Below, piece after piece: positions 1 to 64,000 of a stretch of DNA of 64,000 nucleotides (within the stretch, counting starts at the first letter, position 1; each line of letters opens with the position of its first letter). Origin of the DNA: Candidatus Stoquefichus sp. SB1 (GTDB taxonomy: Bacteria > Bacillota_I > Bacilli_A > Erysipelotrichales > Coprobacillaceae); NCBI RefSeq assembly GCF_001244545.1, contig NZ_LN852693.1, positions 320,656 to 384,655 of the forward strand, written 5' to 3'. A program made the translations under genes and the position numbers. The notes under the pieces are model-generated. The model searched no databases. It saw only the letters and a program-made list of their open reading frames with translations, and had not been told where the DNA came from.

Positions 1-477
1 ATCAACTTGTTGAATAATATCATTTTCTTTTAATCCGGCCTGTTGGGCTGGAGAATTATCAACAATTGTACCAATTTGAGCTACATTAACAGGAATCTGT
101 CCAGACACCAGATTCACTCCTAATGTAACAACAATAGCTAAAACAAAATTCATGAAAACACCTGCTAAAAAGATAATCACTTTCTTATATGTCTGAATAC
201 CTTTAAGAGTTCTTTCAACAGGCACGTCTTTCATATCTTCATTTTCAGCTTGATCTTCTTCACCTGCCATTGCCACAAAACCACCAAAAGGTAATGCTCT
301 TAATTCATATTCTGTTTCTTTTCCTTTTTTTGACCAAATTTTAGGACCAAAACCAATAGAAAACTGACTGCAATAAACACCAAAAAATTTAGCTGCCAGA
401 AAATGTCCTAATTCATGAATAATTATAATTGATCCTAAAATCAGTAAAAAGACAATCACATTAATAATTGTTTGCAT
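1..477 (-). CDS. rseP: Site-2 protease RseP/RasP, N-terminal part (runs off the window)
   Basis: This is a membrane zinc metalloprotease of regulated intramembrane proteolysis. I read the frame directly: it starts at ATG 477 and encodes about 159 residues before the window edge. A hydrophobic first helix carries the zinc motif HELGH at about residues 21-25. A second hydrophobic segment lies near residues 100-120. The beginning of a PDZ domain (AQIGTIVDNSPAQQAGL) lies at the edge. Its start codon directly abuts the TAG stop of dxr, the usual Firmicute order cdsA-dxr-rseP. The C-terminal active-site half lies outside the window, so completeness cannot be judged. Confidence 0.93.
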   Translation of the reverse strand, partial: MQTIINVIVFLLILGSIIIIHELGHFLAAKFFGVYCSQFSIGFGPKIWSKKGKETEYELRALPFGGFVAMAGEEDQAENEDMKDVPVERTLKGIQTYKKVIIFLAGVFMNFVLAIVVTLGVNLVSGQIPVNVAQIGTIVDNSPAQQAGLKENDIIQQVD

Positions 478-1629
478 CTAATCTTCTCCTACTCTTTCAA
501 AAACAAATTTACGTGCCCATTGATCAATTTCTAAAAGTTGATCTAAAGAAGGATTATCAACAACCTGATGTGCACGCATAGCCTCTTCAACTAATTTTTC
601 AATATCTAAAAAACAAATTTTACGATTTAAAAATAATGAATTTGCCTGTTCATTAGCAGCATTTAACACACATGGCATTGACCCACCTGTACGCCCTGCC
701 TCATATGCTAAAGCTAAAGCATGAAAACGTTTTAAATCAGGTTTATAGAAATGTAAGCTTCCTACATCAGCAAGTGATAAACGTTTTCCATTGATCAAAG
801 GCTGACGACGTGGATATGTTAAAGCATATTGGATTGGTAAACGCATATCAGGTGTTCCTAATTGAGCAATAACTGATGTATCTTGATATTCAACCATTGA
901 ATGAACGATACTTTCTGGATGAATCAATACTTCAATATCATCATAATCAACATCAAAAAGCCATTTGGCTTCCATAACTTCCAATCCTTTATTAAATAAT
1001 GTTGCACTATCAATCGTTATTTTTGCACCCATTGACCAATTTGGATGTTTTAAAGCCTGTTCAACTGTCACATTTGCTAATTCATCACGTGATTTATCAC
1101 GAAAACTTCCACCACTAGCAGTCAAAATAATTTTCGCAATATCCTGATGATTTTCTCCATTCATTGACTGAAAAATAGCAGAATGTTCACTATCAACTGG
1201 TAATAAAGCAACACCATATTCTTTCACCAAAGGAATAATCAAATGACCAGCGACAACAAGTGTCTCTTTGTTTGCCAAAGCAATATCCTTATGAGCTTTA
1301 ATCGCTTCCATTGTTGGTAATAATCCCGCAAAACCAACAATAGCATTCAAAACAATATCTACATTTGGTAAAGTTGCTATTTCCATCAAGCCTTCTTGAC
1401 CATGATAAAAGTGAATATTTGGATACTTTTTCGCTAAATAATCTTTATCTTCTTTATTTTGAACACATATATGATGAACATTCACTGTCTGCATAATTTC
1501 TTCTAACAATTGAATATTGCGTCCAGCACTCATAGCAACAATTTCAAATTCATCACGATGATGCACGACAACATCAACTGTTTGTGTCCCTATTGATCCT
1601 GTTACACCTAAAACTGTTATTCTTTTCAT
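478..1629 (-). CDS. dxr: 1-deoxy-D-xylulose 5-phosphate reductoisomerase
   Basis: Converts DXP to 2-C-methyl-D-erythritol 4-phosphate with NADPH, the committed step of the MEP isoprenoid pathway in the cytoplasm. The 383 residues are normal length. Visible are the NADPH loop GVTGSIGTQT (8-17), the ANKET motif (about 119-123), metal ligands in DSEH (D146, E148) and in NKGLEVMEA (E217/E220), and the substrate loop ASGGSF (171-176). It sits between cdsA (1-nt gap) and rseP (abutting), so all are one transcription unit with uppS, which uses the isoprenoid product. Confidence 0.97.
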   Translation of the reverse strand: MKRITVLGVTGSIGTQTVDVVVHHRDEFEIVAMSAGRNIQLLEEIMQTVNVHHICVQNKEDKDYLAKKYPNIHFYHGQEGLMEIATLPNVDIVLNAIVGFAGLLPTMEAIKAHKDIALANKETLVVAGHLIIPLVKEYGVALLPVDSEHSAIFQSMNGENHQDIAKIILTASGGSFRDKSRDELANVTVEQALKHPNWSMGAKITIDSATLFNKGLEVMEAKWLFDVDYDDIEVLIHPESIVHSMVEYQDTSVIAQLGTPDMRLPIQYALTYPRRQPLINGKRLSLADVGSLHFYKPDLKRFHALALAYEAGRTGGSMPCVLNAANEQANSLFLNRKICFLDIEKLVEEAMRAHQVVDNPSLDQLLEIDQWARKFVFERVGED

Positions 1630-1630
1630 A

Positions 1631-2419
1631 TTAGATCACCACCATTGCAATAAAATGAAGTAACAATCCAAAAACCATGGAATTAAACAATATTGAATCA
1701 AAGCGATCTAAAACGCCTCCATGTCCTGGTAAAAGTTGAGAATAATCTTTGACTTCAAAAGTTCTTTTAATACTACTAAATGTTAAATCTCCTATTTGAC
1801 TTGTGATTGTTAAAACAAAACAAACACCAATCAATAAATAAATCGGTATATTCATTTGAATATATGCACCATAGGCAACAGAAAGACCAGTTCCAAGCAA
1901 CATTCCACCAATCGAACCCTCAATTGTTTTCTTAGGTGATAAACGCGGATTAAGTTTATGTTTACCAAAAAACATACCTGTAAAATAAGCACCTGTATCT
2001 GTTCCAAAAGTTGCCAAGGCAAGAATAAGTATATATTCAAATCCATACACCAAACGAATTTGATAAAGCATATGTAGCCCCATTGCAATTAAAACACCTG
2101 CACAAAAATAATAACAGAGTCTTAAATAATTCATTCCATCATCAAACATACTGCAAGCCAATAAAACAATCAGATAAATCATTATGATTTCACTAGGAAT
2201 CAATAAAGCACCTTCAAAAAATAAAGAGTAATAAATAAAAATACCAACCAGTGGATATAAATATATATTAGCTTTTGGGCGATTACAGATTGATAACATT
2301 TCAAAAACAGCTGCACCAGCTATAATCCCTATAAGAATTTGAAAAGGAATTTGACCAATGAAAACACATGGTAAAATAACAGCAATTAAAATAACTCCAG
2401 TAATAATTCTTGTTTTCAT
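1631..2419 (-). CDS. cdsA: Phosphatidate cytidylyltransferase (CDP-diglyceride synthase)
   Basis: Makes CDP-diacylglycerol from phosphatidate and CTP, feeding phospholipid synthesis at the membrane. The 262 residues contain about eight hydrophobic helices. The C-terminal family signature is intact: SSIKR, then KDY, then LPGHGGVLDRFDS near residues 215-243, carrying the conserved Asp residues. The ATG overlaps the uppS stop by 4 nt (ATGA), indicating translational coupling. Standard position between uppS and dxr. Confidence 0.97.
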   Translation of the reverse strand: MKTRIITGVILIAVILPCVFIGQIPFQILIGIIAGAAVFEMLSICNRPKANIYLYPLVGIFIYYSLFFEGALLIPSEIIMIYLIVLLACSMFDDGMNYLRLCYYFCAGVLIAMGLHMLYQIRLVYGFEYILILALATFGTDTGAYFTGMFFGKHKLNPRLSPKKTIEGSIGGMLLGTGLSVAYGAYIQMNIPIYLLIGVCFVLTITSQIGDLTFSSIKRTFEVKDYSQLLPGHGGVLDRFDSILFNSMVFGLLLHFIAMVVI

Positions 2420-3165
2420 TTCAACACGCCTCCAAATCTTCTTTCACGTCCCTGATAAATCGCAATTGCACGATGTAATTGATTTTCATCAAAATCAGGC
2501 CATAAAGTCTCATCAAAAATAAACTCAGCATAAGCCAACTGCCAAGGTAAAAAGTTAGATAAACGATATTCTCCACTACTTCTAATCATTAAATCAACTG
2601 CTGGTAAGTCTTCAGTCATTAAATGTTTTTCAAAATAATCTTCAGTAATATCATCTAATTCAATTTCACCATTTTTATATTTTTCACAAATTATCTTTGT
2701 TGCTTGCACAATTTCATCACGTCCACCATAAATAAAAGCAAAAGTCAAAATCAAACCTGTATTCATCGATGTTTGATCAATTGCTGACTGGATGATTTTC
2801 TGTGTTTCGATAGGTGCCATTTCTAAATGACCAATATAACGAATCTGAACATTATTTTCCATCAGTTCTTTTAAATATAAATTAAAAAATTCTTTTGGTA
2901 ATTTAAAAATATAATCAACTTCACTTGCTTCTCTTTTAAAATTCTCTGTTGAAAAAGCATATACCGTCATCGCTTTCACACCTAAACGATTAGCCTCCAA
3001 AGCAAGTGTACGGATTGTTTTCGTACCTTCATGATGACCATATGTTCGTGGCATTTTTCTTTTTTTTGCCCAACGACCATTACCATCCATAATAAATGCA
3101 ATATGGGCAGGAATATTATTCATATCAATCTGATAATCTTTTTCTTCTTTTTTCTTAAATAACAT
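2416..3165 (-). CDS. uppS: Undecaprenyl diphosphate synthase
   Basis: Cis-prenyltransferase that adds isopentenyl units to farnesyl diphosphate to give the C55 carrier used in wall synthesis. The 249 residues include the substrate motif HIAFIMDGNGRWAKKR with catalytic D27 and the C-terminal IRSSGEYRLSNFLPWQ signature. The start has an SD of GAGGTGA. It is first in the uppS-cdsA-dxr-rseP unit: a promoter is visible upstream (3190-3218), and the frr terminator precedes it. Confidence 0.97.
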   Translation of the reverse strand: MLFKKKEEKDYQIDMNNIPAHIAFIMDGNGRWAKKRKMPRTYGHHEGTKTIRTLALEANRLGVKAMTVYAFSTENFKREASEVDYIFKLPKEFFNLYLKELMENNVQIRYIGHLEMAPIETQKIIQSAIDQTSMNTGLILTFAFIYGGRDEIVQATKIICEKYKNGEIELDDITEDYFEKHLMTEDLPAVDLMIRSSGEYRLSNFLPWQLAYAEFIFDETLWPDFDENQLHRAIAIYQGRERRFGGVLK

Positions 3166-3189
3166 GCTTTCACCTCATAATCTTTTAGT

Positions 3190-3218
3190 ATTATATCATA
3201 AAGAATGACATATGAAAA
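3190..3218 (-). promoter_or_regulatory. Vegetative promoter of uppS-cdsA-dxr-rseP
   Basis: On the minus strand a TTTTCA -35 box is followed by a 17-nt spacer and a perfect TATAAT -10. It lies 25 nt upstream of the uppS ATG and downstream of the frr terminator, so the lipid and isoprenoid unit can be transcribed independently of the translation genes. Confidence 0.65.
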
Positions 3219-3233
3219 CAAAATCAGCAAAAG

Positions 3234-3253
3234 AAAAAAGGCTTTCGCCTTTT
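3234..3253 (-). terminator. Intrinsic terminator after frr
   Basis: Minus-strand hairpin AAAAGGC-GAAA-GCCTTTT followed by a short T run, overlapping the frr stop codon. The GAAA tetraloop and the position before the uppS promoter fit a true terminator. Confidence 0.7.
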
Positions 3254-3797
3254 ATACTGTCATTATATCTTTTGCTTTTTCATCAGCTAAATGGTCAATT
3301 TTTTTCACATATTCATCAGTTATCTTTTGAACTTTTTCTTTTCCACGCTTTTCTTCATCTTCACTTAAATCTGATTTTTCAATATCATCATTGGCTGCTC
3401 TTCTGATATTACGTAAAGCCACTTTTGCGTCTTCAGCAAATTTCTTTGCCATTTTCACATATTCTTTACGACGTTCTTCTGTCAAAGCAGGAACATTAAT
3501 ACGAATAACTTCACCATCATTTTGTGGAGTTAAGCCAAGATTTGCTTCATAAATCGCATGTTCAATATCTTTTAAAATACTTTTATCATATGGCTTAATC
3601 ATAAGTTGACGACCTTCTACAACAGAAATACTTGCTGTTTGATTTAAAGGTGTTTTCTCTCCCCAATAATCAACTGCTACACGATCTAACATTGTTGGAT
3701 TCGCACGACCAGTTCTGACTGTAGAAAGTTCATGATTTAATGCGACGATAGATTTTTCCATTTTTTCACGCAATTCTTCTAAAATCAATTCTAACAT
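3252..3797 (-). CDS. frr: Ribosome recycling factor
   Basis: With EF-G it splits the post-termination ribosome. The 181 residues (the family is about 185) show the conserved STVRTGRANP block near residue 25 and the C-terminal three-helix pattern. It follows pyrH with a 2-nt gap and closes the rpsB-tsf-pyrH-frr cluster. The N-terminus reads MLELILEELREKMEKS, so the start is unambiguous; an SD (AGGAGG) lies just upstream. Confidence 0.97.
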   Translation of the reverse strand: MLELILEELREKMEKSIVALNHELSTVRTGRANPTMLDRVAVDYWGEKTPLNQTASISVVEGRQLMIKPYDKSILKDIEHAIYEANLGLTPQNDGEVIRINVPALTEERRKEYVKMAKKFAEDAKVALRNIRRAANDDIEKSDLSEDEEKRGKEKVQKITDEYVKKIDHLADEKAKDIMTV

Positions 3798-3799
3798 TT

Positions 3800-4519
3800 T
3801 TATTTTCCTCCTTTTGAGATAATTGTTCCAATTGATGCCCCATCACATGCTTTTGCAATGTTACCATCTTCTTGCATATTAAAGACACACAAATCAATTC
3901 CATTATCTTTACATAATGTAATGGCTGTTTGATCCATAATATGTAAATCTTCATTTAAAACATCTAAATAAGTAATATGGTCATATTTTTTAGCTGTTGG
4001 ATCAACTTTTGGATCAGCTGAATAGACACCATCTACACCATTTTTTGCCATCAAAATAACATCAGCATTCATTTCAGCAGCACGTAATGCAGCAGTTGTA
4101 TCAGTTGTAAAGAATGGACTACCTGTTCCAGCACCGAAAATAACGATACGTCCTTTTTCTAAATGACGAACAGCTCTTCTACGAATATAAGGTTCAGCCA
4201 CTTCTTTCATATCAATTGCTGATAACAATCTTGTATCTAAACCAATAGCTTCTAAGGCATTTTGTAATGCCATACCATTCATTACAGTAGCAAGCATCCC
4301 CATATAATCAGCAGCTGCTCTTTCCATTCCCATATCACTACCAGTTTTACCACGCCAGATATTTCCACCGCCACAAACAATTGCAATTTCAACATCTAAA
4401 TCTTTTGCATCTTTAATTTGTCTTGCAACATCAGCTACCACAATTGGATCAATTCCAAATCCTTGTTTACCTGCTAATGCTTCACCACTTAACTTCAACA
4501 ATACTCTTTTGTACTTCAT
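3800..4519 (-). CDS. pyrH: UMP kinase
   Basis: Phosphorylates UMP to UDP; the bacterial enzyme is a hexameric amino-acid-kinase-fold protein. I start it at ATG 4519 ([15 protein letters not shown]), which has an AAGGAGA SD at 5-nt spacing, rather than at an upstream ATG; this gives the usual 239 residues. The LKLSGEAL phosphate loop, the CGGGNIWRG motif and the [15 protein letters not shown] loop are all present. Located between tsf and frr as in most Firmicutes. Confidence 0.96.
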
Positions 4520-4540
4520 ATAAATCTCCTTCATTTTATA

Positions 4541-4570
4541 AGAAAAGGGCACAAAAAAGTGTCCTCCCCC
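4541..4570 (-). terminator. Hairpin between tsf and pyrH (read-through terminator or attenuator)
   Basis: On the minus strand GGACAC-TTTTTT-GTGCCC forms a six-pair stem with one mismatch, followed by TTTTC. It probably lowers pyrH/frr expression relative to rpsB/tsf rather than separating them completely. Confidence 0.45.
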
Positions 4571-4578
4571 GTATATAA

Positions 4579-5466
4579 TTATCCTTTCATTTGAGCAGCA
4601 ACTTCTTCAGCAAAGTTTTCTTCTCTTTTTTCCATTCCTTCACCAACTTCGAAACGAACCATATCTAAAACTTTTCCATTTCCTAAGTATTGAGCTACTG
4701 TTTGATCAGAATCTTTAATGAATGCTTGATCTACTAAGCACATTTCTTTTAAATTTTTGTTTAAACGACCCTGAACCATTTTTTCTACAATATTTTCTGG
4801 TTTAGGTTTAGCACTATTGGCATTTTCTTCCATAGCTTGTGCTTTTAAAACTGCTAATTCACGATCTAAAATTTCAGCAGGGATTGCAGTTCTATCAATA
4901 TATTGAGGTGCAATTGCAGCAACTTGCATAGCAATGTCTTTCGCTTTTGTTTCATCAATACCAGCAACTTTAACTAATGCAGACATTTTTCCACCCATAT
5001 GAGAATAAGCACCAAAAACTTCATCAGCAGTTTTTGTTAAAACTGAAAATCTTCTTAAGCTTAATTTTTCTCCAATTTTACCACTTTTTTCTGCAATAAC
5101 AGTTTCTAAATCTTTTCCATCAACATCTAATTTCAAAGCAGCATCTAAATCAGCTGGTTTGTTTGTTAAAATAATTTTTGCTACATTAGCAACTAATTCT
5201 TGGAATTCAGCATTTTTTGCAACAAAGTCAGTTTCAGAGTTAACTTCAACAATTGAAGCTGCATCTCCATCAATAACAAAAGCAGTTAATCCTTCTGCAG
5301 CAATACGATCAGCTTTTTTTGCAGCTTTTGCGATTCCTTTTTCTCTTAACCAGTCAAATGATTTTTCTAAATCACCATCACATGCTTCTAATGCTTTTTT
5401 ACAATCCATCATTCCAGCACCAGTTTTTTCACGTAATTCTTTTACTAATTTTGCATTAACAGCCAT
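4579..5466 (-). CDS. tsf: Translation elongation factor Ts
   Basis: Nucleotide exchange factor for EF-Tu. I choose ATG 5466 ([16 protein letters not shown]) because a TGGAGGAT SD precedes it; a five-residue longer reading would start before the SD. The 295 residues hold the UBA-like N-terminus ([16 protein letters not shown]), the [12 protein letters not shown] core motif near residue 77 and the C-terminal dimerisation domain. Directly downstream of rpsB. Confidence 0.97.
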
Positions 5467-5497
5467 TTCTCTATCCTCCATGTTATTTTTTATAAAA

Positions 5498-5522
5498 AAG
5501 GGAAAGACATAAGCCTCCCCTT
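5498..5522 (-). terminator. Weak hairpin in the rpsB-tsf gap
   Basis: Minus strand AAGGGGAG...CTTTCCCTT can form an eight-pair stem with two G-U wobbles, followed by six T. Likely an attenuator tuning rpsB versus tsf, because no new promoter is evident before tsf. Confidence 0.4.
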
Positions 5523-5529
5523 AATTCAA

Positions 5530-6396
5530 CTATGCTTCAGTTTTTGCGTCTTTAACTGCAGCTGGTTTGCTTACTTCAGCAGGTTTGTTATTTCTAGGAC
5601 GTCCAGCGTTTTTATATCTAGGTCCTCTTTGTTTACTTTCTTCTACAGAAGCAACAGCATCATTCATTGAGACTTCTTTGTCATCTTCATCTTTTACATA
5701 TGCAACAGTTACAGGTTCACCTTTTGCTTCACATACAGCATCAGCCATAGCTGCAACAATTAATTTAACTGCTCTAATTGCATCATCATTTGCTGGGATA
5801 ACATAATCAACTTCATCAGGATCACAGTTAGTATCAACAATACCAAATACTGGAATTCCTAAGATTTTTGCTTCTGCAACAGCATTATGTTCAACTTTAG
5901 GATCAACTACGAATAAAGCATTAGGTAATCTTCTCATTTCTTTGATACCACCTAAGTTCTTTTCTAACTTAGCTTTTTCTTTCATTAATAAGACTGCTTC
6001 TTTCTTAGTGAATAATTCTAAAGTTCCGTCTTCTTCCATTTTTTCTAATTCTTTTAATCTTCTAATTCTCTTTTGAATAGTTTTGAAGTTTGTTAAAGTT
6101 CCACCTAACCAACGAGAATTGACATAGAAACTTCCAGATCTTTCAGCTTCTAACTGAACAGCTTCTTGAGCTTGTTTCTTAGTTCCTACAAATAAAACTT
6201 TTCCACCTTTTGCAACGATATCCATCATAGCTGCATAAGCTTCATCAATTTTATCAGATGATTTCTTTAAATCGATGATATAAATACCATTTCTTGAAGT
6301 GAAAATGTATGGAGCCATTTTAGGATTCCATCTTTTTGTTTGATGTCCAAAATGAACACCAACTTCTAATAATTTTTTCATTGAAATTACTGCCAT
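5530..6396 (-). CDS. rpsB: 30S ribosomal protein S2
   Basis: Structural protein of the small subunit. The 288 residues exceed the typical length of about 240 because of a charged low-complexity C-terminal tail rich in Lys, Asn, Pro and Ala (last 50 residues). The core is typical: [18 protein letters not shown] (16-33), FVGTKKQAQ, and [13 protein letters not shown]. The start has an AGGAGG SD, and a promoter lies about 110 nt upstream. First gene of the rpsB-tsf-pyrH-frr unit. Confidence 0.97.
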
Positions 6397-6507
6397 TGTA
6401 ACTTCCTCCTTTTTTGTTTTTTTCCTCCACTGTTTCTAACATAAACCACCAGTTGCCTAGCACTCGATTTATGAATTCACAATGTGTGTATTTGAAATAC
6501 CTGTTGT

Positions 6508-6536
6508 ATGATAACATATACCTTCATAAAATACAA
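6508..6536 (-). promoter_or_regulatory. Promoter of rpsB with a ~105-nt leader
   Basis: TTGTAT -35, 17-nt spacer and TATCAT -10 on the minus strand. The resulting leader (about 6397-6500) is long enough for autoregulation by S2, as known in other bacteria. I see no clear match to a named leader motif, so that is only a possibility. Confidence 0.6.
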
Positions 6537-6554
6537 GATAATTTCAATTTTTTC

Positions 6555-7340
6555 CTACTTTTTTATGTTTTCTAACAAATCAAACATTCTTTCTTTTTCA
6601 TCACTTAAATATCCATTTATAAAATAATAATTTTGATAACCTCTTCGATATACAAAACGATCATGAACTACGCTTTTTCTCTTTTGTGAAAAAGTTGGAA
6701 TCTGACTATAGTATCTCCGTAAATAATCAGGAATAAACTTATATAAATAAAATTGCTGAAGCAATAAATAACTAAGTATGACAACTGTATTTGTTTGAAT
6801 ATAAAAAGCAAATAAGAAGCTATACACAAAAACTGAGATTTTAAGCTGCAAGAAAAGAGATTTTTTTAAATCCATAATACTTTGCAGCAACAACCCAATC
6901 ACCCGACTCCCATCTAATGGATAAATTGGCAATAAGTTAAAAGCAAAAACAAACATATTCATAGTTAACAAATAATCCTGATAAATACCTTGAGTGAAAT
7001 TTTGAATCATTATCCATATAAAGAAATGGCTACATGGCCCAGCTGCGACTACACAAATTTCCTGCCAGATTGAATGAAAATAAAAATCATGTAAAGATAA
7101 ATATGCACCAAATGGTAAAACGACAATTTTTTCAATTTCAAAACGAAAATAATATGCCATCATGAGATGGCATAATTCATGTAAACAAACAATCATCAAA
7201 GTCGAGAGATACCATTTTAAATAGCCTCCTAGCCAAGCCAAGAGGAAATAAAGGAGTGTTAATTGATGAATTTCTATTTTATGATATAAGTTCTTCAAAC
7301 GTCGAATAATCAATTTCTTTTTCACCCTGTGTAAAAACAA
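6555..7340 (-). CDS. spoIVFB: SpoIVFB-like intramembrane metalloprotease (M50)
   Basis: In B. subtilis SpoIVFB cleaves pro-sigmaK in the mother cell during sporulation. Here 261 residues carry several membrane helices, the zinc motif HELCH (about 54-58) and the second-half motif NLLPIYPLDG (about 135-144) supplying the third ligand. The start is TTG 7340 with an AAGGTGAT SD four nt away, overlapping the end of spoIVFA by 62 nt; a second TTG at 7295 would remove almost all of the overlap and matches the family N-terminus better. Gene order minD-spoIVFA-spoIVFB supports the name. Confidence 0.85.
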   Translation of the reverse strand: MFLHRVKKKLIIRRLKNLYHKIEIHQLTLLYFLLAWLGGYLKWYLSTLMIVCLHELCHLMMAYYFRFEIEKIVVLPFGAYLSLHDFYFHSIWQEICVVAAGPCSHFFIWIMIQNFTQGIYQDYLLTMNMFVFAFNLLPIYPLDGSRVIGLLLQSIMDLKKSLFLQLKISVFVYSFLFAFYIQTNTVVILSYLLLQQFYLYKFIPDYLRRYYSQIPTFSQKRKSVVHDRFVYRRGYQNYYFINGYLSDEKERMFDLLENIKK

Positions 7341-7866
7341 TCATCACCTTGTCTTTATATGTTCCTAAAATCGTCGCTGCATCAACTTGATCATAAGCAC
7401 TCACAAAAACATCAGTTAATTGTCCATAAGTGACCTCTATATTGTTTTCTAACAATACGGTTACATATTGACCCAATATATCCTGCTTCCCCACATAAAT
7501 AACACGTCCTTTATCAAAATTAAGAACCTCATTAGACTGATTGGTATAATAATTATCCTTAATATTTGTATAACTCACCTGACTTGATACAGTCGCACTT
7601 TGATCGCCCTTTTGAAATGAAAGAAGCTGGTGATTGATCCATTTTGTTAGTTCTGTAAAATGCAGATCATTTAACACATAATCTTTTATATATTCACCAT
7701 TGGGACTGACTTTCACATAAGCACATACCGCCACACCAACCAATAAAACAACCATGCATTTAATCATTGCATTATACAATTTTAAAAAATGATGATCTGT
7801 TAATTGCGGATGATGCATTCCTTTACGCTTTTCCATTCTTTTTCTAATCTCATCAATATCATTCAC
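7279..7866 (-). CDS. spoIVFA: SpoIVFA-like membrane protein with M23-type domain
   Basis: SpoIVFA anchors and inhibits SpoIVFB until engulfment signalling. The 195-residue product has one transmembrane segment (about 35-52), a linker, and a C-terminal peptidase-M23/LytM-like beta domain (GRVIYVGKQDILGQYVTVLLE). That domain lacks an obvious zinc HxH set, so it is probably non-catalytic as in the family. The start is GTG 7866 with a GAGGTGA SD at 7 nt. It follows minD by 33 nt. Confidence 0.8.
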   Translation of the reverse strand: MNDIDEIRKRMEKRKGMHHPQLTDHHFLKLYNAMIKCMVVLLVGVAVCAYVKVSPNGEYIKDYVLNDLHFTELTKWINHQLLSFQKGDQSATVSSQVSYTNIKDNYYTNQSNEVLNFDKGRVIYVGKQDILGQYVTVLLENNIEVTYGQLTDVFVSAYDQVDAATILGTYKDKVMIVFTQGEKEIDYSTFEELIS

Positions 7867-7899
7867 AAGTTTGTCACCTCAATTAAACTTATGAAATTA

Positions 7900-8676
7900 T
7901 TATCCAAAAATACGTTCAAACAATGGTTTTTTCTTATTTTTTTGAAAAGGAACTTCAATTCCTTCTAAACGTTTAACAATTCTATCAAAACATCGACTAG
8001 TCGACAAATTCTTCTCCATATATATTGGCATTCCTTTATTATTAGCCTCAATCATTGCATGATCATCATAAACAATTCCCAATAAAGGAATTGATAAAAT
8101 ATCATATGCATCTTTTAAATTGAGACTTCTTCCTTTATGTATATCTTCATCATTATATTTATTGACAAGCATATGTAATTGAGTAATGCCTTGTTTTAAT
8201 AATAATCCAACAACGCGATCTGCATCTCTAAGGGAAACAACGTCTAGTGTTACAACAATAATTGCTTCCTGACATAAACCACTAGCATATTGAAAGCCTT
8301 TCTCAATCCCGGCTGGACTATCAATTAAAATATAATCAAAATTTTCTTTAAGCTGTTCAATCATTTTAATCATATAATCAACATTTAAATTTTCAAATGA
8401 TAAAGACTTACATGCTGGTAACAAATACAAAGAATCCATTCTTTTATCTTTCACTAGTATTTGATTTAAAGAACATTTATTTGCTATAACATCCTTCAAA
8501 TCATATATCACTCTATTTTCAAGACCCATCATTACATCTAAATTCTTGAGTCCAAAATCCGCATCTATTAAACAGACTTTTTGGCCAGTTGCAGCTAATG
8601 CGTATCCCAAATTAATTGACATACTGCTTTTCCCAACGCCACCTTTACCTGATGTAACCACAATAGTTCTGCTCAT
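7900..8676 (-). CDS. minD: Septum site-determining ATPase MinD
   Basis: Membrane-associated ParA-type ATPase that positions MinC to block polar Z-rings. I start at ATG 8676, since the SD (GAAGGAGG) abuts the ATG two codons upstream. The 258 residues show the deviant Walker A SGKGGVGKSS, DADFGLKNLD, the switch DSPAGIEKG, and a C-terminal amphipathic membrane-targeting helix ending PLFERIFG. It overlaps minC by 32 nt, so its SD lies inside minC. Confidence 0.96.
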   Translation of the reverse strand: MSRTIVVTSGKGGVGKSSMSINLGYALAATGQKVCLIDADFGLKNLDVMMGLENRVIYDLKDVIANKCSLNQILVKDKRMDSLYLLPACKSLSFENLNVDYMIKMIEQLKENFDYILIDSPAGIEKGFQYASGLCQEAIIVVTLDVVSLRDADRVVGLLLKQGITQLHMLVNKYNDEDIHKGRSLNLKDAYDILSIPLLGIVYDDHAMIEANNKGMPIYMEKNLSTSRCFDRIVKRLEGIEVPFQKNKKKPLFERIFG

Positions 8677-9235
8677 ACCCATCCTCCTTCATTGTCCTAA
8701 TCTGGTTATCTTTATAATAGACACTTGTTAGTGCAGAAGTTGTCAAATTGTGCAAAGATTGTTGATTTATTATGATTTGTGCATTTTTAAAATCATGACC
8801 ATAAATTTTCACATCTTCATTCATTGCGACAATTGTCCCTTTTACAGCATTTAAAAAATAAACATTGTCATAACAATAAACATAGCTTCCAGGATTCACA
8901 GTTCCTAAAAACAATGTTTCATGATGAATAAATAATTCTTCCCCATTATGTAATTGTTCTCTTAAAATATCTAATTCATGTCCCCTCTTTGGCAAAGACA
9001 TACCATCAAAAATCACTTTCTTTTTTGTTTTTAACAACAAGATTAAACTTTTTAATTCATCATTATCTAAAAGTCGACAACCAAAATCAAAAAACGCCCT
9101 TGGATAATAACCATCTTGTTGAAAGATAGGTTGATCCAAGAGCGTATTTAAATCATTTAAAAAAACATCAAATGTACAATTTTGATTCACTTTCATAACG
9201 AGAACTTCATTCATCCCTTTAACTTCAATATTCAT
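8645..9235 (-). CDS. minC: Septum site-determining protein MinC
   Basis: Inhibitor of FtsZ polymerisation recruited by MinD. The 196 residues comprise a divergent N-terminal domain and a better conserved C-terminal beta-helix domain (from about 100: HHETLFLGTVNPGSYVYC, then GTIVAMN). It starts in a TAATG overlap with mreD and runs into minD, giving an mreC-mreD-minC-minD-spoIVFA-spoIVFB unit as in B. subtilis. Confidence 0.9.
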   Translation of the reverse strand: MNIEVKGMNEVLVMKVNQNCTFDVFLNDLNTLLDQPIFQQDGYYPRAFFDFGCRLLDNDELKSLILLLKTKKKVIFDGMSLPKRGHELDILREQLHNGEELFIHHETLFLGTVNPGSYVYCYDNVYFLNAVKGTIVAMNEDVKIYGHDFKNAQIIINQQSLHNLTTSALTSVYYKDNQIRTMKEDGYEQNYCGYIR

Positions 9236-9756
9236 TATTCCACCTCGATTTTCACTTTATTGTAGATCCAATAAACTCCTATCGATAAGACGCCATTGAC
9301 TAATAACGTCGGTAATATCCTCATCAATAAAAATGATGTCACTGGATATCTTGTAATATTGGTAATCCACATAAGCCAATATAACACAATTTCTTGTGCA
9401 AAAATTGTCAAAACACAAAAAACCATTGCCTCAGGTAGACTTAAAGACTCTAATTTTACAATATATGATCGAATAAAGGCGATTAAACAATAAATAAGTA
9501 TATATATAGCTAAAGAATTAGAATAAACAATTGAATAGTATAAACTACATAGGGCTGCAAAAAAATAGCGTTCAGCCCCATCAATTGTTTTAACAAGTAA
9601 TGTAAACATCATTAATCCTATACAAGGAACAATTGTCAAGCCTGTTTTTGTATAATTATATGGCAAAAAGAAAGATAATGTACTGTCAATAATAAAACAC
9701 AAAAAGACAATGAGAAAACATTTTAATAAATAACTATCTCTCATGCGCTTTCTCAT
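9235..9756 (-). CDS. mreD: Rod shape-determining protein MreD
   Basis: Small integral membrane protein of the elongation machinery. The 173 residues form five or six hydrophobic helices with short loops, and the gene overlaps both mreC (4 nt) and minC (1 nt). Sequence conservation is low, as is usual for MreD; the assignment rests on topology and position. Confidence 0.88.
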   Translation of the reverse strand: MRKRMRDSYLLKCFLIVFLCFIIDSTLSFFLPYNYTKTGLTIVPCIGLMMFTLLVKTIDGAERYFFAALCSLYYSIVYSNSLAIYILIYCLIAFIRSYIVKLESLSLPEAMVFCVLTIFAQEIVLYWLMWITNITRYPVTSFLLMRILPTLLVNGVLSIGVYWIYNKVKIEVE

Positions 9757-10610
9757 TCGTCATTCACCCTTTGCACAACAGCGGCATAATTTAATGAATT
9801 AAAATCTGCACTAGGTTTAACCATACAAACAGATTCTGTCGCATCATCTCCAACTGTATAATTATCGACAGTTCCAATTAATATTCCTTTAGGACTCTTA
9901 CCAGCACCACCTAAGCCACTTGTCACAACTTTAGCACCCTTTTCAATTTTTTCAACATCGCTTAATAATGTTACACGATAGCTTTTTGTACTTAAATCAT
10001 AACGATTTAAAAGCCCATAGTATTCATCATCACCACTCATAATCATAATTGGCAACTGACTTTTTGCATTTTCACTTGATAAAAGCGTAACAGTCGAAGA
10101 AATTTCACTGACATTTGTAACTGTTCCAATCATTCCTTTAGCACCAATTACAGCCATACCTTCTTTAATACCAGAAAGATTACCTAAATCAATTGTCACT
10201 TGATTGTTCCAATTTTCAGCATCTCGAGAAATGACTTTTGTATATTTTACACGATAGTCTGTCGATAAATAATCAATTTCTGTCATTTCTTTTAATTGAT
10301 TCAATTCTGATGATATCACATCATTCATAGCTGATTCTCGTGCTAAATTATCTAATTCCTGCTTAAGTTTAGCATTCTCCTTATAAACATCCTTTAAATC
10401 ATTGTATTCTTCAAATAAACCACTCACATATTGAATTGGTGCTTTAATAACATAATATTCAATATTGGCGATTGTATCTTTAAACATTGTTTCAATGCTT
10501 GTTGCTGAACGACTTGTTACTAATGTTACAACAGAAAAAAGCACCAAAACAATAGTCACAATAATAATCCTTTTATTTTGTTTATTTCTTTTATTATTAT
10601 TCTTATACAA
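9753..10610 (-). CDS. mreC: Rod shape-determining protein MreC
   Basis: Bitopic protein linking MreB and the wall elongation enzymes. A transmembrane helix lies at about 15-33 of this reading, a coiled coil at about 60-95 and the paired beta-barrel domains to the end (NLSGIKEGMAVIGAKG; later TSGLGGAGKSPKG). I use TTG 10610 (SD GGGGTGA, 4 nt away). An ATG seven codons upstream (10631) would lie ahead of the transcription start predicted from the promoter at 10634-10662. mreB is not adjacent, although radC is the next gene upstream. Confidence 0.93.
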   Translation of the reverse strand: MYKNNNKRNKQNKRIIIVTIVLVLFSVVTLVTSRSATSIETMFKDTIANIEYYVIKAPIQYVSGLFEEYNDLKDVYKENAKLKQELDNLARESAMNDVISSELNQLKEMTEIDYLSTDYRVKYTKVISRDAENWNNQVTIDLGNLSGIKEGMAVIGAKGMIGTVTNVSEISSTVTLLSSENAKSQLPIMIMSGDDEYYGLLNRYDLSTKSYRVTLLSDVEKIEKGAKVVTSGLGGAGKSPKGILIGTVDNYTVGDDATESVCMVKPSADFNSLNYAAVVQRVNDE

Positions 10611-10633
10611 AATATCACCCCTAGTCTGCATAC

Positions 10634-10662
10634 ATTATAATATCTAGAGTCAAAAAAAGCAA
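10634..10662 (-). promoter_or_regulatory. Promoter of the mreC-mreD-minC-minD-spoIVFA-spoIVFB unit
   Basis: TTGCTT -35, 17-nt spacer, perfect TATAAT -10 on the minus strand. The predicted start near 10627 supports the TTG start of mreC. Confidence 0.65.
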
Positions 10663-10815
10663 TTCGAGAAAAGGATTTTATCAAATTAATTCATTTGCCG
10701 ACAATTCCGTCTTCTATAATCAAACCAGTATATAGTATTCCCTTTTTTATTTTCACTTATTATTTAATGTTAATAAATGATCTTTTTTTAAAAATAATGT
10801 TTTTCAACCCATCTG

Positions 10816-11490
10816 TTAGATATAAAAAATATGCTCTGCTTCAAAACTATAGAATTGATTCCAGCCAATAATCAAATGATCAACTATTTCTATAGACATC
10901 ATTTCACCTAATTGTCTAAACATTTCTGTCAGTTGCTGATCTTCAGGACTTGGAGAAGCATCACCGCTAGGATGATTATGTAATAGGACAAGTTTAGCGC
11001 TATTTATATTAATTGCTTCTTTAAACACTTCACGCGGTGTCACAACACTCATGTTGATGGAACCAATAAAAATGGTTTTTTCTTTTAAAACACGATTTTT
11101 ATTATCTAAGCATAAAATCACAAAATGTTCCTGTTTTAAAAACATCAATTCATTTTTGACACGCTCATAAATATCCATTGGTGACAATAAAGATTGTTTA
11201 GGTAAGGCATTCTCTTTTAAACGTTTTGCGATTTCTATAATACTTAAGATCTCAATCGCCTTGGCAGTTTTAATTCCTTTTAACTTAATAAGATGTGCAT
11301 AAGAAACATGATTTAATTGAGAAAATCCACCAATTTCATTTAATAATCTTTGAGATAACTGTAGAACTGATTCTTCTTTATTACCCGTTCTTAATATTAG
11401 TGCTAATAATTCAACATTACTCAACGATTCTATTCCATAAGTCATCGCTTTCTCTCTTGGGTTTTCTTCTTTTGGCAATGATTTAATCAT
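10816..11490 (-). CDS. radC: RadC/JAB-domain protein
   Basis: The 224 residues have an N-terminal helix-hairpin-helix region (about 1-90: GIESLSNVELLALILRTG, LKGIKTAKA) and a C-terminal JAMM metallo-domain with HNHPSGDASPSPEDQ near residue 170. The family is called RadC, but its repair role is not established. It is located next to the mre/min cluster as in many Firmicutes and overlaps the upstream SPOR-like gene by 8 nt. Confidence 0.92.
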   Translation of the reverse strand: MIKSLPKEENPREKAMTYGIESLSNVELLALILRTGNKEESVLQLSQRLLNEIGGFSQLNHVSYAHLIKLKGIKTAKAIEILSIIEIAKRLKENALPKQSLLSPMDIYERVKNELMFLKQEHFVILCLDNKNRVLKEKTIFIGSINMSVVTPREVFKEAININSAKLVLLHNHPSGDASPSPEDQQLTEMFRQLGEMMSIEIVDHLIIGWNQFYSFEAEHIFYI

Positions 11491-11851
11491 GTGTTACTCC
11501 TTTCGCTAAATCTGTTAATAATTCATCAATTGTAACATCTGCTCCTACAACATATGATTTCATAATTCCTTTTACTTCTGCAGCATGTTTTTCAATTGCT
11601 TTTTGATCTTCACTAATCATTGATAAAACATAATATTGATTATCTTTTTGATAACAATATCCCTCAAATCCCTGATTCTTCAATTCTGCTAATTTTTCAT
11701 CTTTATTGCTTTCTTCTTTATAAATCCCAACTTGATATGCATAAAATGTTTTTTGCGATAATAAACTTCCATATGTAAACAATAACATACATACCAAAGA
11801 AAATAAGATTCCTAAAATAACAACTTTCCATTCAAATTTCATTTTTTTCAC
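11483..11851 (-). CDS. Membrane-anchored SPOR-like domain protein
   Basis: A 122-residue protein with one N-terminal transmembrane helix (about 9-30) and an extracellular domain of the SPOR type: FYAYQVGIYKEESNKDEKL, then a strand pattern YCYQKDNQYYVLS. SPOR domains bind denuded glycan at division or remodelling sites. No enzyme domain is attached. It overlaps radC by 8 nt and likely forms a two-gene unit with it. Function is inferred from fold resemblance only. Confidence 0.6.
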   Translation of the reverse strand: MKKMKFEWKVVILGILFSLVCMLLFTYGSLLSQKTFYAYQVGIYKEESNKDEKLAELKNQGFEGYCYQKDNQYYVLSMISEDQKAIEKHAAEVKGIMKSYVVGADVTIDELLTDLAKGVTHD

Positions 11852-11873
11852 CTCAATAATTATATGCTATAGT

Positions 11874-11903
11874 AAAAAAAATATGAAAGGCATATGCCTT
11901 TCA
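11874..11903 (-). terminator. Terminator after the GG-leader peptide gene
   Basis: A perfect palindrome, TGAAAGGCAT-ATGCCTTTCA, followed on the minus strand by eight T. It separates the small peptide gene from the SPOR-radC unit. Confidence 0.8.
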
Positions 11904-11908
11904 CATTT

Positions 11909-12073
11909 TTAATTACGCCATTCAATATTAACGAGACGTGGTATAGAGATACGCCCTTTCTTAGACTTCCATATCTTATAAATTCCTGCTCCCAATAGAA
12001 GATATATTAATGCTGTCCCAATGAGTGAGCCTCCTTGTATCTCATATTGTTCTTGTAATGTAAGTTCTTTCAT
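11909..12073 (-). CDS. Small peptide with double-glycine leader (bacteriocin-like or signalling)
   Basis: I read a 54-residue peptide from ATG 12073, which has an AGGAAGGAT SD; a longer reading starting at 12091 lacks one. The first 15 residues, MKELTLQEQYEIQGG, fit the GG-type leader (Leu at -12, Ile at -4, Gly-Gly at -2/-1) that C39-peptidase ABC exporters cleave. The 39-residue remainder has a hydrophobic Gly-containing stretch (about 17-36) and a basic tail. It has its own terminator and lies between valS and the SPOR gene. No exporter, immunity or sensor gene is nearby, so its role is open. Confidence 0.6.
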   Translation of the reverse strand: MKELTLQEQYEIQGGSLIGTALIYLLLGAGIYKIWKSKKGRISIPRLVNIEWRN

Positions 12074-12143
12074 ATCTATCCTTCCTTTCATAAGTAGCCC
12101 CTATACTATATATATACACATTTATTTTCGATTTTTCTTTTTT

Positions 12144-12178
12144 TTAATGAAAAAAAGTGAAATAAATTTTCACTTTTT
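12144..12178 (-). terminator. Terminator after valS
   Basis: Minus strand AAAAGTGAAA...TTTCACTTTT stem with a T-rich tail, overlapping the valS stop codon. Confidence 0.7.
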
Positions 12179-14795
12179 ACATTTTTTCGATTTTTTCTTT
12201 AACAGCATTATATTTTGACTGATAATCTGCCAATTTTGTTTTTTCAGCTTCTACCTTTGCAGCGGGTGCCTTATTCACAAAATTCGGATTAGATAACATT
12301 CCTTCACAACGCTTAATCTCACTTGTTAGTTTTTTTAGTTCATCTTCTAATTTTTGTTTTTCAGCAGATAAATCAATATAATCTCCTAATTCAATAATAA
12401 GAGCATTTCCACCTTTGATCATTTCTGTTGCCACATTAGCAGAACTTTCGACATTGTATCCAATACATTGGGCATGACATAATTTATAAATGTATGGTGC
12501 TAAATCTTGTAAAAGAGTTTCTAAAGCTTCATCATTTGTTTGAATACTATAAGCAATTTCAATTGCGTTTTTAATAACATATTGAGCACGCATATTTCTA
12601 ATTCCTTTAATAATATCAAAAAGATACTGGAATTGATCATTAATTGAAGAACTTTCAAATTCCTCACGTACAGTTGGCCAAGCTGAAATACAAATAGATT
12701 CTTCTAAATGAGGAATTGATTGATAAATCTCTTCCGTTACAAATGGCATAAATGGATGTAATAATCTGACTATTGCATTTAAAACATAAACTAAAGTATT
12801 TTGAGTTGCTGTTTTTTCAATTGCATCATCACTATTTAAATGAACCTTTGATAATTCAATATACCATGAACAAAAATCATCCCAAATAAAACTATACAAT
12901 TCACTTCCAACATTAACAAATTCAAATTTATCCATGTTGTCATCAACAGAAACAATCACATCATTTAATCTTTTTAAAATCCATTGATCAGATAGATTCA
13001 AATGTTCAAATGATAAGTCAGCATATTGCATATCTTCATCAATATTCATCAATACAAAACGAGCTGAGTTCCAAATTTTATTAATAAAATTCCATGAAGC
13101 TTCTAATTTTTCAGGTACATATCTTAAATCCATACCTGGTGCAGAATTCGTTGTTAAGAAGAAACGAAGTGTATCAGCCCCATATTCATCAATAACATCC
13201 ATAGGATCAACACCATTACCTAATGATTTAGACATTTTTCTTCCTTGTTCATCACGAATCAAACCATGAATTAAAACATTTTCAAATGGACGTTCACCAG
13301 TAAATTCAAGTGATTGAAAAATCATACGTGAAACCCAAAAGAAAATAATATCATAACCAGTTACTAATGTATTAGTTGGAAAATATCGTTTCAACAATTC
13401 GTTTTCAGTATCTGGCCAACCCATTGTTGAAAATGGCCAAAGTGCACTTGAAAACCATGTATCCAAAACATCTTCATCCTGCTTCCAATTTTCTAAGTCA
13501 GCCGGTGCTTCTTTTCCTACATAAACTTCACCAGTTTCTTTATGATACCAGGCTGGAACCTGATGTCCCCACCAAAGTTGACGAGAAATACACCAATCTT
13601 CAATATTTTCCATCCACTGCTGGAATGTTTTTTCAAAACGTCCTGGCACAAAATGAACTTTTGAATCCTGATTTTGATTTTCAAGTGCTGCCTGTGCCAA
13701 AGGTTTCATTTTTACAAACCATTGTTTAGATAAATAAGGTTCAACAATTGCATGACTACGTTCAGAATGTCCAACTTGATGCATATGAGTTTCTATATGA
13801 TCAACAACACCGGCAGTTTGAAAATCTGCAACAAGTGCTTCACGACATTCAAAACGATCCATGCCAACATATTTTCCACATAAATCATTCATTGTTCCAT
13901 CATCATTCATACAGATTGGCATTGCCAAATGATATTTTTTAGCTAAAGCAAAATCGTTTGGATCATGTGCTGGTGTACACTTCATAACAGCTGTTCCAAA
14001 ACTCATATCTATGTAACTATCTGCCATAATAGGTAGTGGATCACCATTTGCCGGATTAATCGCATGCTTTCCAACCAGATGTGTATATCTTTCATCATCA
14101 GGATGAACAAAGATAGCCTGATCAGCAAACATTGTTTCTGGACGTGTTGTTGCAATGACTAATGTTTCATTAGTTTCAACAACTTCATATTTAAAATAAT
14201 ACATATGTCCTTCTATTTCTTTATGAATAACTTCAATATTAGATAATGCTGTTCGCTGTACCGGATCCCAATTGATAATACGTTCTCCTTGATAAATCAG
14301 TCCTTTTTCATAAAGTGCAACAAAAACTGTTTTAACAGCTTCACTTAATCCATCATCAAGTGTAAATCTTTCTTTTGAATAATCTAAAGAAAGACCTAAT
14401 TTTTCCCATTGGCTACGAATAATAGATGCATATTCTTCCTTCCAAGACCAAGCTTTTTCTAAAAACTTTTCACGTCCTAAATCATAACGAGAGATTCCTT
14501 CTTCTCTTAAACGAGCTTCAACTTTTGCTTGCGTTGCAATCCCTGCATGATCCATTCCAGGCAACCATAATGCATCATAACCTTGCATTCTCTTATATCT
14601 AATAATCATATCTTGTAATGTTGTATCCCAAGCATGACCAAGATGAAGTTTACCAGTTACATTAGGTGGTGGAATCACAATGCTATAGGGTTTCTTTGTT
14701 ATATCCCCTGCTTCAAAATATTTTTTTTCAATCCATGTCTTGTATTTTCCAGCTTCAACTTTTTGATGATTGTATTTACTCGCTAATTCCTTCAT
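12177..14795 (-). CDS. valS: Valyl-tRNA synthetase
   Basis: Class I synthetase charging tRNA-Val. The 872 residues include the HIGH-type motif [14 protein letters not shown] near residue 50, the CP1 editing domain, KMSKSLGNG near residue 520, the anticodon-binding helical domain and the C-terminal coiled coil with alternating Glu and Lys. I take ATG 14795; a TTG three codons earlier sits directly on the SD-like GGGG. The first 20 nt overlap the preceding gene. Both genes lie behind a T-box with a GUA specifier, matching valine. Confidence 0.97.
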
Positions 14796-15459
14796 TATCT
14801 TCAACCCCGTTCTCTTCTATTTCTTCAGGAATATCATAATCATAAAAATCTTCTTTATGATCAAGTATATATTTTGTTAATTTTTCATTTAAATTTGTTG
14901 TACTTACCATTGCAACAAATTCATTGGTAAAATCTGTAAAATTATATCTCGTATAAATCCCCATATCTGGATCATTTTCATCATCTTCTTCATCGTTTTC
15001 AATAATTTCTGCAAAACGTCTCGCTGCTTTCATTAAATCAGCAATCTCATGCGCTCCTACTTCTTCAAAAATATCCACAATAATAGGAACATAAGGCTTA
15101 TTAGAAGGACTCAAGAAAAAACTATGCAATGATGCACCTGAACCTTCTAATGAAGAACTTACCTGATAAATACCATAAATGACTTTTTCAGGATAAGACA
15201 TTTTTTCAAAATAATGATCAAAATCTTCATCTTCTTTTCTTATACAATGAAATAAAACAGCTGCAGAAACATCCTCTCTAGGACATTCATCAAATACACC
15301 TGGTCTTAAATATGTATATTTCTCTCTTTTTTCTTCATAAGCTTTTTGTCTTTCTTTTCTGATTTCTTTATTTTTCTTAATTCTTTTCATAAAGAAATAA
15401 CTTAAAAATACTAATGAACCAATAAATAATACCCATACTAATAAAATTTGCCAACTCAT
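14776..15459 (-). CDS. Membrane-anchored DUF4375 (DMP19-like) protein
   Basis: A 227-residue protein with an N-terminal transmembrane helix (about 4-24), a strongly basic juxtamembrane stretch, a DMP19/DUF4375-like helical domain (about 80-170: [19 protein letters not shown], then [19 protein letters not shown]) and an acidic C-terminus. The domain has no established biochemical role known to me. It is the first gene after the valine T-box, overlaps valS by 20 nt and must therefore be co-regulated with the synthetase, which is unusual. Confidence 0.6.
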
Positions 15460-15480
15460 CCTTTTTTCCTCCTTTAAATA

Positions 15481-15715
15481 AAAAAGAACATTCGCTTAAG
15501 GACGAATGTTCGTGGTACCACCTTAATTTATATACTCTCGTATACCTCAAAACTTTAACGCAGTTCTACGTGTTTTTCTACTATTCATTCAAAAAACATA
15601 CTCCGAGGCTACCTTCCACTTCTTCTTCTATCTCTTTTCACCAACCAGAGACTCTCTTTAAGAATACAAAATGTACTCCTCCTCATCAACGTAACATCAT
15701 TTTAACAAAGCCCTG
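15481..15715 (-). promoter_or_regulatory. T-box leader, valine specifier GUA
   Basis: The minus-strand leader contains stem I elements (AGAGAG near 15655, GGTTGGTGAAAAG near 15640), a specifier region GAA-GGUA-GCC with GUA at 15610-15612, the T-box sequence AAGGTGGTACCACG (15511-15524) and a terminator GAACATTCG...CGAATGTTC plus T run (15481-15511). Uncharged tRNA-Val would stabilise the antiterminator and allow reading into the DUF4375-like gene and valS. The specifier call uses position relative to the conserved GAA and GAG landmarks. Confidence 0.92.
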
Positions 15716-15727
15716 CTTTAAAGTCAA
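15699..15727 (-). promoter_or_regulatory. Promoter of the T-box leader
   Basis: TTGACT -35, 17-nt spacer, TAAAAT -10 on the minus strand, correctly placed just ahead of the T-box leader. Confidence 0.7.
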
Positions 15728-15732
15728 ATACA

Positions 15733-15777
15733 AATGTATTTTTAGATAAAATATCTAATGTATTTTTAGATAAAATA
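15733..15777. repeat. Tandem 21-nt direct repeat with internal dyad
   Basis: Two identical copies of AATGTATTTTTAGATAAAAT(A) at 15733-15753 and 15757-15777 (24-nt period). TTAGATA-AAA-TATCTAA is a perfect 7-bp dyad at the junction. They lie directly upstream of the T-box promoter -35. Possibly a binding site, possibly simple AT-rich duplication. The rest of 15778-15854, up to the ysxE 3' end, holds nothing I can name. Confidence 0.6.
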
Positions 15778-15854
15778 AGTCCTGTTGTTGGATAAATAAT
15801 CCAAACAATCATTAATTAAAAAAGTAAAAGCTTTCTTCATCCCTAATTCATTTT

Positions 15855-16763
15855 TTATGATAATTGAGTAATAAAATTGTGAACAGAGTCCAAATAATAC
15901 ATCAATCGAGATAATTTAATAATATTTTCTATTTCATCATGTGTATAATCAATTAATGGAACAATATTCATTAAACAACAAAGTAATAACTTTTCATCTT
16001 CTTTCAATTCTACTTTCTTAAGATAATATTCACTAAAACAATCTAAATCAAACAAAATATCTGGTATTCTTTGATAAATATCAAATAAATCATAAATTGG
16101 TAGATCTATACAAACATTATCAATTGATATGAATCTTTTTTCTTTTAAAGAAATATGATCATAGTCAAAATGTTTATAATTCATACATACTCTAATTTGA
16201 TGATATTGAGCGGTATGTTCCATATATCTTGATAAATACTGCCGCGCACTACACAAAGATTCATATATACGATAATAATTCATGACTAACATCCATTGAC
16301 TAGGTGAACGCATAGCAATATTTTCAAAATTTTGAATCATTTGTTCATAATATGCACTACGTTCATTGATAATTTGAAGAATATCCTGATTTAATGTATC
16401 AAAATATTGCTTATTCACTTTGGTATAATAAAAACTATGATAATGAAGATATGCAAGTGTTTCAAAATAAAATTTGATTTTCATTTCTTTAAGCATACCT
16501 TGACTATTATCAATGTATGGCATCAAATAAACATATTGGTTTTGATAGACTGTAAGATACTCATTGTTTTTATTTAATAAAATCTTTGTAAAACATTCCA
16601 AATGTAATGTTTCAATATACTCATATATTGTTTCTAGATGTTTATCGTTTACAACTTTTAAAACAAAGTAACCTTCTTGACTTTTGACTTTATAAACATG
16701 TGATGTTAAAGTAATTAATCCAATAGCATGAATACCATAATAATCTAAAATCAATTCTTTCAT
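15855..16763 (-). CDS. ysxE: CotS-family spore protein, YsxE-like
   Basis: A 302-residue protein resembling the CotS/YsxE/YutH group of kinase-fold spore proteins: GIHAIGLITLTSHVYKVKS followed by GYFVLKVV near residue 33 matches the small lobe. I do not see an intact catalytic HxD/DFD pair (MNYKHFDYDHI is the nearest region), so it may be inactive. It overlaps spoVID by 4 nt; in B. subtilis ysxE also follows spoVID and sits next to valS, which strongly supports the name. Confidence 0.75.
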   Translation of the reverse strand: MKELILDYYGIHAIGLITLTSHVYKVKSQEGYFVLKVVNDKHLETIYEYIETLHLECFTKILLNKNNEYLTVYQNQYVYLMPYIDNSQGMLKEMKIKFYFETLAYLHYHSFYYTKVNKQYFDTLNQDILQIINERSAYYEQMIQNFENIAMRSPSQWMLVMNYYRIYESLCSARQYLSRYMEHTAQYHQIRVCMNYKHFDYDHISLKEKRFISIDNVCIDLPIYDLFDIYQRIPDILFDLDCFSEYYLKKVELKEDEKLLLCCLMNIVPLIDYTHDEIENIIKLSRLMYYLDSVHNFITQLS

Positions 16764-17476
16764 GAATAATATGGCACAATAACAATCGTACCTTGGGTCA
16801 ATGGACGATCATGATTGTATGCTTTAAGTTGGTACTCATCTACCTGATAATGTTTTGCAATTGACTGATAATTATCTCCATCCTGAACAATATATAAATA
16901 ATAAGTACCAAGATCTTCATCATCATCCTCATCATCATGATTTTCAATTTTTTCTTTGATTGTCATTTCTTGTGGCTTTGGGCTTTCTAAAATAACTGGT
17001 TCTTCAGTAATTGGTGGCATCTCTTCAATTGTTTCATTAACGGGCACAGCTACCTCTTCTTCTCTTAAAAGTTCTTCAATTTCTGAAGCAATATCTTCAT
17101 CATCAATTGGTACTTGTGGTATGGCAGATGTTTCAATAACACGATCTTCATCATCCTGCACACCATAAATACATGCCTGTATAACAAGTGTTAAATTACC
17201 ATCATTGAGAGTATAATCAAAATCTTCAACCTTCACATGAAAGTCACGTTTATCCGTAATTTTCTCAAACTGTGCTAAAATATCTAAATCAATGGTTTCA
17301 TGAAAACTATTTTTAGTCTGATCATCTTTATACTCACCATTAATCATAATACTACCAACTGCACGCATCCCTTGATTTTCCATTTTATAACTAATAGATT
17401 CATCAACAGAAATAGACACCAATTCTTTTAATTGATGATTCAAATCAACTAATTTTTTAAAATATATTTTTTGCAT
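16760..17476 (-). CDS. spoVID: Stage VI sporulation protein D (SpoVID), LysM-containing
   Basis: SpoVID drives encasement of the spore by coat proteins. The 238 residues (B. subtilis about 575) have the family N-terminal domain (ELVSISVDESISYK, then VGSIMINGEYK, about 1-120), a shortened acidic Glu/Asp/Pro-rich linker (120-190) and a C-terminal LysM (LYIVQDGDNYQSIAKHY to the end). A sigmaE-like promoter precedes it. The main difference from Bacillus is the much shorter linker. Confidence 0.82.
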   Translation of the reverse strand: MQKIYFKKLVDLNHQLKELVSISVDESISYKMENQGMRAVGSIMINGEYKDDQTKNSFHETIDLDILAQFEKITDKRDFHVKVEDFDYTLNDGNLTLVIQACIYGVQDDEDRVIETSAIPQVPIDDEDIASEIEELLREEEVAVPVNETIEEMPPITEEPVILESPKPQEMTIKEKIENHDDEDDDEDLGTYYLYIVQDGDNYQSIAKHYQVDEYQLKAYNHDRPLTQGTIVIVPYYS

Positions 17477-17493
17477 ACTTTCCCTCCTAAGAA

Positions 17494-17521
17494 ACTGTAT
17501 GCAGAAAAATACAAATTATGA
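17494..17521 (-). promoter_or_regulatory. SigmaE-like promoter of spoVID-ysxE
   Basis: Minus strand TCATAAT, 13-nt spacer, CATACAGT; this matches the sigmaE consensus -10 (CATACANT) fully and the -35 well. The -10 ends 17 nt before the ATG, so the leader is very short. Confidence 0.55.
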
Positions 17522-17545
17522 AAAAAAAGAAGTCATCACTTCTTT
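17521..17545 (-). terminator. Terminator after the PTS IIB gene
   Basis: AAAGAAGT-GATG-ACTTCTTT stem on the minus strand with a run of T; the stop codon lies in the stem. Confidence 0.7.
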
Positions 17546-17841
17546 TCAAATAATTCTATCGCCTGTTTTAAAACAGCAGCTCCATTCATCATACCATATT
17601 CACGCATTCCAATATTAGCAATTGGAACATTTGGTGCTTCAGATTCAATTTTCTTTTGAGCATAACGAACTTGTGGTCCTAACAAAATAACATCGGTCTT
17701 TTGAGCATTTGCTTTGACTTCATTTGCCCCTACTGCCCAAATATCCACTTCAATATTCTCTTCATCTGCTGCTTTCTTCATTTTTTCAACTAACAAACTG
17801 GTTGACATCCCCGATGCACAACACAACATAATTCTGATCAT
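17536..17841 (-). CDS. PTS lactose/cellobiose-type IIB protein, stand-alone
   Basis: A 101-residue single-domain phosphocarrier of the Lac/Chb family. The N-terminus IRIMLCCASGMSTSLLVEKM provides the phosphorylatable Cys in the CxxGMSTS loop. I start at ATG 17841 because AGGGGGAT abuts the upstream ATG. The gene is monocistronic, with a terminator downstream, and no IIA or IIC gene is in the window, so its sugar and partner proteins cannot be stated. Confidence 0.85.
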   Translation of the reverse strand: MIRIMLCCASGMSTSLLVEKMKKAADEENIEVDIWAVGANEVKANAQKTDVILLGPQVRYAQKKIESEAPNVPIANIGMREYGMMNGAAVLKQAIELFEKK

Positions 17842-17896
17842 ATTCATCCCCCTTACTTGTCACATTATACAACAATTTATAAAATTTGTTAAGAAA

Positions 17897-18487
17897 TTAT
17901 TTATCACATAGTTTTAAAATACAATCCCAAATTTCTTCAATTCCTGTTTTAGATAAACTAGAAAATCTAACAAACATATCATCTTTATCAAAAGACAATG
18001 TCTCTTTAATTAACTTTTCATTTTTCTTTAAATCATTTCTTTTTAGTTTATCTTCTTTCGTAGCTACAACAATAACAGGAATCTGATAATATTTTGCATA
18101 TTGATACATTTCAATATCATCACGAGTTGGTTTATGTCGATAATCAACAATTAATACTAATCCTTTTAAAGTATCACGTTCTTTCAAATATGTATCAATC
18201 ATTTCACCAAAGCTTTCTTTAATTTTATCATGGACTTTTGCAAAGCCATAGCCTGGTACATCAACGAGACGTAATTCATCATTAATGTTAAAGAAATTAA
18301 GTGTTCTGGTTTTTCCAGGCGTTCCTGATACTTTCGCTAGTTTACTATGATTTGTAATTGTATTAATGAGACTTGATTTTCCAACATTACTACGTCCAGC
18401 CAAACAAATCTCTGGCAAATTATTTTCAGGCCATTGTGATTTCCAAGCTGCACACAATACGAATTCAGCTTTTTTTATTTTAAACAT
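17897..18487 (-). CDS. engB: Ribosome biogenesis GTPase EngB/YsxC
   Basis: GTPase required for assembly of the 50S subunit. The 196 residues from ATG 18487 (SD AAGGAGGAAG) include G1 GRSNVGKSS, G2 GTPGKTRTLNFF, G3 DVPGYGFA and G4 TKEDK. A longer frame upstream lacks an SD. The order engB-lon-tig matches B. subtilis. Confidence 0.96.
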   Translation of the reverse strand: MFKIKKAEFVLCAAWKSQWPENNLPEICLAGRSNVGKSSLINTITNHSKLAKVSGTPGKTRTLNFFNINDELRLVDVPGYGFAKVHDKIKESFGEMIDTYLKERDTLKGLVLIVDYRHKPTRDDIEMYQYAKYYQIPVIVVATKEDKLKRNDLKKNEKLIKETLSFDKDDMFVRFSSLSKTGIEEIWDCILKLCDK

Positions 18488-18625
18488 TGTCTTCCTCCTT
18501 ATGCAATATACACATTTCTTTTCTTTATACATCTTAACATAAAAACATCAAAATACCTAGTAAAAAAAGAACTGTTAAAAACCCATTAAAACCTATCTTA
18601 AAAAATCATTTTATGATCATAAAAA

Positions 18626-18649
18626 GCAAAAAAGAGTCCATAGACTCTT
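18626..18649 (-). terminator. Terminator after lon
   Basis: AAGAGTC-TATG-GACTCTT stem followed by TTTTTT on the minus strand, overlapping the lon stop. Confidence 0.8.
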
Positions 18650-20972
18650 ATTTGACTAAAGCATTTTCTAAAACAGTATCAATATGATCAGCTAAAACAA
18701 TTTTTAAATCTTTTTGAACTGATTGAGGAATTTCATCTATATCTTTTTCATTATCTTTAGGAATAATAATTGTACGAATTCCACTACGATGAGCAGAAAT
18801 AGATTTTTCCTTCAGTCCACCAATTGGTAAAACTTGTCCTCTTAAAGTAATTTCTCCTGTCATTGCAACATCATCACGTACAGGTCGATTACTAAACGCT
18901 GATAAAATTGCAGTTGTTAAAGTGACTCCAGCACTTGGACCATCTTTTTTCACTGCTCCTTCAGGAACATGAATATGGATATCTTCCTTATCAAAAGCAA
19001 TATCCTGTAATCCATATTTTTCACGATTTGCTTTCATATAATCAAGCGCAATCGATGCTGATTCTTTCATCACATCTCCCAATTGTCCAGTAATAATAAA
19101 TTTACCTGTACCATTAAAATGGTTTACTTCAATTGGTAAAATATCTCCACCATATTGTGTATAAGCCATACCAGTCACAACACCCACTTGTGGTTTATCT
19201 AATTTCTTAGTATGTTCAAATGGTGCTTTGCCTAAATATTCTTCTAAATCCTTCACTTCCACAATTAATGAAAGTGCAGCATTTTTTAGAATTTTTAATA
19301 CAGCCTTACGACAGATTTGAGCAATTAATCTCTCTAATTGTCTCACCCCTGCTTCTCTTGTATAATGACGAATAACAGACATCATTGTTTCATCAGGAAT
19401 CACTAATTGTTCAGCTTTTAACCCATGTCTTTCAAGTTCTTTCTTTAAAAGATGACGTTTTGCAATTTCTAATTTTTCTTGTTCTGTATAAGAAGAAATT
19501 TCAATAATTTCCAAACGATCACGTAATGGTTCAGGAATTCCACCTAAATCATTTGCAGTCGCAATAAAGAGAACTTTTGATAAATCATAAGGTTCTTCTA
19601 AATAATTATCTGAAAAGAATTGATTCTGTTCAGGATCCAACACTTCAAGCATAGCACTTGTTGGATCACCCTTATAATCACTAGACATTTTATCAATTTC
19701 ATCCAATAAGAACACTGGATTAATAACACCAGCCTTTTTCATACTTTGGATAATTCTTCCTGGCATAGAACCTAAATAAGTTCTACGATGACCTCTTACT
19801 TCTGCTTCGTCTTTCACTCCACCTAAGGAAGCTTTCACAAATTTTCTTCCTAATGCTCTAGCAATAGACTTAGAAATAGATGTTTTTCCGACTCCTGGTG
19901 GACCAACCAAACAAATAATTGGAGCATTTAATGACTGTGTCATTTGTTTCACTGCTAAATGTTCAACAATTCTTTCTTTTGGCTTTTCTAATCCAAAATG
20001 ATCTTCTTCTAAAACACGTTCAACTTCACTAATATCTTGAACATCTTCTGTCTCTTGATACCATGGTGTTTTTAAAACCCAATCAATATATGTTCTGACT
20101 ACGTTAGCTTCTGAAGAAGCAGCAGGCATCATATCATAACGTCTTAATTCTTCTTCAATTTTATCTTTAATATATTGTGGATATGGTTTTGTATTGATTT
20201 CTTCTCTAATATAATCAGTATCATCTTCTTTATTAGGTGTATCCCCTAATTCTTCTTTAATAGCACGTAGCTTTTCTCTTAAATAATACTCTTTTTGATT
20301 CTCATCAATACTTTCTTTCACTTTAAGATTAATTTTTTCTTCTAACTCATTAATAACTTTTTCTTCTTCCATACTTGCTAAGACAAGTAATAGACGTTTA
20401 TTAATATCACATTCAGCAAGAATTTTTTGCTTTGTTTGTAATTCTACATTAATATATTGACCAATTGTATCTGCTAATGCACTGGCACTCATACCTTGAG
20501 ATAAATTTGAAAAGACTTCACGAGGAAACATTTGTAAGTTTTTATTCATTGATTGCATTTGTTCAGTTACTTTACGCACTAATGCAACTTCTTCTGTTTT
20601 CTCACCTTGAATATCTTCTAAATATTTAACCTTAGAGAATAAGCATCCATCTCTTTCTTCAAGATTTAAGATTTCAACTCTTTTTTGTCCTTCTACTGTT
20701 AATTTAATTGTTCCATGATTATCTCTCTTAATTCTTCTTTTGACTTTACACAATGTTCCAAAATGAAAAACATGATCATAATCTGTATTCTCATCAATTG
20801 GATTTTTCTGAGAAATAAAAACAATATTTTCATCAAATTCATTAATACTTTTTTCAATTGCTTTTAAGCTAAAACTTCTTCCAACATCCAAAGAAATTTC
20901 ATGTGTAGGAAAAACAATCATTCCTCTTGTACAAATGACAGGTAAATCAACGACAATATCTAATTCTTCCAT
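18648..20972 (-). CDS. lon: ATP-dependent protease Lon
   Basis: Cytoplasmic AAA+ serine protease for damaged and regulatory proteins. The 774 residues show the N-terminal LAN domain, a coiled-coil middle, Walker A GPPGVGKTS near 352, Walker B FLLDEIDKM and the Ser-Lys dyad (S680 in DGPSAGVTL, K723 in GGLKEKS). The start has an AGGTAATG-type SD. In B. subtilis lonB and clpX lie between lonA and tig; here lon is followed upstream directly by tig, so both are missing from this place. Confidence 0.97.
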   Translation of the reverse strand: MEELDIVVDLPVICTRGMIVFPTHEISLDVGRSFSLKAIEKSINEFDENIVFISQKNPIDENTDYDHVFHFGTLCKVKRRIKRDNHGTIKLTVEGQKRVEILNLEERDGCLFSKVKYLEDIQGEKTEEVALVRKVTEQMQSMNKNLQMFPREVFSNLSQGMSASALADTIGQYINVELQTKQKILAECDINKRLLLVLASMEEEKVINELEEKINLKVKESIDENQKEYYLREKLRAIKEELGDTPNKEDDTDYIREEINTKPYPQYIKDKIEEELRRYDMMPAASSEANVVRTYIDWVLKTPWYQETEDVQDISEVERVLEEDHFGLEKPKERIVEHLAVKQMTQSLNAPIICLVGPPGVGKTSISKSIARALGRKFVKASLGGVKDEAEVRGHRRTYLGSMPGRIIQSMKKAGVINPVFLLDEIDKMSSDYKGDPTSAMLEVLDPEQNQFFSDNYLEEPYDLSKVLFIATANDLGGIPEPLRDRLEIIEISSYTEQEKLEIAKRHLLKKELERHGLKAEQLVIPDETMMSVIRHYTREAGVRQLERLIAQICRKAVLKILKNAALSLIVEVKDLEEYLGKAPFEHTKKLDKPQVGVVTGMAYTQYGGDILPIEVNHFNGTGKFIITGQLGDVMKESASIALDYMKANREKYGLQDIAFDKEDIHIHVPEGAVKKDGPSAGVTLTTAILSAFSNRPVRDDVAMTGEITLRGQVLPIGGLKEKSISAHRSGIRTIIIPKDNEKDIDEIPQSVQKDLKIVLADHIDTVLENALVK

Positions 20973-21074
20973 AATTCATTACCTCCTTTACAAAGATGAA
21001 ATTCTTTATCATCCAGTTCTTCATTATTATATATAATAATGTTTCACTTGTCCATCCAAACGCCTTACTAAAAC

Positions 21075-21093
21075 AAGACGCGTCAAGCGTCTT
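21075..21093 (-). terminator. Hairpin after tig
   Basis: AAGACGC-TTGAC-GCGTCTT on the minus strand, with the weak tail GTTTTAG, at the tig stop codon. It probably separates tig from lon. Confidence 0.55.
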
Positions 21094-22372
21094 ATTTCAC
21101 GTTATCTTTGATTAATTGAACAGCTTTACGAGTTGCTAAATCTGATTTAATTTGTCCTAATTGACCTTCAAAGATTTTCTTGACTTCATCAAATTCTCTA
21201 CCATAATAAGTAGCAATTTCTTTGATTTCTTCATCAATTTCTTCATCACTGACTTCAATGTTTTCAACTTTGACAATTTCAGCTAAAATCAAATTAAACT
21301 TAACACGTTTTTCAGCTTGTTCTCTCATTTCAGCTTTCATATCATCCATTGTTTTACCAGTTAATTGTTGGAACAATTCCATATTTAACCCCTGTTGAGA
21401 TAAATTTTGTTCCACTTCTCTTAACATTTGATCCGTTTCAGTTGCAACCATTGCTTCTGGAACTTCTAATGGAGTATTTTCGATAACTGCGTTAAAAATA
21501 TCATCACTGAACTTAGATTCTACTTCACTTTGTTTTCTATTTTTAATTTGTTCTTTTGTATATGTTTCTAAATCAGCTAATGTTTCAATACCATCAATAT
21601 TTACATCTTTAGCTAATTCATCATCAATTTCAGGTAATACTTTTGATTTGATTTCATGAACTTTTACTTTAAAGATAACTTCTTGTCCTGCTAAATCAGC
21701 AGCTTGATAATTTTCTGGGAATGTCACGTTAATTTCTTTTTCTTCATCAACTTTCATTCCAACAACTTGATCTTCAAAGCCAGGAATAAATGACCCTGAA
21801 CCGATTTCTAATTCATGATTTTCAGCTTGTCCACCATCAAAAGCGACACCATCTTTAAATCCTTCATAGTCAATAACTGCTGTATCACCGTTTTCAACAA
21901 CACCACCATCTTTAATCACAAGTTCTGCAAATTGATTCTGATAATTCTTTAATTCAGCTTCAATTTCTTTCTTTGTAACTTTGACTTGACCTTTTTTAAC
22001 ATCTAAACCTTTATATTCACCTAATGTCACTTCAGGAGCAACTGGTGCAGTCACTGTTACTTTTAAGATGTCTTCAGTTAATTCATCAATTTTTACTTCT
22101 GGTTGTCCAACAGGATGAATGTCATTATCTAATAAGATTCCTGCATAACTTTTTTGTAAAATAACATCTGTTGCTTCTTCTAAAATAGCTGCTTTACCAA
22201 TTCTTGCTTTCACCATTTTAGCTGGCGCATGTCCTTGTCTAAAACCATCAATTTTTACATTTTTAGCTAATTTGTCTAATGCTTTTTTTTGTGCATCTTG
22301 CCACTCTTCAGTTGTAAAAGTGACTTTTACTTCCATCATACATTTTTCTAGTTTGTTACAAACTGTTTCCAT
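21092..22372 (-). CDS. tig: Trigger factor, ribosome-bound chaperone/prolyl isomerase
   Basis: Binds L23 at the exit tunnel. The 426 residues comprise the ribosome-binding domain with signature GFRQGHAP (about 43-50), the FKBP-type domain (about 160-245: GDTAVIDYEGFKDG, FPENYQAADLAG) and the helical C-terminal arms. The start ATG 22372 has a GGAGGAAG SD. Its vegetative promoter (22403-22431) has a CIRCE-type operator just upstream, so HrcA control is likely. Confidence 0.97.
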   Translation of the reverse strand: METVCNKLEKCMMEVKVTFTTEEWQDAQKKALDKLAKNVKIDGFRQGHAPAKMVKARIGKAAILEEATDVILQKSYAGILLDNDIHPVGQPEVKIDELTEDILKVTVTAPVAPEVTLGEYKGLDVKKGQVKVTKKEIEAELKNYQNQFAELVIKDGGVVENGDTAVIDYEGFKDGVAFDGGQAENHELEIGSGSFIPGFEDQVVGMKVDEEKEINVTFPENYQAADLAGQEVIFKVKVHEIKSKVLPEIDDELAKDVNIDGIETLADLETYTKEQIKNRKQSEVESKFSDDIFNAVIENTPLEVPEAMVATETDQMLREVEQNLSQQGLNMELFQQLTGKTMDDMKAEMREQAEKRVKFNLILAEIVKVENIEVSDEEIDEEIKEIATYYGREFDEVKKIFEGQLGQIKSDLATRKAVQLIKDNVK

Positions 22373-22402
22373 TTATACTTCCTCCATTATTTCAACACGC
22401 AT

Positions 22403-22431
22403 ATTATACATGAAACATCATAAGAATGCAA
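22403..22431 (-). promoter_or_regulatory. Promoter of tig
   Basis: TTGCAT -35, 17-nt spacer, TATAAT -10 on the minus strand, between the YsoA-like gene and tig. Confidence 0.75.
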
Positions 22432-22436
22432 CCATT

Positions 22437-22463
22437 TTAACACTCTATTTGCTTGAGTGCTAA
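22437..22463. promoter_or_regulatory. CIRCE operator (HrcA site) upstream of tig
   Basis: TTAACACTC-N9-GAGTGCTAA: 17 of 18 arm positions match the CIRCE consensus TTAGCACTC-N9-GAGTGCTAA, with exactly nine bases between the arms. It lies 5 bp upstream of the tig -35. It overlaps the last codons and the stop codon of the YsoA-like gene, so it is both coding and regulatory. hrcA is outside this window. Confidence 0.85.
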
Positions 22464-23360
22464 AATTTGCTGTTCTATCTCATTTTTATCACAATAATAC
22501 CATATTTCTAAATCTTCCAAGTCAACATCCATCGATTGTAATGTTGCTACATAATAATGTATAGCTGCTGCCCAAACATTATATTCATCATCATAAATCT
22601 CACGCGGATAAAATGCGTAAAGAATATATTCTAGATAATCAATACATTGTTCTAAGAGTACGGGATTATCTGATTCAATCACATTTTCTAGATATTTAAG
22701 AATCCCACTATATTGAGGCTGTTCTAAAACCAAAGGCATATAAGTTGGATTCATATCATATATCATTCCAAATTTTTCAATTTGTAAATCTTCATCAACC
22801 TGCTGATCAATCATTATTTCTAGTAATAATGTTTTTGCAAAAAAGTGACGATAAGGATTAACAAGATATTCACGAATTGTTGGAATAAGCATACGGACAT
22901 TTAACTGCTGAAGTTGATCAATTGCCATATACAAAAGATCTTCATTACATTCTTTCTTTTTAAGAATCTGATCAATTTCTTCAACTGAAAAAATTTGATT
23001 TTTTGATTCCACTTCATAATTCATCTCTTGTTTTTCAAGTAAGATTTCATCATATGCTGTATTAAATAACATTTCATATTGATAAGGAATATATGGCATT
23101 GAAAGTTCTTCAATTAAAATATTAATAGCTTCATCAAACTCATTTAATTCCTTTAATGTTGTGACATACATTGAAACAACATCATAATATGTCTCTTTAG
23201 CATTTGCTTTTGCCCATGCACCTTCTGCTTTAGCCTTAGCGTATTCACCTAATCCAACTAAACAAACAAGACGCAAATAACGTGTATTTTCATCATTCAT
23301 ATCCGTTAATAATGAAAGTGCCTGAGTATATTCACCCATTTGAATCAATTCTTCAATCAT
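22437..23360 (-). CDS. ysoA: YsoA-like tetratricopeptide-type protein
   Basis: A 307-residue, largely helical acidic protein from ATG 23360 (SD AAGGAGGTG). Paired-helix repeats at the N-terminus (GEYTQALSLLTDMNDENTRY; EFDEAINILIEEL) suggest TPR units; the C-terminal half is helical without a named motif. Position just upstream of tig equals that of ysoA in B. subtilis, the basis for the symbol. Biochemical role unknown. Its last codons form the CIRCE element. Confidence 0.6.
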   Translation of the reverse strand: MIEELIQMGEYTQALSLLTDMNDENTRYLRLVCLVGLGEYAKAKAEGAWAKANAKETYYDVVSMYVTTLKELNEFDEAINILIEELSMPYIPYQYEMLFNTAYDEILLEKQEMNYEVESKNQIFSVEEIDQILKKKECNEDLLYMAIDQLQQLNVRMLIPTIREYLVNPYRHFFAKTLLLEIMIDQQVDEDLQIEKFGMIYDMNPTYMPLVLEQPQYSGILKYLENVIESDNPVLLEQCIDYLEYILYAFYPREIYDDEYNVWAAAIHYYVATLQSMDVDLEDLEIWYYCDKNEIEQQILALKQIEC

Positions 23361-23565
23361 TCTTCCACCTCCTTGACTTGCAATAGACATTCTATCAAAG
23401 ATATAACTTTTAATCAAATAAAAGTCAAATTATTTTTCCTTAATAGCAATCTTTAGAACATCAATCAAATATTCATACAAATATTGATTTTTGCAAACCT
23501 CATAAACAAATGACATTTATATTATATAGAAATAACATATTTATATTTTGTCATAGAAAACAAAT

Positions 23566-23594
23566 TTACTTCATACTCATATTCGTGATATAAT
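23566..23594 (+). promoter_or_regulatory. Promoter of ald
   Basis: TTACTT -35, 17-nt spacer, TATAAT -10, 25 nt ahead of the ald ATG. The rest of the 23418-23618 gap is AT-rich and shows nothing else. Confidence 0.65.
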
Positions 23595-23618
23595 AACAAA
23601 AGAAATGGAGTGAAGAAA

Positions 23619-24728
23619 ATGATTATTGGTATACCAAAAGAAATTAAAAACAATGAAAATCGTGTATCTATGACACCAGCTGGTGTTATGGCTTTAACAA
23701 AAGAAGGTCATCAGGTCCTTGTAGAAACAAACGCTGGAATTGGTAGTGGTTTTAGTGATGATGAATATCGTCAAGCGGGCGCTACAATATGCCAGGTTGA
23801 AGATGTTTTTCAAAAAGCCAATTTAATTGTTAAAGTAAAAGAATATCTTGAGAGTGAATATAAATATTTACGTGAAGATCAAATGGTTTTCACTTATCTG
23901 CATATTGCTAGTAATGAACCTTTTGCAAAAGCTTTGATTGAATCACGTACAACTGCTATTGCTTATGAAACTGTTGTTTCAAAAAAACGAACTTTACCAC
24001 TTTTGACACCAATGAGTGAAGTGGCTGGACGTATGTCAGTTCAGGTAGGTGCAACCTTATTACAAAAAACACATGGTGGCAGTGGTTTACTGCTTGGTGG
24101 TGTTCCAGGTGTCATGCCTGCTGAAGTCGTCATTATTGGTGGTGGAACTGTTGGTTTCAATGCTGCTCGTATTGCAAGTGGTTTAGGTGCTCAAGTTCAT
24201 GTCTTTGATGTTGACGCTGAACGTATGGCATATATAGATGATATCAGCAATGGAACAATTCACACTATTTATAGTAATGAATATAATTTACGCAATGCTT
24301 TAAAAACCGCTGACCTGGTTATTGGAGCAGTCTTGATTCCAGGTGCACGTGCGCCAAAAATCGTGACAGAAGATATGGTTCAAACAATGAAACCAGGTAG
24401 TGTTATTGTTGATGTTGCTATTGATCAAGGTGGTTGTATCGAAACATGCGATCATACAACAACACATGATCAGCCAACATTTGAAAAATATGGTGTCTTA
24501 CATTATTCTGTAGCCAATATGCCAGGTGCTGTTCCAAGAACTTCAACAATTGCTTTGTCTAATGCGACGCTTCCATACATTTTAAAATTAGCACGTTTAA
24601 ACACAGAAGCTTTAAAACAAGATGAAGGATTCTTAGCTGGTCTTAATACTTATCAAGGTATGTATACGTGTCAAGCTGTAGCTCAAGCACTACATGCTTC
24701 TTATCACGACCCAAAAGAACTATTGTAA
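23619..24728 (+). CDS. ald: Alanine dehydrogenase
   Basis: NAD-dependent oxidative deamination of L-alanine to pyruvate and ammonia. The 369 residues (start ATG 23619 after a GGAGTGA SD; an in-frame GTG lies inside the SD) closely follow the family: MIIGIPKEIKNNENRVSM, TYLHIA, ETV, PLLTPMSEVAGRMSVQ, the NAD-binding GGGTVGFNAARIASGLGA and VANMPGAVPRTST. Monocistronic with its own promoter and terminator. Often linked with sporulation or amino acid use, but no such control is visible. Confidence 0.97.
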   Translation: MIIGIPKEIKNNENRVSMTPAGVMALTKEGHQVLVETNAGIGSGFSDDEYRQAGATICQVEDVFQKANLIVKVKEYLESEYKYLREDQMVFTYLHIASNEPFAKALIESRTTAIAYETVVSKKRTLPLLTPMSEVAGRMSVQVGATLLQKTHGGSGLLLGGVPGVMPAEVVIIGGGTVGFNAARIASGLGAQVHVFDVDAERMAYIDDISNGTIHTIYSNEYNLRNALKTADLVIGAVLIPGARAPKIVTEDMVQTMKPGSVIVDVAIDQGGCIETCDHTTTHDQPTFEKYGVLHYSVANMPGAVPRTSTIALSNATLPYILKLARLNTEALKQDEGFLAGLNTYQGMYTCQAVAQALHASYHDPKELL

Positions 24729-24733
24729 TTAAA

Positions 24734-24762
24734 AATGTCATGTGTAATGCATGACATTTTTT
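24734..24762 (+). terminator. Terminator after ald
   Basis: AATGTCATG-TGTAATG-CATGACATT followed by TTTT on the plus strand. Confidence 0.85.
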
Positions 24763-24772
24763 AATTACAAAA

Positions 24773-24797
24773 AAAAGAATGATTTTCAAATCATTCT
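24773..24797 (-). terminator. Terminator after pfkA
   Basis: AGAATGATT...AATCATTCT stem with a T run on the minus strand, convergent with the ald terminator. Confidence 0.8.
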
Positions 24798-24798
24798 T

Positions 24799-25917
24799 TT
24801 ATTCATCACCGAAACAAACACCTATTGCTTTAGCAGCTCTTACTAATTCACCATTTGGATCAACACGTTTTTGTTTACCAAATTTAGCATCACCAATAAC
24901 TTCTTCTAAAGATGTATAATCCATATTTTCACCATGAAGTGTTACAACATTACCAAATTTTCCTTCATCAATAAGTTCACACGCTTTTACACCAAAGCGG
25001 ATTGATAAAATACGATCATAAGCACTGATATCTCCACCACGAATAATATGTCCAGGGTTAACAGAACGAACTTCATGATTTGGAATCACTTTTTCTAAAT
25101 CATCAGCAACTTTTGCAGCCAATCCACTATAACGCACTGGATCAGGTGAATCTTCAACAATCTTTCCAATGACTTTCGTACCATCAGCATATTTAGCACC
25201 TTCAGCAACCGCAATAACTGTATATGGCATACCAGCTTCATCACGTTTTGCAACATGTCTCGCAATATTTTCAATTGTAAATGGAATTTCTGGAATTAAA
25301 CAAACACCAGCATTTCCAGCTAAACCAGCATATAACGAAATCCAACCTGCATCTCTTCCCATTAATTCACAACAAATAACGCGATGATGAGATTTTGCAG
25401 TTGTTTGTAAACGATCAATAAATTCAGTACCGACACTCATGGCACTGATAAATCCATATGTCAAATCAGTACTTGCTAAGTCATTATCCATTGTCTTAGG
25501 AACACCAATGACATTAACACCTTTTCTTGAAAAATCTCTCGCACTTGTTAGTGTCCCATCGCCACCAAGAACAACAAGAACATCAACGCCTGCTTTCTTT
25601 AAATTTTCGACACCGACATCACTAACATCTTTTTTAACCTTACCACCTTTTCCATCATCAACAAGATAATCAAAAAGGTTATCTTTATTAGAACTAAATA
25701 AAATAGTTCCTCCTTCTTTATAAATATCTTCAACTTTTTCTTCTGTTAATTCAATATAATTGTTATTGTATAAACCACGATAACCATAAACATAGCCAAT
25801 AACTTCCCAACCATATTTAGAGATTGCCGTCTTTGTTATTGTTCTTATAACAGCATTTAATCCTGGACAGTCTCCACCACCAGAAAGCAATGCAATTCTT
25901 TTCACTTTCTTTTCCAT
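24799..25917 (-). CDS. pfkA: 6-phosphofructokinase (PfkA family, group III-like)
   Basis: Phosphorylates fructose 6-phosphate in glycolysis. The 372 residues from ATG 25917 (SD GGAGGATG) are longer than the 320 of the Bacillus enzyme. They show LSGGGDCPGLNAV, the donor loop VVLGGDGTLT and the catalytic loop PKTMDNDL, then MGRDAGW. Gly after GGD argues for ATP as donor, whereas PKT instead of PGT is typical of the PPi/group III branch, so the phosphoryl donor is not certain. Monocistronic. Confidence 0.93.
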   Translation of the reverse strand: MEKKVKRIALLSGGGDCPGLNAVIRTITKTAISKYGWEVIGYVYGYRGLYNNNYIELTEEKVEDIYKEGGTILFSSNKDNLFDYLVDDGKGGKVKKDVSDVGVENLKKAGVDVLVVLGGDGTLTSARDFSRKGVNVIGVPKTMDNDLASTDLTYGFISAMSVGTEFIDRLQTTAKSHHRVICCELMGRDAGWISLYAGLAGNAGVCLIPEIPFTIENIARHVAKRDEAGMPYTVIAVAEGAKYADGTKVIGKIVEDSPDPVRYSGLAAKVADDLEKVIPNHEVRSVNPGHIIRGGDISAYDRILSIRFGVKACELIDEGKFGNVVTLHGENMDYTSLEEVIGDAKFGKQKRVDPNGELVRAAKAIGVCFGDE

Positions 25918-25949
25918 AAATTCATCCTCCATTTTTTTCCTACTTATCT

Positions 25950-25978
25950 ATTATAATAAAAATCGAGCAAGACTACAA
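25950..25978 (-). promoter_or_regulatory. Promoter of pfkA
   Basis: TTGTAG -35, 17-nt spacer, TATAAT -10 on the minus strand, about 33 nt before the start codon. Confidence 0.65.
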
Positions 25979-26026
25979 CACAAAAATGAATACGTTTACA
26001 TATTTTTGTAAGAAAAAGCAATATTT

Positions 26027-27943
26027 CTAAAAATCTTTTTCTTCAATAAAGCAGTTTCCCTTCTGCTGATTCTTTGCTTTATATAGCATTTCATCAGCAA
26101 CATGCATAACTTCCCAAATATTTCTCTTAGAATCTATCCAAGCCAATCCTCCTGAAGCATGTAAATAGACATCAGGATGCTGCAATAATGTTAATTTAAC
26201 CTTTGACATTTCATTCCATAATTGCTCAACAAAATTAACAATATCTTTTGTATTTTCAAAATTATATAAAAACATACAAAATTCATCACCTGAACGTCGC
26301 GACAGTAGAGAACAGTCTGGTGCAAACATATTTAAGAAATAAGCAAACTTTGTTAAATAAATATCTCCAAAATCGTGACCGTACATATCATTAATTTGTT
26401 TAAAGTCATCCAAATCCAGCATAATTGCAGCAGCACATTTTAATTCATGATTAGAAATTAATATTTTTTCGACTTGTTGAATAAATGCTTTATATATGAA
26501 AAGATGAGTTAAAGCATCATGTTCAGATTTATATCTGAGTTGACAACGTTGCAAATAATCTTGTGTCACATCTTCACAAGTACCTAAAATATCATCTTCA
26601 TAGACAACATGAATTTTGACATAATATTGATCTTTAAGACAATAAGTATTGATATCAACTTCATTTTGTAAAATACTTTCCAACTTTTCTAAGAAAAGTC
26701 TTTTATCTGCAAATAACTTTTTGGCTTCTTCGTCATCAAGATGTAAAAGATTTTTTAAACGTGATGTAACGAGAACATTTTGAACATCCTGACGGCATTC
26801 AAAAGCAGCAATTGGGACATCCGTCATTTCAATGATTTGTGAAACTTTAACTGTTGCATTAAGAATTCCTTCTATCATTGCATTAATATCTTGACTTAAC
26901 GTTTCTAATTCAGGTGCTGTTTTCACATCAACCATACGATCCAAATGTCCTTTTTGAATATCATGTAAATCATCAATAATCTCATGAACACCACTAATAA
27001 TATAGCGATTAACAATTTGATTAACAACAATTAATGAAACAACATAAATTAATAAAAGATAAAATGCAAAAGTTAATGTCTCACGCAAACGTGTTGCATA
27101 TAATACTTCTTCTGGAATTCCAACCCCAAAAATAATGTTATCAAATTCTTGGGTTAAAATATAACGTTTCTTTTGATCAACAGTGAGAAACTTTCCGTCT
27201 GTAGCTGACTGAAAATCAGTTTGTGTTACACCTAATTCTTCAATATTATCAGTTTTGGCATATTTTTCATCAGTATGAGCAAGAAGTTCACCTGTATTAC
27301 TATCAATAGCAAATAAGCTCTCACCTGTATCCGTAGGAATATTGGCAAATATATAAGCATAAGTATTTCGCTTTTTAGCTTCTATCAGTCGTGCTGGTTC
27401 TAATCCTACTTGCACAATTCCTTTTTCATCCGGCCTTGAAACACCTACATATTGCATCATTTTCTCTTCTGCTGTATTTGGCTGCATCTCTTGAATAAGA
27501 TAACTATCCTGAGAATCATTTTCAAGAATTGATAAGAATTCACTGGTCTGTTTTCCATCATGGAAATCAATACCAACATATTTTGAAACGGTTGAATAAA
27601 CGATAATTCCTTTATCATTGGTGACATGCAATTCATCAACATTTAATAATTTTAAGATCTGATTTAATTCATTTGTTTTCTTAAGAATACTGGCATCTTT
27701 TTGAATCATATAGGAGAAAGCTTTCGCACGTGTCAAATAATCCTCATTTAAACTTTCTGTTAAAGTTGTTAATTCTAAATCATTATTTTGAACAACTGAA
27801 ATCATTTGATCCATTTTATTTTGAAAAGAACGTTGTTTCTCATTGACAAGCGTTATTCCCACTGCATTATAATGGAACATTAAAATAACAATCATAGCTA
27901 CAATCATAATCAACAACAAATATTTTCGAATTATTTTCTGCAT
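26027..27943 (-). CDS. Membrane sensor protein with Cache-type domain and GGDEF domain
   Basis: Predicted diguanylate cyclase or c-di-GMP-related sensor. From ATG 27943 (GGGG at 7 nt; longer in-frame starts exist) the 638 residues show a first membrane helix (about 5-25), an extracellular Cache-like sensor region (about 30-280), a second helix (about 290-315), a HAMP-like linker, a PAS-like region and a C-terminal GGDEF domain. Its signature reads RRSGDEF, so the first Gly is Ser; SGDEF variants can be active. It ends the pnp-maf-sensor cluster. Ligand unknown. Confidence 0.8.
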   Translation of the reverse strand: MQKIIRKYLLLIMIVAMIVILMFHYNAVGITLVNEKQRSFQNKMDQMISVVQNNDLELTTLTESLNEDYLTRAKAFSYMIQKDASILKKTNELNQILKLLNVDELHVTNDKGIIVYSTVSKYVGIDFHDGKQTSEFLSILENDSQDSYLIQEMQPNTAEEKMMQYVGVSRPDEKGIVQVGLEPARLIEAKKRNTYAYIFANIPTDTGESLFAIDSNTGELLAHTDEKYAKTDNIEELGVTQTDFQSATDGKFLTVDQKKRYILTQEFDNIIFGVGIPEEVLYATRLRETLTFAFYLLLIYVVSLIVVNQIVNRYIISGVHEIIDDLHDIQKGHLDRMVDVKTAPELETLSQDINAMIEGILNATVKVSQIIEMTDVPIAAFECRQDVQNVLVTSRLKNLLHLDDEEAKKLFADKRLFLEKLESILQNEVDINTYCLKDQYYVKIHVVYEDDILGTCEDVTQDYLQRCQLRYKSEHDALTHLFIYKAFIQQVEKILISNHELKCAAAIMLDLDDFKQINDMYGHDFGDIYLTKFAYFLNMFAPDCSLLSRRSGDEFCMFLYNFENTKDIVNFVEQLWNEMSKVKLTLLQHPDVYLHASGGLAWIDSKRNIWEVMHVADEMLYKAKNQQKGNCFIEEKDF

Positions 27944-28027
27944 AGTTATACCCCGATTCAACAATGATGTTTCTTTATTAATCATATCACATTTTTGAAT
28001 ATTTGAAAATCCATCAAAAAATCTCAT

Positions 28028-28597
28028 CTAATGATGAGACTGATTTTCAAATTCTTTTAAGATTTCTTTAACTTTTTTAACAGGTAATCCAATGACATTA
28101 TCTTTATCACCAATAATATAATCAACAAAACAATCTGCACTTCCTTGAATCCCATAGGCACCAGCTTTGCCCTGCCATTGACCCGAAGCAATATAGTCAT
28201 CAATCAGTGATGAGATATCTTTAAAACAGACTATTGTTTTTTCGACAAAAGTGTACAATTCTTTACCAAAATAAATGGCAACACCAGTATAAACAGTATG
28301 TTGTTTCCCTGACAACATTAGAAGTATCTTTCTGGCAGCTTCTTCATCTTTTGCTTTGCCAATGATTTGCTCATTAAAATAAACAATTGTATCTGCTCCA
28401 ATGACAATATCATTTGGATATTTTTGATGAATTGGATAGGCTTTATCAGCTGCTAATTGAGTCATTCTTTTAGAAATAGGTAATGATTGATCCATAATTT
28501 CATCAATAGAAGAAGCATCGATTATAAAATCGATGCCCTCTCTTTTTAACAATTCACGTCGTCTTGGCGACGAAGATGCTAAAATAATTTTATTCAC
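28028..28597 (-). CDS. maf: Maf-family nucleoside triphosphate pyrophosphatase
   Basis: Hydrolyses non-canonical or modified nucleoside triphosphates (dTTP/UTP-type activity in the family) and was first linked to septum control. The 189 residues show [11 protein letters not shown] at the N-terminus, the GADTIV motif near 68 and the YTGVAI block. The start is GTG 28597, overlapping the pnp stop by 8 nt, so it is translated together with pnp. Confidence 0.95.
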
Positions 28598-30722
28598 CAG
28601 ATTTTTCTTCCTTTGGTGCTACTGGTTTAGGAAGCAATGCTTTGCGTGAAACATTAACACCCTTATCTGTAATTTTTGTAACCTTTACTTTCACAACATC
28701 ACCTAATTTTAAAACGTCTGAAACTTTATTGATTCTTTCATGAGCCACATCTCCAACATGTAAGAAGCCGTTTGTACCTTCAAATAATTCAACAAACGCA
28801 AATTTATCTTCTACACGGACAACTTTACCATCATAGATTTCACCAACTTCAGCTTTACGTACAATATTTTCAATGAGTTTAGCTGCTTTTTCAATTGCTT
28901 CTTGATCAAAATGATAAATTGTAACACGTCCATCTTGTTCAATATCAATTTTAACATCATCTGATTTTTCAATGATTTCATTGATATTCTTACCACCTGG
29001 GCCAATCACATCTTTAATTTGGTCTGGATCAATTTTCATCATAAAGACTTTTGGTGCATATGGACTTAATTGATTTCTTGGTTTATCAATAGCACCTAAC
29101 ATACAATCCATAATTTGTTGACGTCCAGCTTTTGCTTGAATTAAAGCTTCCTGCAAGATTTCTTTTGTAATTCCATCAATTTTAATATCCATTTGTAAAG
29201 CACAGATACCTTTTTTTGTTCCAGCAACTTTGAAATCCATATCTCCTAAATGATCTTCCATTCCTTGAATATCAGTTAAGATAGTATAGCTATCACCTTT
29301 TTTAACAAGTCCCATAGCAACACCACTTACTGGATTGCTAATTGGTACCCCTGCACTCATTAATGCCATAGATGAAGCACAAATAGATGCTTGTGATGAT
29401 GAACCATTTGATTCTAAGACTTCAGAAACTACACGGATTGTATATGGGAACTCATCTTCACTTGGAATAACTTGTGCCAAAGCTCTTTCACCTAATGCTC
29501 CATGACCAATTTCACGACGTCCTGGGGCACCCATTCTTCCTGTTTCACCTACAGAATATGGAGGGAAGTTATAATGATGCATAAATCTCTTTTGATCTTC
29601 TAATCCTAAACCATCAATTTTTTGATGTTCACCTAATGCACCTAAAGTACACACTGAAAGCACTTGTGTTTCTCCACGTGTAAATAACGCTGAACCGTGA
29701 ACTCTTGGTAATAAATCCACTTGTGCATTTAATGGACGCACTTCATCAATTTTTCTTCCATCTGGTCTTATTTTATCTTCAGTAATTAATCTTCTTACTT
29801 CATCTTTTTCTAAATCATGTAAAACCATTTTGACTTGTTTAATAACATTTGCTTCTTCTTTAAAATCAGCATATTCTCTTTCTTCAAATAACGCTACAAC
29901 CTCTGCATTAATATCATCAATTGCACCATATCTTTCTAATTTACCTGGTATAGACACAGCTTTAATCATTTTTTCTTTAGCTAAAGCTTCTACTTCTTCA
30001 ACAATTGCAGCATCTAATTCAAATAAAGGAATTTCAATTTTTTCTTTTCCACAAGCTTCAACAACTTTTTCTTGGAAAGCAATTAATTCCTTGATTTTTT
30101 CATGACCAAACATTAAAGCATTAAGCATAGTATCTTCATCAACTTCTTTAGCATCTGCTTCAACCATATTAATAGCTTCTTTTGTTCCTGCCACTTCAAG
30201 ATTAATTAAACTTCTTTCCATATCCTCTGGTCCGGCATTAATTGTAAACTCACCATCAATTAATCCAACATTGACACCAGCAATAGGACCATTGAAAGGA
30301 ATATCTGATAAACATAGTGCCAGTGATGCTCCAAACATTGCAGCCATTTCTGGAGATGCATCCTGATCAACTGACAATACTGTATTCACAACTTGTACTT
30401 CATTTCTAAATCCATCAGCAAATAAAGGACGAATTGGTCTATCAATCATACGTGCTGTTAATGTCCCATGTTCACTTGGACGACCTTCACGTTTTAAAAA
30501 TCCTCCAGGAATTTTTCCTACAGAATATAACTTTTCTTCATATGTAACTGTTAATGGGAAAAAATCCACATCCTTTGGTTCTTTACCCGCAACTGCTGTA
30601 GACAAAATAACCGTATCATCATATCTCACCAAAACAGAACCATTTGCCTGTTTAGCTAATTCTCCTGTTTCTACAGTTAATGTCTTTCCATAAAACTCTA
30701 AACTAAATACTTGTTTTGACAT
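28590..30722 (-). CDS. pnp: Polyribonucleotide nucleotidyltransferase (PNPase)
   Basis: Phosphorolytic 3'-5' exoribonuclease. I start at ATG 30722 ([30 protein letters not shown]), giving 710 residues. Two RNase PH domains flank a helical linker (the second: [31 protein letters not shown]), then KH ([16 protein letters not shown]) and S1 ([20 protein letters not shown]) domains. Usually rpsO directly precedes pnp; here mgtE lies between, and pnp has its own promoter. Confidence 0.97.
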
Positions 30723-30753
30723 ATTATATTTCCACCTCTTCATTATCCTAGTC

Positions 30754-30781
30754 ATTATAGCATAAATTGTCTTAATAACAA
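30754..30781 (-). promoter_or_regulatory. Promoter of pnp-maf-(GGDEF)
   Basis: TTGTTA -35, 16-nt spacer, TATAAT -10 on the minus strand, 31 nt before the pnp ATG. Confidence 0.65.
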
Positions 30782-30814
30782 AACATTTATTTTGAGATAT
30801 TCTACAATCATTCA

Positions 30815-30843
30815 AGAAAAAGAAACAATTTTCATTGTTTCTT
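30815..30843 (-). terminator. Terminator after mgtE
   Basis: AAGAAACAAT-GAAA-ATTGTTTCTT stem then TTTCTTG on the minus strand, about 120 nt after the mgtE stop. The stretch 30844-30966 holds nothing else recognisable. Confidence 0.7.
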
Positions 30844-30966
30844 TCCCAAATTCATCAAATGTTGATAAAAAATAACTATTAACATTTCATAAGATAAACA
30901 TATACTTTATTTTAAAAGCAATCAAAAACATTATTTTATAACAAACATCATTATTCAAATCTACCT

Positions 30967-32325
30967 TTATATTCCTAGAAAAATACCAGCAACATTAAAA
31001 TAAACCAGCAATGATAATGCATCAACAATTGTTGTAATAAACGGACTTGCCATAACTGCTGGATCAAAACCAATTTTATCAGCCAAAATCGGTAGAATAC
31101 ATCCCACTAATTTAGCAACAACAACTGTCACAAATAAAGTGAGACAAACCACAAATGCAACCAATGTCGTTGTCTGATCAATCAATAAAATTTTTACAAA
31201 ATTAGCAATAGCTAAAGTGCCTCCAACAATAATCGAAACCTTCATTTCTTTCCAAATAACCATTGGCAGTTCTTTAAATTCTACTTCATCTAAAGATAAG
31301 GCACGAATAACAGAAACAGATGCCTGTGAACCACAATTTCCTCCTGTATCCATTAACATGGGAATAAAAGCAGTTAAGATAACATATGTAGACAATGCTG
31401 TTTCAAAACCCTGAATGATTTTTCCAGTGATAGAAGCCGATATCATTAATAATAAAAGCCATGGAATACGTTTTTTATAAGTTTCAAAAACACTTGTTTT
31501 CATATAAGGCTGATCAGTTGGTGTAATGGCTGCCATCATTTCAATATCTTCTGTTGCTTCTTCTTCTAATATATCCATAACATCATCGACTGTAATAATA
31601 CCAACTAATCTATTTTCATTATCAACAACTGGCATAGCTGCAAAATCATATTTTTGGAATTGTTTTGCAACTTCTTCTTGATCATCTAATGTATGAACAG
31701 TAATCACATTTTCTGTCATTAATTCTTTGATATTTTCATCTTCACTTGCCAAAATGATTTCTCTTAATGTCACAATCCCTAACAGATGCTTTCTCGCATC
31801 AGTGACATAGCAAACATTAATTGTTTCTTTATCAAGTCCAATTTGACGAATACGTTCAATAGCATCACTTACACTCATATAAGCGCGTAAATCAACAAAC
31901 TCAACAGTCATGATACTTCCAGCTGAATCCTCAGGATATTTTAACAAACTATTGATATCTTGACGCGTTTCTTTATCTGTTGCTGCTAAAACACGCTTTA
32001 CAACATTCGCTGGCATCTCTTCAAGCATATCAACAGCATCATCAGAATACAAATCATTCATAATTTGTCCAATTTCACGATTTGTTAATGATTCTATAAT
32101 CATTTGTTCATATTCTACTGGAATATATGAGAAAACATCAGCTGCACTATCTTTAGGTAATAATCTAAACAAACGAACAACATCTTCTCGATTATCTATT
32201 GTTTCAATGATTTCAGCAATATCTGCTTCATTTAAATCAACTAATAATTCTCTAATTTGATGATATTTTTTATTATTCAATAAATCCTTAATTTGAATTT
32301 CTAATTCTTCTATTCTTTTTTCCAT
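30967..32325 (-). CDS. mgtE: Magnesium transporter MgtE
   Basis: Mg2+ channel gated by cytosolic Mg2+. The 452 residues have the N superhelical domain (about 1-130), tandem CBS domains (about 135-255: SVSDAIERIRQ, VTLREI, MPVVDNENRLVGIITVDDVMD), a plug helix and five membrane helices with DTGGNCGSQAS lining the pore. It sits between rpsO and pnp. I looked upstream for a Mg2+ sensing leader (M-box) and saw none. Confidence 0.96.
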   Translation of the reverse strand: MEKRIEELEIQIKDLLNNKKYHQIRELLVDLNEADIAEIIETIDNREDVVRLFRLLPKDSAADVFSYIPVEYEQMIIESLTNREIGQIMNDLYSDDAVDMLEEMPANVVKRVLAATDKETRQDINSLLKYPEDSAGSIMTVEFVDLRAYMSVSDAIERIRQIGLDKETINVCYVTDARKHLLGIVTLREIILASEDENIKELMTENVITVHTLDDQEEVAKQFQKYDFAAMPVVDNENRLVGIITVDDVMDILEEEATEDIEMMAAITPTDQPYMKTSVFETYKKRIPWLLLLMISASITGKIIQGFETALSTYVILTAFIPMLMDTGGNCGSQASVSVIRALSLDEVEFKELPMVIWKEMKVSIIVGGTLAIANFVKILLIDQTTTLVAFVVCLTLFVTVVVAKLVGCILPILADKIGFDPAVMASPFITTIVDALSLLVYFNVAGIFLGI

Positions 32326-32451
32326 AATTGTCCCTCCAAGATATTATTGTATATATAACGGATAACGGCTCAGGAACATCATTATTACCATAAAACATAC
32401 AAATCACATCCTTTCATGACAAAATCTATCATTATTATAAACGAGAAAAAG

Positions 32452-32483
32452 AAAAAAAGATATTCTTTTTTTGAATATCTTTT
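32452..32483 (-). terminator. Terminator after rpsO
   Basis: AAAAGATATTC...GAATATCTTTT stem followed by T on the minus strand, overlapping the rpsO stop. Confidence 0.75.
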
Positions 32484-32748
32484 ATCTTCTTAATCCTAAT
32501 CTGTCAACCAATGCTGTATATCTATCAATATCTTTATTTTTTAAATATTTTAATAAATCTCTTCTTCTACCGATTTTCTTTAAAAGACCTCTATTTGAAT
32601 GATGATCTTTTTTATGAACTTTGAAATGTCCATTTAACTTATTAATATCAGCAGTTAATACAGCGATTTGTACTTCTGGAGAACCAGTATCTCCTTCTTT
32701 AGTTGCATATTCTTTAATAATAGCAGTTTTTTCTTCTTTAGTTAACAT
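32482..32748 (-). CDS. rpsO: 30S ribosomal protein S15
   Basis: Binds 16S rRNA early in small-subunit assembly. The 88 residues include [39 protein letters not shown] and the conserved C-terminal LGLRR. Monocistronic between its own promoter and terminator, with a leader of about 75 nt that could host autoregulation, though I cannot assign a motif. Confidence 0.98.
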
Positions 32749-32829
32749 TTTCTTTCCTCCTTATTTAACTTAGCTATTTCCAAGGTATAGGTCGAGGACT
32801 CTTATATCCTAGATATAGCCGCACTAGTT

Positions 32830-32857
32830 ATTATAAAGGATATTATACAGAAGTCAA
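32830..32857 (-). promoter_or_regulatory. Promoter of rpsO
   Basis: TTGACT -35, 16-nt spacer, TATAAT -10 on the minus strand. Confidence 0.7.
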
Positions 32858-32883
32858 GATTTTTTTGGAGTCAAATTCTATTC

Positions 32884-32912
32884 TTTTCAAGCACTTGAAA
32901 ACATGTTAAAAT
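32884..32912 (+). promoter_or_regulatory. Promoter with overlapping 8-bp inverted repeat (candidate operator)
   Basis: TTTTCAAG-CA-CTTGAAAA is a perfect dyad at 32884-32901. It covers the putative -35 (TTTTCA) and most of the 17-nt spacer before the -10 TAAAAT (32907-32912). The arrangement suggests repressor control of the downstream dehydrogenase gene. Confidence 0.5.
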
Positions 32913-32934
32913 AAATACAATTAGGAGATATATT

Positions 32935-33792
32935 ATGCAAAAAATTGGATTTATAGGCGTTGGTGTGATGGGGAAATCTATGGTTAGAAATTTACAAAAA
33001 GCTGGCTATAGTGTGACCATCTACACAAGAACAAAAGAAAAAGTCATTGATTTAATTGATGAAGGCATTTTTTGGAAAGATAATGTAAAAGAGTGTGTAA
33101 AAAATCAAGATGTGATTATGACAATGGTAGGTTATCCTCATGATGTTGAGGATGTTTATTATGGTCAAGATGGCATCATTCAAAATGCTAAAAAAGGTGC
33201 ACTCTTAATCGACTTTACAACTTCCTCACCTGCTCTAGCACAAAGAATTTATGCTGATGCCAAATCAGCTGGGTTAAATAGTTTAGATGCTCCTGTATCT
33301 GGTGGCGATATCGGTGCTCAAAAGGCAACCCTTTCAATCATGGTTGGTGGTGATTTGAATGCTTTTCATCAGGCAAAAGCTTTATTTGAAAGTATTGGTC
33401 AATCAATTCATCATGTTGGTGAAGCTGGGATGGGTCAACACACAAAAATGGCCAATCAAATTGTAATAGCTGGAACTATCGCAAGTGTTGTAGAAGCTAT
33501 TCATTATGCGCATACAATGAATCTAGACACAAACATAATGATGCAATGTATAAGCCATGGAGCAGCTGCAAGTTGGCAGTTGGAACATAATGGACAAGCT
33601 ATCATCGAAGAGAATTTTGAGCCAGGATTCTATATTAAACATTTTATTAAGGATATGAAAATTGCTCAAAAAGAGATGAGTATTCATAGTACACATCTCC
33701 AAGTTTTAGATCAAGTATTAAAAATGTATGAAAATCTCAATGAAAATGATAAAGGAACACAAGCTCTTATTCATTATTATGAAAAAGAGTAG
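32935..33792 (+). CDS. NAD(P)-dependent beta-hydroxyacid dehydrogenase (3-hydroxyisobutyrate dehydrogenase family)
   Basis: A 285-residue enzyme of the HIBADH/GarR family: Rossmann motif GFIGVGVMGKSM, the substrate signature DAPVSGGDIGAQ (about 120) and catalytic Lys in GMGQHTKMANQ (about 170). The exact hydroxyacid cannot be read from sequence. It starts with an AGGAGAT SD. It converges with, and overlaps by 26 nt, the EamA gene on the other strand. Confidence 0.88.
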   Translation: MQKIGFIGVGVMGKSMVRNLQKAGYSVTIYTRTKEKVIDLIDEGIFWKDNVKECVKNQDVIMTMVGYPHDVEDVYYGQDGIIQNAKKGALLIDFTTSSPALAQRIYADAKSAGLNSLDAPVSGGDIGAQKATLSIMVGGDLNAFHQAKALFESIGQSIHHVGEAGMGQHTKMANQIVIAGTIASVVEAIHYAHTMNLDTNIMMQCISHGAAASWQLEHNGQAIIEENFEPGFYIKHFIKDMKIAQKEMSIHSTHLQVLDQVLKMYENLNENDKGTQALIHYYEKE

Positions 33793-34648
33793 TTCTTTTT
33801 TCTTTTTGACCTTTAATCATATAAATGGCTAATGCTAATAAAATAAATCCAATGAAATGTAACCAATCAAATTTTTCATTTAAAAAAAAGAGTGATTCAA
33901 AATAAGTAATAATAGGATTCAAACTCAAAAAAAAGCTTGTTTTTAATGCTCCTATTGTTCCAATAGATTTCATATAAATGACTTGAATATAAGCAAAACC
34001 AATTCCTGAAATGATGATAAATAATAACCAATGAAAAAGTGATATTTGTAATAATGGTTCAAAATGCAATTGTCCCTTATAATAACAATGAATACTTAAA
34101 AAGATAAAACCATATAATAACTCATAAAAAGATAATGTTAAACAATTGTGTAAGTTCCATTTTTGAATAAAAACATTGGCCAACATATATAAAAGCATAC
34201 CTATAAACAAATACCAAAAACCAATCTTAATAGAAAAAATCTGAAAACGAATCGAGAGTAAAAAAGCAAAAACAGTAAGACAAATTGCTATATATTCTTT
34301 TTGACTCCCTTTTTGTTTTAACAATAAGATAGAAAACACAAAAGTTAATATAGGTGCTAATGCATTCATAAAAGCATTATCAATACCCTTCACTTCATTC
34401 ATACCTAAAAAAGTAAAAAAGAAATTTAAATAAATAGCTAAAATACCAATAATCAAAGCTTTTTTTTGATAATCATATTGAAAAGATATTTTTTTCCATG
34501 CTAAATATCCACCTAAAAAAACAAATGATAAAAAAACACGCATAGTTGCCAATAATAAAAAGGGAATTTCATGCAATAAAAGCTTCATAACAATAACATT
34601 ACTTCCCCAAAAAAAGCTTGCTAATAGAAGTTGTACATAAATAGACAT
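33767..34648 (-). CDS. EamA/DMT-family transporter
   Basis: A 293-residue membrane protein with about ten hydrophobic helices in two EamA repeats (first starting LLASFFWGSNVIVMKLLL; second near residue 140). I use ATG 34648, which has an AGGTGAT SD, rather than a longer frame. Substrate unknown; the family exports amino acids and other metabolites. No partner gene in the same unit. Confidence 0.85.
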   Translation of the reverse strand: MSIYVQLLLASFFWGSNVIVMKLLLHEIPFLLLATMRVFLSFVFLGGYLAWKKISFQYDYQKKALIIGILAIYLNFFFTFLGMNEVKGIDNAFMNALAPILTFVFSILLLKQKGSQKEYIAICLTVFAFLLSIRFQIFSIKIGFWYLFIGMLLYMLANVFIQKWNLHNCLTLSFYELLYGFIFLSIHCYYKGQLHFEPLLQISLFHWLLFIIISGIGFAYIQVIYMKSIGTIGALKTSFFLSLNPIITYFESLFFLNEKFDWLHFIGFILLALAIYMIKGQKEKRTTLFHNNE

Positions 34649-34728
34649 TTTATCACCTAAAATAGTATGCACCTTTTTATAATATTTAAAAGTCAAAAAA
34701 TTTTTTATGAATAATATTTGATAGAAAT

Positions 34729-34760
34729 AAAATGAACCATCGTATAATGAGGTTCATTTT
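34729..34760 (-). terminator. Terminator after the pyr operon
   Basis: AAAATGAACC...GGTTCATTTT stem on the minus strand just after pyrD, with a rather weak T tail. Confidence 0.55.
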
Positions 34761-34765
34761 GCTTC

Positions 34766-35683
34766 TTAATATTGATGTGATTTTCCAACAATCTCATTGA
34801 TATCCTGAATTCCCATTTCATCAAGGATATCATTCATTTCTTGAATGATTTTAGGACATGCATAAGGATCCACAAGATTTTGACATCCCACAGCTACAGC
34901 ACTTGCTCCAGCAATCATCATTTCAATAGCATCCTTACCACTGCTAATTCCACCCATCCCAATAACTGGAATATCAACTGCCTGAGTAACCTGATAAACC
35001 ATTCTCAAAGCAACTGGGAAAATTGCTGGTCCACTATAGCCACCTGTTTTATTGGCAATAATAGGTTTGCCACTCTTAATATCAAAACGCATTCCTATCA
35101 TTGTGTTGATCATTGTAATACCATCTGCACCAGCCTCTTCAACAGCTTTTGCCATTGCCACAATATCTGTCACGTTTGGAGAAAGTTTAACATATACTGG
35201 TTTTTTACTGACGGCCTTTACAGCACGTGTTAATTCAGCAGCCATTTCTGGATTCGTTCCAAACTGAATACCACCACAATGAACATTTGGACAAGAAATA
35301 TTTAATTCTAATGCTCCAACCATATCATGTGCCGATAATCTTTTAGCAGTTTCTACATAATCTTCCGGTGCACTTCCGCCAATATTAGCAATGACTTTAT
35401 CATGATATAATGGTTTGAGTTTTTCTAATTCTTCATGCAAAACGGCTTCAACACCAGGATTCTGTAATCCGATTGCATTTAACAAACCACTTGGTCCCTC
35501 AGCAATGCGAGGCAATGGGTTTCCATAACGTGGTTCGAGAGTGGTTCCTTTCAACATCATCGAACCTAAAACATTAATATCATAAAATTTAGCAAACTCA
35601 TACCCAAAGCCAAAAGTTCCACTGGCAGGAATTACAGGATTTTTCATATCTAGTCCTGGTAATTGAACTCTTAAATTAGCCAT
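34766..35683 (-). CDS. pyrD: Dihydroorotate dehydrogenase B, catalytic subunit
   Basis: Oxidises dihydroorotate to orotate; class 1B works with PyrK and NAD+. The 305 residues have the FMN barrel features [31 protein letters not shown] with the class 1 catalytic Cys131, and [11 protein letters not shown]. It overlaps pyrK by 8 nt at the end of pyrB-C-K-D. Confidence 0.96.
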
Positions 35684-36434
35684 TGACGATCACCTCACTT
35701 GAATGTAATACTGGTCCTTCTACACAAATTCTTTTATACGGTTTGGTTTTGACTTTACATGAACATCCCATACACGCACCAAAACCGCATCCCATGCGCG
35801 CTTCAAATGAGAGATATCCCTGATCTGGATATGACATAACCAATGCATCTAGCATCTTTTCAGGACCACATGCATAATAAATATCCATATCAAAATGATG
35901 TGCTTTTAAAACATCAACAACAGTTCCTTTTTCACCCAAACTGCCATCCATTGTAGCGATGAAAGTCGGACATAATGCTTCAAATTCTTTCTGATAAAAA
36001 ACAGCCTCTTTTGTATTAAAACCTAAAATAGCAGTTACTTTTGTTCCTTTTGACAATAATTTTTTTGTTAAGTTATACATTGGCGGAACACCTAATCCTC
36101 CCCCAATCACAACAGCATGCTGACATGACATATCTTCAAAACCATTCCCCAAACCTGTTAAACAATCTAATTGATCACCAATTTGTTTTTGGGTTAAAAT
36201 TTTTGTACCTTCACCAACAACTCTAAAAATAATCGTTATATGTTGATGATCATAATCACAAATACTCATTGGTCTTCTTAAATAAGGCTGTAAAGAGTCA
36301 TTAATTTTAATGTTAATAAATTGTCCTGGATTTGTAATATATGAGGCAGCCTCTCCCTCTAAAACCATTTCATAAACATCTGAAACTAATTCTTTTTTTG
36401 ACACAATTGTCATCATTCCCTGATAATGAGCCAC
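35676..36434 (-). CDS. pyrK: Dihydroorotate dehydrogenase B, electron transfer subunit
   Basis: FAD and [2Fe-2S] subunit passing electrons from PyrD to NAD+. The 252 residues show the FAD site [10 protein letters not shown], the nucleotide-binding [13 protein letters not shown], the YACGPEKML block and the iron-sulfur Cys cluster [11 protein letters not shown] plus a later Cys (RICVEGPV). It abuts pyrC upstream. Confidence 0.95.
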
Positions 36435-37709
36435 TTACATCTCCTCCATTTTCATCATTTTTCCATTAATAATATTTGCTATTATCTTGCCATAACACTG
36501 AACATTAAGAAATGGTGTATTGATAGATTTAGACTTTATATCTTTTTCTAGAATTTCAAATGATTGTTCCAAATCAAAAACACATAGATTAGCAACATCC
36601 CCTTCATCAACCGTTCCTTTTAATCTCAATACGTGAGCCGGTCCTATTGTAAGAGCATCTAAAATCGTCTCTAATGAAACAACATCTTTCTTCACTAAAT
36701 ATGTATATAACAATGGAAAAGCATGTTGAATGCCAATAATTCCAAATGGTGCATCTTGAATAGGACGATTCTTTTCTTCTCTTGCATGAGGAGCATGATC
36801 AGTCGCAATCACTTTAATTGTCTGATCATTAAGTCCCTTAATTAATGCCTGATGATCCGCTTTTGAACGAAGTGGCGGATTCATTTTATAATTAGGATGA
36901 CAATCTTTGATATTTTCTTCAGTCAAAATCAAATGATGTGGTGATGCTTCTCCAGAAGCAGGCAATCCTTCATGTTTTGCTTGTCTTAACAAGTCAACAG
37001 TTTCCTTTGTAGAAATATGACAAACATGATAGCGATTCTGATAATGACGAACAAGTTCTAAATCTCTTTCAACTTGTTTATATTCAGAAGCACTATTAAT
37101 TCCAGTTAAACCATGTTCCTTAGCATAAATCCCATCATGAATACATCCCCCATGAAGTTCGCTTTCATCCTCACAATGAGCAACAATGATTGAATCAACA
37201 TTACTCGCTAATTGCATTGCTAAATCCATCATTTCATCACTTTGAACCCCTTTTCCATCATCGGAAAAACCTAAAACAATATCTTCTTCAACAAGATGAG
37301 CCATATCTACTAATTCTTTACCTTGTAAACCTTTTGTAATCGCACTATAAGTATAAACATTCACATGACCATCTTTTTCTACTCTCTTTTCAAAATCATG
37401 AACTGTATCTAAATTATCCATGCAAGGCTGGGTATTGGCCATCGCTACAATTGTTCCATAACCACCATATAAAGCACTTAAACTTCCAGTTGCTATGGTT
37501 TCCTTATGTTCAAATCCTGGTTCTCTTAAATGAACATGCATATCAATAAAATTATGTGAAACCATTTTCCCTTTTAAATCATATGTAAGAACATCTTTTT
37601 GAATATTGTCATCAATTTTTGTAATGATTCCATTCTCAATAAGAATATCAACAATCTGGAATTTTTGATCTTTATATAAATTTGCATTTTTTAATAAATA
37701 ATTATTCAT
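36435..37709 (-). CDS. pyrC: Dihydroorotase
   Basis: Cyclises carbamoyl aspartate to dihydroorotate. The 424 residues are of the class I long type: the zinc motif DMHVHLREPGFEHKET (about 57-72), further His ligands in AHCEDES and CHISTKE, and the catalytic Asp in ATDHAPHAREEK. It overlaps pyrB by 8 nt, consistent with coupled translation. Confidence 0.96.
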   Translation of the reverse strand: MNNYLLKNANLYKDQKFQIVDILIENGIITKIDDNIQKDVLTYDLKGKMVSHNFIDMHVHLREPGFEHKETIATGSLSALYGGYGTIVAMANTQPCMDNLDTVHDFEKRVEKDGHVNVYTYSAITKGLQGKELVDMAHLVEEDIVLGFSDDGKGVQSDEMMDLAMQLASNVDSIIVAHCEDESELHGGCIHDGIYAKEHGLTGINSASEYKQVERDLELVRHYQNRYHVCHISTKETVDLLRQAKHEGLPASGEASPHHLILTEENIKDCHPNYKMNPPLRSKADHQALIKGLNDQTIKVIATDHAPHAREEKNRPIQDAPFGIIGIQHAFPLLYTYLVKKDVVSLETILDALTIGPAHVLRLKGTVDEGDVANLCVFDLEQSFEILEKDIKSKSINTPFLNVQCYGKIIANIINGKMMKMEEM

Positions 37710-38574
37710 CTTCTAATACCTTATGAATCATCGCCATTCTTACATAAACCCCATTATGCATTTGCGTAAAAATACGACTCTTCTCACTTTCTACCAATTC
37801 ATCTTTAATTTCTACATCTCTATTAAAAGGTGCTGGATGCATAATAATTGCTGTATCTTTTAAACGATTATATCGTTTTAAAGATAATCCATAAATTTCA
37901 TGATATTTTTCCTTAGAAAAATTCTCATCTCCAGCATGTCGTTCATGCTGTACACGCAATAACATCACAACATCCATATCTTCAATCACATCATCAAAAT
38001 TGACATAATTGTAACCTTCTTGTTTATATTCTAATGGTCCTGAAGTATAAACCGTCATACCCAATCTTTGCATAACTTCATAATTTGAATGAGCAACTCT
38101 TGAATGCAGAATATCTCCGACAATGACAACTTTTAGTCCTTTAAAATGACCGAACTCTTCTTTAATTGTCATTAAATCTAGTAACGATTGTGAAGGATGA
38201 TTTCCTTTCCCATCACCAGCATTTAACACTGGAACTTTTAACCCAGTTAATTGACGATAATAATCCTCATCAGTATGTCGAATCACTAACGCATCGCACC
38301 CAATACTTTCAAATAACTTACAAGTATCATAAAGTGTTTCACCTTTCTTTAAACTTGAATTACTTGCTTCAAAATTTTGAGTTCGGCAACCCAAATTACC
38401 AGCTGCCATATCAAAACTATAATGCGTTCTTGTTGATGGTTCAAAAAAAAGATTAGCTACCACCTTTTTTTGATGATAATCTATCTCTTTACCATTTTTA
38501 AATGCAATAGCTTCATCGATTAATTCCTCAATTTCATTAAGACTCAAATCACTTAAATTCACAATATTTTTCAT
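37702..38574 (-). CDS. pyrB: Aspartate carbamoyltransferase, catalytic chain
   Basis: Condenses carbamoyl phosphate and aspartate. From ATG 38574 (SD AAGGAGAC) the 290 residues contain the carbamoyl phosphate motif FFEPSTRTHYSFDMA, then SSLKKGET and HPSQSLLDLMT. A longer frame upstream would run through the attenuator and is rejected. No regulatory pyrI gene follows. First gene of the operon behind an attenuator. Confidence 0.96.
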   Translation of the reverse strand: MKNIVNLSDLSLNEIEELIDEAIAFKNGKEIDYHQKKVVANLFFEPSTRTHYSFDMAAGNLGCRTQNFEASNSSLKKGETLYDTCKLFESIGCDALVIRHTDEDYYRQLTGLKVPVLNAGDGKGNHPSQSLLDLMTIKEEFGHFKGLKVVIVGDILHSRVAHSNYEVMQRLGMTVYTSGPLEYKQEGYNYVNFDDVIEDMDVVMLLRVQHERHAGDENFSKEKYHEIYGLSLKRYNRLKDTAIIMHPAPFNRDVEIKDELVESEKSRIFTQMHNGVYVRMAMIHKVLEDE

Positions 38575-38588
38575 CTTTGTCTCCTTCC

Positions 38589-38639
38589 AAAAAAAATATA
38601 CCTGATGAGGTATATTCATTTTTATGAATAGATATACCT
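38589..38639 (-). promoter_or_regulatory. Transcription attenuator of the pyr operon
   Basis: The minus-strand leader offers two exclusive structures. An antiterminator pairs AGGTATA (38633-38639) with TATACCT (38608-38614), with an inner ATTCAT/ATGAAT stem. A terminator, ATATACCT-CATC-AGGTATAT (38596-38615), is followed by eight T. The ATATACCT segment is shared. I do not see the conserved PyrR-binding sequence, and the leader is only about 70 nt, so the sensing mechanism is open. Confidence 0.7.
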
Positions 38640-38650
38640 TTATCTTTAAT

Positions 38651-38679
38651 ATCATATCAAATGTATAATATTTTGACAA
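38651..38679 (-). promoter_or_regulatory. Promoter of pyrB-C-K-D
   Basis: TTGTCA -35, 17-nt spacer, TATGAT -10 on the minus strand, directly after the coaD stop codon. Confidence 0.7.
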
Positions 38680-38685
38680 TTTATT

Positions 38686-39162
38686 CTATTCATTTATTTT
38701 TGTTTTTAATGCTTTTTCTACGACATCTGGTACTAATCCTTCAACACTGTGATGATGAGAAGCAATTTCTTTTACAGATGAAGAAGAAATATAGGAATGA
38801 TTAGGTCTTGTCATTAAAAAGACCATATCAACACTATCATCTAAATATTGATTTGAAAATGCCAATTGCAATTCATATTCAAAATCCATCGTTGCACGTA
38901 AACCACGCACCAATATAGATGCGCCTAATTCTTTTGCGTATTCAACAGCCAATGCACTGCTATAATCTACTGTTACATTATCAAACTTCTCTGTAACCGC
39001 CTTTAACAAAGACAATCTTTCTTGTAAATCAAACATTGTTTGTTTAGCTGGATTGTCAAAAATTGTTACATAAAGATGTTCATACATACGACTTGCTCTT
39101 TCAATAATATCTAAATGTCCATTTGTAACTGGATCAAATGTTCCTGCATAAACTGCTTTCAT
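38686..39162 (-). CDS. coaD: Phosphopantetheine adenylyltransferase
   Basis: Penultimate step of coenzyme A synthesis. The 158 residues show the nucleotidyltransferase motif GTFDPVTNGHLDII (7-20), RGLRATMDFEYELQ and the ISSSSVKEIA block. It follows rsmD by 4 nt, the ylb-cluster order of Firmicutes. Confidence 0.97.
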   Translation of the reverse strand: MKAVYAGTFDPVTNGHLDIIERASRMYEHLYVTIFDNPAKQTMFDLQERLSLLKAVTEKFDNVTVDYSSALAVEYAKELGASILVRGLRATMDFEYELQLAFSNQYLDDSVDMVFLMTRPNHSYISSSSVKEIASHHHSVEGLVPDVVEKALKTKINE

Positions 39163-39166
39163 TTTT

Positions 39167-39718
39167 TTACTCCTTATATTCTAAAATCCATAGTGTAGTT
39201 ATACCATAAGACTGCTGCTTTTTTAATATGAATGGTTCACAAACATTGAAAATCTCCTCTTTTAAATCTTCAATAATAATCAGACACCCATCCGATAACA
39301 TATCATGTTCAGCCATGAAAGAAATAATTTTTTCATTGATTTTCATTCCATAAGGTGGATCCAAAAAAACCAAATCAAAGTGAATCTTTTCATCAGCAAA
39401 TAATGCTAAAGCTTTTTGATAATCCATTTTATAAACATGTGTTATATCATCAATATTAAGACTTTGAATATTTTCTTTAATTGTTGCATAAGCTTTATAT
39501 TGCTTATCAACACAATAAAGTTCATCCATTCCTCGACTTATCGCTTCAATTCCTAAACCACCACTGCCACTAAATAAATCTAAGCATATACCTCCACTAA
39601 AATAAGGACCAATCATATTAAACAAATTTTCCTTATTCTTATCAGTTGTTGGTCTTGTTAAATGTGAATTCACAGTTTTCAACTGACGTCGCTTATATTT
39701 TCCTGCAATAACTCTCAT
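39167..39718 (-). CDS. rsmD: 16S rRNA (guanine-N2)-methyltransferase RsmD
   Basis: Methylates G966 (E. coli numbering) of 16S rRNA. The 183 residues have MRVIAGKYKRRQL, RPTTDKNKENLFN, the SAM motif LDLFSGSGGLGIEA and the catalytic DPPYG near 120. Coupled to coaD downstream and ylbF upstream (8-nt gap). Confidence 0.95.
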   Translation of the reverse strand: MRVIAGKYKRRQLKTVNSHLTRPTTDKNKENLFNMIGPYFSGGICLDLFSGSGGLGIEAISRGMDELYCVDKQYKAYATIKENIQSLNIDDITHVYKMDYQKALALFADEKIHFDLVFLDPPYGMKINEKIISFMAEHDMLSDGCLIIIEDLKEEIFNVCEPFILKKQQSYGITTLWILEYKE

Positions 39719-39726
39719 GTTTTACC

Positions 39727-40074
39727 TCATAATACAAATCTTTCTAAAGAAATATCATCACTAATATCAGCAAATACAATTTTTGTTACTGATTCTAACA
39801 ATTCATTTAATGCATAGTATTTTTGATAATAATTCATAATCTGAGGATGATTTGATATTTCTTTATTTATTGCTTTTAAATTTTCTTTAAGTGATACCAA
39901 GTCATCTGAATTTTGATATGCTTTTAGTCGCATATAATCTTCTTGAGCAATTTGGTGTCTTGATAGTAAAGCTAAAGTTTTTTCATCATGCAATAACTGA
40001 TCTGCTTTACAAAATTCTTTAAAAATCTCATCTTCTGTTATTGCTTTAATCAAATCATCTATTTCTTTATACAT
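39727..40074 (-). CDS. ylbF: YlbF/RicF-family protein
   Basis: A 115-residue helical protein of the YlbF/YmcA family; in B. subtilis RicF works with RicA and RicT to promote RNase Y-dependent mRNA maturation and development. The N-terminal half AITEDEIFKEFCKADQLL and the helical spacing match the family. I see no Cys motif for the iron-sulfur cluster in the C-terminal region. Position beside rsmD-coaD supports the name. Confidence 0.78.
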   Translation of the reverse strand: MYKEIDDLIKAITEDEIFKEFCKADQLLHDEKTLALLSRHQIAQEDYMRLKAYQNSDDLVSLKENLKAINKEISNHPQIMNYYQKYYALNELLESVTKIVFADISDDISLERFVL

Positions 40075-40082
40075 ATTGTCTC

Positions 40083-40268
40083 CTATAATAACATTTCTAA
40101 CATCTGTAACATTGTTCCTACTTTTTCAATCCGATCAGCCAATGTTAACTTATTTTCAATACGATACTGTTCTAACATCGTTGGGAATTCTTGTGGATAG
40201 CGTGAAAGAATTAAATACCATTTAGGATGTAACCTTAAATACATCCTAATTTCATCATTAATCATCAT
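40083..40268 (-). CDS. ylbE: YlbE-like protein
   Basis: Small 61-residue protein, start taken at ATG 40268 (overlapping the ylbD stop); a longer reading begins inside ylbD. The block YLRLHPKWYLILSRYPQEF resembles the YlbE family core, and a helical C-terminus ends MLQMLEMLL. Function unknown; it lies between ylbD and ylbF as in Bacillus. Confidence 0.7.
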   Translation of the reverse strand: MMINDEIRMYLRLHPKWYLILSRYPQEFPTMLEQYRIENKLTLADRIEKVGTMLQMLEMLL

Positions 40269-40566
40269 ACCATTGCTTTGCTTGTGACTTTGGTTCATCT
40301 TTCACAACAAATCCACTGACTAAATCCAATACTTTTTGAATTCCTTCAAAACTCTTTGCTAATGCATCTAAATCAACATTTTTAATAATATCTAATAAAC
40401 CAGTTAAATCGACTTGTGATTTTTTATATGGTTCCCACATTTTATCATCAGCACCATATAAAACATAAAACTCATACAATTGCTGCCATGTATATCGTCC
40501 TTTTACAACTTCATCCTTAATTGAAGGAATTGTTCTTACAAATGCTTTAAAATCATCTATTTCCAT
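40258..40566 (-). CDS. ylbD: YlbD-like spore coat protein
   Basis: A 102-residue protein resembling the YlbD coat family: DDFKAFVRTIPSIKDEVVKG then TWQQLYEFYVLYGADDKMW, matching the Bacillus TWQ...WYLLGEDDKRW pattern. A sigmaK/sigmaE-like promoter overlaps the end of ftsW just ahead of it. It likely contributes to the coat; the downstream ylbE, ricF, rsmD and coaD may be partly co-transcribed. Confidence 0.72.
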   Translation of the reverse strand: MEIDDFKAFVRTIPSIKDEVVKGRYTWQQLYEFYVLYGADDKMWEPYKKSQVDLTGLLDIIKNVDLDALAKSFEGIQKVLDLVSGFVVKDEPKSQAKQWYDD

Positions 40567-40580
40567 ATTCTCACCTATAT

Positions 40581-40607
40581 TAGAATATGCATAATCACTC
40601 CATTTGT
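40581..40607 (-). promoter_or_regulatory. SigmaK- or sigmaE-like promoter before ylbD
   Basis: Minus strand CATATTCTA matches the sigmaK -10 CATANNNTA, and AC lies 16 nt upstream as in sigmaK -35 elements. The -10 could also serve sigmaE. It overlaps the ftsW 3' end and lies 14 nt before the ylbD ATG. Confidence 0.45.
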
Positions 40608-41809
40608 TCTTTTAAAATATCTCGATTATATTTAGCAATAATAGATTGTGCAATCCCTAAGCCTATCATTCCTGCCCATGTTGATGAACCACCAGATGAT
40701 ATCAATAATAATGGAACACCAGTCATTGGAATAAGCCCAGAAACACCGCCTACATTAACAAATAAATGGGTAAAGAAATACAATCCCACACCATATAAGA
40801 TAATTTTACTCTTGGTATCTTTAACCTTCATTCCATAATTAAACATCTTAAATATAATAATACAATAAGGTATCAAAAACAATAAAAAACCAACAAGTCC
40901 TAATTCTTCATAGATAATCGCAACAATAAAGTCATTATGTGATTCAGGAATGAATCCATATTTTTGTTGTGAAGCACCAAAACCTTTACCAATTAAACCA
41001 CCATTTGAAAAAGCAACCAAAGCATTTGTTAATTGCCAGCCATCTCCTTCAATATCTGCTAAAGGATTTAACCATGTACTGATTCTTCCCAACTGGTGAG
41101 GCTTCAATATAAAAGTTGCACCAAAAATCACCACTATAATACCTATCACCAAAACAATTAATGATAGTTTTTTATATTTTGAATAATATGTTTTTGGAGT
41201 CACAAAGAACAACATCATACAGATAAAACCAAGAATCAATGCGCTCCCTAAATCTTTTTGTATAAAACCAATTAATATAAATGCAAATAAAATAGCTAAA
41301 ATTGGACGTGCCACACAATACCATAATTTTCTTTTTTGTAATTCTTCCTTTTTTTGTCTAGAAATATTTTTAGGAATCTGACAAAACTCTTCAATTTCAC
41401 CAAAATGAAAAGATAAATAGAGAATCATGATAATTTTCATAAATTCAGCTGGCTGAATGGTAAACGATCCAAAACGAATCCACGCATGTGAACCATTGAC
41501 ATCATCAAACATCAAACAACTTACCAAAAGTATAATTCCTATAAAATACCATACCCATGTTGTTGTTGAATTCACCCAACTTTTTTTAAAACAACGTGTT
41601 AAAAAAATCATAAAGCCAAAACCACTAATAACAAATATGCCCTGTTTAATCATATTCATTGTTGCATATGTAGGTCCATATTTAACCGTTTGTCCAATAG
41701 AAGCACTACCTATCATAACAATTCCATAAATAGTCAAAATAACAGCACATGCATAGATTGTTTTATCAACACCACGACTTTTAAAAATTCTTTTGATAAG
41801 ACTAATCAT
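40595..41809 (-). CDS. ftsW: FtsW/RodA/SpoVE (SEDS) glycosyltransferase
   Basis: Lipid II polymerase with ten membrane helices, 404 residues. SEDS features: SASIGQ in the first loop, the GGLIGKGFGASQQKYGFIPESHNDFI region with the conserved Glu and Asp, and the C-terminal PMTGVPLLLISSGGSS signature. The ylb-cluster location and C-terminus favour FtsW over RodA, but SpoVE is possible. It overlaps the UPF0223 gene by 4 nt. Confidence 0.9.
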   Translation of the reverse strand: MISLIKRIFKSRGVDKTIYACAVILTIYGIVMIGSASIGQTVKYGPTYATMNMIKQGIFVISGFGFMIFLTRCFKKSWVNSTTTWVWYFIGIILLVSCLMFDDVNGSHAWIRFGSFTIQPAEFMKIIMILYLSFHFGEIEEFCQIPKNISRQKKEELQKRKLWYCVARPILAILFAFILIGFIQKDLGSALILGFICMMLFFVTPKTYYSKYKKLSLIVLVIGIIVVIFGATFILKPHQLGRISTWLNPLADIEGDGWQLTNALVAFSNGGLIGKGFGASQQKYGFIPESHNDFIVAIIYEELGLVGFLLFLIPYCIIIFKMFNYGMKVKDTKSKIILYGVGLYFFTHLFVNVGGVSGLIPMTGVPLLLISSGGSSTWAGMIGLGIAQSIIAKYNRDILKEQME

Positions 41810-42066
41810 CGCATGTCAATCCAATCATTGTCTTTTGATTTTTGAAAAACTTTATATATAGAATAATGTGAGACTTTCTCAAAAGCAGCATCGATTTGCT
41901 TTTGTTCACTTTTAGAATCAACAATATATGTAAATTGACGATAACAATTCATAAACTCTTCTTTTGATATGCCTTCTTCATAAGCCTTTTCTACTGCATT
42001 ATATAAAGCCATCACATCAATAATCTCTTGTGTACTCCAATAAGGATCTAATGGATAATCATACAT
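41806..42066 (-). CDS. UPF0223 family protein (YktA-like)
   Basis: An 86-residue protein; start at ATG 42066 with an AAGGAAGTGA SD (a GTG three codons earlier lies in the SD). Family features: YDYPLDPYWSTQEIIDVM, FYNAVEKAYEEGIS-like helix, and SKSEQKQIDAAFEKVSHYS. Function unknown. It precedes ftsW in the same unit. Confidence 0.85.
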   Translation of the reverse strand: MYDYPLDPYWSTQEIIDVMALYNAVEKAYEEGISKEEFMNCYRQFTYIVDSKSEQKQIDAAFEKVSHYSIYKVFQKSKDNDWIDMR

Positions 42067-42189
42067 TTCTATCACTTCCTTTGTCTTTCCTATTATACAT
42101 GATATTACATAAAAATAAAATAAGAATTGGGTAGAAACACTAGCAATTTTGTAAAACAGGAATATGTTAAATTGAAAGGAGGGAATTCA

Positions 42190-42402
42190 ATGAACTCTTG
42201 TTATAATTATGGTGGCTGTGGATGTAACAGCTATATGCCAACATTTGCCTGCAACCCATTTGGTTGTGGTGGATGTCAATCTTACCCAACAATGAATTAT
42301 GGTTGTGGTGGATTTGGTGGCGGAAGTGGATGTACTTGGTTCGCTATCGTATTAGTTGTCTTCTTATTGCTTATCATCTGTGGATGTACAAAAATGTGCT
42401 AA
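42190..42402 (+). CDS. Cys/Gly-rich small membrane protein, YjcZ-like
   Basis: A 70-residue peptide from ATG 42190 (SD GGAGGG). The N-terminal two thirds are Gly, Cys, Tyr and Asn rich; the C-terminal GGFGGGSGCTWFAIVLVVFL stretch resembles the YjcZ sporulation peptides, which end in a Gly-rich run and one membrane helix. Eleven Cys in 70 residues is distinctive and suggests cross-linking or metal binding at the spore surface (inference). Own terminator downstream. Confidence 0.65.
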   Translation: MNSCYNYGGCGCNSYMPTFACNPFGCGGCQSYPTMNYGCGGFGGGSGCTWFAIVLVVFLLLIICGCTKMC

Positions 42403-42412
42403 ACAAAATAAA

Positions 42413-42440
42413 AAATATGCTAGATTTCTAGCATATTTTT
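42413..42440 (+). terminator. Terminator after the Cys/Gly-rich peptide gene
   Basis: AAATATGCTAG...CTAGCATATTT long stem followed by TT on the plus strand. Confidence 0.85.
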
Positions 42441-42480
42441 TATTTTTATGATAATATAATCCATGCGAGGTGAAATGACA

Positions 42481-43050
42481 ATGTTACTAATGAAAGATAT
42501 AATTGATGATCATCATCCCCTTATTCGAGAAATTTCAAAACCAGTAGAAATGCCTTTAAGTCAAGAGGATGAACAATTATTGCGTGATATGCATGAATTC
42601 CTAGTGAATTCTCAAGATGAAGAAATGTCTGAAAAGTATCAGATAAGACCTGCTGTTGGAATAGCCGCTGTTCAGGTAGGTGTCTTAAAAAGGATGTGTG
42701 CTATTCATGTTCTTACATATGATGATGAAGGAAATATTAAAAAAACTGATGACTATGGTTTGGTAAATCCAAAAATTGTTGCTTATACGGAAAAAAAATC
42801 ATATCTTAAAGATGGTGAAGGTTGTTTAAGTGTCAATGATGATGTTGACGGTTATGTTCCCCGTTATGCAAAAGTGACAGTTAAAGGATATGATATTTTT
42901 CAAAAACAGGATATAACAATTGTTGCAAGAGGTTTTTTATCTATCTGTTTACAACATGAGTTAGATCATTTTGATGGAAAATTATTTTACGATCATATTG
43001 ATAAAGAACATCCAAAAGCACCTATTCCAAATGCTATGGTTGTTGAATAA
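42481..43050 (+). CDS. def: Peptide deformylase
   Basis: Removes the N-formyl group from nascent proteins. The 189 residues from ATG 42481 (SD GAGGTGA, 7 nt) have the three motifs GIAAVQVG (canonical GIAAPQVG, with Val replacing Pro), EGCLSV and HELDHFDG. The length and insertions fit the Gram-positive type II class. Convergent with metY over a shared terminator. Confidence 0.95.
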   Translation: MLLMKDIIDDHHPLIREISKPVEMPLSQEDEQLLRDMHEFLVNSQDEEMSEKYQIRPAVGIAAVQVGVLKRMCAIHVLTYDDEGNIKKTDDYGLVNPKIVAYTEKKSYLKDGEGCLSVNDDVDGYVPRYAKVTVKGYDIFQKQDITIVARGFLSICLQHELDHFDGKLFYDHIDKEHPKAPIPNAMVVE

Positions 43051-43078
43051 AAAAACTATTCTTTGTGAATAGTTTTTT
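43050..43078. terminator. Bidirectional terminator between def and metY
   Basis: AAAAACTATTC-TTTGT-GAATAGTTTTT: A tract and T tract flank an inverted repeat between convergent genes. Confidence 0.85.
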
Positions 43079-44352
43079 TATATTTTATCAAATGCCTGCT
43101 GTAAATCAGCTATTAAATCCTCAGAATTTTCTAATCCTACAGAAATACGAATTGTTCCCTGTTCAACTCCACCAGCCAAACGTTCTTCTTCACTCATTTG
43201 GGCATGAGTTGTTGAAGCTGGATGTGTCAATAAACTTCTTGAATCAGCAAAATTTGTAACATGTGTAAAAAGTTCAATATGATTAATAACGCTCTTCCCA
43301 GCATCTAATCCACCTTTTACTCCAAATGTAAACAATCCACCAAAACCACGAGGGAAATATTTTTGACATAATTCATAAGATTCATGTTTTGGTAATTCAG
43401 CATAACTTACCCATTCAACAGCATCATTCTGATTTAAGAATTCAGCAATTTTTCTTGAATTCTCAACATGTTTATCCATACGTAAAGATAAAGTCTCTAA
43501 ACCTAATAAAGTCATATAAGCATTAAATGGTGTCATACATCCACCTAAATCACGCAATGTCTTGGCAATTGCTTTGGTACAAAAAGCAGCTTCATTTAAA
43601 TCAGCATAAACAATATCGTGATAAGCTTTATCCGGATTTGTAAACAATGGATATCTAGGATTATGCCAATCAAATCGACCACTATCAACAATAATTCCAC
43701 CCATGACATTACCATGTCCTGCAATATATTTTGTTGTTGAATAAACAACCAGATCTGCCCCATGTTCAATTGGTTTAAATAAATATGGTGTTGGTGTTGT
43801 ATTGTCTACGACAAATAAAAGTTGATGTTTTTGACAAATAGCACTAATTGCATCAAAATCAAGCATATCTCCATTAGGATTGCCAACAGATTCAACAAAA
43901 ATAAGCTTTGTTTTTTCATTAATGAGTGATTCCATTGTTTCTAAATCTCTTGGATTTACAAAATGAGATACAAACCCCATTCCTCTCATTGTTCCAGATA
44001 AAGAACCAATCGTTCCACCATATAAATTATTCGCTGCAATAATTTCATCACCAGTTTCACAAACTGTCATAATCAAACCCATAATAGCAGCTGTTCCTGA
44101 GGCAAATGCAACTGCCCCAACACCACCATCTAAAGCTGCCATACGTTGTTGTAAAACATCAACAGTTGGATTAGATAAACGTGAGTAGAAATAGCCACCT
44201 TCTTCTAAAGCAAAAATATTCTTTGCCTGATCAGCATCATCAAATGTAAATGCATTAGATAGATATAAAGGTACACCTGTTGCTTTTGTAACTGGATCAG
44301 GTTTTTGACCAGCATGAATTTGTAATGTTTCAAATTTATAATTCTTATTCAT
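43078..44352 (-). CDS. metY: O-acetylhomoserine aminocarboxypropyltransferase (sulfhydrylase)
   Basis: PLP enzyme making homocysteine or methionine from O-acetylhomoserine and sulfide or methanethiol. The 424 residues match the Cys/Met metabolism family of the long MetY type: LHAGQ-like IHAGQKPDP, YSRLSNPT, FASGTAAI, and PLP-Lys in YSTTKYIAGHGN (about 208). Monocistronic. I looked for a SAM riboswitch or T-box in the short upstream gap and saw none. Confidence 0.93.
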   Translation of the reverse strand: MNKNYKFETLQIHAGQKPDPVTKATGVPLYLSNAFTFDDADQAKNIFALEEGGYFYSRLSNPTVDVLQQRMAALDGGVGAVAFASGTAAIMGLIMTVCETGDEIIAANNLYGGTIGSLSGTMRGMGFVSHFVNPRDLETMESLINEKTKLIFVESVGNPNGDMLDFDAISAICQKHQLLFVVDNTTPTPYLFKPIEHGADLVVYSTTKYIAGHGNVMGGIIVDSGRFDWHNPRYPLFTNPDKAYHDIVYADLNEAAFCTKAIAKTLRDLGGCMTPFNAYMTLLGLETLSLRMDKHVENSRKIAEFLNQNDAVEWVSYAELPKHESYELCQKYFPRGFGGLFTFGVKGGLDAGKSVINHIELFTHVTNFADSRSLLTHPASTTHAQMSEEERLAGGVEQGTIRISVGLENSEDLIADLQQAFDKI

Positions 44353-44400
44353 TATTTTCTATTCCCCCTTAATGAAAGTATTGTATCATATTGATATATT

Positions 44401-44426
44401 AAAAAAAAGAGCATTCGCTCTTTTTT
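44401..44426 (-). terminator. Terminator after amt
   Basis: AAAAAGAGC-GAAT-GCTCTTTTT stem with T run on the minus strand. Confidence 0.85.
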
Positions 44427-45678
44427 ACTTTTTGATAAAATCAGGATAAGCTTCTGAACCATGTTCTCCAATATCTAATCCATTGATTTCTTCTTCAGGC
44501 GTAACACGCAAACCAATTGTATGCTTAATCAATGTAAACATAAGAAAACTTGTTCCACACACCCATAATGCAACACTAACCACACCAATAAGCTGAGTTA
44601 ATAATAAATCCAGACCTCCACCATAGAATAAACCTAAAACCGAACCATCAGCAGCTGGCGTATGACAAGCAAATAACCCCACTGCCAACGTTCCCCAGAC
44701 ACCATTTAAACAATGAACACCAACTGCTCCAACAGGATCATCAACATGTAATTTTTTATCTAAAATTTCAATTCCAAATGTTACAAGGAATCCAGCAACA
44801 ACACCTATAACAATAGAAGCATATAAAGAAACAATATGACAACCAGCAGTAATAGCAACCAAACCAGCTAAAACACCATTTAAAGTCATAGAAATATCAG
44901 GCTTCCCATAACGTTTCCATGTCAGAAACAAAGTTGTGATAGCTGCTGCACACGCTGATAAATTCGTTGTCAAAGCAATATGGCCAACATAACCTTCTGC
45001 TTCTAAAGATGATCCTGGATTAAATCCGAACCAGCAAAACCAAAGAATGAAAACACCTAAAGTTCCTAATGGGATATTGTGACCAGGAATGGCATTGGTA
45101 CTGCCATCGGCATTATATTTACCAATTCTAGGTCCCAAAACAATTGCTCCCATTAACGCTGCCCATCCTCCAACAGAATGTACCGCAGTTGAACCAGCAA
45201 AATCAATAAATCCCATTTTGCTTAAAAATCCTCCACCCCAAATCCAATGTCCAGAAATCGGATAAATAATTAATGAAATAATAAGTGTATAAATTAAATA
45301 TGAAGAAAATTTTGTTCTTTCAGCCATTGCCCCAGAAACAATTGTTGCTGCCGTTGCACAAAAAACTGTTTGAAAGAAAATAAAGACACTTGGTGATAAT
45401 GAATCAAAAGCATCTAATTTCAATGTAGTAGGATCAAAAAATCCACTTGTTCCTATCAATCCATTGAATGAATCACCAAACATCAACCCAAAACCAACAA
45501 CTAAGAAAATAATAGATCCAATTGAAAAATCCATTAAATTCTTCATTAAAACATTGTTAGCATTTTTTTGACGTGTAAACCCTGTTTCTAAAATGGCAAA
45601 TCCTGCTTGCATAAACATAACAAGTACAGCACCAAGAAATACCCAAACAATATTAATTAATTGTGTCACTTCTAACAT
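44425..45678 (-). CDS. amt: Ammonium transporter
   Basis: Trimeric Amt/MEP/Rh channel for ammonium, 417 residues with eleven membrane helices. Visible are ETGFTRQKNANNVLMKN near the N-terminus, the DFAGSTAVHSVGG signature with one pore His (about 165) and the second pore His in GVHCLNGVWGTLAVG (about 315). It follows glnB by 18 nt, so the PII protein probably gates it. Confidence 0.96.
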   Translation of the reverse strand: MLEVTQLINIVWVFLGAVLVMFMQAGFAILETGFTRQKNANNVLMKNLMDFSIGSIIFLVVGFGLMFGDSFNGLIGTSGFFDPTTLKLDAFDSLSPSVFIFFQTVFCATAATIVSGAMAERTKFSSYLIYTLIISLIIYPISGHWIWGGGFLSKMGFIDFAGSTAVHSVGGWAALMGAIVLGPRIGKYNADGSTNAIPGHNIPLGTLGVFILWFCWFGFNPGSSLEAEGYVGHIALTTNLSACAAAITTLFLTWKRYGKPDISMTLNGVLAGLVAITAGCHIVSLYASIVIGVVAGFLVTFGIEILDKKLHVDDPVGAVGVHCLNGVWGTLAVGLFACHTPAADGSVLGLFYGGGLDLLLTQLIGVVSVALWVCGTSFLMFTLIKHTIGLRVTPEEEINGLDIGEHGSEAYPDFIKK

Positions 45679-45696
45679 AAAAACATCCCCCTCACT

Positions 45697-46035
45697 TTAA
45701 AGTGCATCTTCTCCAGTTTCACCAGTACGTATACGCATAGCATTTTCAACATGATAAATAAAAATTTTACCATCACCAACTTGACCAGTTGATAATTTTT
45801 CTTTTGCTATTTTTAAAATTGCTTCAACCTGATTATCTTTGACAATTGTTTCAACTTTTAATTTAGAAACTAAATTCACTGAATATTTTGTCCCACGATA
45901 TTGTTGAGTGTAACCCATTTGATTACCATGTCCCATGACATTGGAAACCATCATTCCTGTAATCTCTAATTCATTTAAAATCAATTTTAAAGTTTCAAGT
46001 TTTTCAGGACGAATAATGATTTCTAATTTTTTCAT
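45697..46035 (-). CDS. glnK: Nitrogen regulatory PII protein (GlnB/GlnK)
   Basis: Trimeric 2-oxoglutarate/ATP/ADP sensor. The 112 residues show the N-terminal strand KKLEIIIRPEKLE, a T-loop MGYTQQYRGTKYSVNLVSKL with Tyr near position 51 and the C-terminal signature TGQVGDGKIFI. Linkage to amt suggests GlnK function, blocking the channel under nitrogen excess. First gene of glnK-amt, with a promoter upstream. Confidence 0.94.
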   Translation of the reverse strand: MKKLEIIIRPEKLETLKLILNELEITGMMVSNVMGHGNQMGYTQQYRGTKYSVNLVSKLKVETIVKDNQVEAILKIAKEKLSTGQVGDGKIFIYHVENAMRIRTGETGEDAL

Positions 46036-46088
46036 AAAAATCCCCCTTTTCTTTTTTTAGATTACCATTCATTGGAAATCTTGATGTC

Positions 46089-46116
46089 ATTATAGCAAAA
46101 TATTTTATTAACGCAA
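46089..46116 (-). promoter_or_regulatory. Promoter of glnK-amt
   Basis: TTGCGT -35, 16-nt spacer, TATAAT -10 on the minus strand. The remaining 46117-46210 stretch shows nothing recognisable. Confidence 0.6.
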
Positions 46117-46210
46117 TAATTTATTTTTATATTAAAAATAAATTATTATGTATTTTAGCCATTTCCAAAATAATGATTGCATTTATTATCCATTGTACTA
46201 TGATGAAATA

Positions 46211-46240
46211 ACAAAAAAAGTGAGACTTTTCAGCTCACTT
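46211..46240 (-). terminator. Terminator after the flavodoxin-like gene
   Basis: AAGTGAG...CTCACTT stem followed by TTTTT on the minus strand, upstream of the glnK promoter. Confidence 0.75.
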
Positions 46241-46307
46241 CTGTAAAATTATATATTTTTATTAAATTGATAATTTATTATTATACGAAATTTTCAAATA
46301 CTGAAAA

Positions 46308-46733
46308 TCAATAATAATGATTACAAATATTGACCATATCCTCTATATAAATTCTTCCACCTGAAATCACATCATCATCTAAAACCATCTTTGACTTTAA
46401 ACTTTTCTTACATGAGTAAGTTTCTCTCATTAATGGCAAATCCTGTTTTTGACAAAGCTGAATGACTTTATCCATTTGTTTATTTTTAAAGCAAAACAAA
46501 TTAAATAAGGCTAAATTATGAATATGTTGACGAGATAAATGTAAAATAAAATCTTCTAGTTCTTTATCTTTTAAACATGGATATTCTTCAAAACCAATAA
46601 CTAATAAATCAATATCTTCATCAAAGCAAAAATCAGAGATAGGTTTCGCATACGTTCGCGCATATCTTGCCATATCTTCCGCCAATAATTTAGCATCTTT
46701 ACAATGAGCTGTATATACGACTTGAACTTTCAT
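46308..46733 (-). CDS. Flavodoxin-like protein
   Basis: A 141-residue alpha/beta protein from ATG 46733 (SD GGGTGAT). KVQVVYTAHCKDAKLLAEDM resembles a flavodoxin first strand and FMN loop, and DIDLLVIGFEEYP the next strand pair. Strongest resemblance by eye is to the short flavodoxin-like (Flavodoxin_3) group; the FMN loop is not the canonical T/SxTGxT, so cofactor binding is uncertain. Monocistronic, divergent from the cotJ genes. Confidence 0.5.
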   Translation of the reverse strand: MKVQVVYTAHCKDAKLLAEDMARYARTYAKPISDFCFDEDIDLLVIGFEEYPCLKDKELEDFILHLSRQHIHNLALFNLFCFKNKQMDKVIQLCQKQDLPLMRETYSCKKSLKSKMVLDDDVISGGRIYIEDMVNICNHYY

Positions 46734-46803
46734 ACGATCACCCTTTCCTTTGTTTATTATAAACAGATAATATGAACTGAAAATAAACACTTGTCCTCAC
46801 ACA

Positions 46804-46824
46804 ACAAAAAACATAACATATAGT
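46804..46824 (+). promoter_or_regulatory. SigmaE-like -10 before cotJAB-cotJC
   Basis: CATATAGT (46817-46824) fits the sigmaE -10 CATACANT at 7 of 8 positions, counting N as free. A weak TCACACA lies 13 nt upstream. The -10 ends 18 nt before the ATG, like spoVID. In B. subtilis cotJ is sigmaE-dependent. Confidence 0.45.
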
Positions 46825-46842
46825 ATGTTGAAGGAGGTAATT

Positions 46843-47265
46843 ATGAACGTATTTCAAGATAATCAAACTTGCTTTCAACCATTTTTTATGCCTGAGACAA
46901 ATTTAGAAAAAAATCCTAAACTCTTTGATCCACAAGAAGCAATCATGTTAGGAAATCTTTTCAAGGATTTGTATATGACATATCATGGTTTCTCTAACTA
47001 TTGCTTACAACCACAAACCAAAAGACAACAGGCTTTATTAGAAGTACAAATGTATGATTTTGTAGCCCATGAAATCAATTTATATTTAGATATGCATCCT
47101 CAAAATCAAAGGATGGTACAACTTTATACAGAATATGCAAAAAAAGCCAAAGAAGCAAAATATGCTTTTGAAAAAGAGTTTGGTCCACTATCTGTAAAAG
47201 ATAGTCAAGACAAAATCCCATTTCAATGGGTTCAAGGTCCATGGCCTTGGGAATATCAATGTTAA
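46843..47265 (+). CDS. cotJB: CotJA-CotJB fusion spore coat protein
   Basis: A 140-residue protein from ATG 46843 (SD AAGGAGG). Residues about 18-48 (ETNLEKNPKLFDPQEAIMLG then NLFKDLYMTY) match the conserved core of CotJA; residues about 60-138 match CotJB (QALLEVQMYDFVAHEINLYL, HPQNQR, FEKEFGPLS, WVQGPWPWE). In Bacillus these are separate proteins. It is followed 18 nt later by cotJC, with which it likely forms a coat complex. Confidence 0.85.
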   Translation: MNVFQDNQTCFQPFFMPETNLEKNPKLFDPQEAIMLGNLFKDLYMTYHGFSNYCLQPQTKRQQALLEVQMYDFVAHEINLYLDMHPQNQRMVQLYTEYAKKAKEAKYAFEKEFGPLSVKDSQDKIPFQWVQGPWPWEYQC

Positions 47266-47283
47266 AAAGGAGGAATTTAAGGA

Positions 47284-47865
47284 ATGTGGACTTATAGCAA
47301 AAAATTGCAATATCCAATTTCAATCAAAAATAAAGATTTAAAGATGGCAAAATATATTATTACTCAATTTGGAGGTCCAAATGGCGAATTAGCAGCTTCA
47401 ATGCGTTATATATCTCAGCGTTATACAATGCCTGATGAAAAAGGAAAAGCATTGTTAACAGATATCGGAAGCGAAGAATTGGGACATATGGAAATGGTCT
47501 CTACAATTGTTTATCAATTGACTCAAGGTGCATCTATGGATGAAATTAAAGCTGCAGGATTACAAAGTTATTATACTGAACATGGCTGCTCACTTTATCC
47601 AGTAGATGCTAACGGTGTACCTTTTACTGCAGCATATTTTGCTGCGACAGGTGATCCAGTTGCCGATATTGCTGAAGACATGGCAGCAGAACAAAAAGCA
47701 AGAGCAGTTTATGAAAATCTTATGGATCAGACAAATGATCCCGATATTCTCGCCCCGCTTTCTTTCTTGAGACAACGTGAGATTGTTCACTATGAAAGAT
47801 TTAGAGAATTATATGAAGAATATGTCAAAAAGTATTATCAGCCAGATTTTAATCAAAAATGCTAA
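47284..47865 (+). CDS. cotJC: CotJC, manganese catalase-type spore coat protein
   Basis: A 193-residue di-manganese catalase fold. Metal ligands are visible: E35 (GPNGELAASMRY), E65 and H68 (SEELGHME), a Glu in EDMAAEQKARAVYE (about 147) and a Glu/His in REIVHYERF (about 170). The ligand set is complete, so catalase activity is plausible. Co-transcribed with the CotJA-CotJB fusion. Confidence 0.94.
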   Translation: MWTYSKKLQYPISIKNKDLKMAKYIITQFGGPNGELAASMRYISQRYTMPDEKGKALLTDIGSEELGHMEMVSTIVYQLTQGASMDEIKAAGLQSYYTEHGCSLYPVDANGVPFTAAYFAATGDPVADIAEDMAAEQKARAVYENLMDQTNDPDILAPLSFLRQREIVHYERFRELYEEYVKKYYQPDFNQKC

Positions 47866-47887
47866 AAACCCGAATAATCGGGTTTTT
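47864..47887. terminator. Bidirectional terminator between cotJC and the 4-TM protein gene
   Basis: AAAAACCCGA-ATAA-TCGGGTTTTT inverted repeat between convergent genes. Confidence 0.9.
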
Positions 47888-48362
47888 ATTTTGATATTTC
47901 ATAAGCTATAAATAAACCAATAACAGCAACTATTGTCGTAAATAAATCACCAACAAATAAGCTTTTTATACTAGGAATGATGAATTGGAAAACAGCTGCT
48001 ATTCCAATATCAATTCCAAGTTGACTCAAAACGAGATAACTCATCGTTATTTCACTCACTACATAACCTAAAAATGTTAATACAACTGATATAATGGCTA
48101 TTTGTTGAGAATGAATCTGTGAAATTCTAGTCACTGCAGTTGCAATAATATAAGCACTGATTAAATAAAATAAAGATGATGTGATATGCAAAGTTGATAT
48201 AACGAGTGCCAAGACAATTCCTGTTGCAATAGCCACAAGAACTCCACCACCAATAGTTTTAATCCATTCTGATGAATCTAAAAATTGATCATTATGAGAT
48301 CTAAAATATTTTTTTGCTTCCTGACGTTCTTTATACTGTTTCCATTTATCTTGAAAAGCCAT
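47886..48362 (-). CDS. Membrane protein of unknown function (about four helices)
   Basis: I do not recognise this 158-residue protein. It has a basic, hydrophilic N-terminus (about 1-32), then four hydrophobic segments (about 35-58, 63-78, 88-110, 118-155), with little between them. It overlaps galU by one nt and ends the DprA-like/rhomboid/galU unit, hinting at an envelope role, but that is only context. Confidence 0.6.
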   Translation of the reverse strand: MAFQDKWKQYKERQEAKKYFRSHNDQFLDSSEWIKTIGGGVLVAIATGIVLALVISTLHITSSLFYLISAYIIATAVTRISQIHSQQIAIISVVLTFLGYVVSEITMSYLVLSQLGIDIGIAAVFQFIIPSIKSLFVGDLFTTIVAVIGLFIAYEISK

Positions 48363-49255
48363 TAGTTTTCACCTGCTATCTGTTTAATATAAGCAAGGAC
48401 TTGATCATGCAACTCTTCACGATCCAAAGCGAAATCAATTGTTGCTTTAATAAAACCAAACTTATCCCCAACATCATAACGAACACCTTCAAAATCATAG
48501 GCATAAACAGCCTGACGATCCATTAATCGTTTGATGGCATCGGTTAATTGAATTTCTCCTCCTGCACCAGTTTCTTGCGTTTCCAATAATTCAAAAATTT
48601 CTGGCGTTAAAACATATCTACCTAATACTGCCATTTGACTTGGAGCTTTATCAACTGATGGTTTTTCTACCATACTTGAAAGTTTAACAAGTCGACCATT
48701 ATGTGAATGCATCATATCAGGCTCAACAATTCCATATTTACAAACATCTTCTTTAGCAACGGTTTGTACTCCAACTACAGAGGACTTTGTCTGTTGGTAA
48801 GCATCAATTAATTGCTGTAAAGCAGGTTTGCTATTTTTATTCACAACAACATCATCACCTAACAAGACAGCAAAAGGTTCATCACCAATAAAAGTTTTTG
48901 CACATAAAATGGCATGCCCTAATCCATTTGGCTCTTTTTGACGAATATAATAAATATTAGCTAAATCAGCAATATCTCTAATCAATTTAACCTGAGCATG
49001 TTTACCAGATGCTTTCAAACGTTCTTCCAATTCATAGTTCACATCAAAATGATTTTCCATTGCATGTTTATTACTGTTTGTAATAACCAAGACTTCTTCA
49101 ATACCACTTGCTACCGCCTCTTCAATAATATATTGAATCGTTGGAATATCAACAATTGGAAGCATTTCTTTAGCTAACGCTTTTGTTGCTGGTAAAAATC
49201 TTGTTCCAAGTCCTGCTGCCGGTATAACAGCTTTTCTTACTTTTTGTTTTTTCAT
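48362..49255 (-). CDS. galU: UTP-glucose-1-phosphate uridylyltransferase
   Basis: Makes UDP-glucose for glycolipids and surface polymers. The 297 residues show AVIPAAGLGTRFLPATKALAK (10-30 region), KEMLPIVDIPTIQYI, LGDDVV and the VEKP motif. The start has an AGGAGAT SD. It sits 11 nt after the rhomboid gene. Confidence 0.96.
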   Translation of the reverse strand: MKKQKVRKAVIPAAGLGTRFLPATKALAKEMLPIVDIPTIQYIIEEAVASGIEEVLVITNSNKHAMENHFDVNYELEERLKASGKHAQVKLIRDIADLANIYYIRQKEPNGLGHAILCAKTFIGDEPFAVLLGDDVVVNKNSKPALQQLIDAYQQTKSSVVGVQTVAKEDVCKYGIVEPDMMHSHNGRLVKLSSMVEKPSVDKAPSQMAVLGRYVLTPEIFELLETQETGAGGEIQLTDAIKRLMDRQAVYAYDFEGVRYDVGDKFGFIKATIDFALDREELHDQVLAYIKQIAGEN

Positions 49256-49266
49256 AACAATCTCCT

Positions 49267-49917
49267 TTAATTTACTAAATCACTATAGTGATTTTTTTTA
49301 TATTTTGGACGCATATGTAAAATAACATATGTCGCAACAAAGCCACCTATTAATCCTGAAACATGTCCTGACATTGAAATCGTAGGTACTACAAACGAAA
49401 TCACCAGCATCAATATAACATTAGGAGCAAGCTGCTTAAATATATCCATAAAAATATTTCTATATTTTAAAGCCAATGCACCTAAAGCACCAATCAATCC
49501 AAATATAACGCCACTAATCCCACCACTGACAGTATTGGCTTCAAAACCATTAAATAAAAACAATAAATAAGGCAAACCAGTTGTTGCTAAAGCACTTACA
49601 AATAAGACAATAGCATATTTTTTAGGTTTTAATGAAGCTTCTATAAACATTCCAATTCCATATAAAGAATAACAGTTAACCGCAAGATGCAATAAACCAA
49701 AATGAATAAAATTAGCAGTTATCAAACGATAATATTCATGTTTCAAATAAACATAAACAGGATTATACCCACCAAAAAGAATACCTTCATAAACTTTCAT
49801 TTCTTCTCCAAAAAGAAAAAAAGAAATAATGTAGACAACAATACAAAGTGTTATTAATCCCATAGTTACAGGTGCTTTTTTATATTTTTTCTTTAATTCA
49901 TTTAGCATATCATTCAT
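49267..49917 (-). CDS. Rhomboid family intramembrane serine protease
   Basis: A 216-residue protein with six hydrophobic helices. The catalytic dyad is present: Ser135 in GGISGVIFG and His185 in SMSGHVSGLIGG. The oxyanion/structural motif with H72, H77 and N81 (NFIHFGLLHLAVN) is also seen. In B. subtilis the relative GluP (YqgP) acts in membrane protein quality control. Substrate unknown. Overlaps the DprA-like gene by 8 nt. Confidence 0.9.
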   Translation of the reverse strand: MNDMLNELKKKYKKAPVTMGLITLCIVVYIISFFLFGEEMKVYEGILFGGYNPVYVYLKHEYYRLITANFIHFGLLHLAVNCYSLYGIGMFIEASLKPKKYAIVLFVSALATTGLPYLLFLFNGFEANTVSGGISGVIFGLIGALGALALKYRNIFMDIFKQLAPNVILMLVISFVVPTISMSGHVSGLIGGFVATYVILHMRPKYKKNHYSDLVN

Positions 49918-50908
49918 CTAGAAATTCATAAATTGACATTTGATCAATCAGAATTTCTTCTTCCTCCTCAACAACTGCATTTTTTTCAACAATTTGATCA
50001 AGTGTAAGCAAAGATAACATATCTTCATAAGTCACTTTCACAGCACCCATTTCTAACAAACGGATATTTCCATTATAGTTATCATCATCTAAAACCATTT
50101 GTTTTGTCCAATGATAATGAAAATTTTGAATTGTTGTAAACCAGACACCTCCACTATTAATATGTGTAGCTGTTACAATCTGTAAATCACTTAACCCACA
50201 AACATATATATTCCTATCCAAAGCATTTGTTACATTAAAATAAGCAAAAGGATCAACGGCACTTATCAATACCAATCTTCCTTCTTTGATGGCTTTTGCG
50301 TAAGTTTTTTTCTTGTCAAACATATGATCACTTACAAAACAAACGACTTTACCACCTAATTGCATAAATACTTTTAATGCATATGCATCAGTACCTTTTG
50401 TGCCATTTGCTACAAGAACTTTCTCTTCATCAAAAATCTTAGTAACTGTATTTCTTGTAAATGAATTCAATTTTTTTTCTAAACTTTGTGGTCCAACCAC
50501 AGAAACCATATGATTCTCAGTCATTGTTAAATCTCCAACATAATATAAATATAATGGTGCTCGTTTCTTTAACGTTGTTGTTAAATTTTTAGGATAATTA
50601 TCTTCATATTTTGTTGTTATATAAATACCTTCATTTTCAAGATTTGCTAATGCAAACATTAAATCATTTAAAGTTTCTTTCCTAGCCATTAACTTATAAG
50701 CTATATATTCATCTATTCCTAAAATTTGAACCATCGTATCTCTATTCATACCAAATAATTTTGATGGTGTTTTCTTAGAGGCATTCCGTAATTTTCGCTC
50801 TACATCCCACCATTCATCTTGTGATAATGGTGCTGTATTATCAACAACTAAATCACCACAAAATAAAAGAACAGCTATACTATCTAAATTTAATTGTATT
50901 TTCATCAT
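49910..50908 (-). CDS. Divergent DprA/Smf-like DNA-processing protein
   Basis: A 332-residue protein of DprA-like organisation: an N-terminal helical region (about 1-90), the entry motif YEDNYPKNL then APLYLYYVGDL (about 100-125), a Rossmann-like core (VSVVGPQSLEKK, later NGTKGTDAYAL) and an acidic C-terminus. The usual VGSRxxT nucleotide-binding motif is replaced by VGPQSL, so it may have lost the RecA-loading role. No other competence genes are near. Confidence 0.6.
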   Translation of the reverse strand: MMKIQLNLDSIAVLLFCGDLVVDNTAPLSQDEWWDVERKLRNASKKTPSKLFGMNRDTMVQILGIDEYIAYKLMARKETLNDLMFALANLENEGIYITTKYEDNYPKNLTTTLKKRAPLYLYYVGDLTMTENHMVSVVGPQSLEKKLNSFTRNTVTKIFDEEKVLVANGTKGTDAYALKVFMQLGGKVVCFVSDHMFDKKKTYAKAIKEGRLVLISAVDPFAYFNVTNALDRNIYVCGLSDLQIVTATHINSGGVWFTTIQNFHYHWTKQMVLDDDNYNGNIRLLEMGAVKVTYEDMLSLLTLDQIVEKNAVVEEEEEILIDQMSIYEFLDE

Positions 50909-50982
50909 ACCACCTGCACTTTCAAACTATTATATCATAGTTCTCAGCGTGCGTCGATATCCGAAAAAAACTTTTATTAAGC

Positions 50983-51013
50983 AAAAAAAGATATGCCATT
51001 AATAGCATATCTT
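50983..51013 (-). terminator. Terminator after ppdK
   Basis: AAGATATGC...GCATATCTT stem with TTTTT on the minus strand. Confidence 0.85.
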
Positions 51014-51020
51014 CTTAAAA

Positions 51021-53657
51021 TTATTGAATACCCATTTTTTCTTTAACAGCAGCTTGAGCAGCAGCTAAACGTGCTAATGGTACACGATATGGAGAACAAG
51101 AAACATAAGTTAATCCTAATCTATGACAGAATTCAACTGAACTTGCTTCACCACCATGTTCACCACAAATACCTAATTTAATGTCTGGGCGTGTTTTACG
51201 ACCTTTTTCAGCAGCAATTTGCATTAATTGTCCAACACCTTCTTGATCAACTTTTGCAAATGGATCAGCTTCAAAAATTTGTTTAGAATAGTAATCATCT
51301 AAGAACTTAGCAGCATCATCACGGCTAAATCCATAAGTCATTTGAGTTAAGTCATTTGTTCCAAAACTAAAGAATTCTGCTTCTTCAGCAATCTTGTCAG
51401 CAGTTAATGCAGCTCTAGGAATTTCAATCATTGTACCAACTTTGTATGGTAATTCAACTCCTGCTTCAGCAATAATCTTATCTGCTGTATCTGTTACAAC
51501 TTTCTTAACATATTTTAATTCTTTCACATCACCAACAAGTGGAATCATGATTTCAGGAACAACATTTTGTCCTTCTTGATTAGCAGCAATTGCAGCTTCA
51601 ATAACAGCTCTTGTTTGCATTTCAGCAATTTCAGGATATGTGACAGCTAAACGACAACCTCTATGTCCCATCATTGGGTTGAATTCTTTTAATGATTCAA
51701 CACGTGCTTTTAAAGCTTCAAAAGTCATTCCTAAGCTTTCAGCTAATGGTTTAATTTCTTCATCAGTATGAGGTAAGAATTCATGTAAAGGTGGATCTAA
51801 GAAACGAATTGTAACTGGATAAATCTCCATAGCTTTAAACAATTCTCTAAAATCTGATCTTTGGTAAGGTAAGATTTTTTCTAATGCTTCTTTTCTTGCT
51901 TCGACTGTTTCAGCTGTAATCATACGTCTAAAGTTAAAGATTCTTTCTTCTTCAAAGAACATATGTTCAGTTCTACACAATCCAATACCTTCAGCTCCGA
52001 ATTTACGTGCTTGTAAAGCATCTCTAGGTGTATCGGCATTTGTACGCACTTGCAATGTACGCACTTCATCAGCCCATTCCATAAATGTTTCAAAATCACC
52101 ACTGATTTCTGGTTCAACAGTCTTAATTTGTTCACCATAAACATTACCAGTGCTTCCATCTAATGACATGTAATCACCTTCATGATATTTTTTACCATCA
52201 GGTGTAGTTAATACTTTTGCTTCTTCATCAATCTTTAATGAACCGCATCCACAAACACAGCAAGTTCCCATTCCTCTTGCAACAACTGCAGCATGTGAAG
52301 TCATACCACCACGGATTGTTAAAATACCATGAGCAATATTCATACCTTCAATATCTTCAGGAGATGTTTCAAGACGAACTAATAAGATATCTTGAACACC
52401 ATTTTTAGATGCTTCGATAACATCTTCAGCAGTGAAATAAATACGTCCTGTTGCAGCCCCTGGTGACGCAGCCAATCCAGTTGCAACAACATGTGCGCAA
52501 CGTAATGAAAGATCATCAAAGTTTGGATGTAACAATTGATCTAATTGTTTTGGTTCAACCTTTAATAAAGCTTCTTCTTTAGTAATCATTCCTTCGTTTA
52601 CTAAATCAACAGCAATTTTCAATGCAGCAGCAGCTGTTCTTTTTCCATTACGTGTTTGAAGCATGAATAATTTACCATCTTCAATAGTAAATTCCATATC
52701 TTGCATATCTTTATAATGATCTTCAAGAATAGCATTAATTTTAACAAATTGATCATAACAATCAGGCATAACTTCTTTTAATGTATCAATTGTTTGAGGT
52801 GTACGAATACCAGCAACAACGTCTTCACCTTGAGCATTCATTAAGTATTCACCATACAATTTCTTTTCACCAGTTGCTGGGTTTCTTGTAAAGGCAACAC
52901 CAGTACCAGAAGTATCTCCACGGTTACCATAAACCATTTCTTGAACGTTAACAGCAGTTCCCCAGCTTCCAGGAATATCATTTAAACGTCTATAAGTAAT
53001 CGCACGATCATTATTCCATGATCTAAATACTGCTTTAATAGATTCCATCATTTGTTCTTTTGGATCTTGAGGGAAATCTACACCAGCATGTTTTTTGTAT
53101 TCACTTTTATAGATTTCAACAACTTCCATTAAATCTTCAGCAGTTAATTCAGTGTCAAATTCAACACCTTTTTCTTCTTTGACTTTATCAAACATTCTTT
53201 CAAATGAACTTTTTGGGAATCCCATAACAACATCTGCAAACATTTGAATAAAACGACGATAACTATCATATACAAAACGAGGATTATTTGTAGCTTTAGC
53301 AAACTCTTTAGCCACTTCATCATTTAATCCTAAGTTTAAGACTGTATCCATCATACCAGGCATAGATGCTCTTGCTCCAGAACGTACTGAAACAAGTAAA
53401 GGATTATGAGCATCCCCCATTGTTTTACCTGTAATTTTTTCAAGTTCAGCAAGTTTTTCATAGACTTGATCTTCAATTTCTTTAGAAATCATTTTACCGT
53501 CTTCATAATATTTAGTACAAGCTTCAGTCGTAACAGTAAATCCTTGAGGGACAGGTAAACCAATATTAGTCATTTCGGCTAAGTTAGCACCCTTACCACC
53601 AAGTAAGTTACGCATGTCTTTATTTCCTTCACTAAATAGATAGACATATTTTTCCAT
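51021..53657 (-). CDS. ppdK: Pyruvate, phosphate dikinase
   Basis: Interconverts pyruvate and phosphoenolpyruvate with ATP/AMP and PPi/Pi. The 878 residues have the ATP-grasp domain (LLGGKGANLAEM, VSVRSGARASMPGMMDT), the phosphohistidine domain (IRGGMTSHAAVVARGMGTCC, His near 455) and the PEP-binding barrel (GTEHMFF-like CRTEHMFFEEER, FGTNDLTQM, GICGEHGG with catalytic Cys). Monocistronic; no PPDK regulatory protein gene adjoins. Together with the group III-like PfkA this hints at PPi-using glycolysis. Confidence 0.97.
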   Translation of the reverse strand: MEKYVYLFSEGNKDMRNLLGGKGANLAEMTNIGLPVPQGFTVTTEACTKYYEDGKMISKEIEDQVYEKLAELEKITGKTMGDAHNPLLVSVRSGARASMPGMMDTVLNLGLNDEVAKEFAKATNNPRFVYDSYRRFIQMFADVVMGFPKSSFERMFDKVKEEKGVEFDTELTAEDLMEVVEIYKSEYKKHAGVDFPQDPKEQMMESIKAVFRSWNNDRAITYRRLNDIPGSWGTAVNVQEMVYGNRGDTSGTGVAFTRNPATGEKKLYGEYLMNAQGEDVVAGIRTPQTIDTLKEVMPDCYDQFVKINAILEDHYKDMQDMEFTIEDGKLFMLQTRNGKRTAAAALKIAVDLVNEGMITKEEALLKVEPKQLDQLLHPNFDDLSLRCAHVVATGLAASPGAATGRIYFTAEDVIEASKNGVQDILLVRLETSPEDIEGMNIAHGILTIRGGMTSHAAVVARGMGTCCVCGCGSLKIDEEAKVLTTPDGKKYHEGDYMSLDGSTGNVYGEQIKTVEPEISGDFETFMEWADEVRTLQVRTNADTPRDALQARKFGAEGIGLCRTEHMFFEEERIFNFRRMITAETVEARKEALEKILPYQRSDFRELFKAMEIYPVTIRFLDPPLHEFLPHTDEEIKPLAESLGMTFEALKARVESLKEFNPMMGHRGCRLAVTYPEIAEMQTRAVIEAAIAANQEGQNVVPEIMIPLVGDVKELKYVKKVVTDTADKIIAEAGVELPYKVGTMIEIPRAALTADKIAEEAEFFSFGTNDLTQMTYGFSRDDAAKFLDDYYSKQIFEADPFAKVDQEGVGQLMQIAAEKGRKTRPDIKLGICGEHGGEASSVEFCHRLGLTYVSCSPYRVPLARLAAAQAAVKEKMGIQ

Positions 53658-53689
53658 TTATAAGTTCCTCCTTTTTTATTACTTATAAC

Positions 53690-53719
53690 ATTATACACTA
53701 TGTGAGTGCTTACATTCAA
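53690..53719 (-). promoter_or_regulatory. Promoter of ppdK
   Basis: TTGAAT -35, 18-nt spacer, TATAAT -10 on the minus strand. The spacer contains CACT-CACAT-AGTG, a small dyad that might bind a regulator. Confidence 0.6.
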
Positions 53720-53741
53720 CCTTTAATTTTCCTAATTTCTG

Positions 53742-53776
53742 AAAAAAAGAACAAATCAATTTCATGATTTGTTCTT
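53742..53776 (-). terminator. Terminator after the DEAD-box helicase gene
   Basis: AAGAACAAATCA...TGATTTGTTCTT 12-bp stem followed by TTTTTT on the minus strand. Confidence 0.88.
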
Positions 53777-53828
53777 GCATTGTATTTTTTGCTTAATTTA
53801 AGAGCGCTTTTTCCATTTCTTTATTTTT

Positions 53829-55394
53829 TTAACGATCTCCAGCAAATTCTAATTGTACTGTTCTTTTATTTAATTTCTGTTTATGACAACCCTTAATTGC
53901 CTTTTGACTCACACTTGATTTAATATCAACAAATGTAAACTTTCTTTTTAAAGCAATATCTCCAATATCACTTTTCTTGATTTTTCCATATCTTACCAAG
54001 AAATTAATAACATCAGGAACCTTAATTCTATCCATTGTTCCACATGTCATAAAAATACGATCATAATTTCCAGATTGTTTCTTAATATCCTGATAATCAA
54101 ATCCAACACGTTGTTGATAACACATTGAAAGCAAAGTTGCCATCGTATCATTTTTTAAGTGATCAGGAATATCTTTAATAACCTGTTTGAAACTTTCTTT
54201 ATTTCCCTTTAACATTTCTTCTTGAACATCAAATAATAATTCTTTCATCTTTTGTTCAAAAATTTCTTCATTACTAGGAATCTCAATTTTTTGAATCTGA
54301 CTATTCGTTCTTTTCCCAATTGACATCAAAAAACTCTTTTCACGTCCTGATACAATTGAATAAGCCTCACCTTTTTTATTTGCACGACCTGTTCTACCAA
54401 TACGATGAATATATAATTCTTCATCTTGAGGCATTTCATAATTAATAACATGTGAAATATTATCTACATCTATTCCTCTGGCTGCAACATCAGTCGCAAC
54501 TAAATATTGTATTTTTCCTTCTTTAAAACGTTTTAAAGTATTTGAACGCTGATTCTGTGACAAGTCTCCATGCATTGCTTCCACATTATAATGTTTTTGT
54601 TGCATTGAGGCAACAATTTCATCAACACTACGCTTTGTCTTACAAAATATAATCGTACTATCCATTTCACGTGAATCTAAGATTCTACATAAAATTTCAA
54701 ACTTATTATGTCCTCTAGGCACATCAAAATAGTATTGTGAAACAGTCGCTGCTGTTCTTGTTTTCGATTTAATTTGAATATGCAAATAATCTTCCTGCAT
54801 ATAATTGCTGGCAATCTTTTTAATGGCAGCTGGCATTGTTGCTGAAAATAATACAGTCTGTTTATTTTCAGGTGTTGTTGCAAGAATATTTTCAATATCC
54901 TCAACAAAGCCCATATTTAGCATTTCATCTGCTTCATCTAAAACCATATGATTAATTTGATTAATCTTTAAAACTTTTCGTCTCATTAAATCCTGAACAC
55001 GTCCTGGTGTTCCAACTACAATATCAGCACCTTTTTTTAAGTCTCTGATTTGTCTTTCAATATCACTACCACCAAAAACACTCACAATTGATAAATTTGT
55101 ATATTTACCAATACGTTTTAATTCTTCATGAATCTGTAATGCAAGTTCTCTTGTTGGTGATAAAATCAAAGCTTGAACATACTTTTCCTTTTGAGCAATC
55201 TGTGATAAAAGAACACTCCCAAAAGCCAATGTTTTTCCTGTTCCTGTTTGAGCCTGTCCAATAATATCTTTACCTTCCAATAAAACTGGAATTGATTTTT
55301 CCTGAATTGGTGAAGGACTGACATATCCCATCGCTTCAATTCCGTTTAATACGTTCTGCGCTAACCCTAAATCTTTAAATGTAATTTTGTCCAT
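53829..55394 (-). CDS. DEAD-box RNA helicase with DbpA-type RNA-binding domain
   Basis: ATP-dependent RNA helicase, 521 residues. Motifs in order: Q-motif PSPIQEKSIP, I AQTGTGKT, Ia PTRELALQ, II DEAD, III SATMP, V ATDVAARGIDV and VI HRIGRTGRA. The C-terminal 75 residues (FMTCGTMDRIKVPDVINFL and on) form a DbpA-type RRM that in DbpA/YxiN binds 23S hairpin 92. A long leader with its own promoter suggests cold or growth control like CsdA-type helicases. Gene name (deaD, cshA or dbpA) left open. Confidence 0.92.
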   Translation of the reverse strand: MDKITFKDLGLAQNVLNGIEAMGYVSPSPIQEKSIPVLLEGKDIIGQAQTGTGKTLAFGSVLLSQIAQKEKYVQALILSPTRELALQIHEELKRIGKYTNLSIVSVFGGSDIERQIRDLKKGADIVVGTPGRVQDLMRRKVLKINQINHMVLDEADEMLNMGFVEDIENILATTPENKQTVLFSATMPAAIKKIASNYMQEDYLHIQIKSKTRTAATVSQYYFDVPRGHNKFEILCRILDSREMDSTIIFCKTKRSVDEIVASMQQKHYNVEAMHGDLSQNQRSNTLKRFKEGKIQYLVATDVAARGIDVDNISHVINYEMPQDEELYIHRIGRTGRANKKGEAYSIVSGREKSFLMSIGKRTNSQIQKIEIPSNEEIFEQKMKELLFDVQEEMLKGNKESFKQVIKDIPDHLKNDTMATLLSMCYQQRVGFDYQDIKKQSGNYDRIFMTCGTMDRIKVPDVINFLVRYGKIKKSDIGDIALKRKFTFVDIKSSVSQKAIKGCHKQKLNKRTVQLEFAGDR

Positions 55395-55519
55395 AATTTC
55401 CTCTTTCTCTGTCTTTTTTTCTATTGTTGACTTTGTAACACTTCAAATGTGCGTGACGTTTATACATTCACCTACACTCTTCATAGACTTCTAGACATAC
55501 TAAGGCGAACGTTTTCACA

Positions 55520-55547
55520 TATATATAAGACACTTTTGTGTTTTCAA
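55520..55547 (-). promoter_or_regulatory. Promoter and ~120-nt leader of the helicase gene
   Basis: TTGAAA -35, 16-nt spacer, TATATA -10 on the minus strand. The leader (about 55395-55513) is long and fairly GC-varied but shows no named motif. Confidence 0.5.
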
Positions 55548-55580
55548 AACTGACAATAACAAAGAATCACACATAAAGAA

Positions 55581-55660
55581 AACCAGGAAGTTCTCCTGGT
55601 TTATTTCAGTCGTGTTTCTTCTATGTGATAATAGCATACCCTTGTTTAAAAGACAAGGGT
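55581..55660 (-). terminator. Two hairpins after the GNAT-FolC gene
   Basis: ACCCTTGT...ACAAGGGT (55638-55660) lies right after the stop, without a T run. AACCAGGA...TCCTGGTT (55581-55601) follows, with the T-rich tail TTCTTT. The second is the likelier terminator. Confidence 0.5.
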
Positions 55661-55672
55661 TATTTTTGAAGA

Positions 55673-57346
55673 TTATTGATGAGCAAGAATGTAAGGCCTT
55701 ACTTGCGCTAAAAAATACAACGAACCCGTTATAAAGACAACACCATCATGCAAAAATGCTTTATCAACTGCCAGATGCCAGTCCTTTTCAATTTTAACTG
55801 GAAAGTCTTCAGCTAATTTTTCTACACTTTGAGCACGGTGAAAATCAAATTCACAGACAGTCACATCATCAGTTAGCTTTAATAACAATTCTAGCATGGC
55901 ATGTGTATCTTTATCTTTTAAAGCGCTAAATATAATTTTTATATGAGAATATTTTTTAGCTGATTGATAAAAAGCTTCCATTCCTTCTTTATTATGTGCT
56001 CCATCAATAATGATACATGGATTATCATGGACTTTTTCAAAACGACCATACCAAATCGCTTCTTTTAAACCAGCAAGTAAGATTTCATCTTTCAATTCAA
56101 TATAGCCATTTTCTTTTAGATACAAAAGAATTTCTATTGCTAAGGCACTATTTTCACTCTGATATTTAGCAGATGTTTTTAATATGACATGATATTGACG
56201 ATAATCAAAAGAAACCTCATCTTCATGATCTTGTATATTTTGAATTGGTTGAACATATAACAATGGGCTTTGATGCTTTTGACAGATTTCCTGGAAAACT
56301 TTTAAACACTCCGGTTTTTTTTCACCTGTCACAAAAGGTATATAATCCTTAATAATTCCTCCTTTTGTTCGGGCTATTTTTTCATATGTATCACCCAAAT
56401 ATTCAATGTGATCTAAACCAATATTTGTATTTGCTGCAATAATTGGTGAAACAATATTGGTCGCATCTAATTCTCCCCCTAGCCCCACTTCAAAAATAGC
56501 AAAATCAACCCGATGTTTTAAGAAAAACATAATCGCAATAAAAACTTCTATTTCAAACATTGATAATTCATATTTTAACCATAGTGACATATAGCGATTG
56601 GCATATTGAATAATTTCTTGATCTTGAATATGTTCATTATTAATACGCATAATTTCTAGGCGAGTTATCAAAACAGGAGATGTAAATGTTGCAACTGTAT
56701 ATCCTTCTTTTTGTAAAACTGAACGAATATAGTTTGTTGTTGAGCCTTTTCCATTGGTTCCTCCAATATGAATTGTTTTCAATAAAGTTTGAGGATTTCC
56801 CATATCATGCATAAAACGCTTAAAATTATCTAATGCATAAACGCGATCTTTTTGACTTGCTATAAATTCATGAACTTGATCATAATTTTGAAATTTTCTT
56901 TCATCATGACTATGATAAATCATCAAAACATATTCAATTCCATTTTTACATTGTTTTTGACCATTCACTATGAAGCCATTCTTTTGATAAAAAGCTACAG
57001 CACTTTCAACAGCATGCACACTCAATTCACCATACACAAGATTTTTTGCATGGTTTAATAATTCACTTCCGATTTGCTGATTCTGATATTCTTTTTTAAC
57101 AAATAAGCTTTGAACATGATGAAAATCCCAAATGCCAATAACTCCCACTAGTTGGGGTGCAAATGCTCCTAGCATCATCAAATGTTGCTCTTTAATAAGA
57201 GATAAAATATGACCATCATCAAAAGTCTCTAAAAATGTTTTGATTCCCGTTTCATGAAAAGATGATGATAAACAATCCATAAACACATTTTTGATTAATT
57301 GATTTGCTTCTTTTATCTCATGTCCTCTTAAAATTCTAAATTCCAT
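55673..57346 (-). CDS. folC: GNAT acetyltransferase-folylpolyglutamate synthase fusion
   Basis: A 557-residue fusion. Residues about 1-145 form a GNAT domain (coenzyme A loop FVKKEYQNQQIGSELL, then AVAFYQKNGF). Residues about 152-557 form FolC, which adds glutamates to folates: P-loop HIGGTNGKGSTTNYI (193-207), TSPVL, EVGLGGELDATNIV, NIGLDHIEYLG with the Mg ligand His, and IDGAHNKEGM. Both parts are in one uninterrupted frame. FolC is normally about 420 residues and alone. Confidence 0.92.
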   Translation of the reverse strand: MEFRILRGHEIKEANQLIKNVFMDCLSSSFHETGIKTFLETFDDGHILSLIKEQHLMMLGAFAPQLVGVIGIWDFHHVQSLFVKKEYQNQQIGSELLNHAKNLVYGELSVHAVESAVAFYQKNGFIVNGQKQCKNGIEYVLMIYHSHDERKFQNYDQVHEFIASQKDRVYALDNFKRFMHDMGNPQTLLKTIHIGGTNGKGSTTNYIRSVLQKEGYTVATFTSPVLITRLEIMRINNEHIQDQEIIQYANRYMSLWLKYELSMFEIEVFIAIMFFLKHRVDFAIFEVGLGGELDATNIVSPIIAANTNIGLDHIEYLGDTYEKIARTKGGIIKDYIPFVTGEKKPECLKVFQEICQKHQSPLLYVQPIQNIQDHEDEVSFDYRQYHVILKTSAKYQSENSALAIEILLYLKENGYIELKDEILLAGLKEAIWYGRFEKVHDNPCIIIDGAHNKEGMEAFYQSAKKYSHIKIIFSALKDKDTHAMLELLLKLTDDVTVCEFDFHRAQSVEKLAEDFPVKIEKDWHLAVDKAFLHDGVVFITGSLYFLAQVRPYILAHQ

Positions 57347-57361
57347 AATAACTCCTTAAAG

Positions 57362-57385
57362 AAAAAACAGCCTAAGCTGTTTTTT
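57362..57385 (-). terminator. Terminator after darA
   Basis: AAAAAACAGC-TTAG-GCTGTTTTTT stem on the minus strand, between darA and the GNAT-FolC gene. Confidence 0.88.
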
Positions 57386-57710
57386 AAATTTTTTCAAAAC
57401 GATCAACATCAACAACGAAAACAGTTGCTCCGCCAACCAAAACATCTACCATAATAGGTGTGAAAAATTCACCCATTTCTGTAGGTGGAACAGTTGGTTC
57501 TTTTTCTACTCGTTTTCTAGCATGAGCTTTAATAATTTCTAATGCTGGATCTACTTTATCATCATTCGTTCCAATAAAGAAAGTTGTATTCCCTTTCTTT
57601 AAAAATCCCCCTGATGTGGCAAGTTTAGTTACAAAGAATCCGCCTTCGGTTAATGCAGACTGTACGGTAGAACTATCATCATTATTGACAATGGCAATTA
57701 TCAATTTCAT
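57384..57710 (-). CDS. darA: Cyclic-di-AMP receptor DarA/PstA (YaaQ)
   Basis: PII-like trimeric c-di-AMP binding protein, 108 residues. Family landmarks: KLIIAIVNNDD, FFVTKLATSGGFLKKGNTTF (the binding loop) and the C-terminal VGGATVFVVDVDRFEK. Its cellular target is not established in the family. Here it is monocistronic between dgt and folC, not in the Bacillus tmk-holB context. Confidence 0.95.
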   Translation of the reverse strand: MKLIIAIVNNDDSSTVQSALTEGGFFVTKLATSGGFLKKGNTTFFIGTNDDKVDPALEIIKAHARKRVEKEPTVPPTEMGEFFTPIMVDVLVGGATVFVVDVDRFEKI

Positions 57711-57769
57711 AACATTACCCCCTTCTTAATTATATATTATCACTTTTTAGAAATAATTACATCAATTTT

Positions 57770-58957
57770 TTAATCATCTTGAATCATTTCTCCATGTTGC
57801 CTTGGTAAAAAACGATCTTCATAAACACGCAAGGCATAGCTATCAGTCATCCCTGATAAATAATCGCTGACAATCAACTCAGATGGTGTTTGACGATACG
57901 TTTCAACCATTTTCTTAACATGTTTATCAATACCATGATTTTCTTCATGTTCATCCATTAAATCATCATAAAAAGCATTATAAAGTTCTTTTACTAATCT
58001 TGTCAATTTTTCATTTTCTTTCACCAAAGTTGGATGATGATGAATGTGTGTAGAAATAAATGTAAAAAGCGTTTCTAATGCCTGATAAACTTCTTCCGAA
58101 AATTCTAAATAAGGCTTACGGTAACTATGAATAACAATATCTCCAATCAAACGATTAATCATTGATTTGTTATCTTTTCCTAAGACCTTAACAACTTCAT
58201 CAGGTAAATCATCTTCGCTAATAATTCCAACTTTAATAGCATCTTCAATATCTTTACCAACATAAGAAATGACATCTGAAATACGTACGACACATCCTTC
58301 TAAGGTCATTGGAACAATTTTCTTAGAATAATCTTTGACATGCCAGCATTTTTCATATTCATCCCAAAATTGTGCAATTGTCTTTTGACGATCTGGTTTA
58401 TAAATACGTGAAAGAATTTCACCATTATGGCATAAGATACCATCTAAAACCTGCAGCGATACATTATAACCAACACCATTTCTTTCAATAAATAACAAAT
58501 GTCTTACACTATTGGCATTATGAGTAAAATAACCAAAATGTCTTTCTTCCAAACAATCATTAATGGCCTGCTCTCCAACATGACCATAAGGTGCGTGTCC
58601 AAGATCATGACCTAAAGCAATTGCTTCGATTAAATCCAAATTCAAATTTAAGCCTCTTCCTATTTGTCTTGCAATTCGTGAAACCCACTGAACATGCAAA
58701 GAACGTTTGGTAATATGAACATTACTAAAAAATGATAAAGCTTGTGTTTTATCAACATAACGCGAATAACTCTTTGAATACAAAACACGATCAATATCTT
58801 TTTCAAATGGCCATCGAATATCAAATTCAATTGATGGCTTTAAAGTGTGTTTCACTTTAATACATTGGCTATTCTTTGTGGCATATGATGAAAGTCTTTC
58901 ATCCATCAAGTTTGTTGCGATTAATGAAGAGTGAATAATCTTATCTTCTTTTTTCAA
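57770..58957 (-). CDS. dgt: dGTP triphosphohydrolase-like HD protein
   Basis: A 395-residue HD-domain protein of the Dgt family, which hydrolyses dNTPs to deoxynucleosides and triphosphate. Motifs: RSLHVQWVSRIARQIGRGL, the HD pair ALGHDLGHAPYGHVGEQA (about 113-130) and later CVVRISDVISYVGKDIEDA. The start is TTG 58957 with an AAAGGATGTGAT SD. Divergent from mutY, suggesting a link to nucleotide pool sanitation. Confidence 0.88.
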   Translation of the reverse strand: MKKEDKIIHSSLIATNLMDERLSSYATKNSQCIKVKHTLKPSIEFDIRWPFEKDIDRVLYSKSYSRYVDKTQALSFFSNVHITKRSLHVQWVSRIARQIGRGLNLNLDLIEAIALGHDLGHAPYGHVGEQAINDCLEERHFGYFTHNANSVRHLLFIERNGVGYNVSLQVLDGILCHNGEILSRIYKPDRQKTIAQFWDEYEKCWHVKDYSKKIVPMTLEGCVVRISDVISYVGKDIEDAIKVGIISEDDLPDEVVKVLGKDNKSMINRLIGDIVIHSYRKPYLEFSEEVYQALETLFTFISTHIHHHPTLVKENEKLTRLVKELYNAFYDDLMDEHEENHGIDKHVKKMVETYRQTPSELIVSDYLSGMTDSYALRVYEDRFLPRQHGEMIQDD

Positions 58958-58970
58958 AATATCACATCCT

Positions 58971-58999
58971 TTGTTTTTAACAATTATCTATAGTATAAT
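58971..58999 (+). promoter_or_regulatory. Promoter of mutY
   Basis: TTGTTT -35, 17-nt spacer, TATAAT -10. It predicts a leader of only about 9 nt, holding the GGTGAT SD. Confidence 0.65.
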
Positions 59000-59014
59000 A
59001 CCTTCGGTGATTAT

Positions 59015-60031
59015 ATGCAAAAGAATTTAATAAGATGGTATCAAGAAAACCATCGTGATTTTCCATGGCGTCAAAATGAGAATCCTTACTTTATTTGGAT
59101 TAGCGAAATTATGTTACAGCAAACAACAACTGAAGCAGTGATTCCTTATTTTGAACGTTTTATCAAAACATTTCCAACTATTCAACAATTAGCAGACGCT
59201 TCTTTAGAAGATGTCTATAAGCTTTGGGAAGGCTTAGGATACTATCGTCGTGCAAAACATATTCATGAGACAGCTCAAATAATTGCTGAACAATATCATG
59301 GTGTTTTTCCAACAACTTATCAAGAAATCTTATCTTTAAAAGGGATTGGTCCTTATACTGCTGGAGCCATCTGTTCAATTGCCTACCATCAGTCAACTCC
59401 AGCCATTGACGGAAATGTTTTAAGAATTATGTCTCGACTCTATTTACTTAAAGATAATATTGCGCTTACAAAAACCCAAAAGAAAATAAGCGATATTGTT
59501 GCAAAACTGCTAACTGGTTATGATAGTTCTGCTTTTAACCAGGGATTAATGGATTTAGGTGCCACCATCTGTCGCCCACTACAGCCCCGTTGTGAACAAT
59601 GCCCTATTTCTGATTTTTGTCTTGCCTTTAAGTCTAATCAACAAAAAGTACTACCTATCAATATAAAAAATATAAAACATAAAGAAATTCATTACATAAC
59701 TGGTATCATTACTTATCAAGATCAATTTCTCTTCATCCAAAATCCAGCTGGACTATTAGAAAATCTTTATGGACTCATTCAATATGAACAAGAAAGTCCT
59801 TATCGATTTATTGAAGAATTTGAACAGCAATATGAGATACCTTTATCTATTGTGTCTCATATCACTGATATTAAACATGTCTTTACACATCGAACATGGC
59901 AAATGCATGTCTATCATTTTGTTTTAAGTCAACCCATTGATGGCTTATATACTTTAGAAGAAATCAATCAATTACCTATCTCCACTGCCCATTTAAAAGT
60001 TTTAAAAGCCTTTTTAAAAAACAGAGACTAA
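59015..60031 (+). CDS. mutY: Adenine DNA glycosylase MutY
   Basis: Removes adenine opposite 8-oxoguanine. The 338 residues show catalytic E31 (WISEIMLQQTT), the helix-hairpin-helix LKGIGPYTAGAI with Y114, D132 (PAIDGNVLRI), the [4Fe-4S] set C-x6-C-x2-C-x5-C (CRPLQPRCEQCPISDFC) and a C-terminal NUDIX-like 8-oxoG-recognising domain with the HVFTHRTWQMHVY block. Complete. Confidence 0.95.
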   Translation: MQKNLIRWYQENHRDFPWRQNENPYFIWISEIMLQQTTTEAVIPYFERFIKTFPTIQQLADASLEDVYKLWEGLGYYRRAKHIHETAQIIAEQYHGVFPTTYQEILSLKGIGPYTAGAICSIAYHQSTPAIDGNVLRIMSRLYLLKDNIALTKTQKKISDIVAKLLTGYDSSAFNQGLMDLGATICRPLQPRCEQCPISDFCLAFKSNQQKVLPINIKNIKHKEIHYITGIITYQDQFLFIQNPAGLLENLYGLIQYEQESPYRFIEEFEQQYEIPLSIVSHITDIKHVFTHRTWQMHVYHFVLSQPIDGLYTLEEINQLPISTAHLKVLKAFLKNRD

Positions 60032-60044
60032 TCATCTCTGTTTT
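60018..60044. terminator. Bidirectional terminator between mutY and phoH
   Basis: AAAACAGAGA-CTAATCA-TCTCTGTTTT inverted repeat; the stop codons of both convergent genes lie in the loop. Confidence 0.85.
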
Positions 60045-61005
60045 CTTGCTTTTGAATGTCATCACTTTCATAACGCTCAATAATTTTTTGAACAACTGGG
60101 TGTCTAACAACATCCAATGCACTTAAATAGACAAAACGTATTCCAGCAACATCCTTTAAAATATACAAAGCTCTTTTCAAGCCGCTTATGACTCCTCTTG
60201 GTAAATCAATCTGTGTAACATCACCTGTCACAATCATTTTAGAATTAAATCCTAAACGTGTTAAAAACATCTTCATTTGTGCATCAGTTGTATTTTGTGC
60301 TTCATCTAAAATCACATAAGCATCTTCTAATGTACGACCTCGCATATATGCTAATGGCGCTATCTCAATCGTTCCTTTTTCAATTAATCGCTCTGTTTGT
60401 TCCTGTCCTAGCATATCATACAAAGCATCATAAAGTGGACGCAAATAAGGATCCACTTTTTCTTTTAAATCGCCAGGTAAAAAACCAAGATTTTCTCCTG
60501 CTTCAACAGCTGGTCTTGTTAAAATAATCTTTTTCACTTCATTGTTTTTTAAAGCCTGTACTGCAAAAATCACAGCCAAATATGTTTTTCCTGTTCCTGC
60601 TGGACCAATCCCAAAAACAACATCGTTATGTTTTAAAGCCTGATAATACTCTTTTTGACCTAATGTTTTTGGATAAATGAGTTTCCCACTCATTGTTCTT
60701 GCAATTTTAATCTGATAAAGTTCATCAATTACATTCAAATGATGACTTTGAGCTAATTTTAAAGTATACATGACATCTCTTTTACTAATTGTTTTTCCTT
60801 GTTTCACAAGTTTTAATAAAGTTGTTAATACATCTTCTATAGTCTTTACTTGTTCTTCATTAGTATTAAAGACAATTTCATCTCCACGTACAATTATTTC
60901 AATTTCAAAAGTTTCCTCCATAATCTTGATATTTTCTTCAGCAGGTCCAATTAATCTTTTGACTTCATCTATTGTATAAGAATCTAATTTAATGACTTTC
61001 TTCAT
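60028..61005 (-). CDS. phoH: PhoH-family ATPase
   Basis: A 325-residue RNA-related P-loop ATPase: an N-terminal KH-like region (about 1-100), then Walker A GIGPAGTGKTYLAV (about 132-145), LTRPAVEAGENLGFLPGD and Walker B AYVILDEAQNTT. Role in RNA metabolism is inferred from the family. It overlaps yqfD by 17 nt. The yqfC-yqfD-phoH order is the Bacillus one. Confidence 0.95.
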   Translation of the reverse strand: MKKVIKLDSYTIDEVKRLIGPAEENIKIMEETFEIEIIVRGDEIVFNTNEEQVKTIEDVLTTLLKLVKQGKTISKRDVMYTLKLAQSHHLNVIDELYQIKIARTMSGKLIYPKTLGQKEYYQALKHNDVVFGIGPAGTGKTYLAVIFAVQALKNNEVKKIILTRPAVEAGENLGFLPGDLKEKVDPYLRPLYDALYDMLGQEQTERLIEKGTIEIAPLAYMRGRTLEDAYVILDEAQNTTDAQMKMFLTRLGFNSKMIVTGDVTQIDLPRGVISGLKRALYILKDVAGIRFVYLSALDVVRHPVVQKIIERYESDDIQKQENRDD

Positions 61006-61936
61006 TTTCTTCTCCTTTAATGGCTATATCTTCTAATAAAGTATAATGTACTTTTAATGTTATTTTACTACGAGTCTTTGTCATTTGTAAAACATTTTCT
61101 TTATCAATCACAGCATCAGCAGGCAATCGAGAACGAATGGACAATAATAATTGATAAAAAACCTCTGCCTGATCCTGCTTTACATTTTTTACACTGGCCT
61201 CATATTGATTAAAAGTATAAGCATAAACATGACCTTTTACAGGAATAATCTTTGTCTGATTTTGAGTCGAAATAATTGTATTGCTGACTAAAAGATCGCC
61301 TTTTTTAACATAGTCATTCTTTTTAACCTGAATGAGTCCACTTTCAACATCAAAAGAAGCAATCATTCCATCTTTTTTTGCATAAAGATTTCTAAAATCA
61401 TCTTTTTCAATTTGTTCTTGCTTTCTTTTGGTATACTCAACATGAAAAACACTGCCCACCTGGTAAACACTCATGTATTCAACATGATCCTTATAAATTG
61501 TTTTAAAATCTGCTAAAATTTCATTTAAACGTTCATAACTTTTTAGAGGTGAGAAAAGATTAACTTTTTCCTTCTTTAAATCTGTTATCATTTGTTGGTT
61601 AACAGAAGGCATTGTTCCAATAATTTCAATATCAAATATAAAATAAGAAGATGCAATCACACTTCCTAAAAAACAAATAACACCAAGTATATTTAAATAT
61701 TGTTTTGATAAAAATAAAACATATTTTAATAAACCAATTGTTTTCAAATAAGTATAAGGCTGATCAAATGTTTTAAAGATATAGCGTTGATATGTAGGAA
61801 TATAAAATGAATACATATCTGCTTTTTTTCTAAGATGTAAGATCTTTATCTTTTTTTGTTTAGCAAATCTAAGCAATAAGAAAATGGCATGTTCTTCTAC
61901 TTCATATAAATCATACCCTATACTCATCATATTCAA
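60989..61936 (-). CDS. yqfD: Sporulation protein YqfD
   Basis: Membrane protein needed for sporulation in B. subtilis. The 315 residues contain a cytosolic N-terminus (about 1-85, including KKIKILHLRKKADMYSFYIP), one membrane helix (about 88-105) and a large outer domain (IEIIGTMPSVNQQMITDLKK; VKKGDLLVSNTII). The frame begins with a TTG at 61936 inside yqfC; an ATG two codons further in is equally possible. Somewhat shorter than the Bacillus protein (about 398 residues). Confidence 0.8.
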   Translation of the reverse strand: MNMMSIGYDLYEVEEHAIFLLLRFAKQKKIKILHLRKKADMYSFYIPTYQRYIFKTFDQPYTYLKTIGLLKYVLFLSKQYLNILGVICFLGSVIASSYFIFDIEIIGTMPSVNQQMITDLKKEKVNLFSPLKSYERLNEILADFKTIYKDHVEYMSVYQVGSVFHVEYTKRKQEQIEKDDFRNLYAKKDGMIASFDVESGLIQVKKNDYVKKGDLLVSNTIISTQNQTKIIPVKGHVYAYTFNQYEASVKNVKQDQAEVFYQLLLSIRSRLPADAVIDKENVLQMTKTRSKITLKVHYTLLEDIAIKGEENEESH

Positions 61937-62114
61937 TCACTTTCACATGACCATTCAAACGAATTTCATGATGATCATAATAATAAATTTCTAAGTCTTC
62001 CCCTCTTACATTTAAACAATATCCATTCATCTTAATCTTAAAAAATTGTGTATCCATTATCATTACTTCCATATAATCTTTAACATATATCTGATTATGA
62101 TCAATCAACAACAT
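61911..62114 (-). CDS. yqfC: Sporulation protein YqfC (YabP family)
   Basis: A 67-residue beta-rich protein: NQIYVKDYMEVMIMDTQFFK, then YCLNVRGEDLEIYYYDHHEI and IRLNGHVKVIEY match the YabP/YqfC pattern. In Bacillus it is sigmaE-dependent, and a CATATATT -10-like element sits upstream. It overlaps yqfD by 26 nt. Confidence 0.8.
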   Translation of the reverse strand: MLLIDHNQIYVKDYMEVMIMDTQFFKIKMNGYCLNVRGEDLEIYYYDHHEIRLNGHVKVIEYDEYRV

Positions 62115-62130
62115 GAAATCACCTCATCTT

Positions 62131-62138
62131 AATATATG
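62131..62138 (-). promoter_or_regulatory. SigmaE-like -10 element before yqfC-yqfD-phoH
   Basis: CATATATT on the minus strand, 16 nt before the ATG, fits CATACANT at all but one fixed position. No good -35 is seen because the rpsU terminator occupies that stretch, so confidence is low. Confidence 0.35.
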
Positions 62139-62143
62139 TTAAA

Positions 62144-62172
62144 ACAAAAAAAGAAGAACCCAAGTTCTTCTT
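62144..62172 (-). terminator. Terminator after rpsU
   Basis: AAGAAGAAC-TTGG-GTTCTTCTT stem followed by seven T on the minus strand. Confidence 0.9.
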
Positions 62173-62353
62173 ATCTTTGTTTACCTTTATTTTTTCTAGC
62201 AGCTTCTGATTTCATTTTGCGTTTTAAACCAGGCTTAACATAGAATTCTCTTTTACGAGCTTCTTGCAGGGTTCCTGTTCTTGAAACTTGTCTTTTGAAA
62301 CGACGTAATGCGTCATCTAAAGATTCATTTTCTCTTACTACAGTTTTTGCCAT
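62171..62353 (-). CDS. rpsU: 30S ribosomal protein S21
   Basis: The 60-residue product from ATG 62353 (SD AGGGGGGAA) has [24 protein letters not shown]-like [13 protein letters not shown] and a basic tail. A longer upstream frame crosses the promoter and is rejected. Monocistronic. Confidence 0.97.
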
Positions 62354-62390
62354 TTTGAACTTCCCCCCTTTACTATCAAGTACATTCGTC

Positions 62391-62419
62391 ATTATACATG
62401 GATAATGGAAGAAAATCAA
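62391..62419 (-). promoter_or_regulatory. Promoter of rpsU
   Basis: TTGATT -35, 17-nt spacer, TATAAT -10 on the minus strand. Confidence 0.75.
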
Positions 62420-62942
62420 GTTTTTTTGTTAATAATCTTTCTGACTTTTTTATGATTTTTAAATAAAATGCCAATCCAAGCATAGATTAAAATTATAAAA
62501 ATGATAATTATCCTCTTCACATCAACATAATTTCTTATATCATAATAAAATCAATGAACATATATCTTTTTATCTATTCATCAATATTTTTATAATTTCT
62601 ATCTCATAATTATACATTATTTTTTAATATTTATAACATCATTTTACTGTTATGGTCATATACATATAAGTTTATAATCCTATTATGAAAGCATTCTCGT
62701 ATTACATTTATATAAAAAACAAAAACATATATCTTTATTTTACAACATTAAACATTTATCCTATTTTGTCTGTTCATTTTCACTTTCATATTTCAAAACA
62801 TTATATGTTGATATTAATTTCTGCAAAAAATCAAGGTAGTACAAGTCTCCACCTATTTCAAAACACCATATATTGATATTAAACAAAATATTTAAAACAA
62901 TTTATTATAAAAACTATAACATTATAAGAAAATGACAGTATT
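62420..62942. other. AT-rich gene-poor stretch
   Basis: About 520 bases without a supportable gene. Base composition is clearly more AT-rich than its surroundings. A 63-codon plus-strand frame (62685-62876) lacks an SD and family likeness, and I do not call it. The stretch contains two diverged direct repeats (62790-62882), listed separately. Confidence 0.6.
62790..62882. repeat. Pair of 28-nt direct repeats, CRISPR-like spacing
   Basis: ATTTCAAAACA-NN-ATAT-N-TTGATATTAA occurs at 62790-62817 and 62855-62882, 25 of 28 positions identical, with a 65-nt period. The 37 nt between them are visibly richer in GC than the flanks. No cas gene is in the window, and only two copies are seen. Confidence 0.5.
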
Positions 62943-62993
62943 TTTGCAAAAAAGAGGAGAATCCTTGTTAATGCTAAGGATTAGTCCTCTTTT
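62943..62993 (-). terminator. Terminator after deoC
   Basis: Long stem AAAAGAGGA...TAATCCTT / AAGGATT...TCCTCTTTT with a T tail on the minus strand. Confidence 0.9.
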
Positions 62994-62998
62994 GATCA

Positions 62999-63661
62999 TT
63001 AATAATCCTGTTGGCTTTCTTCGTTATTCATTAATTGAACACCAGCTGATGTTCCAATACGTGTTGCACCAGCATCAATAACAGCCATCATATCAGCATA
63101 ATTTCTTACGCCACCACTTGCTTTGACTTGACATTTATCGCCAACAGTTTTCTTCATTAATGCAACATCATGTGGTGTTGCTCCGCCTGTGCTAAAACCT
63201 GTTGATGTTTTAACAAAAGTAGCCCCTGCTTTTACAGCCAGCTGACAAACAGTAACTTTCTCTTCATCAGTTAATAAACATGTTTCAATAATAACTTTTA
63301 CACAGTAATTTCCGCTTGCTTCAACAACCGCTTTTATATCATTATAAACAAGATCTGTATTGCCATCTTTTAAAGCACCAATATTAATAACCATATCCAC
63401 TTCATCAGCACCATTTTCAATAGCATTTTTTGCTTCAAATGCTTTGACTTCTGAAGTATTTGCTCCTAATGGGAAACCAATAACTGTACAGATTTTAACA
63501 TCTGTATCTTTTAAATATTGGGCACAATAATGAACCCAAGTTGGATTGACGCAAACAGAAGCAAAATCATATTGTTTAGCTTCTTCACATAATTTGTCAA
63601 TTGTTGCTTGTGTTGTGTCTGCTTTTAATGCAGTGTGATCAATAAATTTGTTGTACTTCAT
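62999..63661 (-). CDS. deoC: Deoxyribose-phosphate aldolase
   Basis: Cleaves 2-deoxyribose 5-phosphate to glyceraldehyde 3-phosphate and acetaldehyde. The 220 residues from ATG 63661 (SD AAGGAG, 9 nt) include [23 protein letters not shown], the Schiff-base Lys in [14 protein letters not shown] (about 153) and KASGGVRN. It overlaps the end of murE by 23 nt, an unusual pairing; no other deo gene is near. Confidence 0.95.
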
Positions 63662-64000
63662 CTTCATCTTCTCCTTTAAATATTTTATCAATTGCTTCTA
63701 ATGCTACATATTTATCTCCTGGATAAGGTTCATTTCCAATTGAGGATGCCATAAACTGTTCATGTCCTTTTCCTAAGATTAATATGATGTCGCCTTTATT
63801 AGCGATTTCTATAGCTTGTTCAATCGCAATCCGACGGTCTTCAATAATAACACTGACTGGCTTTTCCAGATATTCTTGAATATCCAAACAAATTTCATGG
63901 ATATCTTCATCACGATTATCCTCTGCTGTCAATATAACCTGATCACAATACTGATTCGCCAGTTTTCCTATCTTTTCACGTTTGTTGTAATTCTTTTTTC
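63639..64000 (-). CDS. murE: MurE-family muropeptide ligase, C-terminal part (runs off the window)
   Basis: About 120 residues of the ligase C-terminal domain are present. The open frame continues beyond 64000: [20 protein letters not shown], then [21 protein letters not shown], and [14 protein letters not shown]. These match MurE, which adds the third amino acid to UDP-MurNAc-dipeptide. The DNPR motif of diaminopimelate-specific enzymes is absent (EDNRDED in its place), pointing to another diamino acid such as lysine. Confidence 0.82.

Follow-up and report, generated by a model that had tools for sequence, protein, structure and literature searches.

HrcA represses transcription through the CIRCE operator and depends on GroEL, as described in both B. 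subtilis (PMC8957991) and M. pneumoniae (PMC7737663). In the latter, lon expression comes from the tig promoter, with a CIRCE upstream of lon itself, and tig is absent from the listed HrcA targets (PMC7737663). A CIRCE at lon is also described in M. gallisepticum (PMC4245973) and S. melliferum (PMC5138195). In the gut Firmicute studied here, Candidatus Stoquefichus sp. SB1, a CIRCE lies just before tig and doubles as the end of the upstream gene; from this we infer that the tig-lon chaperone-protease pair has probably been drafted into the heat-shock regulon, in this organism and in about half of its sampled family. The usual view of trigger factor is that of a constitutively produced chaperone; in this case it seems to have joined the heat-shock regulon, together with Lon.

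The window, the whole stretch of 64,000 nucleotides that was analysed, carries on its minus strand a ysoA-like gene followed by tig, lon and engB. The CIRCE operator (TTAGCACTC-N9-GAGTGTTAA on the tig strand, hence minus) occupies 22437-22463 and reads TTAGCACTC-AAGCAAATA-GAGTGTTAA in full. Compared with the consensus dyad used as the test pattern, TTAGCACTC-N9-GAGTGCTAA with few mismatches allowed, it agrees at 17 of the 18 arm bases with the exact 9-bp gap, its sole arm mismatch being T instead of C at position 24. No other match occurs in the 64-kb window at up to three mismatches, where shuffling predicts 0.01. All 27 bp translate as LALKQIEC-stop, the eight C-terminal residues and stop of the ysoA-like TPR-type protein (22437-23360, minus strand, with a possible upstream TTG start at 23417), and the last three bases of the operator are the stop codon. 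An earlier note on this DNA had claimed the arm match and spacing, the sharing of coding and operator sequence, the position upstream of tig and a distance of 5 bp to the -35 element of a good tig promoter, and all of these are borne out.

That promoter consists of TTGCAT (22426-22431, minus strand), 5 bp from the operator, a 17-bp spacer and a TG-extended TATAAT (22403-22408, minus). A Shine-Dalgarno sequence, GGAGGAA, was recognized by eye at 22379-22385 (minus), and the tig ATG lies 64 bp downstream of the CIRCE. The gene (21092-22372, minus) encodes a full trigger factor of 426 aa with Trigger_N, FKBP_C and Trigger_C domains. It is followed by lon (18648-20972, minus; 774 aa), with a terminator-like hairpin at the lon end (18632-18649, minus), and on the same strand by an engB/ysxC-type GTPase (17897-18532), its family named by eye from the translation. 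No terminator-like site was found in the tig-lon gap, which does contain a promoter-like TGGACA-N17-TATAAT (21026-21054, minus), possibly a separate lon promoter. Each of the 20 family genomes checked has lon 38-119 bp after tig, and the likely target of the CIRCE is the tig-lon cluster as a whole, not just tig. The name ysoA-like is supported by remote similarity to the gene preceding tig in Listeria, Salipaludibacillus and others; the ortholog in the relative G003 matches DUF3196, and a PDB search with the protein yielded only chance-level matches. Separately, one genome encodes a paralog of trigger factor, about 320 aa in length (G000:C4:727537-728445), whose alignment begins only at residue 116; the N-terminal ribosome-binding domain is thus apparently missing. 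Most family genomes have genes of this kind.

The earlier note proposed searching the genome for hrcA and further CIRCE sites, and both were found. The hrcA gene lies upstream of grpE-dnaK and its product matches PF01628 (E = 1.2e-58), with no Pfam model match to the N-terminal DNA-binding part. Genome-wide, CIRCE occurs at eight sites with up to two mismatches, compared with none for a reversed-pattern control, and at ten sites with up to three mismatches, compared with two for the control. The ten CIRCE-like sites precede hrcA-grpE-dnaK (two), groESL (two), clpB (two), htpG (two), hsp20 (one) and tig (one). More broadly, CIRCE at up to two mismatches is present in 40 of 40 genomes searched, the control pattern matching in one genome only, and the core targets recur across four relatives taken together. 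In two of these (G003 and G009) the sites belong to hrcA-dnaK, groESL, clpB, htpG and hsp20; the third (G015) has sites at groESL, clpB, htpG, hsp20 and one arginase-like gene; and in the fourth (G020) the CIRCE loci read comprise groESL, clpB and another Lon-type gene. The arginase-family gene, with a two-mismatch CIRCE directly upstream, is an unexpected HrcA target (L182:2497-3284). The second Lon-type protease gene (L198:2498-4807; 756 aa) is separate from the tig-lon cluster and has its own CIRCE directly upstream, with one mismatch. A search for CtsR gave no match but also missed its B. subtilis control.

The CIRCE is found upstream of tig in 22 of the 42 family genomes having a tig locus, and on the TF tree a starred branch (100/99) separates the site-bearing genomes from the rest. 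Named members include Longibaculum muris, Massilimicrobiota and Sharpea azabuensis; the tig locus of a Thomasclavelia MAG is without the site. The gap between CIRCE and -35 is 4-6 bp in 21 of the 22, TATAAT is invariant, and the promoter layout of -35, 17-bp spacer and TG-extended -10 is shared by nearly all of them. Roughly half of the family has no such CIRCE and retains a tig promoter. Among 43 family genomes, 20 each contain a single copy of the exact tig-type variant, which has T or A at position 24; the control pattern gives no match at all. Among 80 named tig loci only four have a CIRCE near tig, all of them of this family by sequence, and the Listeria, streptococcal and clostridial loci among the 80 have none. 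The CIRCE-before-tig arrangement characterizes part of the family. Occurrences of the tig-type variant outside the family were considered as tig sites and rejected, since a search of the class places the variant at htpG. The GAGTGATAA form of CIRCE was seen at htpG in other families of the class (L201-L206).

Given that the dyad is here fully coding, it might be explained as a conserved C-terminal protein motif, LALKxxEC, which resembles CIRCE by chance and has no regulatory role. The C-terminal pattern L..LKQIE is indeed old, with relatives lacking the CIRCE ending in LNEIKQIEY. However, comparison of the ysoA-tig junction among relatives, as the earlier note had suggested, largely refutes this explanation, which we regard as extremely improbable. 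The CIRCE overlaps the end of the ysoA-like gene in 17 of the 22 site-bearing genomes, and in these arm identity is 97%, compared with 71% for the 60 preceding coding bases and 73% for the spacer. Rare synonymous codons are retained: CTC in 15 of the 17, against 4.6% in the same genes and 2% in the window, and GAG in all 17, against 16% and 11%, respectively. Within the arms, third codon positions other than the last vary little or not at all. In six genomes the reading frame already closes at a TGA in the codon before, and the arm nevertheless retains its TAA bases. In four further genomes (G019, G007, G022 and G048) the ysoA-like gene ends 125-175 bp earlier and the arms are intact outside it; promoter-like sequence is present between stop codon and separated CIRCE at these loci (L014, L019, L020 and L145). 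In G049, which has the CIRCE, the ysoA-like gene is unmatched in a short contig, so this genome enters neither the overlapping nor the separate count. Since rare CTC and GAG are kept where the site is coding and the arms stay intact outside the gene, selection acts on the DNA and not only on the protein. The earlier note's claim was open to refutation by absence of hrcA from the genome, which does carry it, and by loss of the dyad in close relatives with the C-terminal sequence kept; no such loss was seen, the arm bases being fixed, rare codons included, and the dyad surviving outside the gene in at least four relatives.

Placed at a stop codon, the 9-bp inverted repeat might also act as RNA, forming a hairpin that ends or protects the ysoA-like transcript, and in B. 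subtilis an effect on mRNA stability has been reported for CIRCE located in transcribed leaders. However, no T run follows the dyad and no terminator-like site was called there, and the arms are fixed in sequence, not just in pairing: in six genomes position 24 is A, which breaks the pair with G4. With a sequence that is the HrcA consensus and a nearly fixed distance to -35, an RNA role appears very unlikely. An Rfam search of six tig loci, including the four with an extra 125-175 bp before the CIRCE, returned no RNA family. A somewhat more credible reading, though still an unlikely one, is that HrcA binds but mainly roadblocks read-through from the ysoA-like gene, or that it assists the tig promoter instead of repressing it. 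In support, the operator is placed upstream of the promoter core, where the repressor is not usually found in this genome, and the promoter-like sequences between gene and CIRCE in the separated-site genomes, judged by eye, would suit such a role. Against this, a gap of 4-6 bp to -35 should bring an HrcA dimer into steric conflict with RNA polymerase, and upstream CIRCE sites are reported for the heat-induced clpB, dnaK, lon and dnaJ of M. gallisepticum (PMC4245973).

The reading we favour is that the tig dyad is probably a working HrcA operator which represses tig and, by read-through, partly lon, and is relieved on heat stress. HrcA binding, the direction and size of its effect and read-through into lon are what we infer here from sequence features. 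HrcA at the tig CIRCE would cover the DNA that abuts the -35 element on its upstream side, lowering initiation of tig transcripts, and of lon transcripts by read-through, in unstressed cells. Once GroEL is occupied by heat or misfolding, HrcA activity would be lost, and levels of trigger factor and, in part, of Lon would rise alongside DnaK, GroESL, ClpB, HtpG and Hsp20. Repression would work through obstruction at -35 and upstream contacts and would be lifted on stress. It should be only partial given the single site, the shared arm mismatch and the position outside the promoter core, which would fit the needs of a housekeeping chaperone.

Of the features that mark membership of an HrcA regulon, hrcA in the same genome, a dyad with few mismatches and a chaperone/protease operon promoter region conserved in relatives (22 of 42 genomes, at a near-fixed promoter distance) are all seen here. 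Most other HrcA promoters in this genome have one CIRCE containing -35 and a second between -10 and the ribosome-binding site; the tig promoter has a single CIRCE just upstream of -35, so that the usual, but not strictly required, overlap of operator with promoter core or start site is lacking. This position does not exclude regulon membership, since promoters preceded by a CIRCE are reported in M. gallisepticum (PMC4245973). Nevertheless, it counts against repression of tig, as do the arm mismatch at position 24, which no genome corrects to C even though TGC likewise codes for Cys, the half of the family without the site, the possible promoter of lon itself and the HrcA N-terminus without a Pfam match.

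As for the origin of the site, the ysoA-like protein ends in IEY-stop in most relatives without CIRCE (LNEIKQIEY, IQSIEY), and in IEC-stop or IE-stop in those with it; few changes would convert GAATATTAA into GAGTGTTAA. One genome, G002, reads TTAGCACTTGGACAA-TTAAAATAGTTG, aligning to CIRCE with an 8-bp deletion that removes most of the right arm, and its sequence suggests a relic of the tig CIRCE. A single origin with G002 as sister of the site-bearing clade is disfavoured on the TF tree (AU p = 0.016, for a group named after the tree had been seen). If G002 is not the sister, an older gain with losses would follow, a tentative reading as the G002 genome is incomplete and on a long branch. 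We give about even odds to the following scenario: the operator arose in the coding end, changed the C-terminus from IEY-stop to IEC-stop or IE-stop, became the stop codon and brought a ribosome-bound chaperone and Lon under HrcA, later being freed in two lineages, lost in others and left as the 8-bp deletion relic in G002. With absent, overlapping, separated and decayed states all seen in relatives, the locus offers a clean series for operator evolution in coding DNA. A blastn search of the ysoA-tig junction against plasmids found no match. In G003, a CIRCE with two mismatches (L177, 6850-6876) precedes the ysoA-like start by about 16 bp and is apparently an independent recruitment of the same ysoA-tig-lon cluster. 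It resembles the tig CIRCE in being an HrcA site for this cluster and differs from it in position and in having two mismatches.

The regulon as a whole is like the class I regulon of B. subtilis (hrcA-grpE-dnaK-dnaJ and groESL), sharing its operator consensus and spacing and including hrcA, dnaK and groESL (PMC8957991). Unlike the latter, it also takes in clpB, htpG, hsp20 and tig(-lon), and its tig site lies upstream of -35, inside the coding end of the preceding gene. The nearest precedent is M. pneumoniae tig-lon (MPN331-MPN332), which has the same gene order and HrcA control of the cluster in another lineage. There, however, the CIRCE lies between tig and lon, whereas here it precedes tig. 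The earlier note had described HrcA control of trigger factor as outside the textbook arrangement. The open-access literature that was searched contained no report of CIRCE control of tig, nor of a CIRCE before tig inside the preceding gene, the M. pneumoniae element being one gene downstream, at lon. The tig CIRCE arrangement is an addition to a known regulon and no new kind of system.
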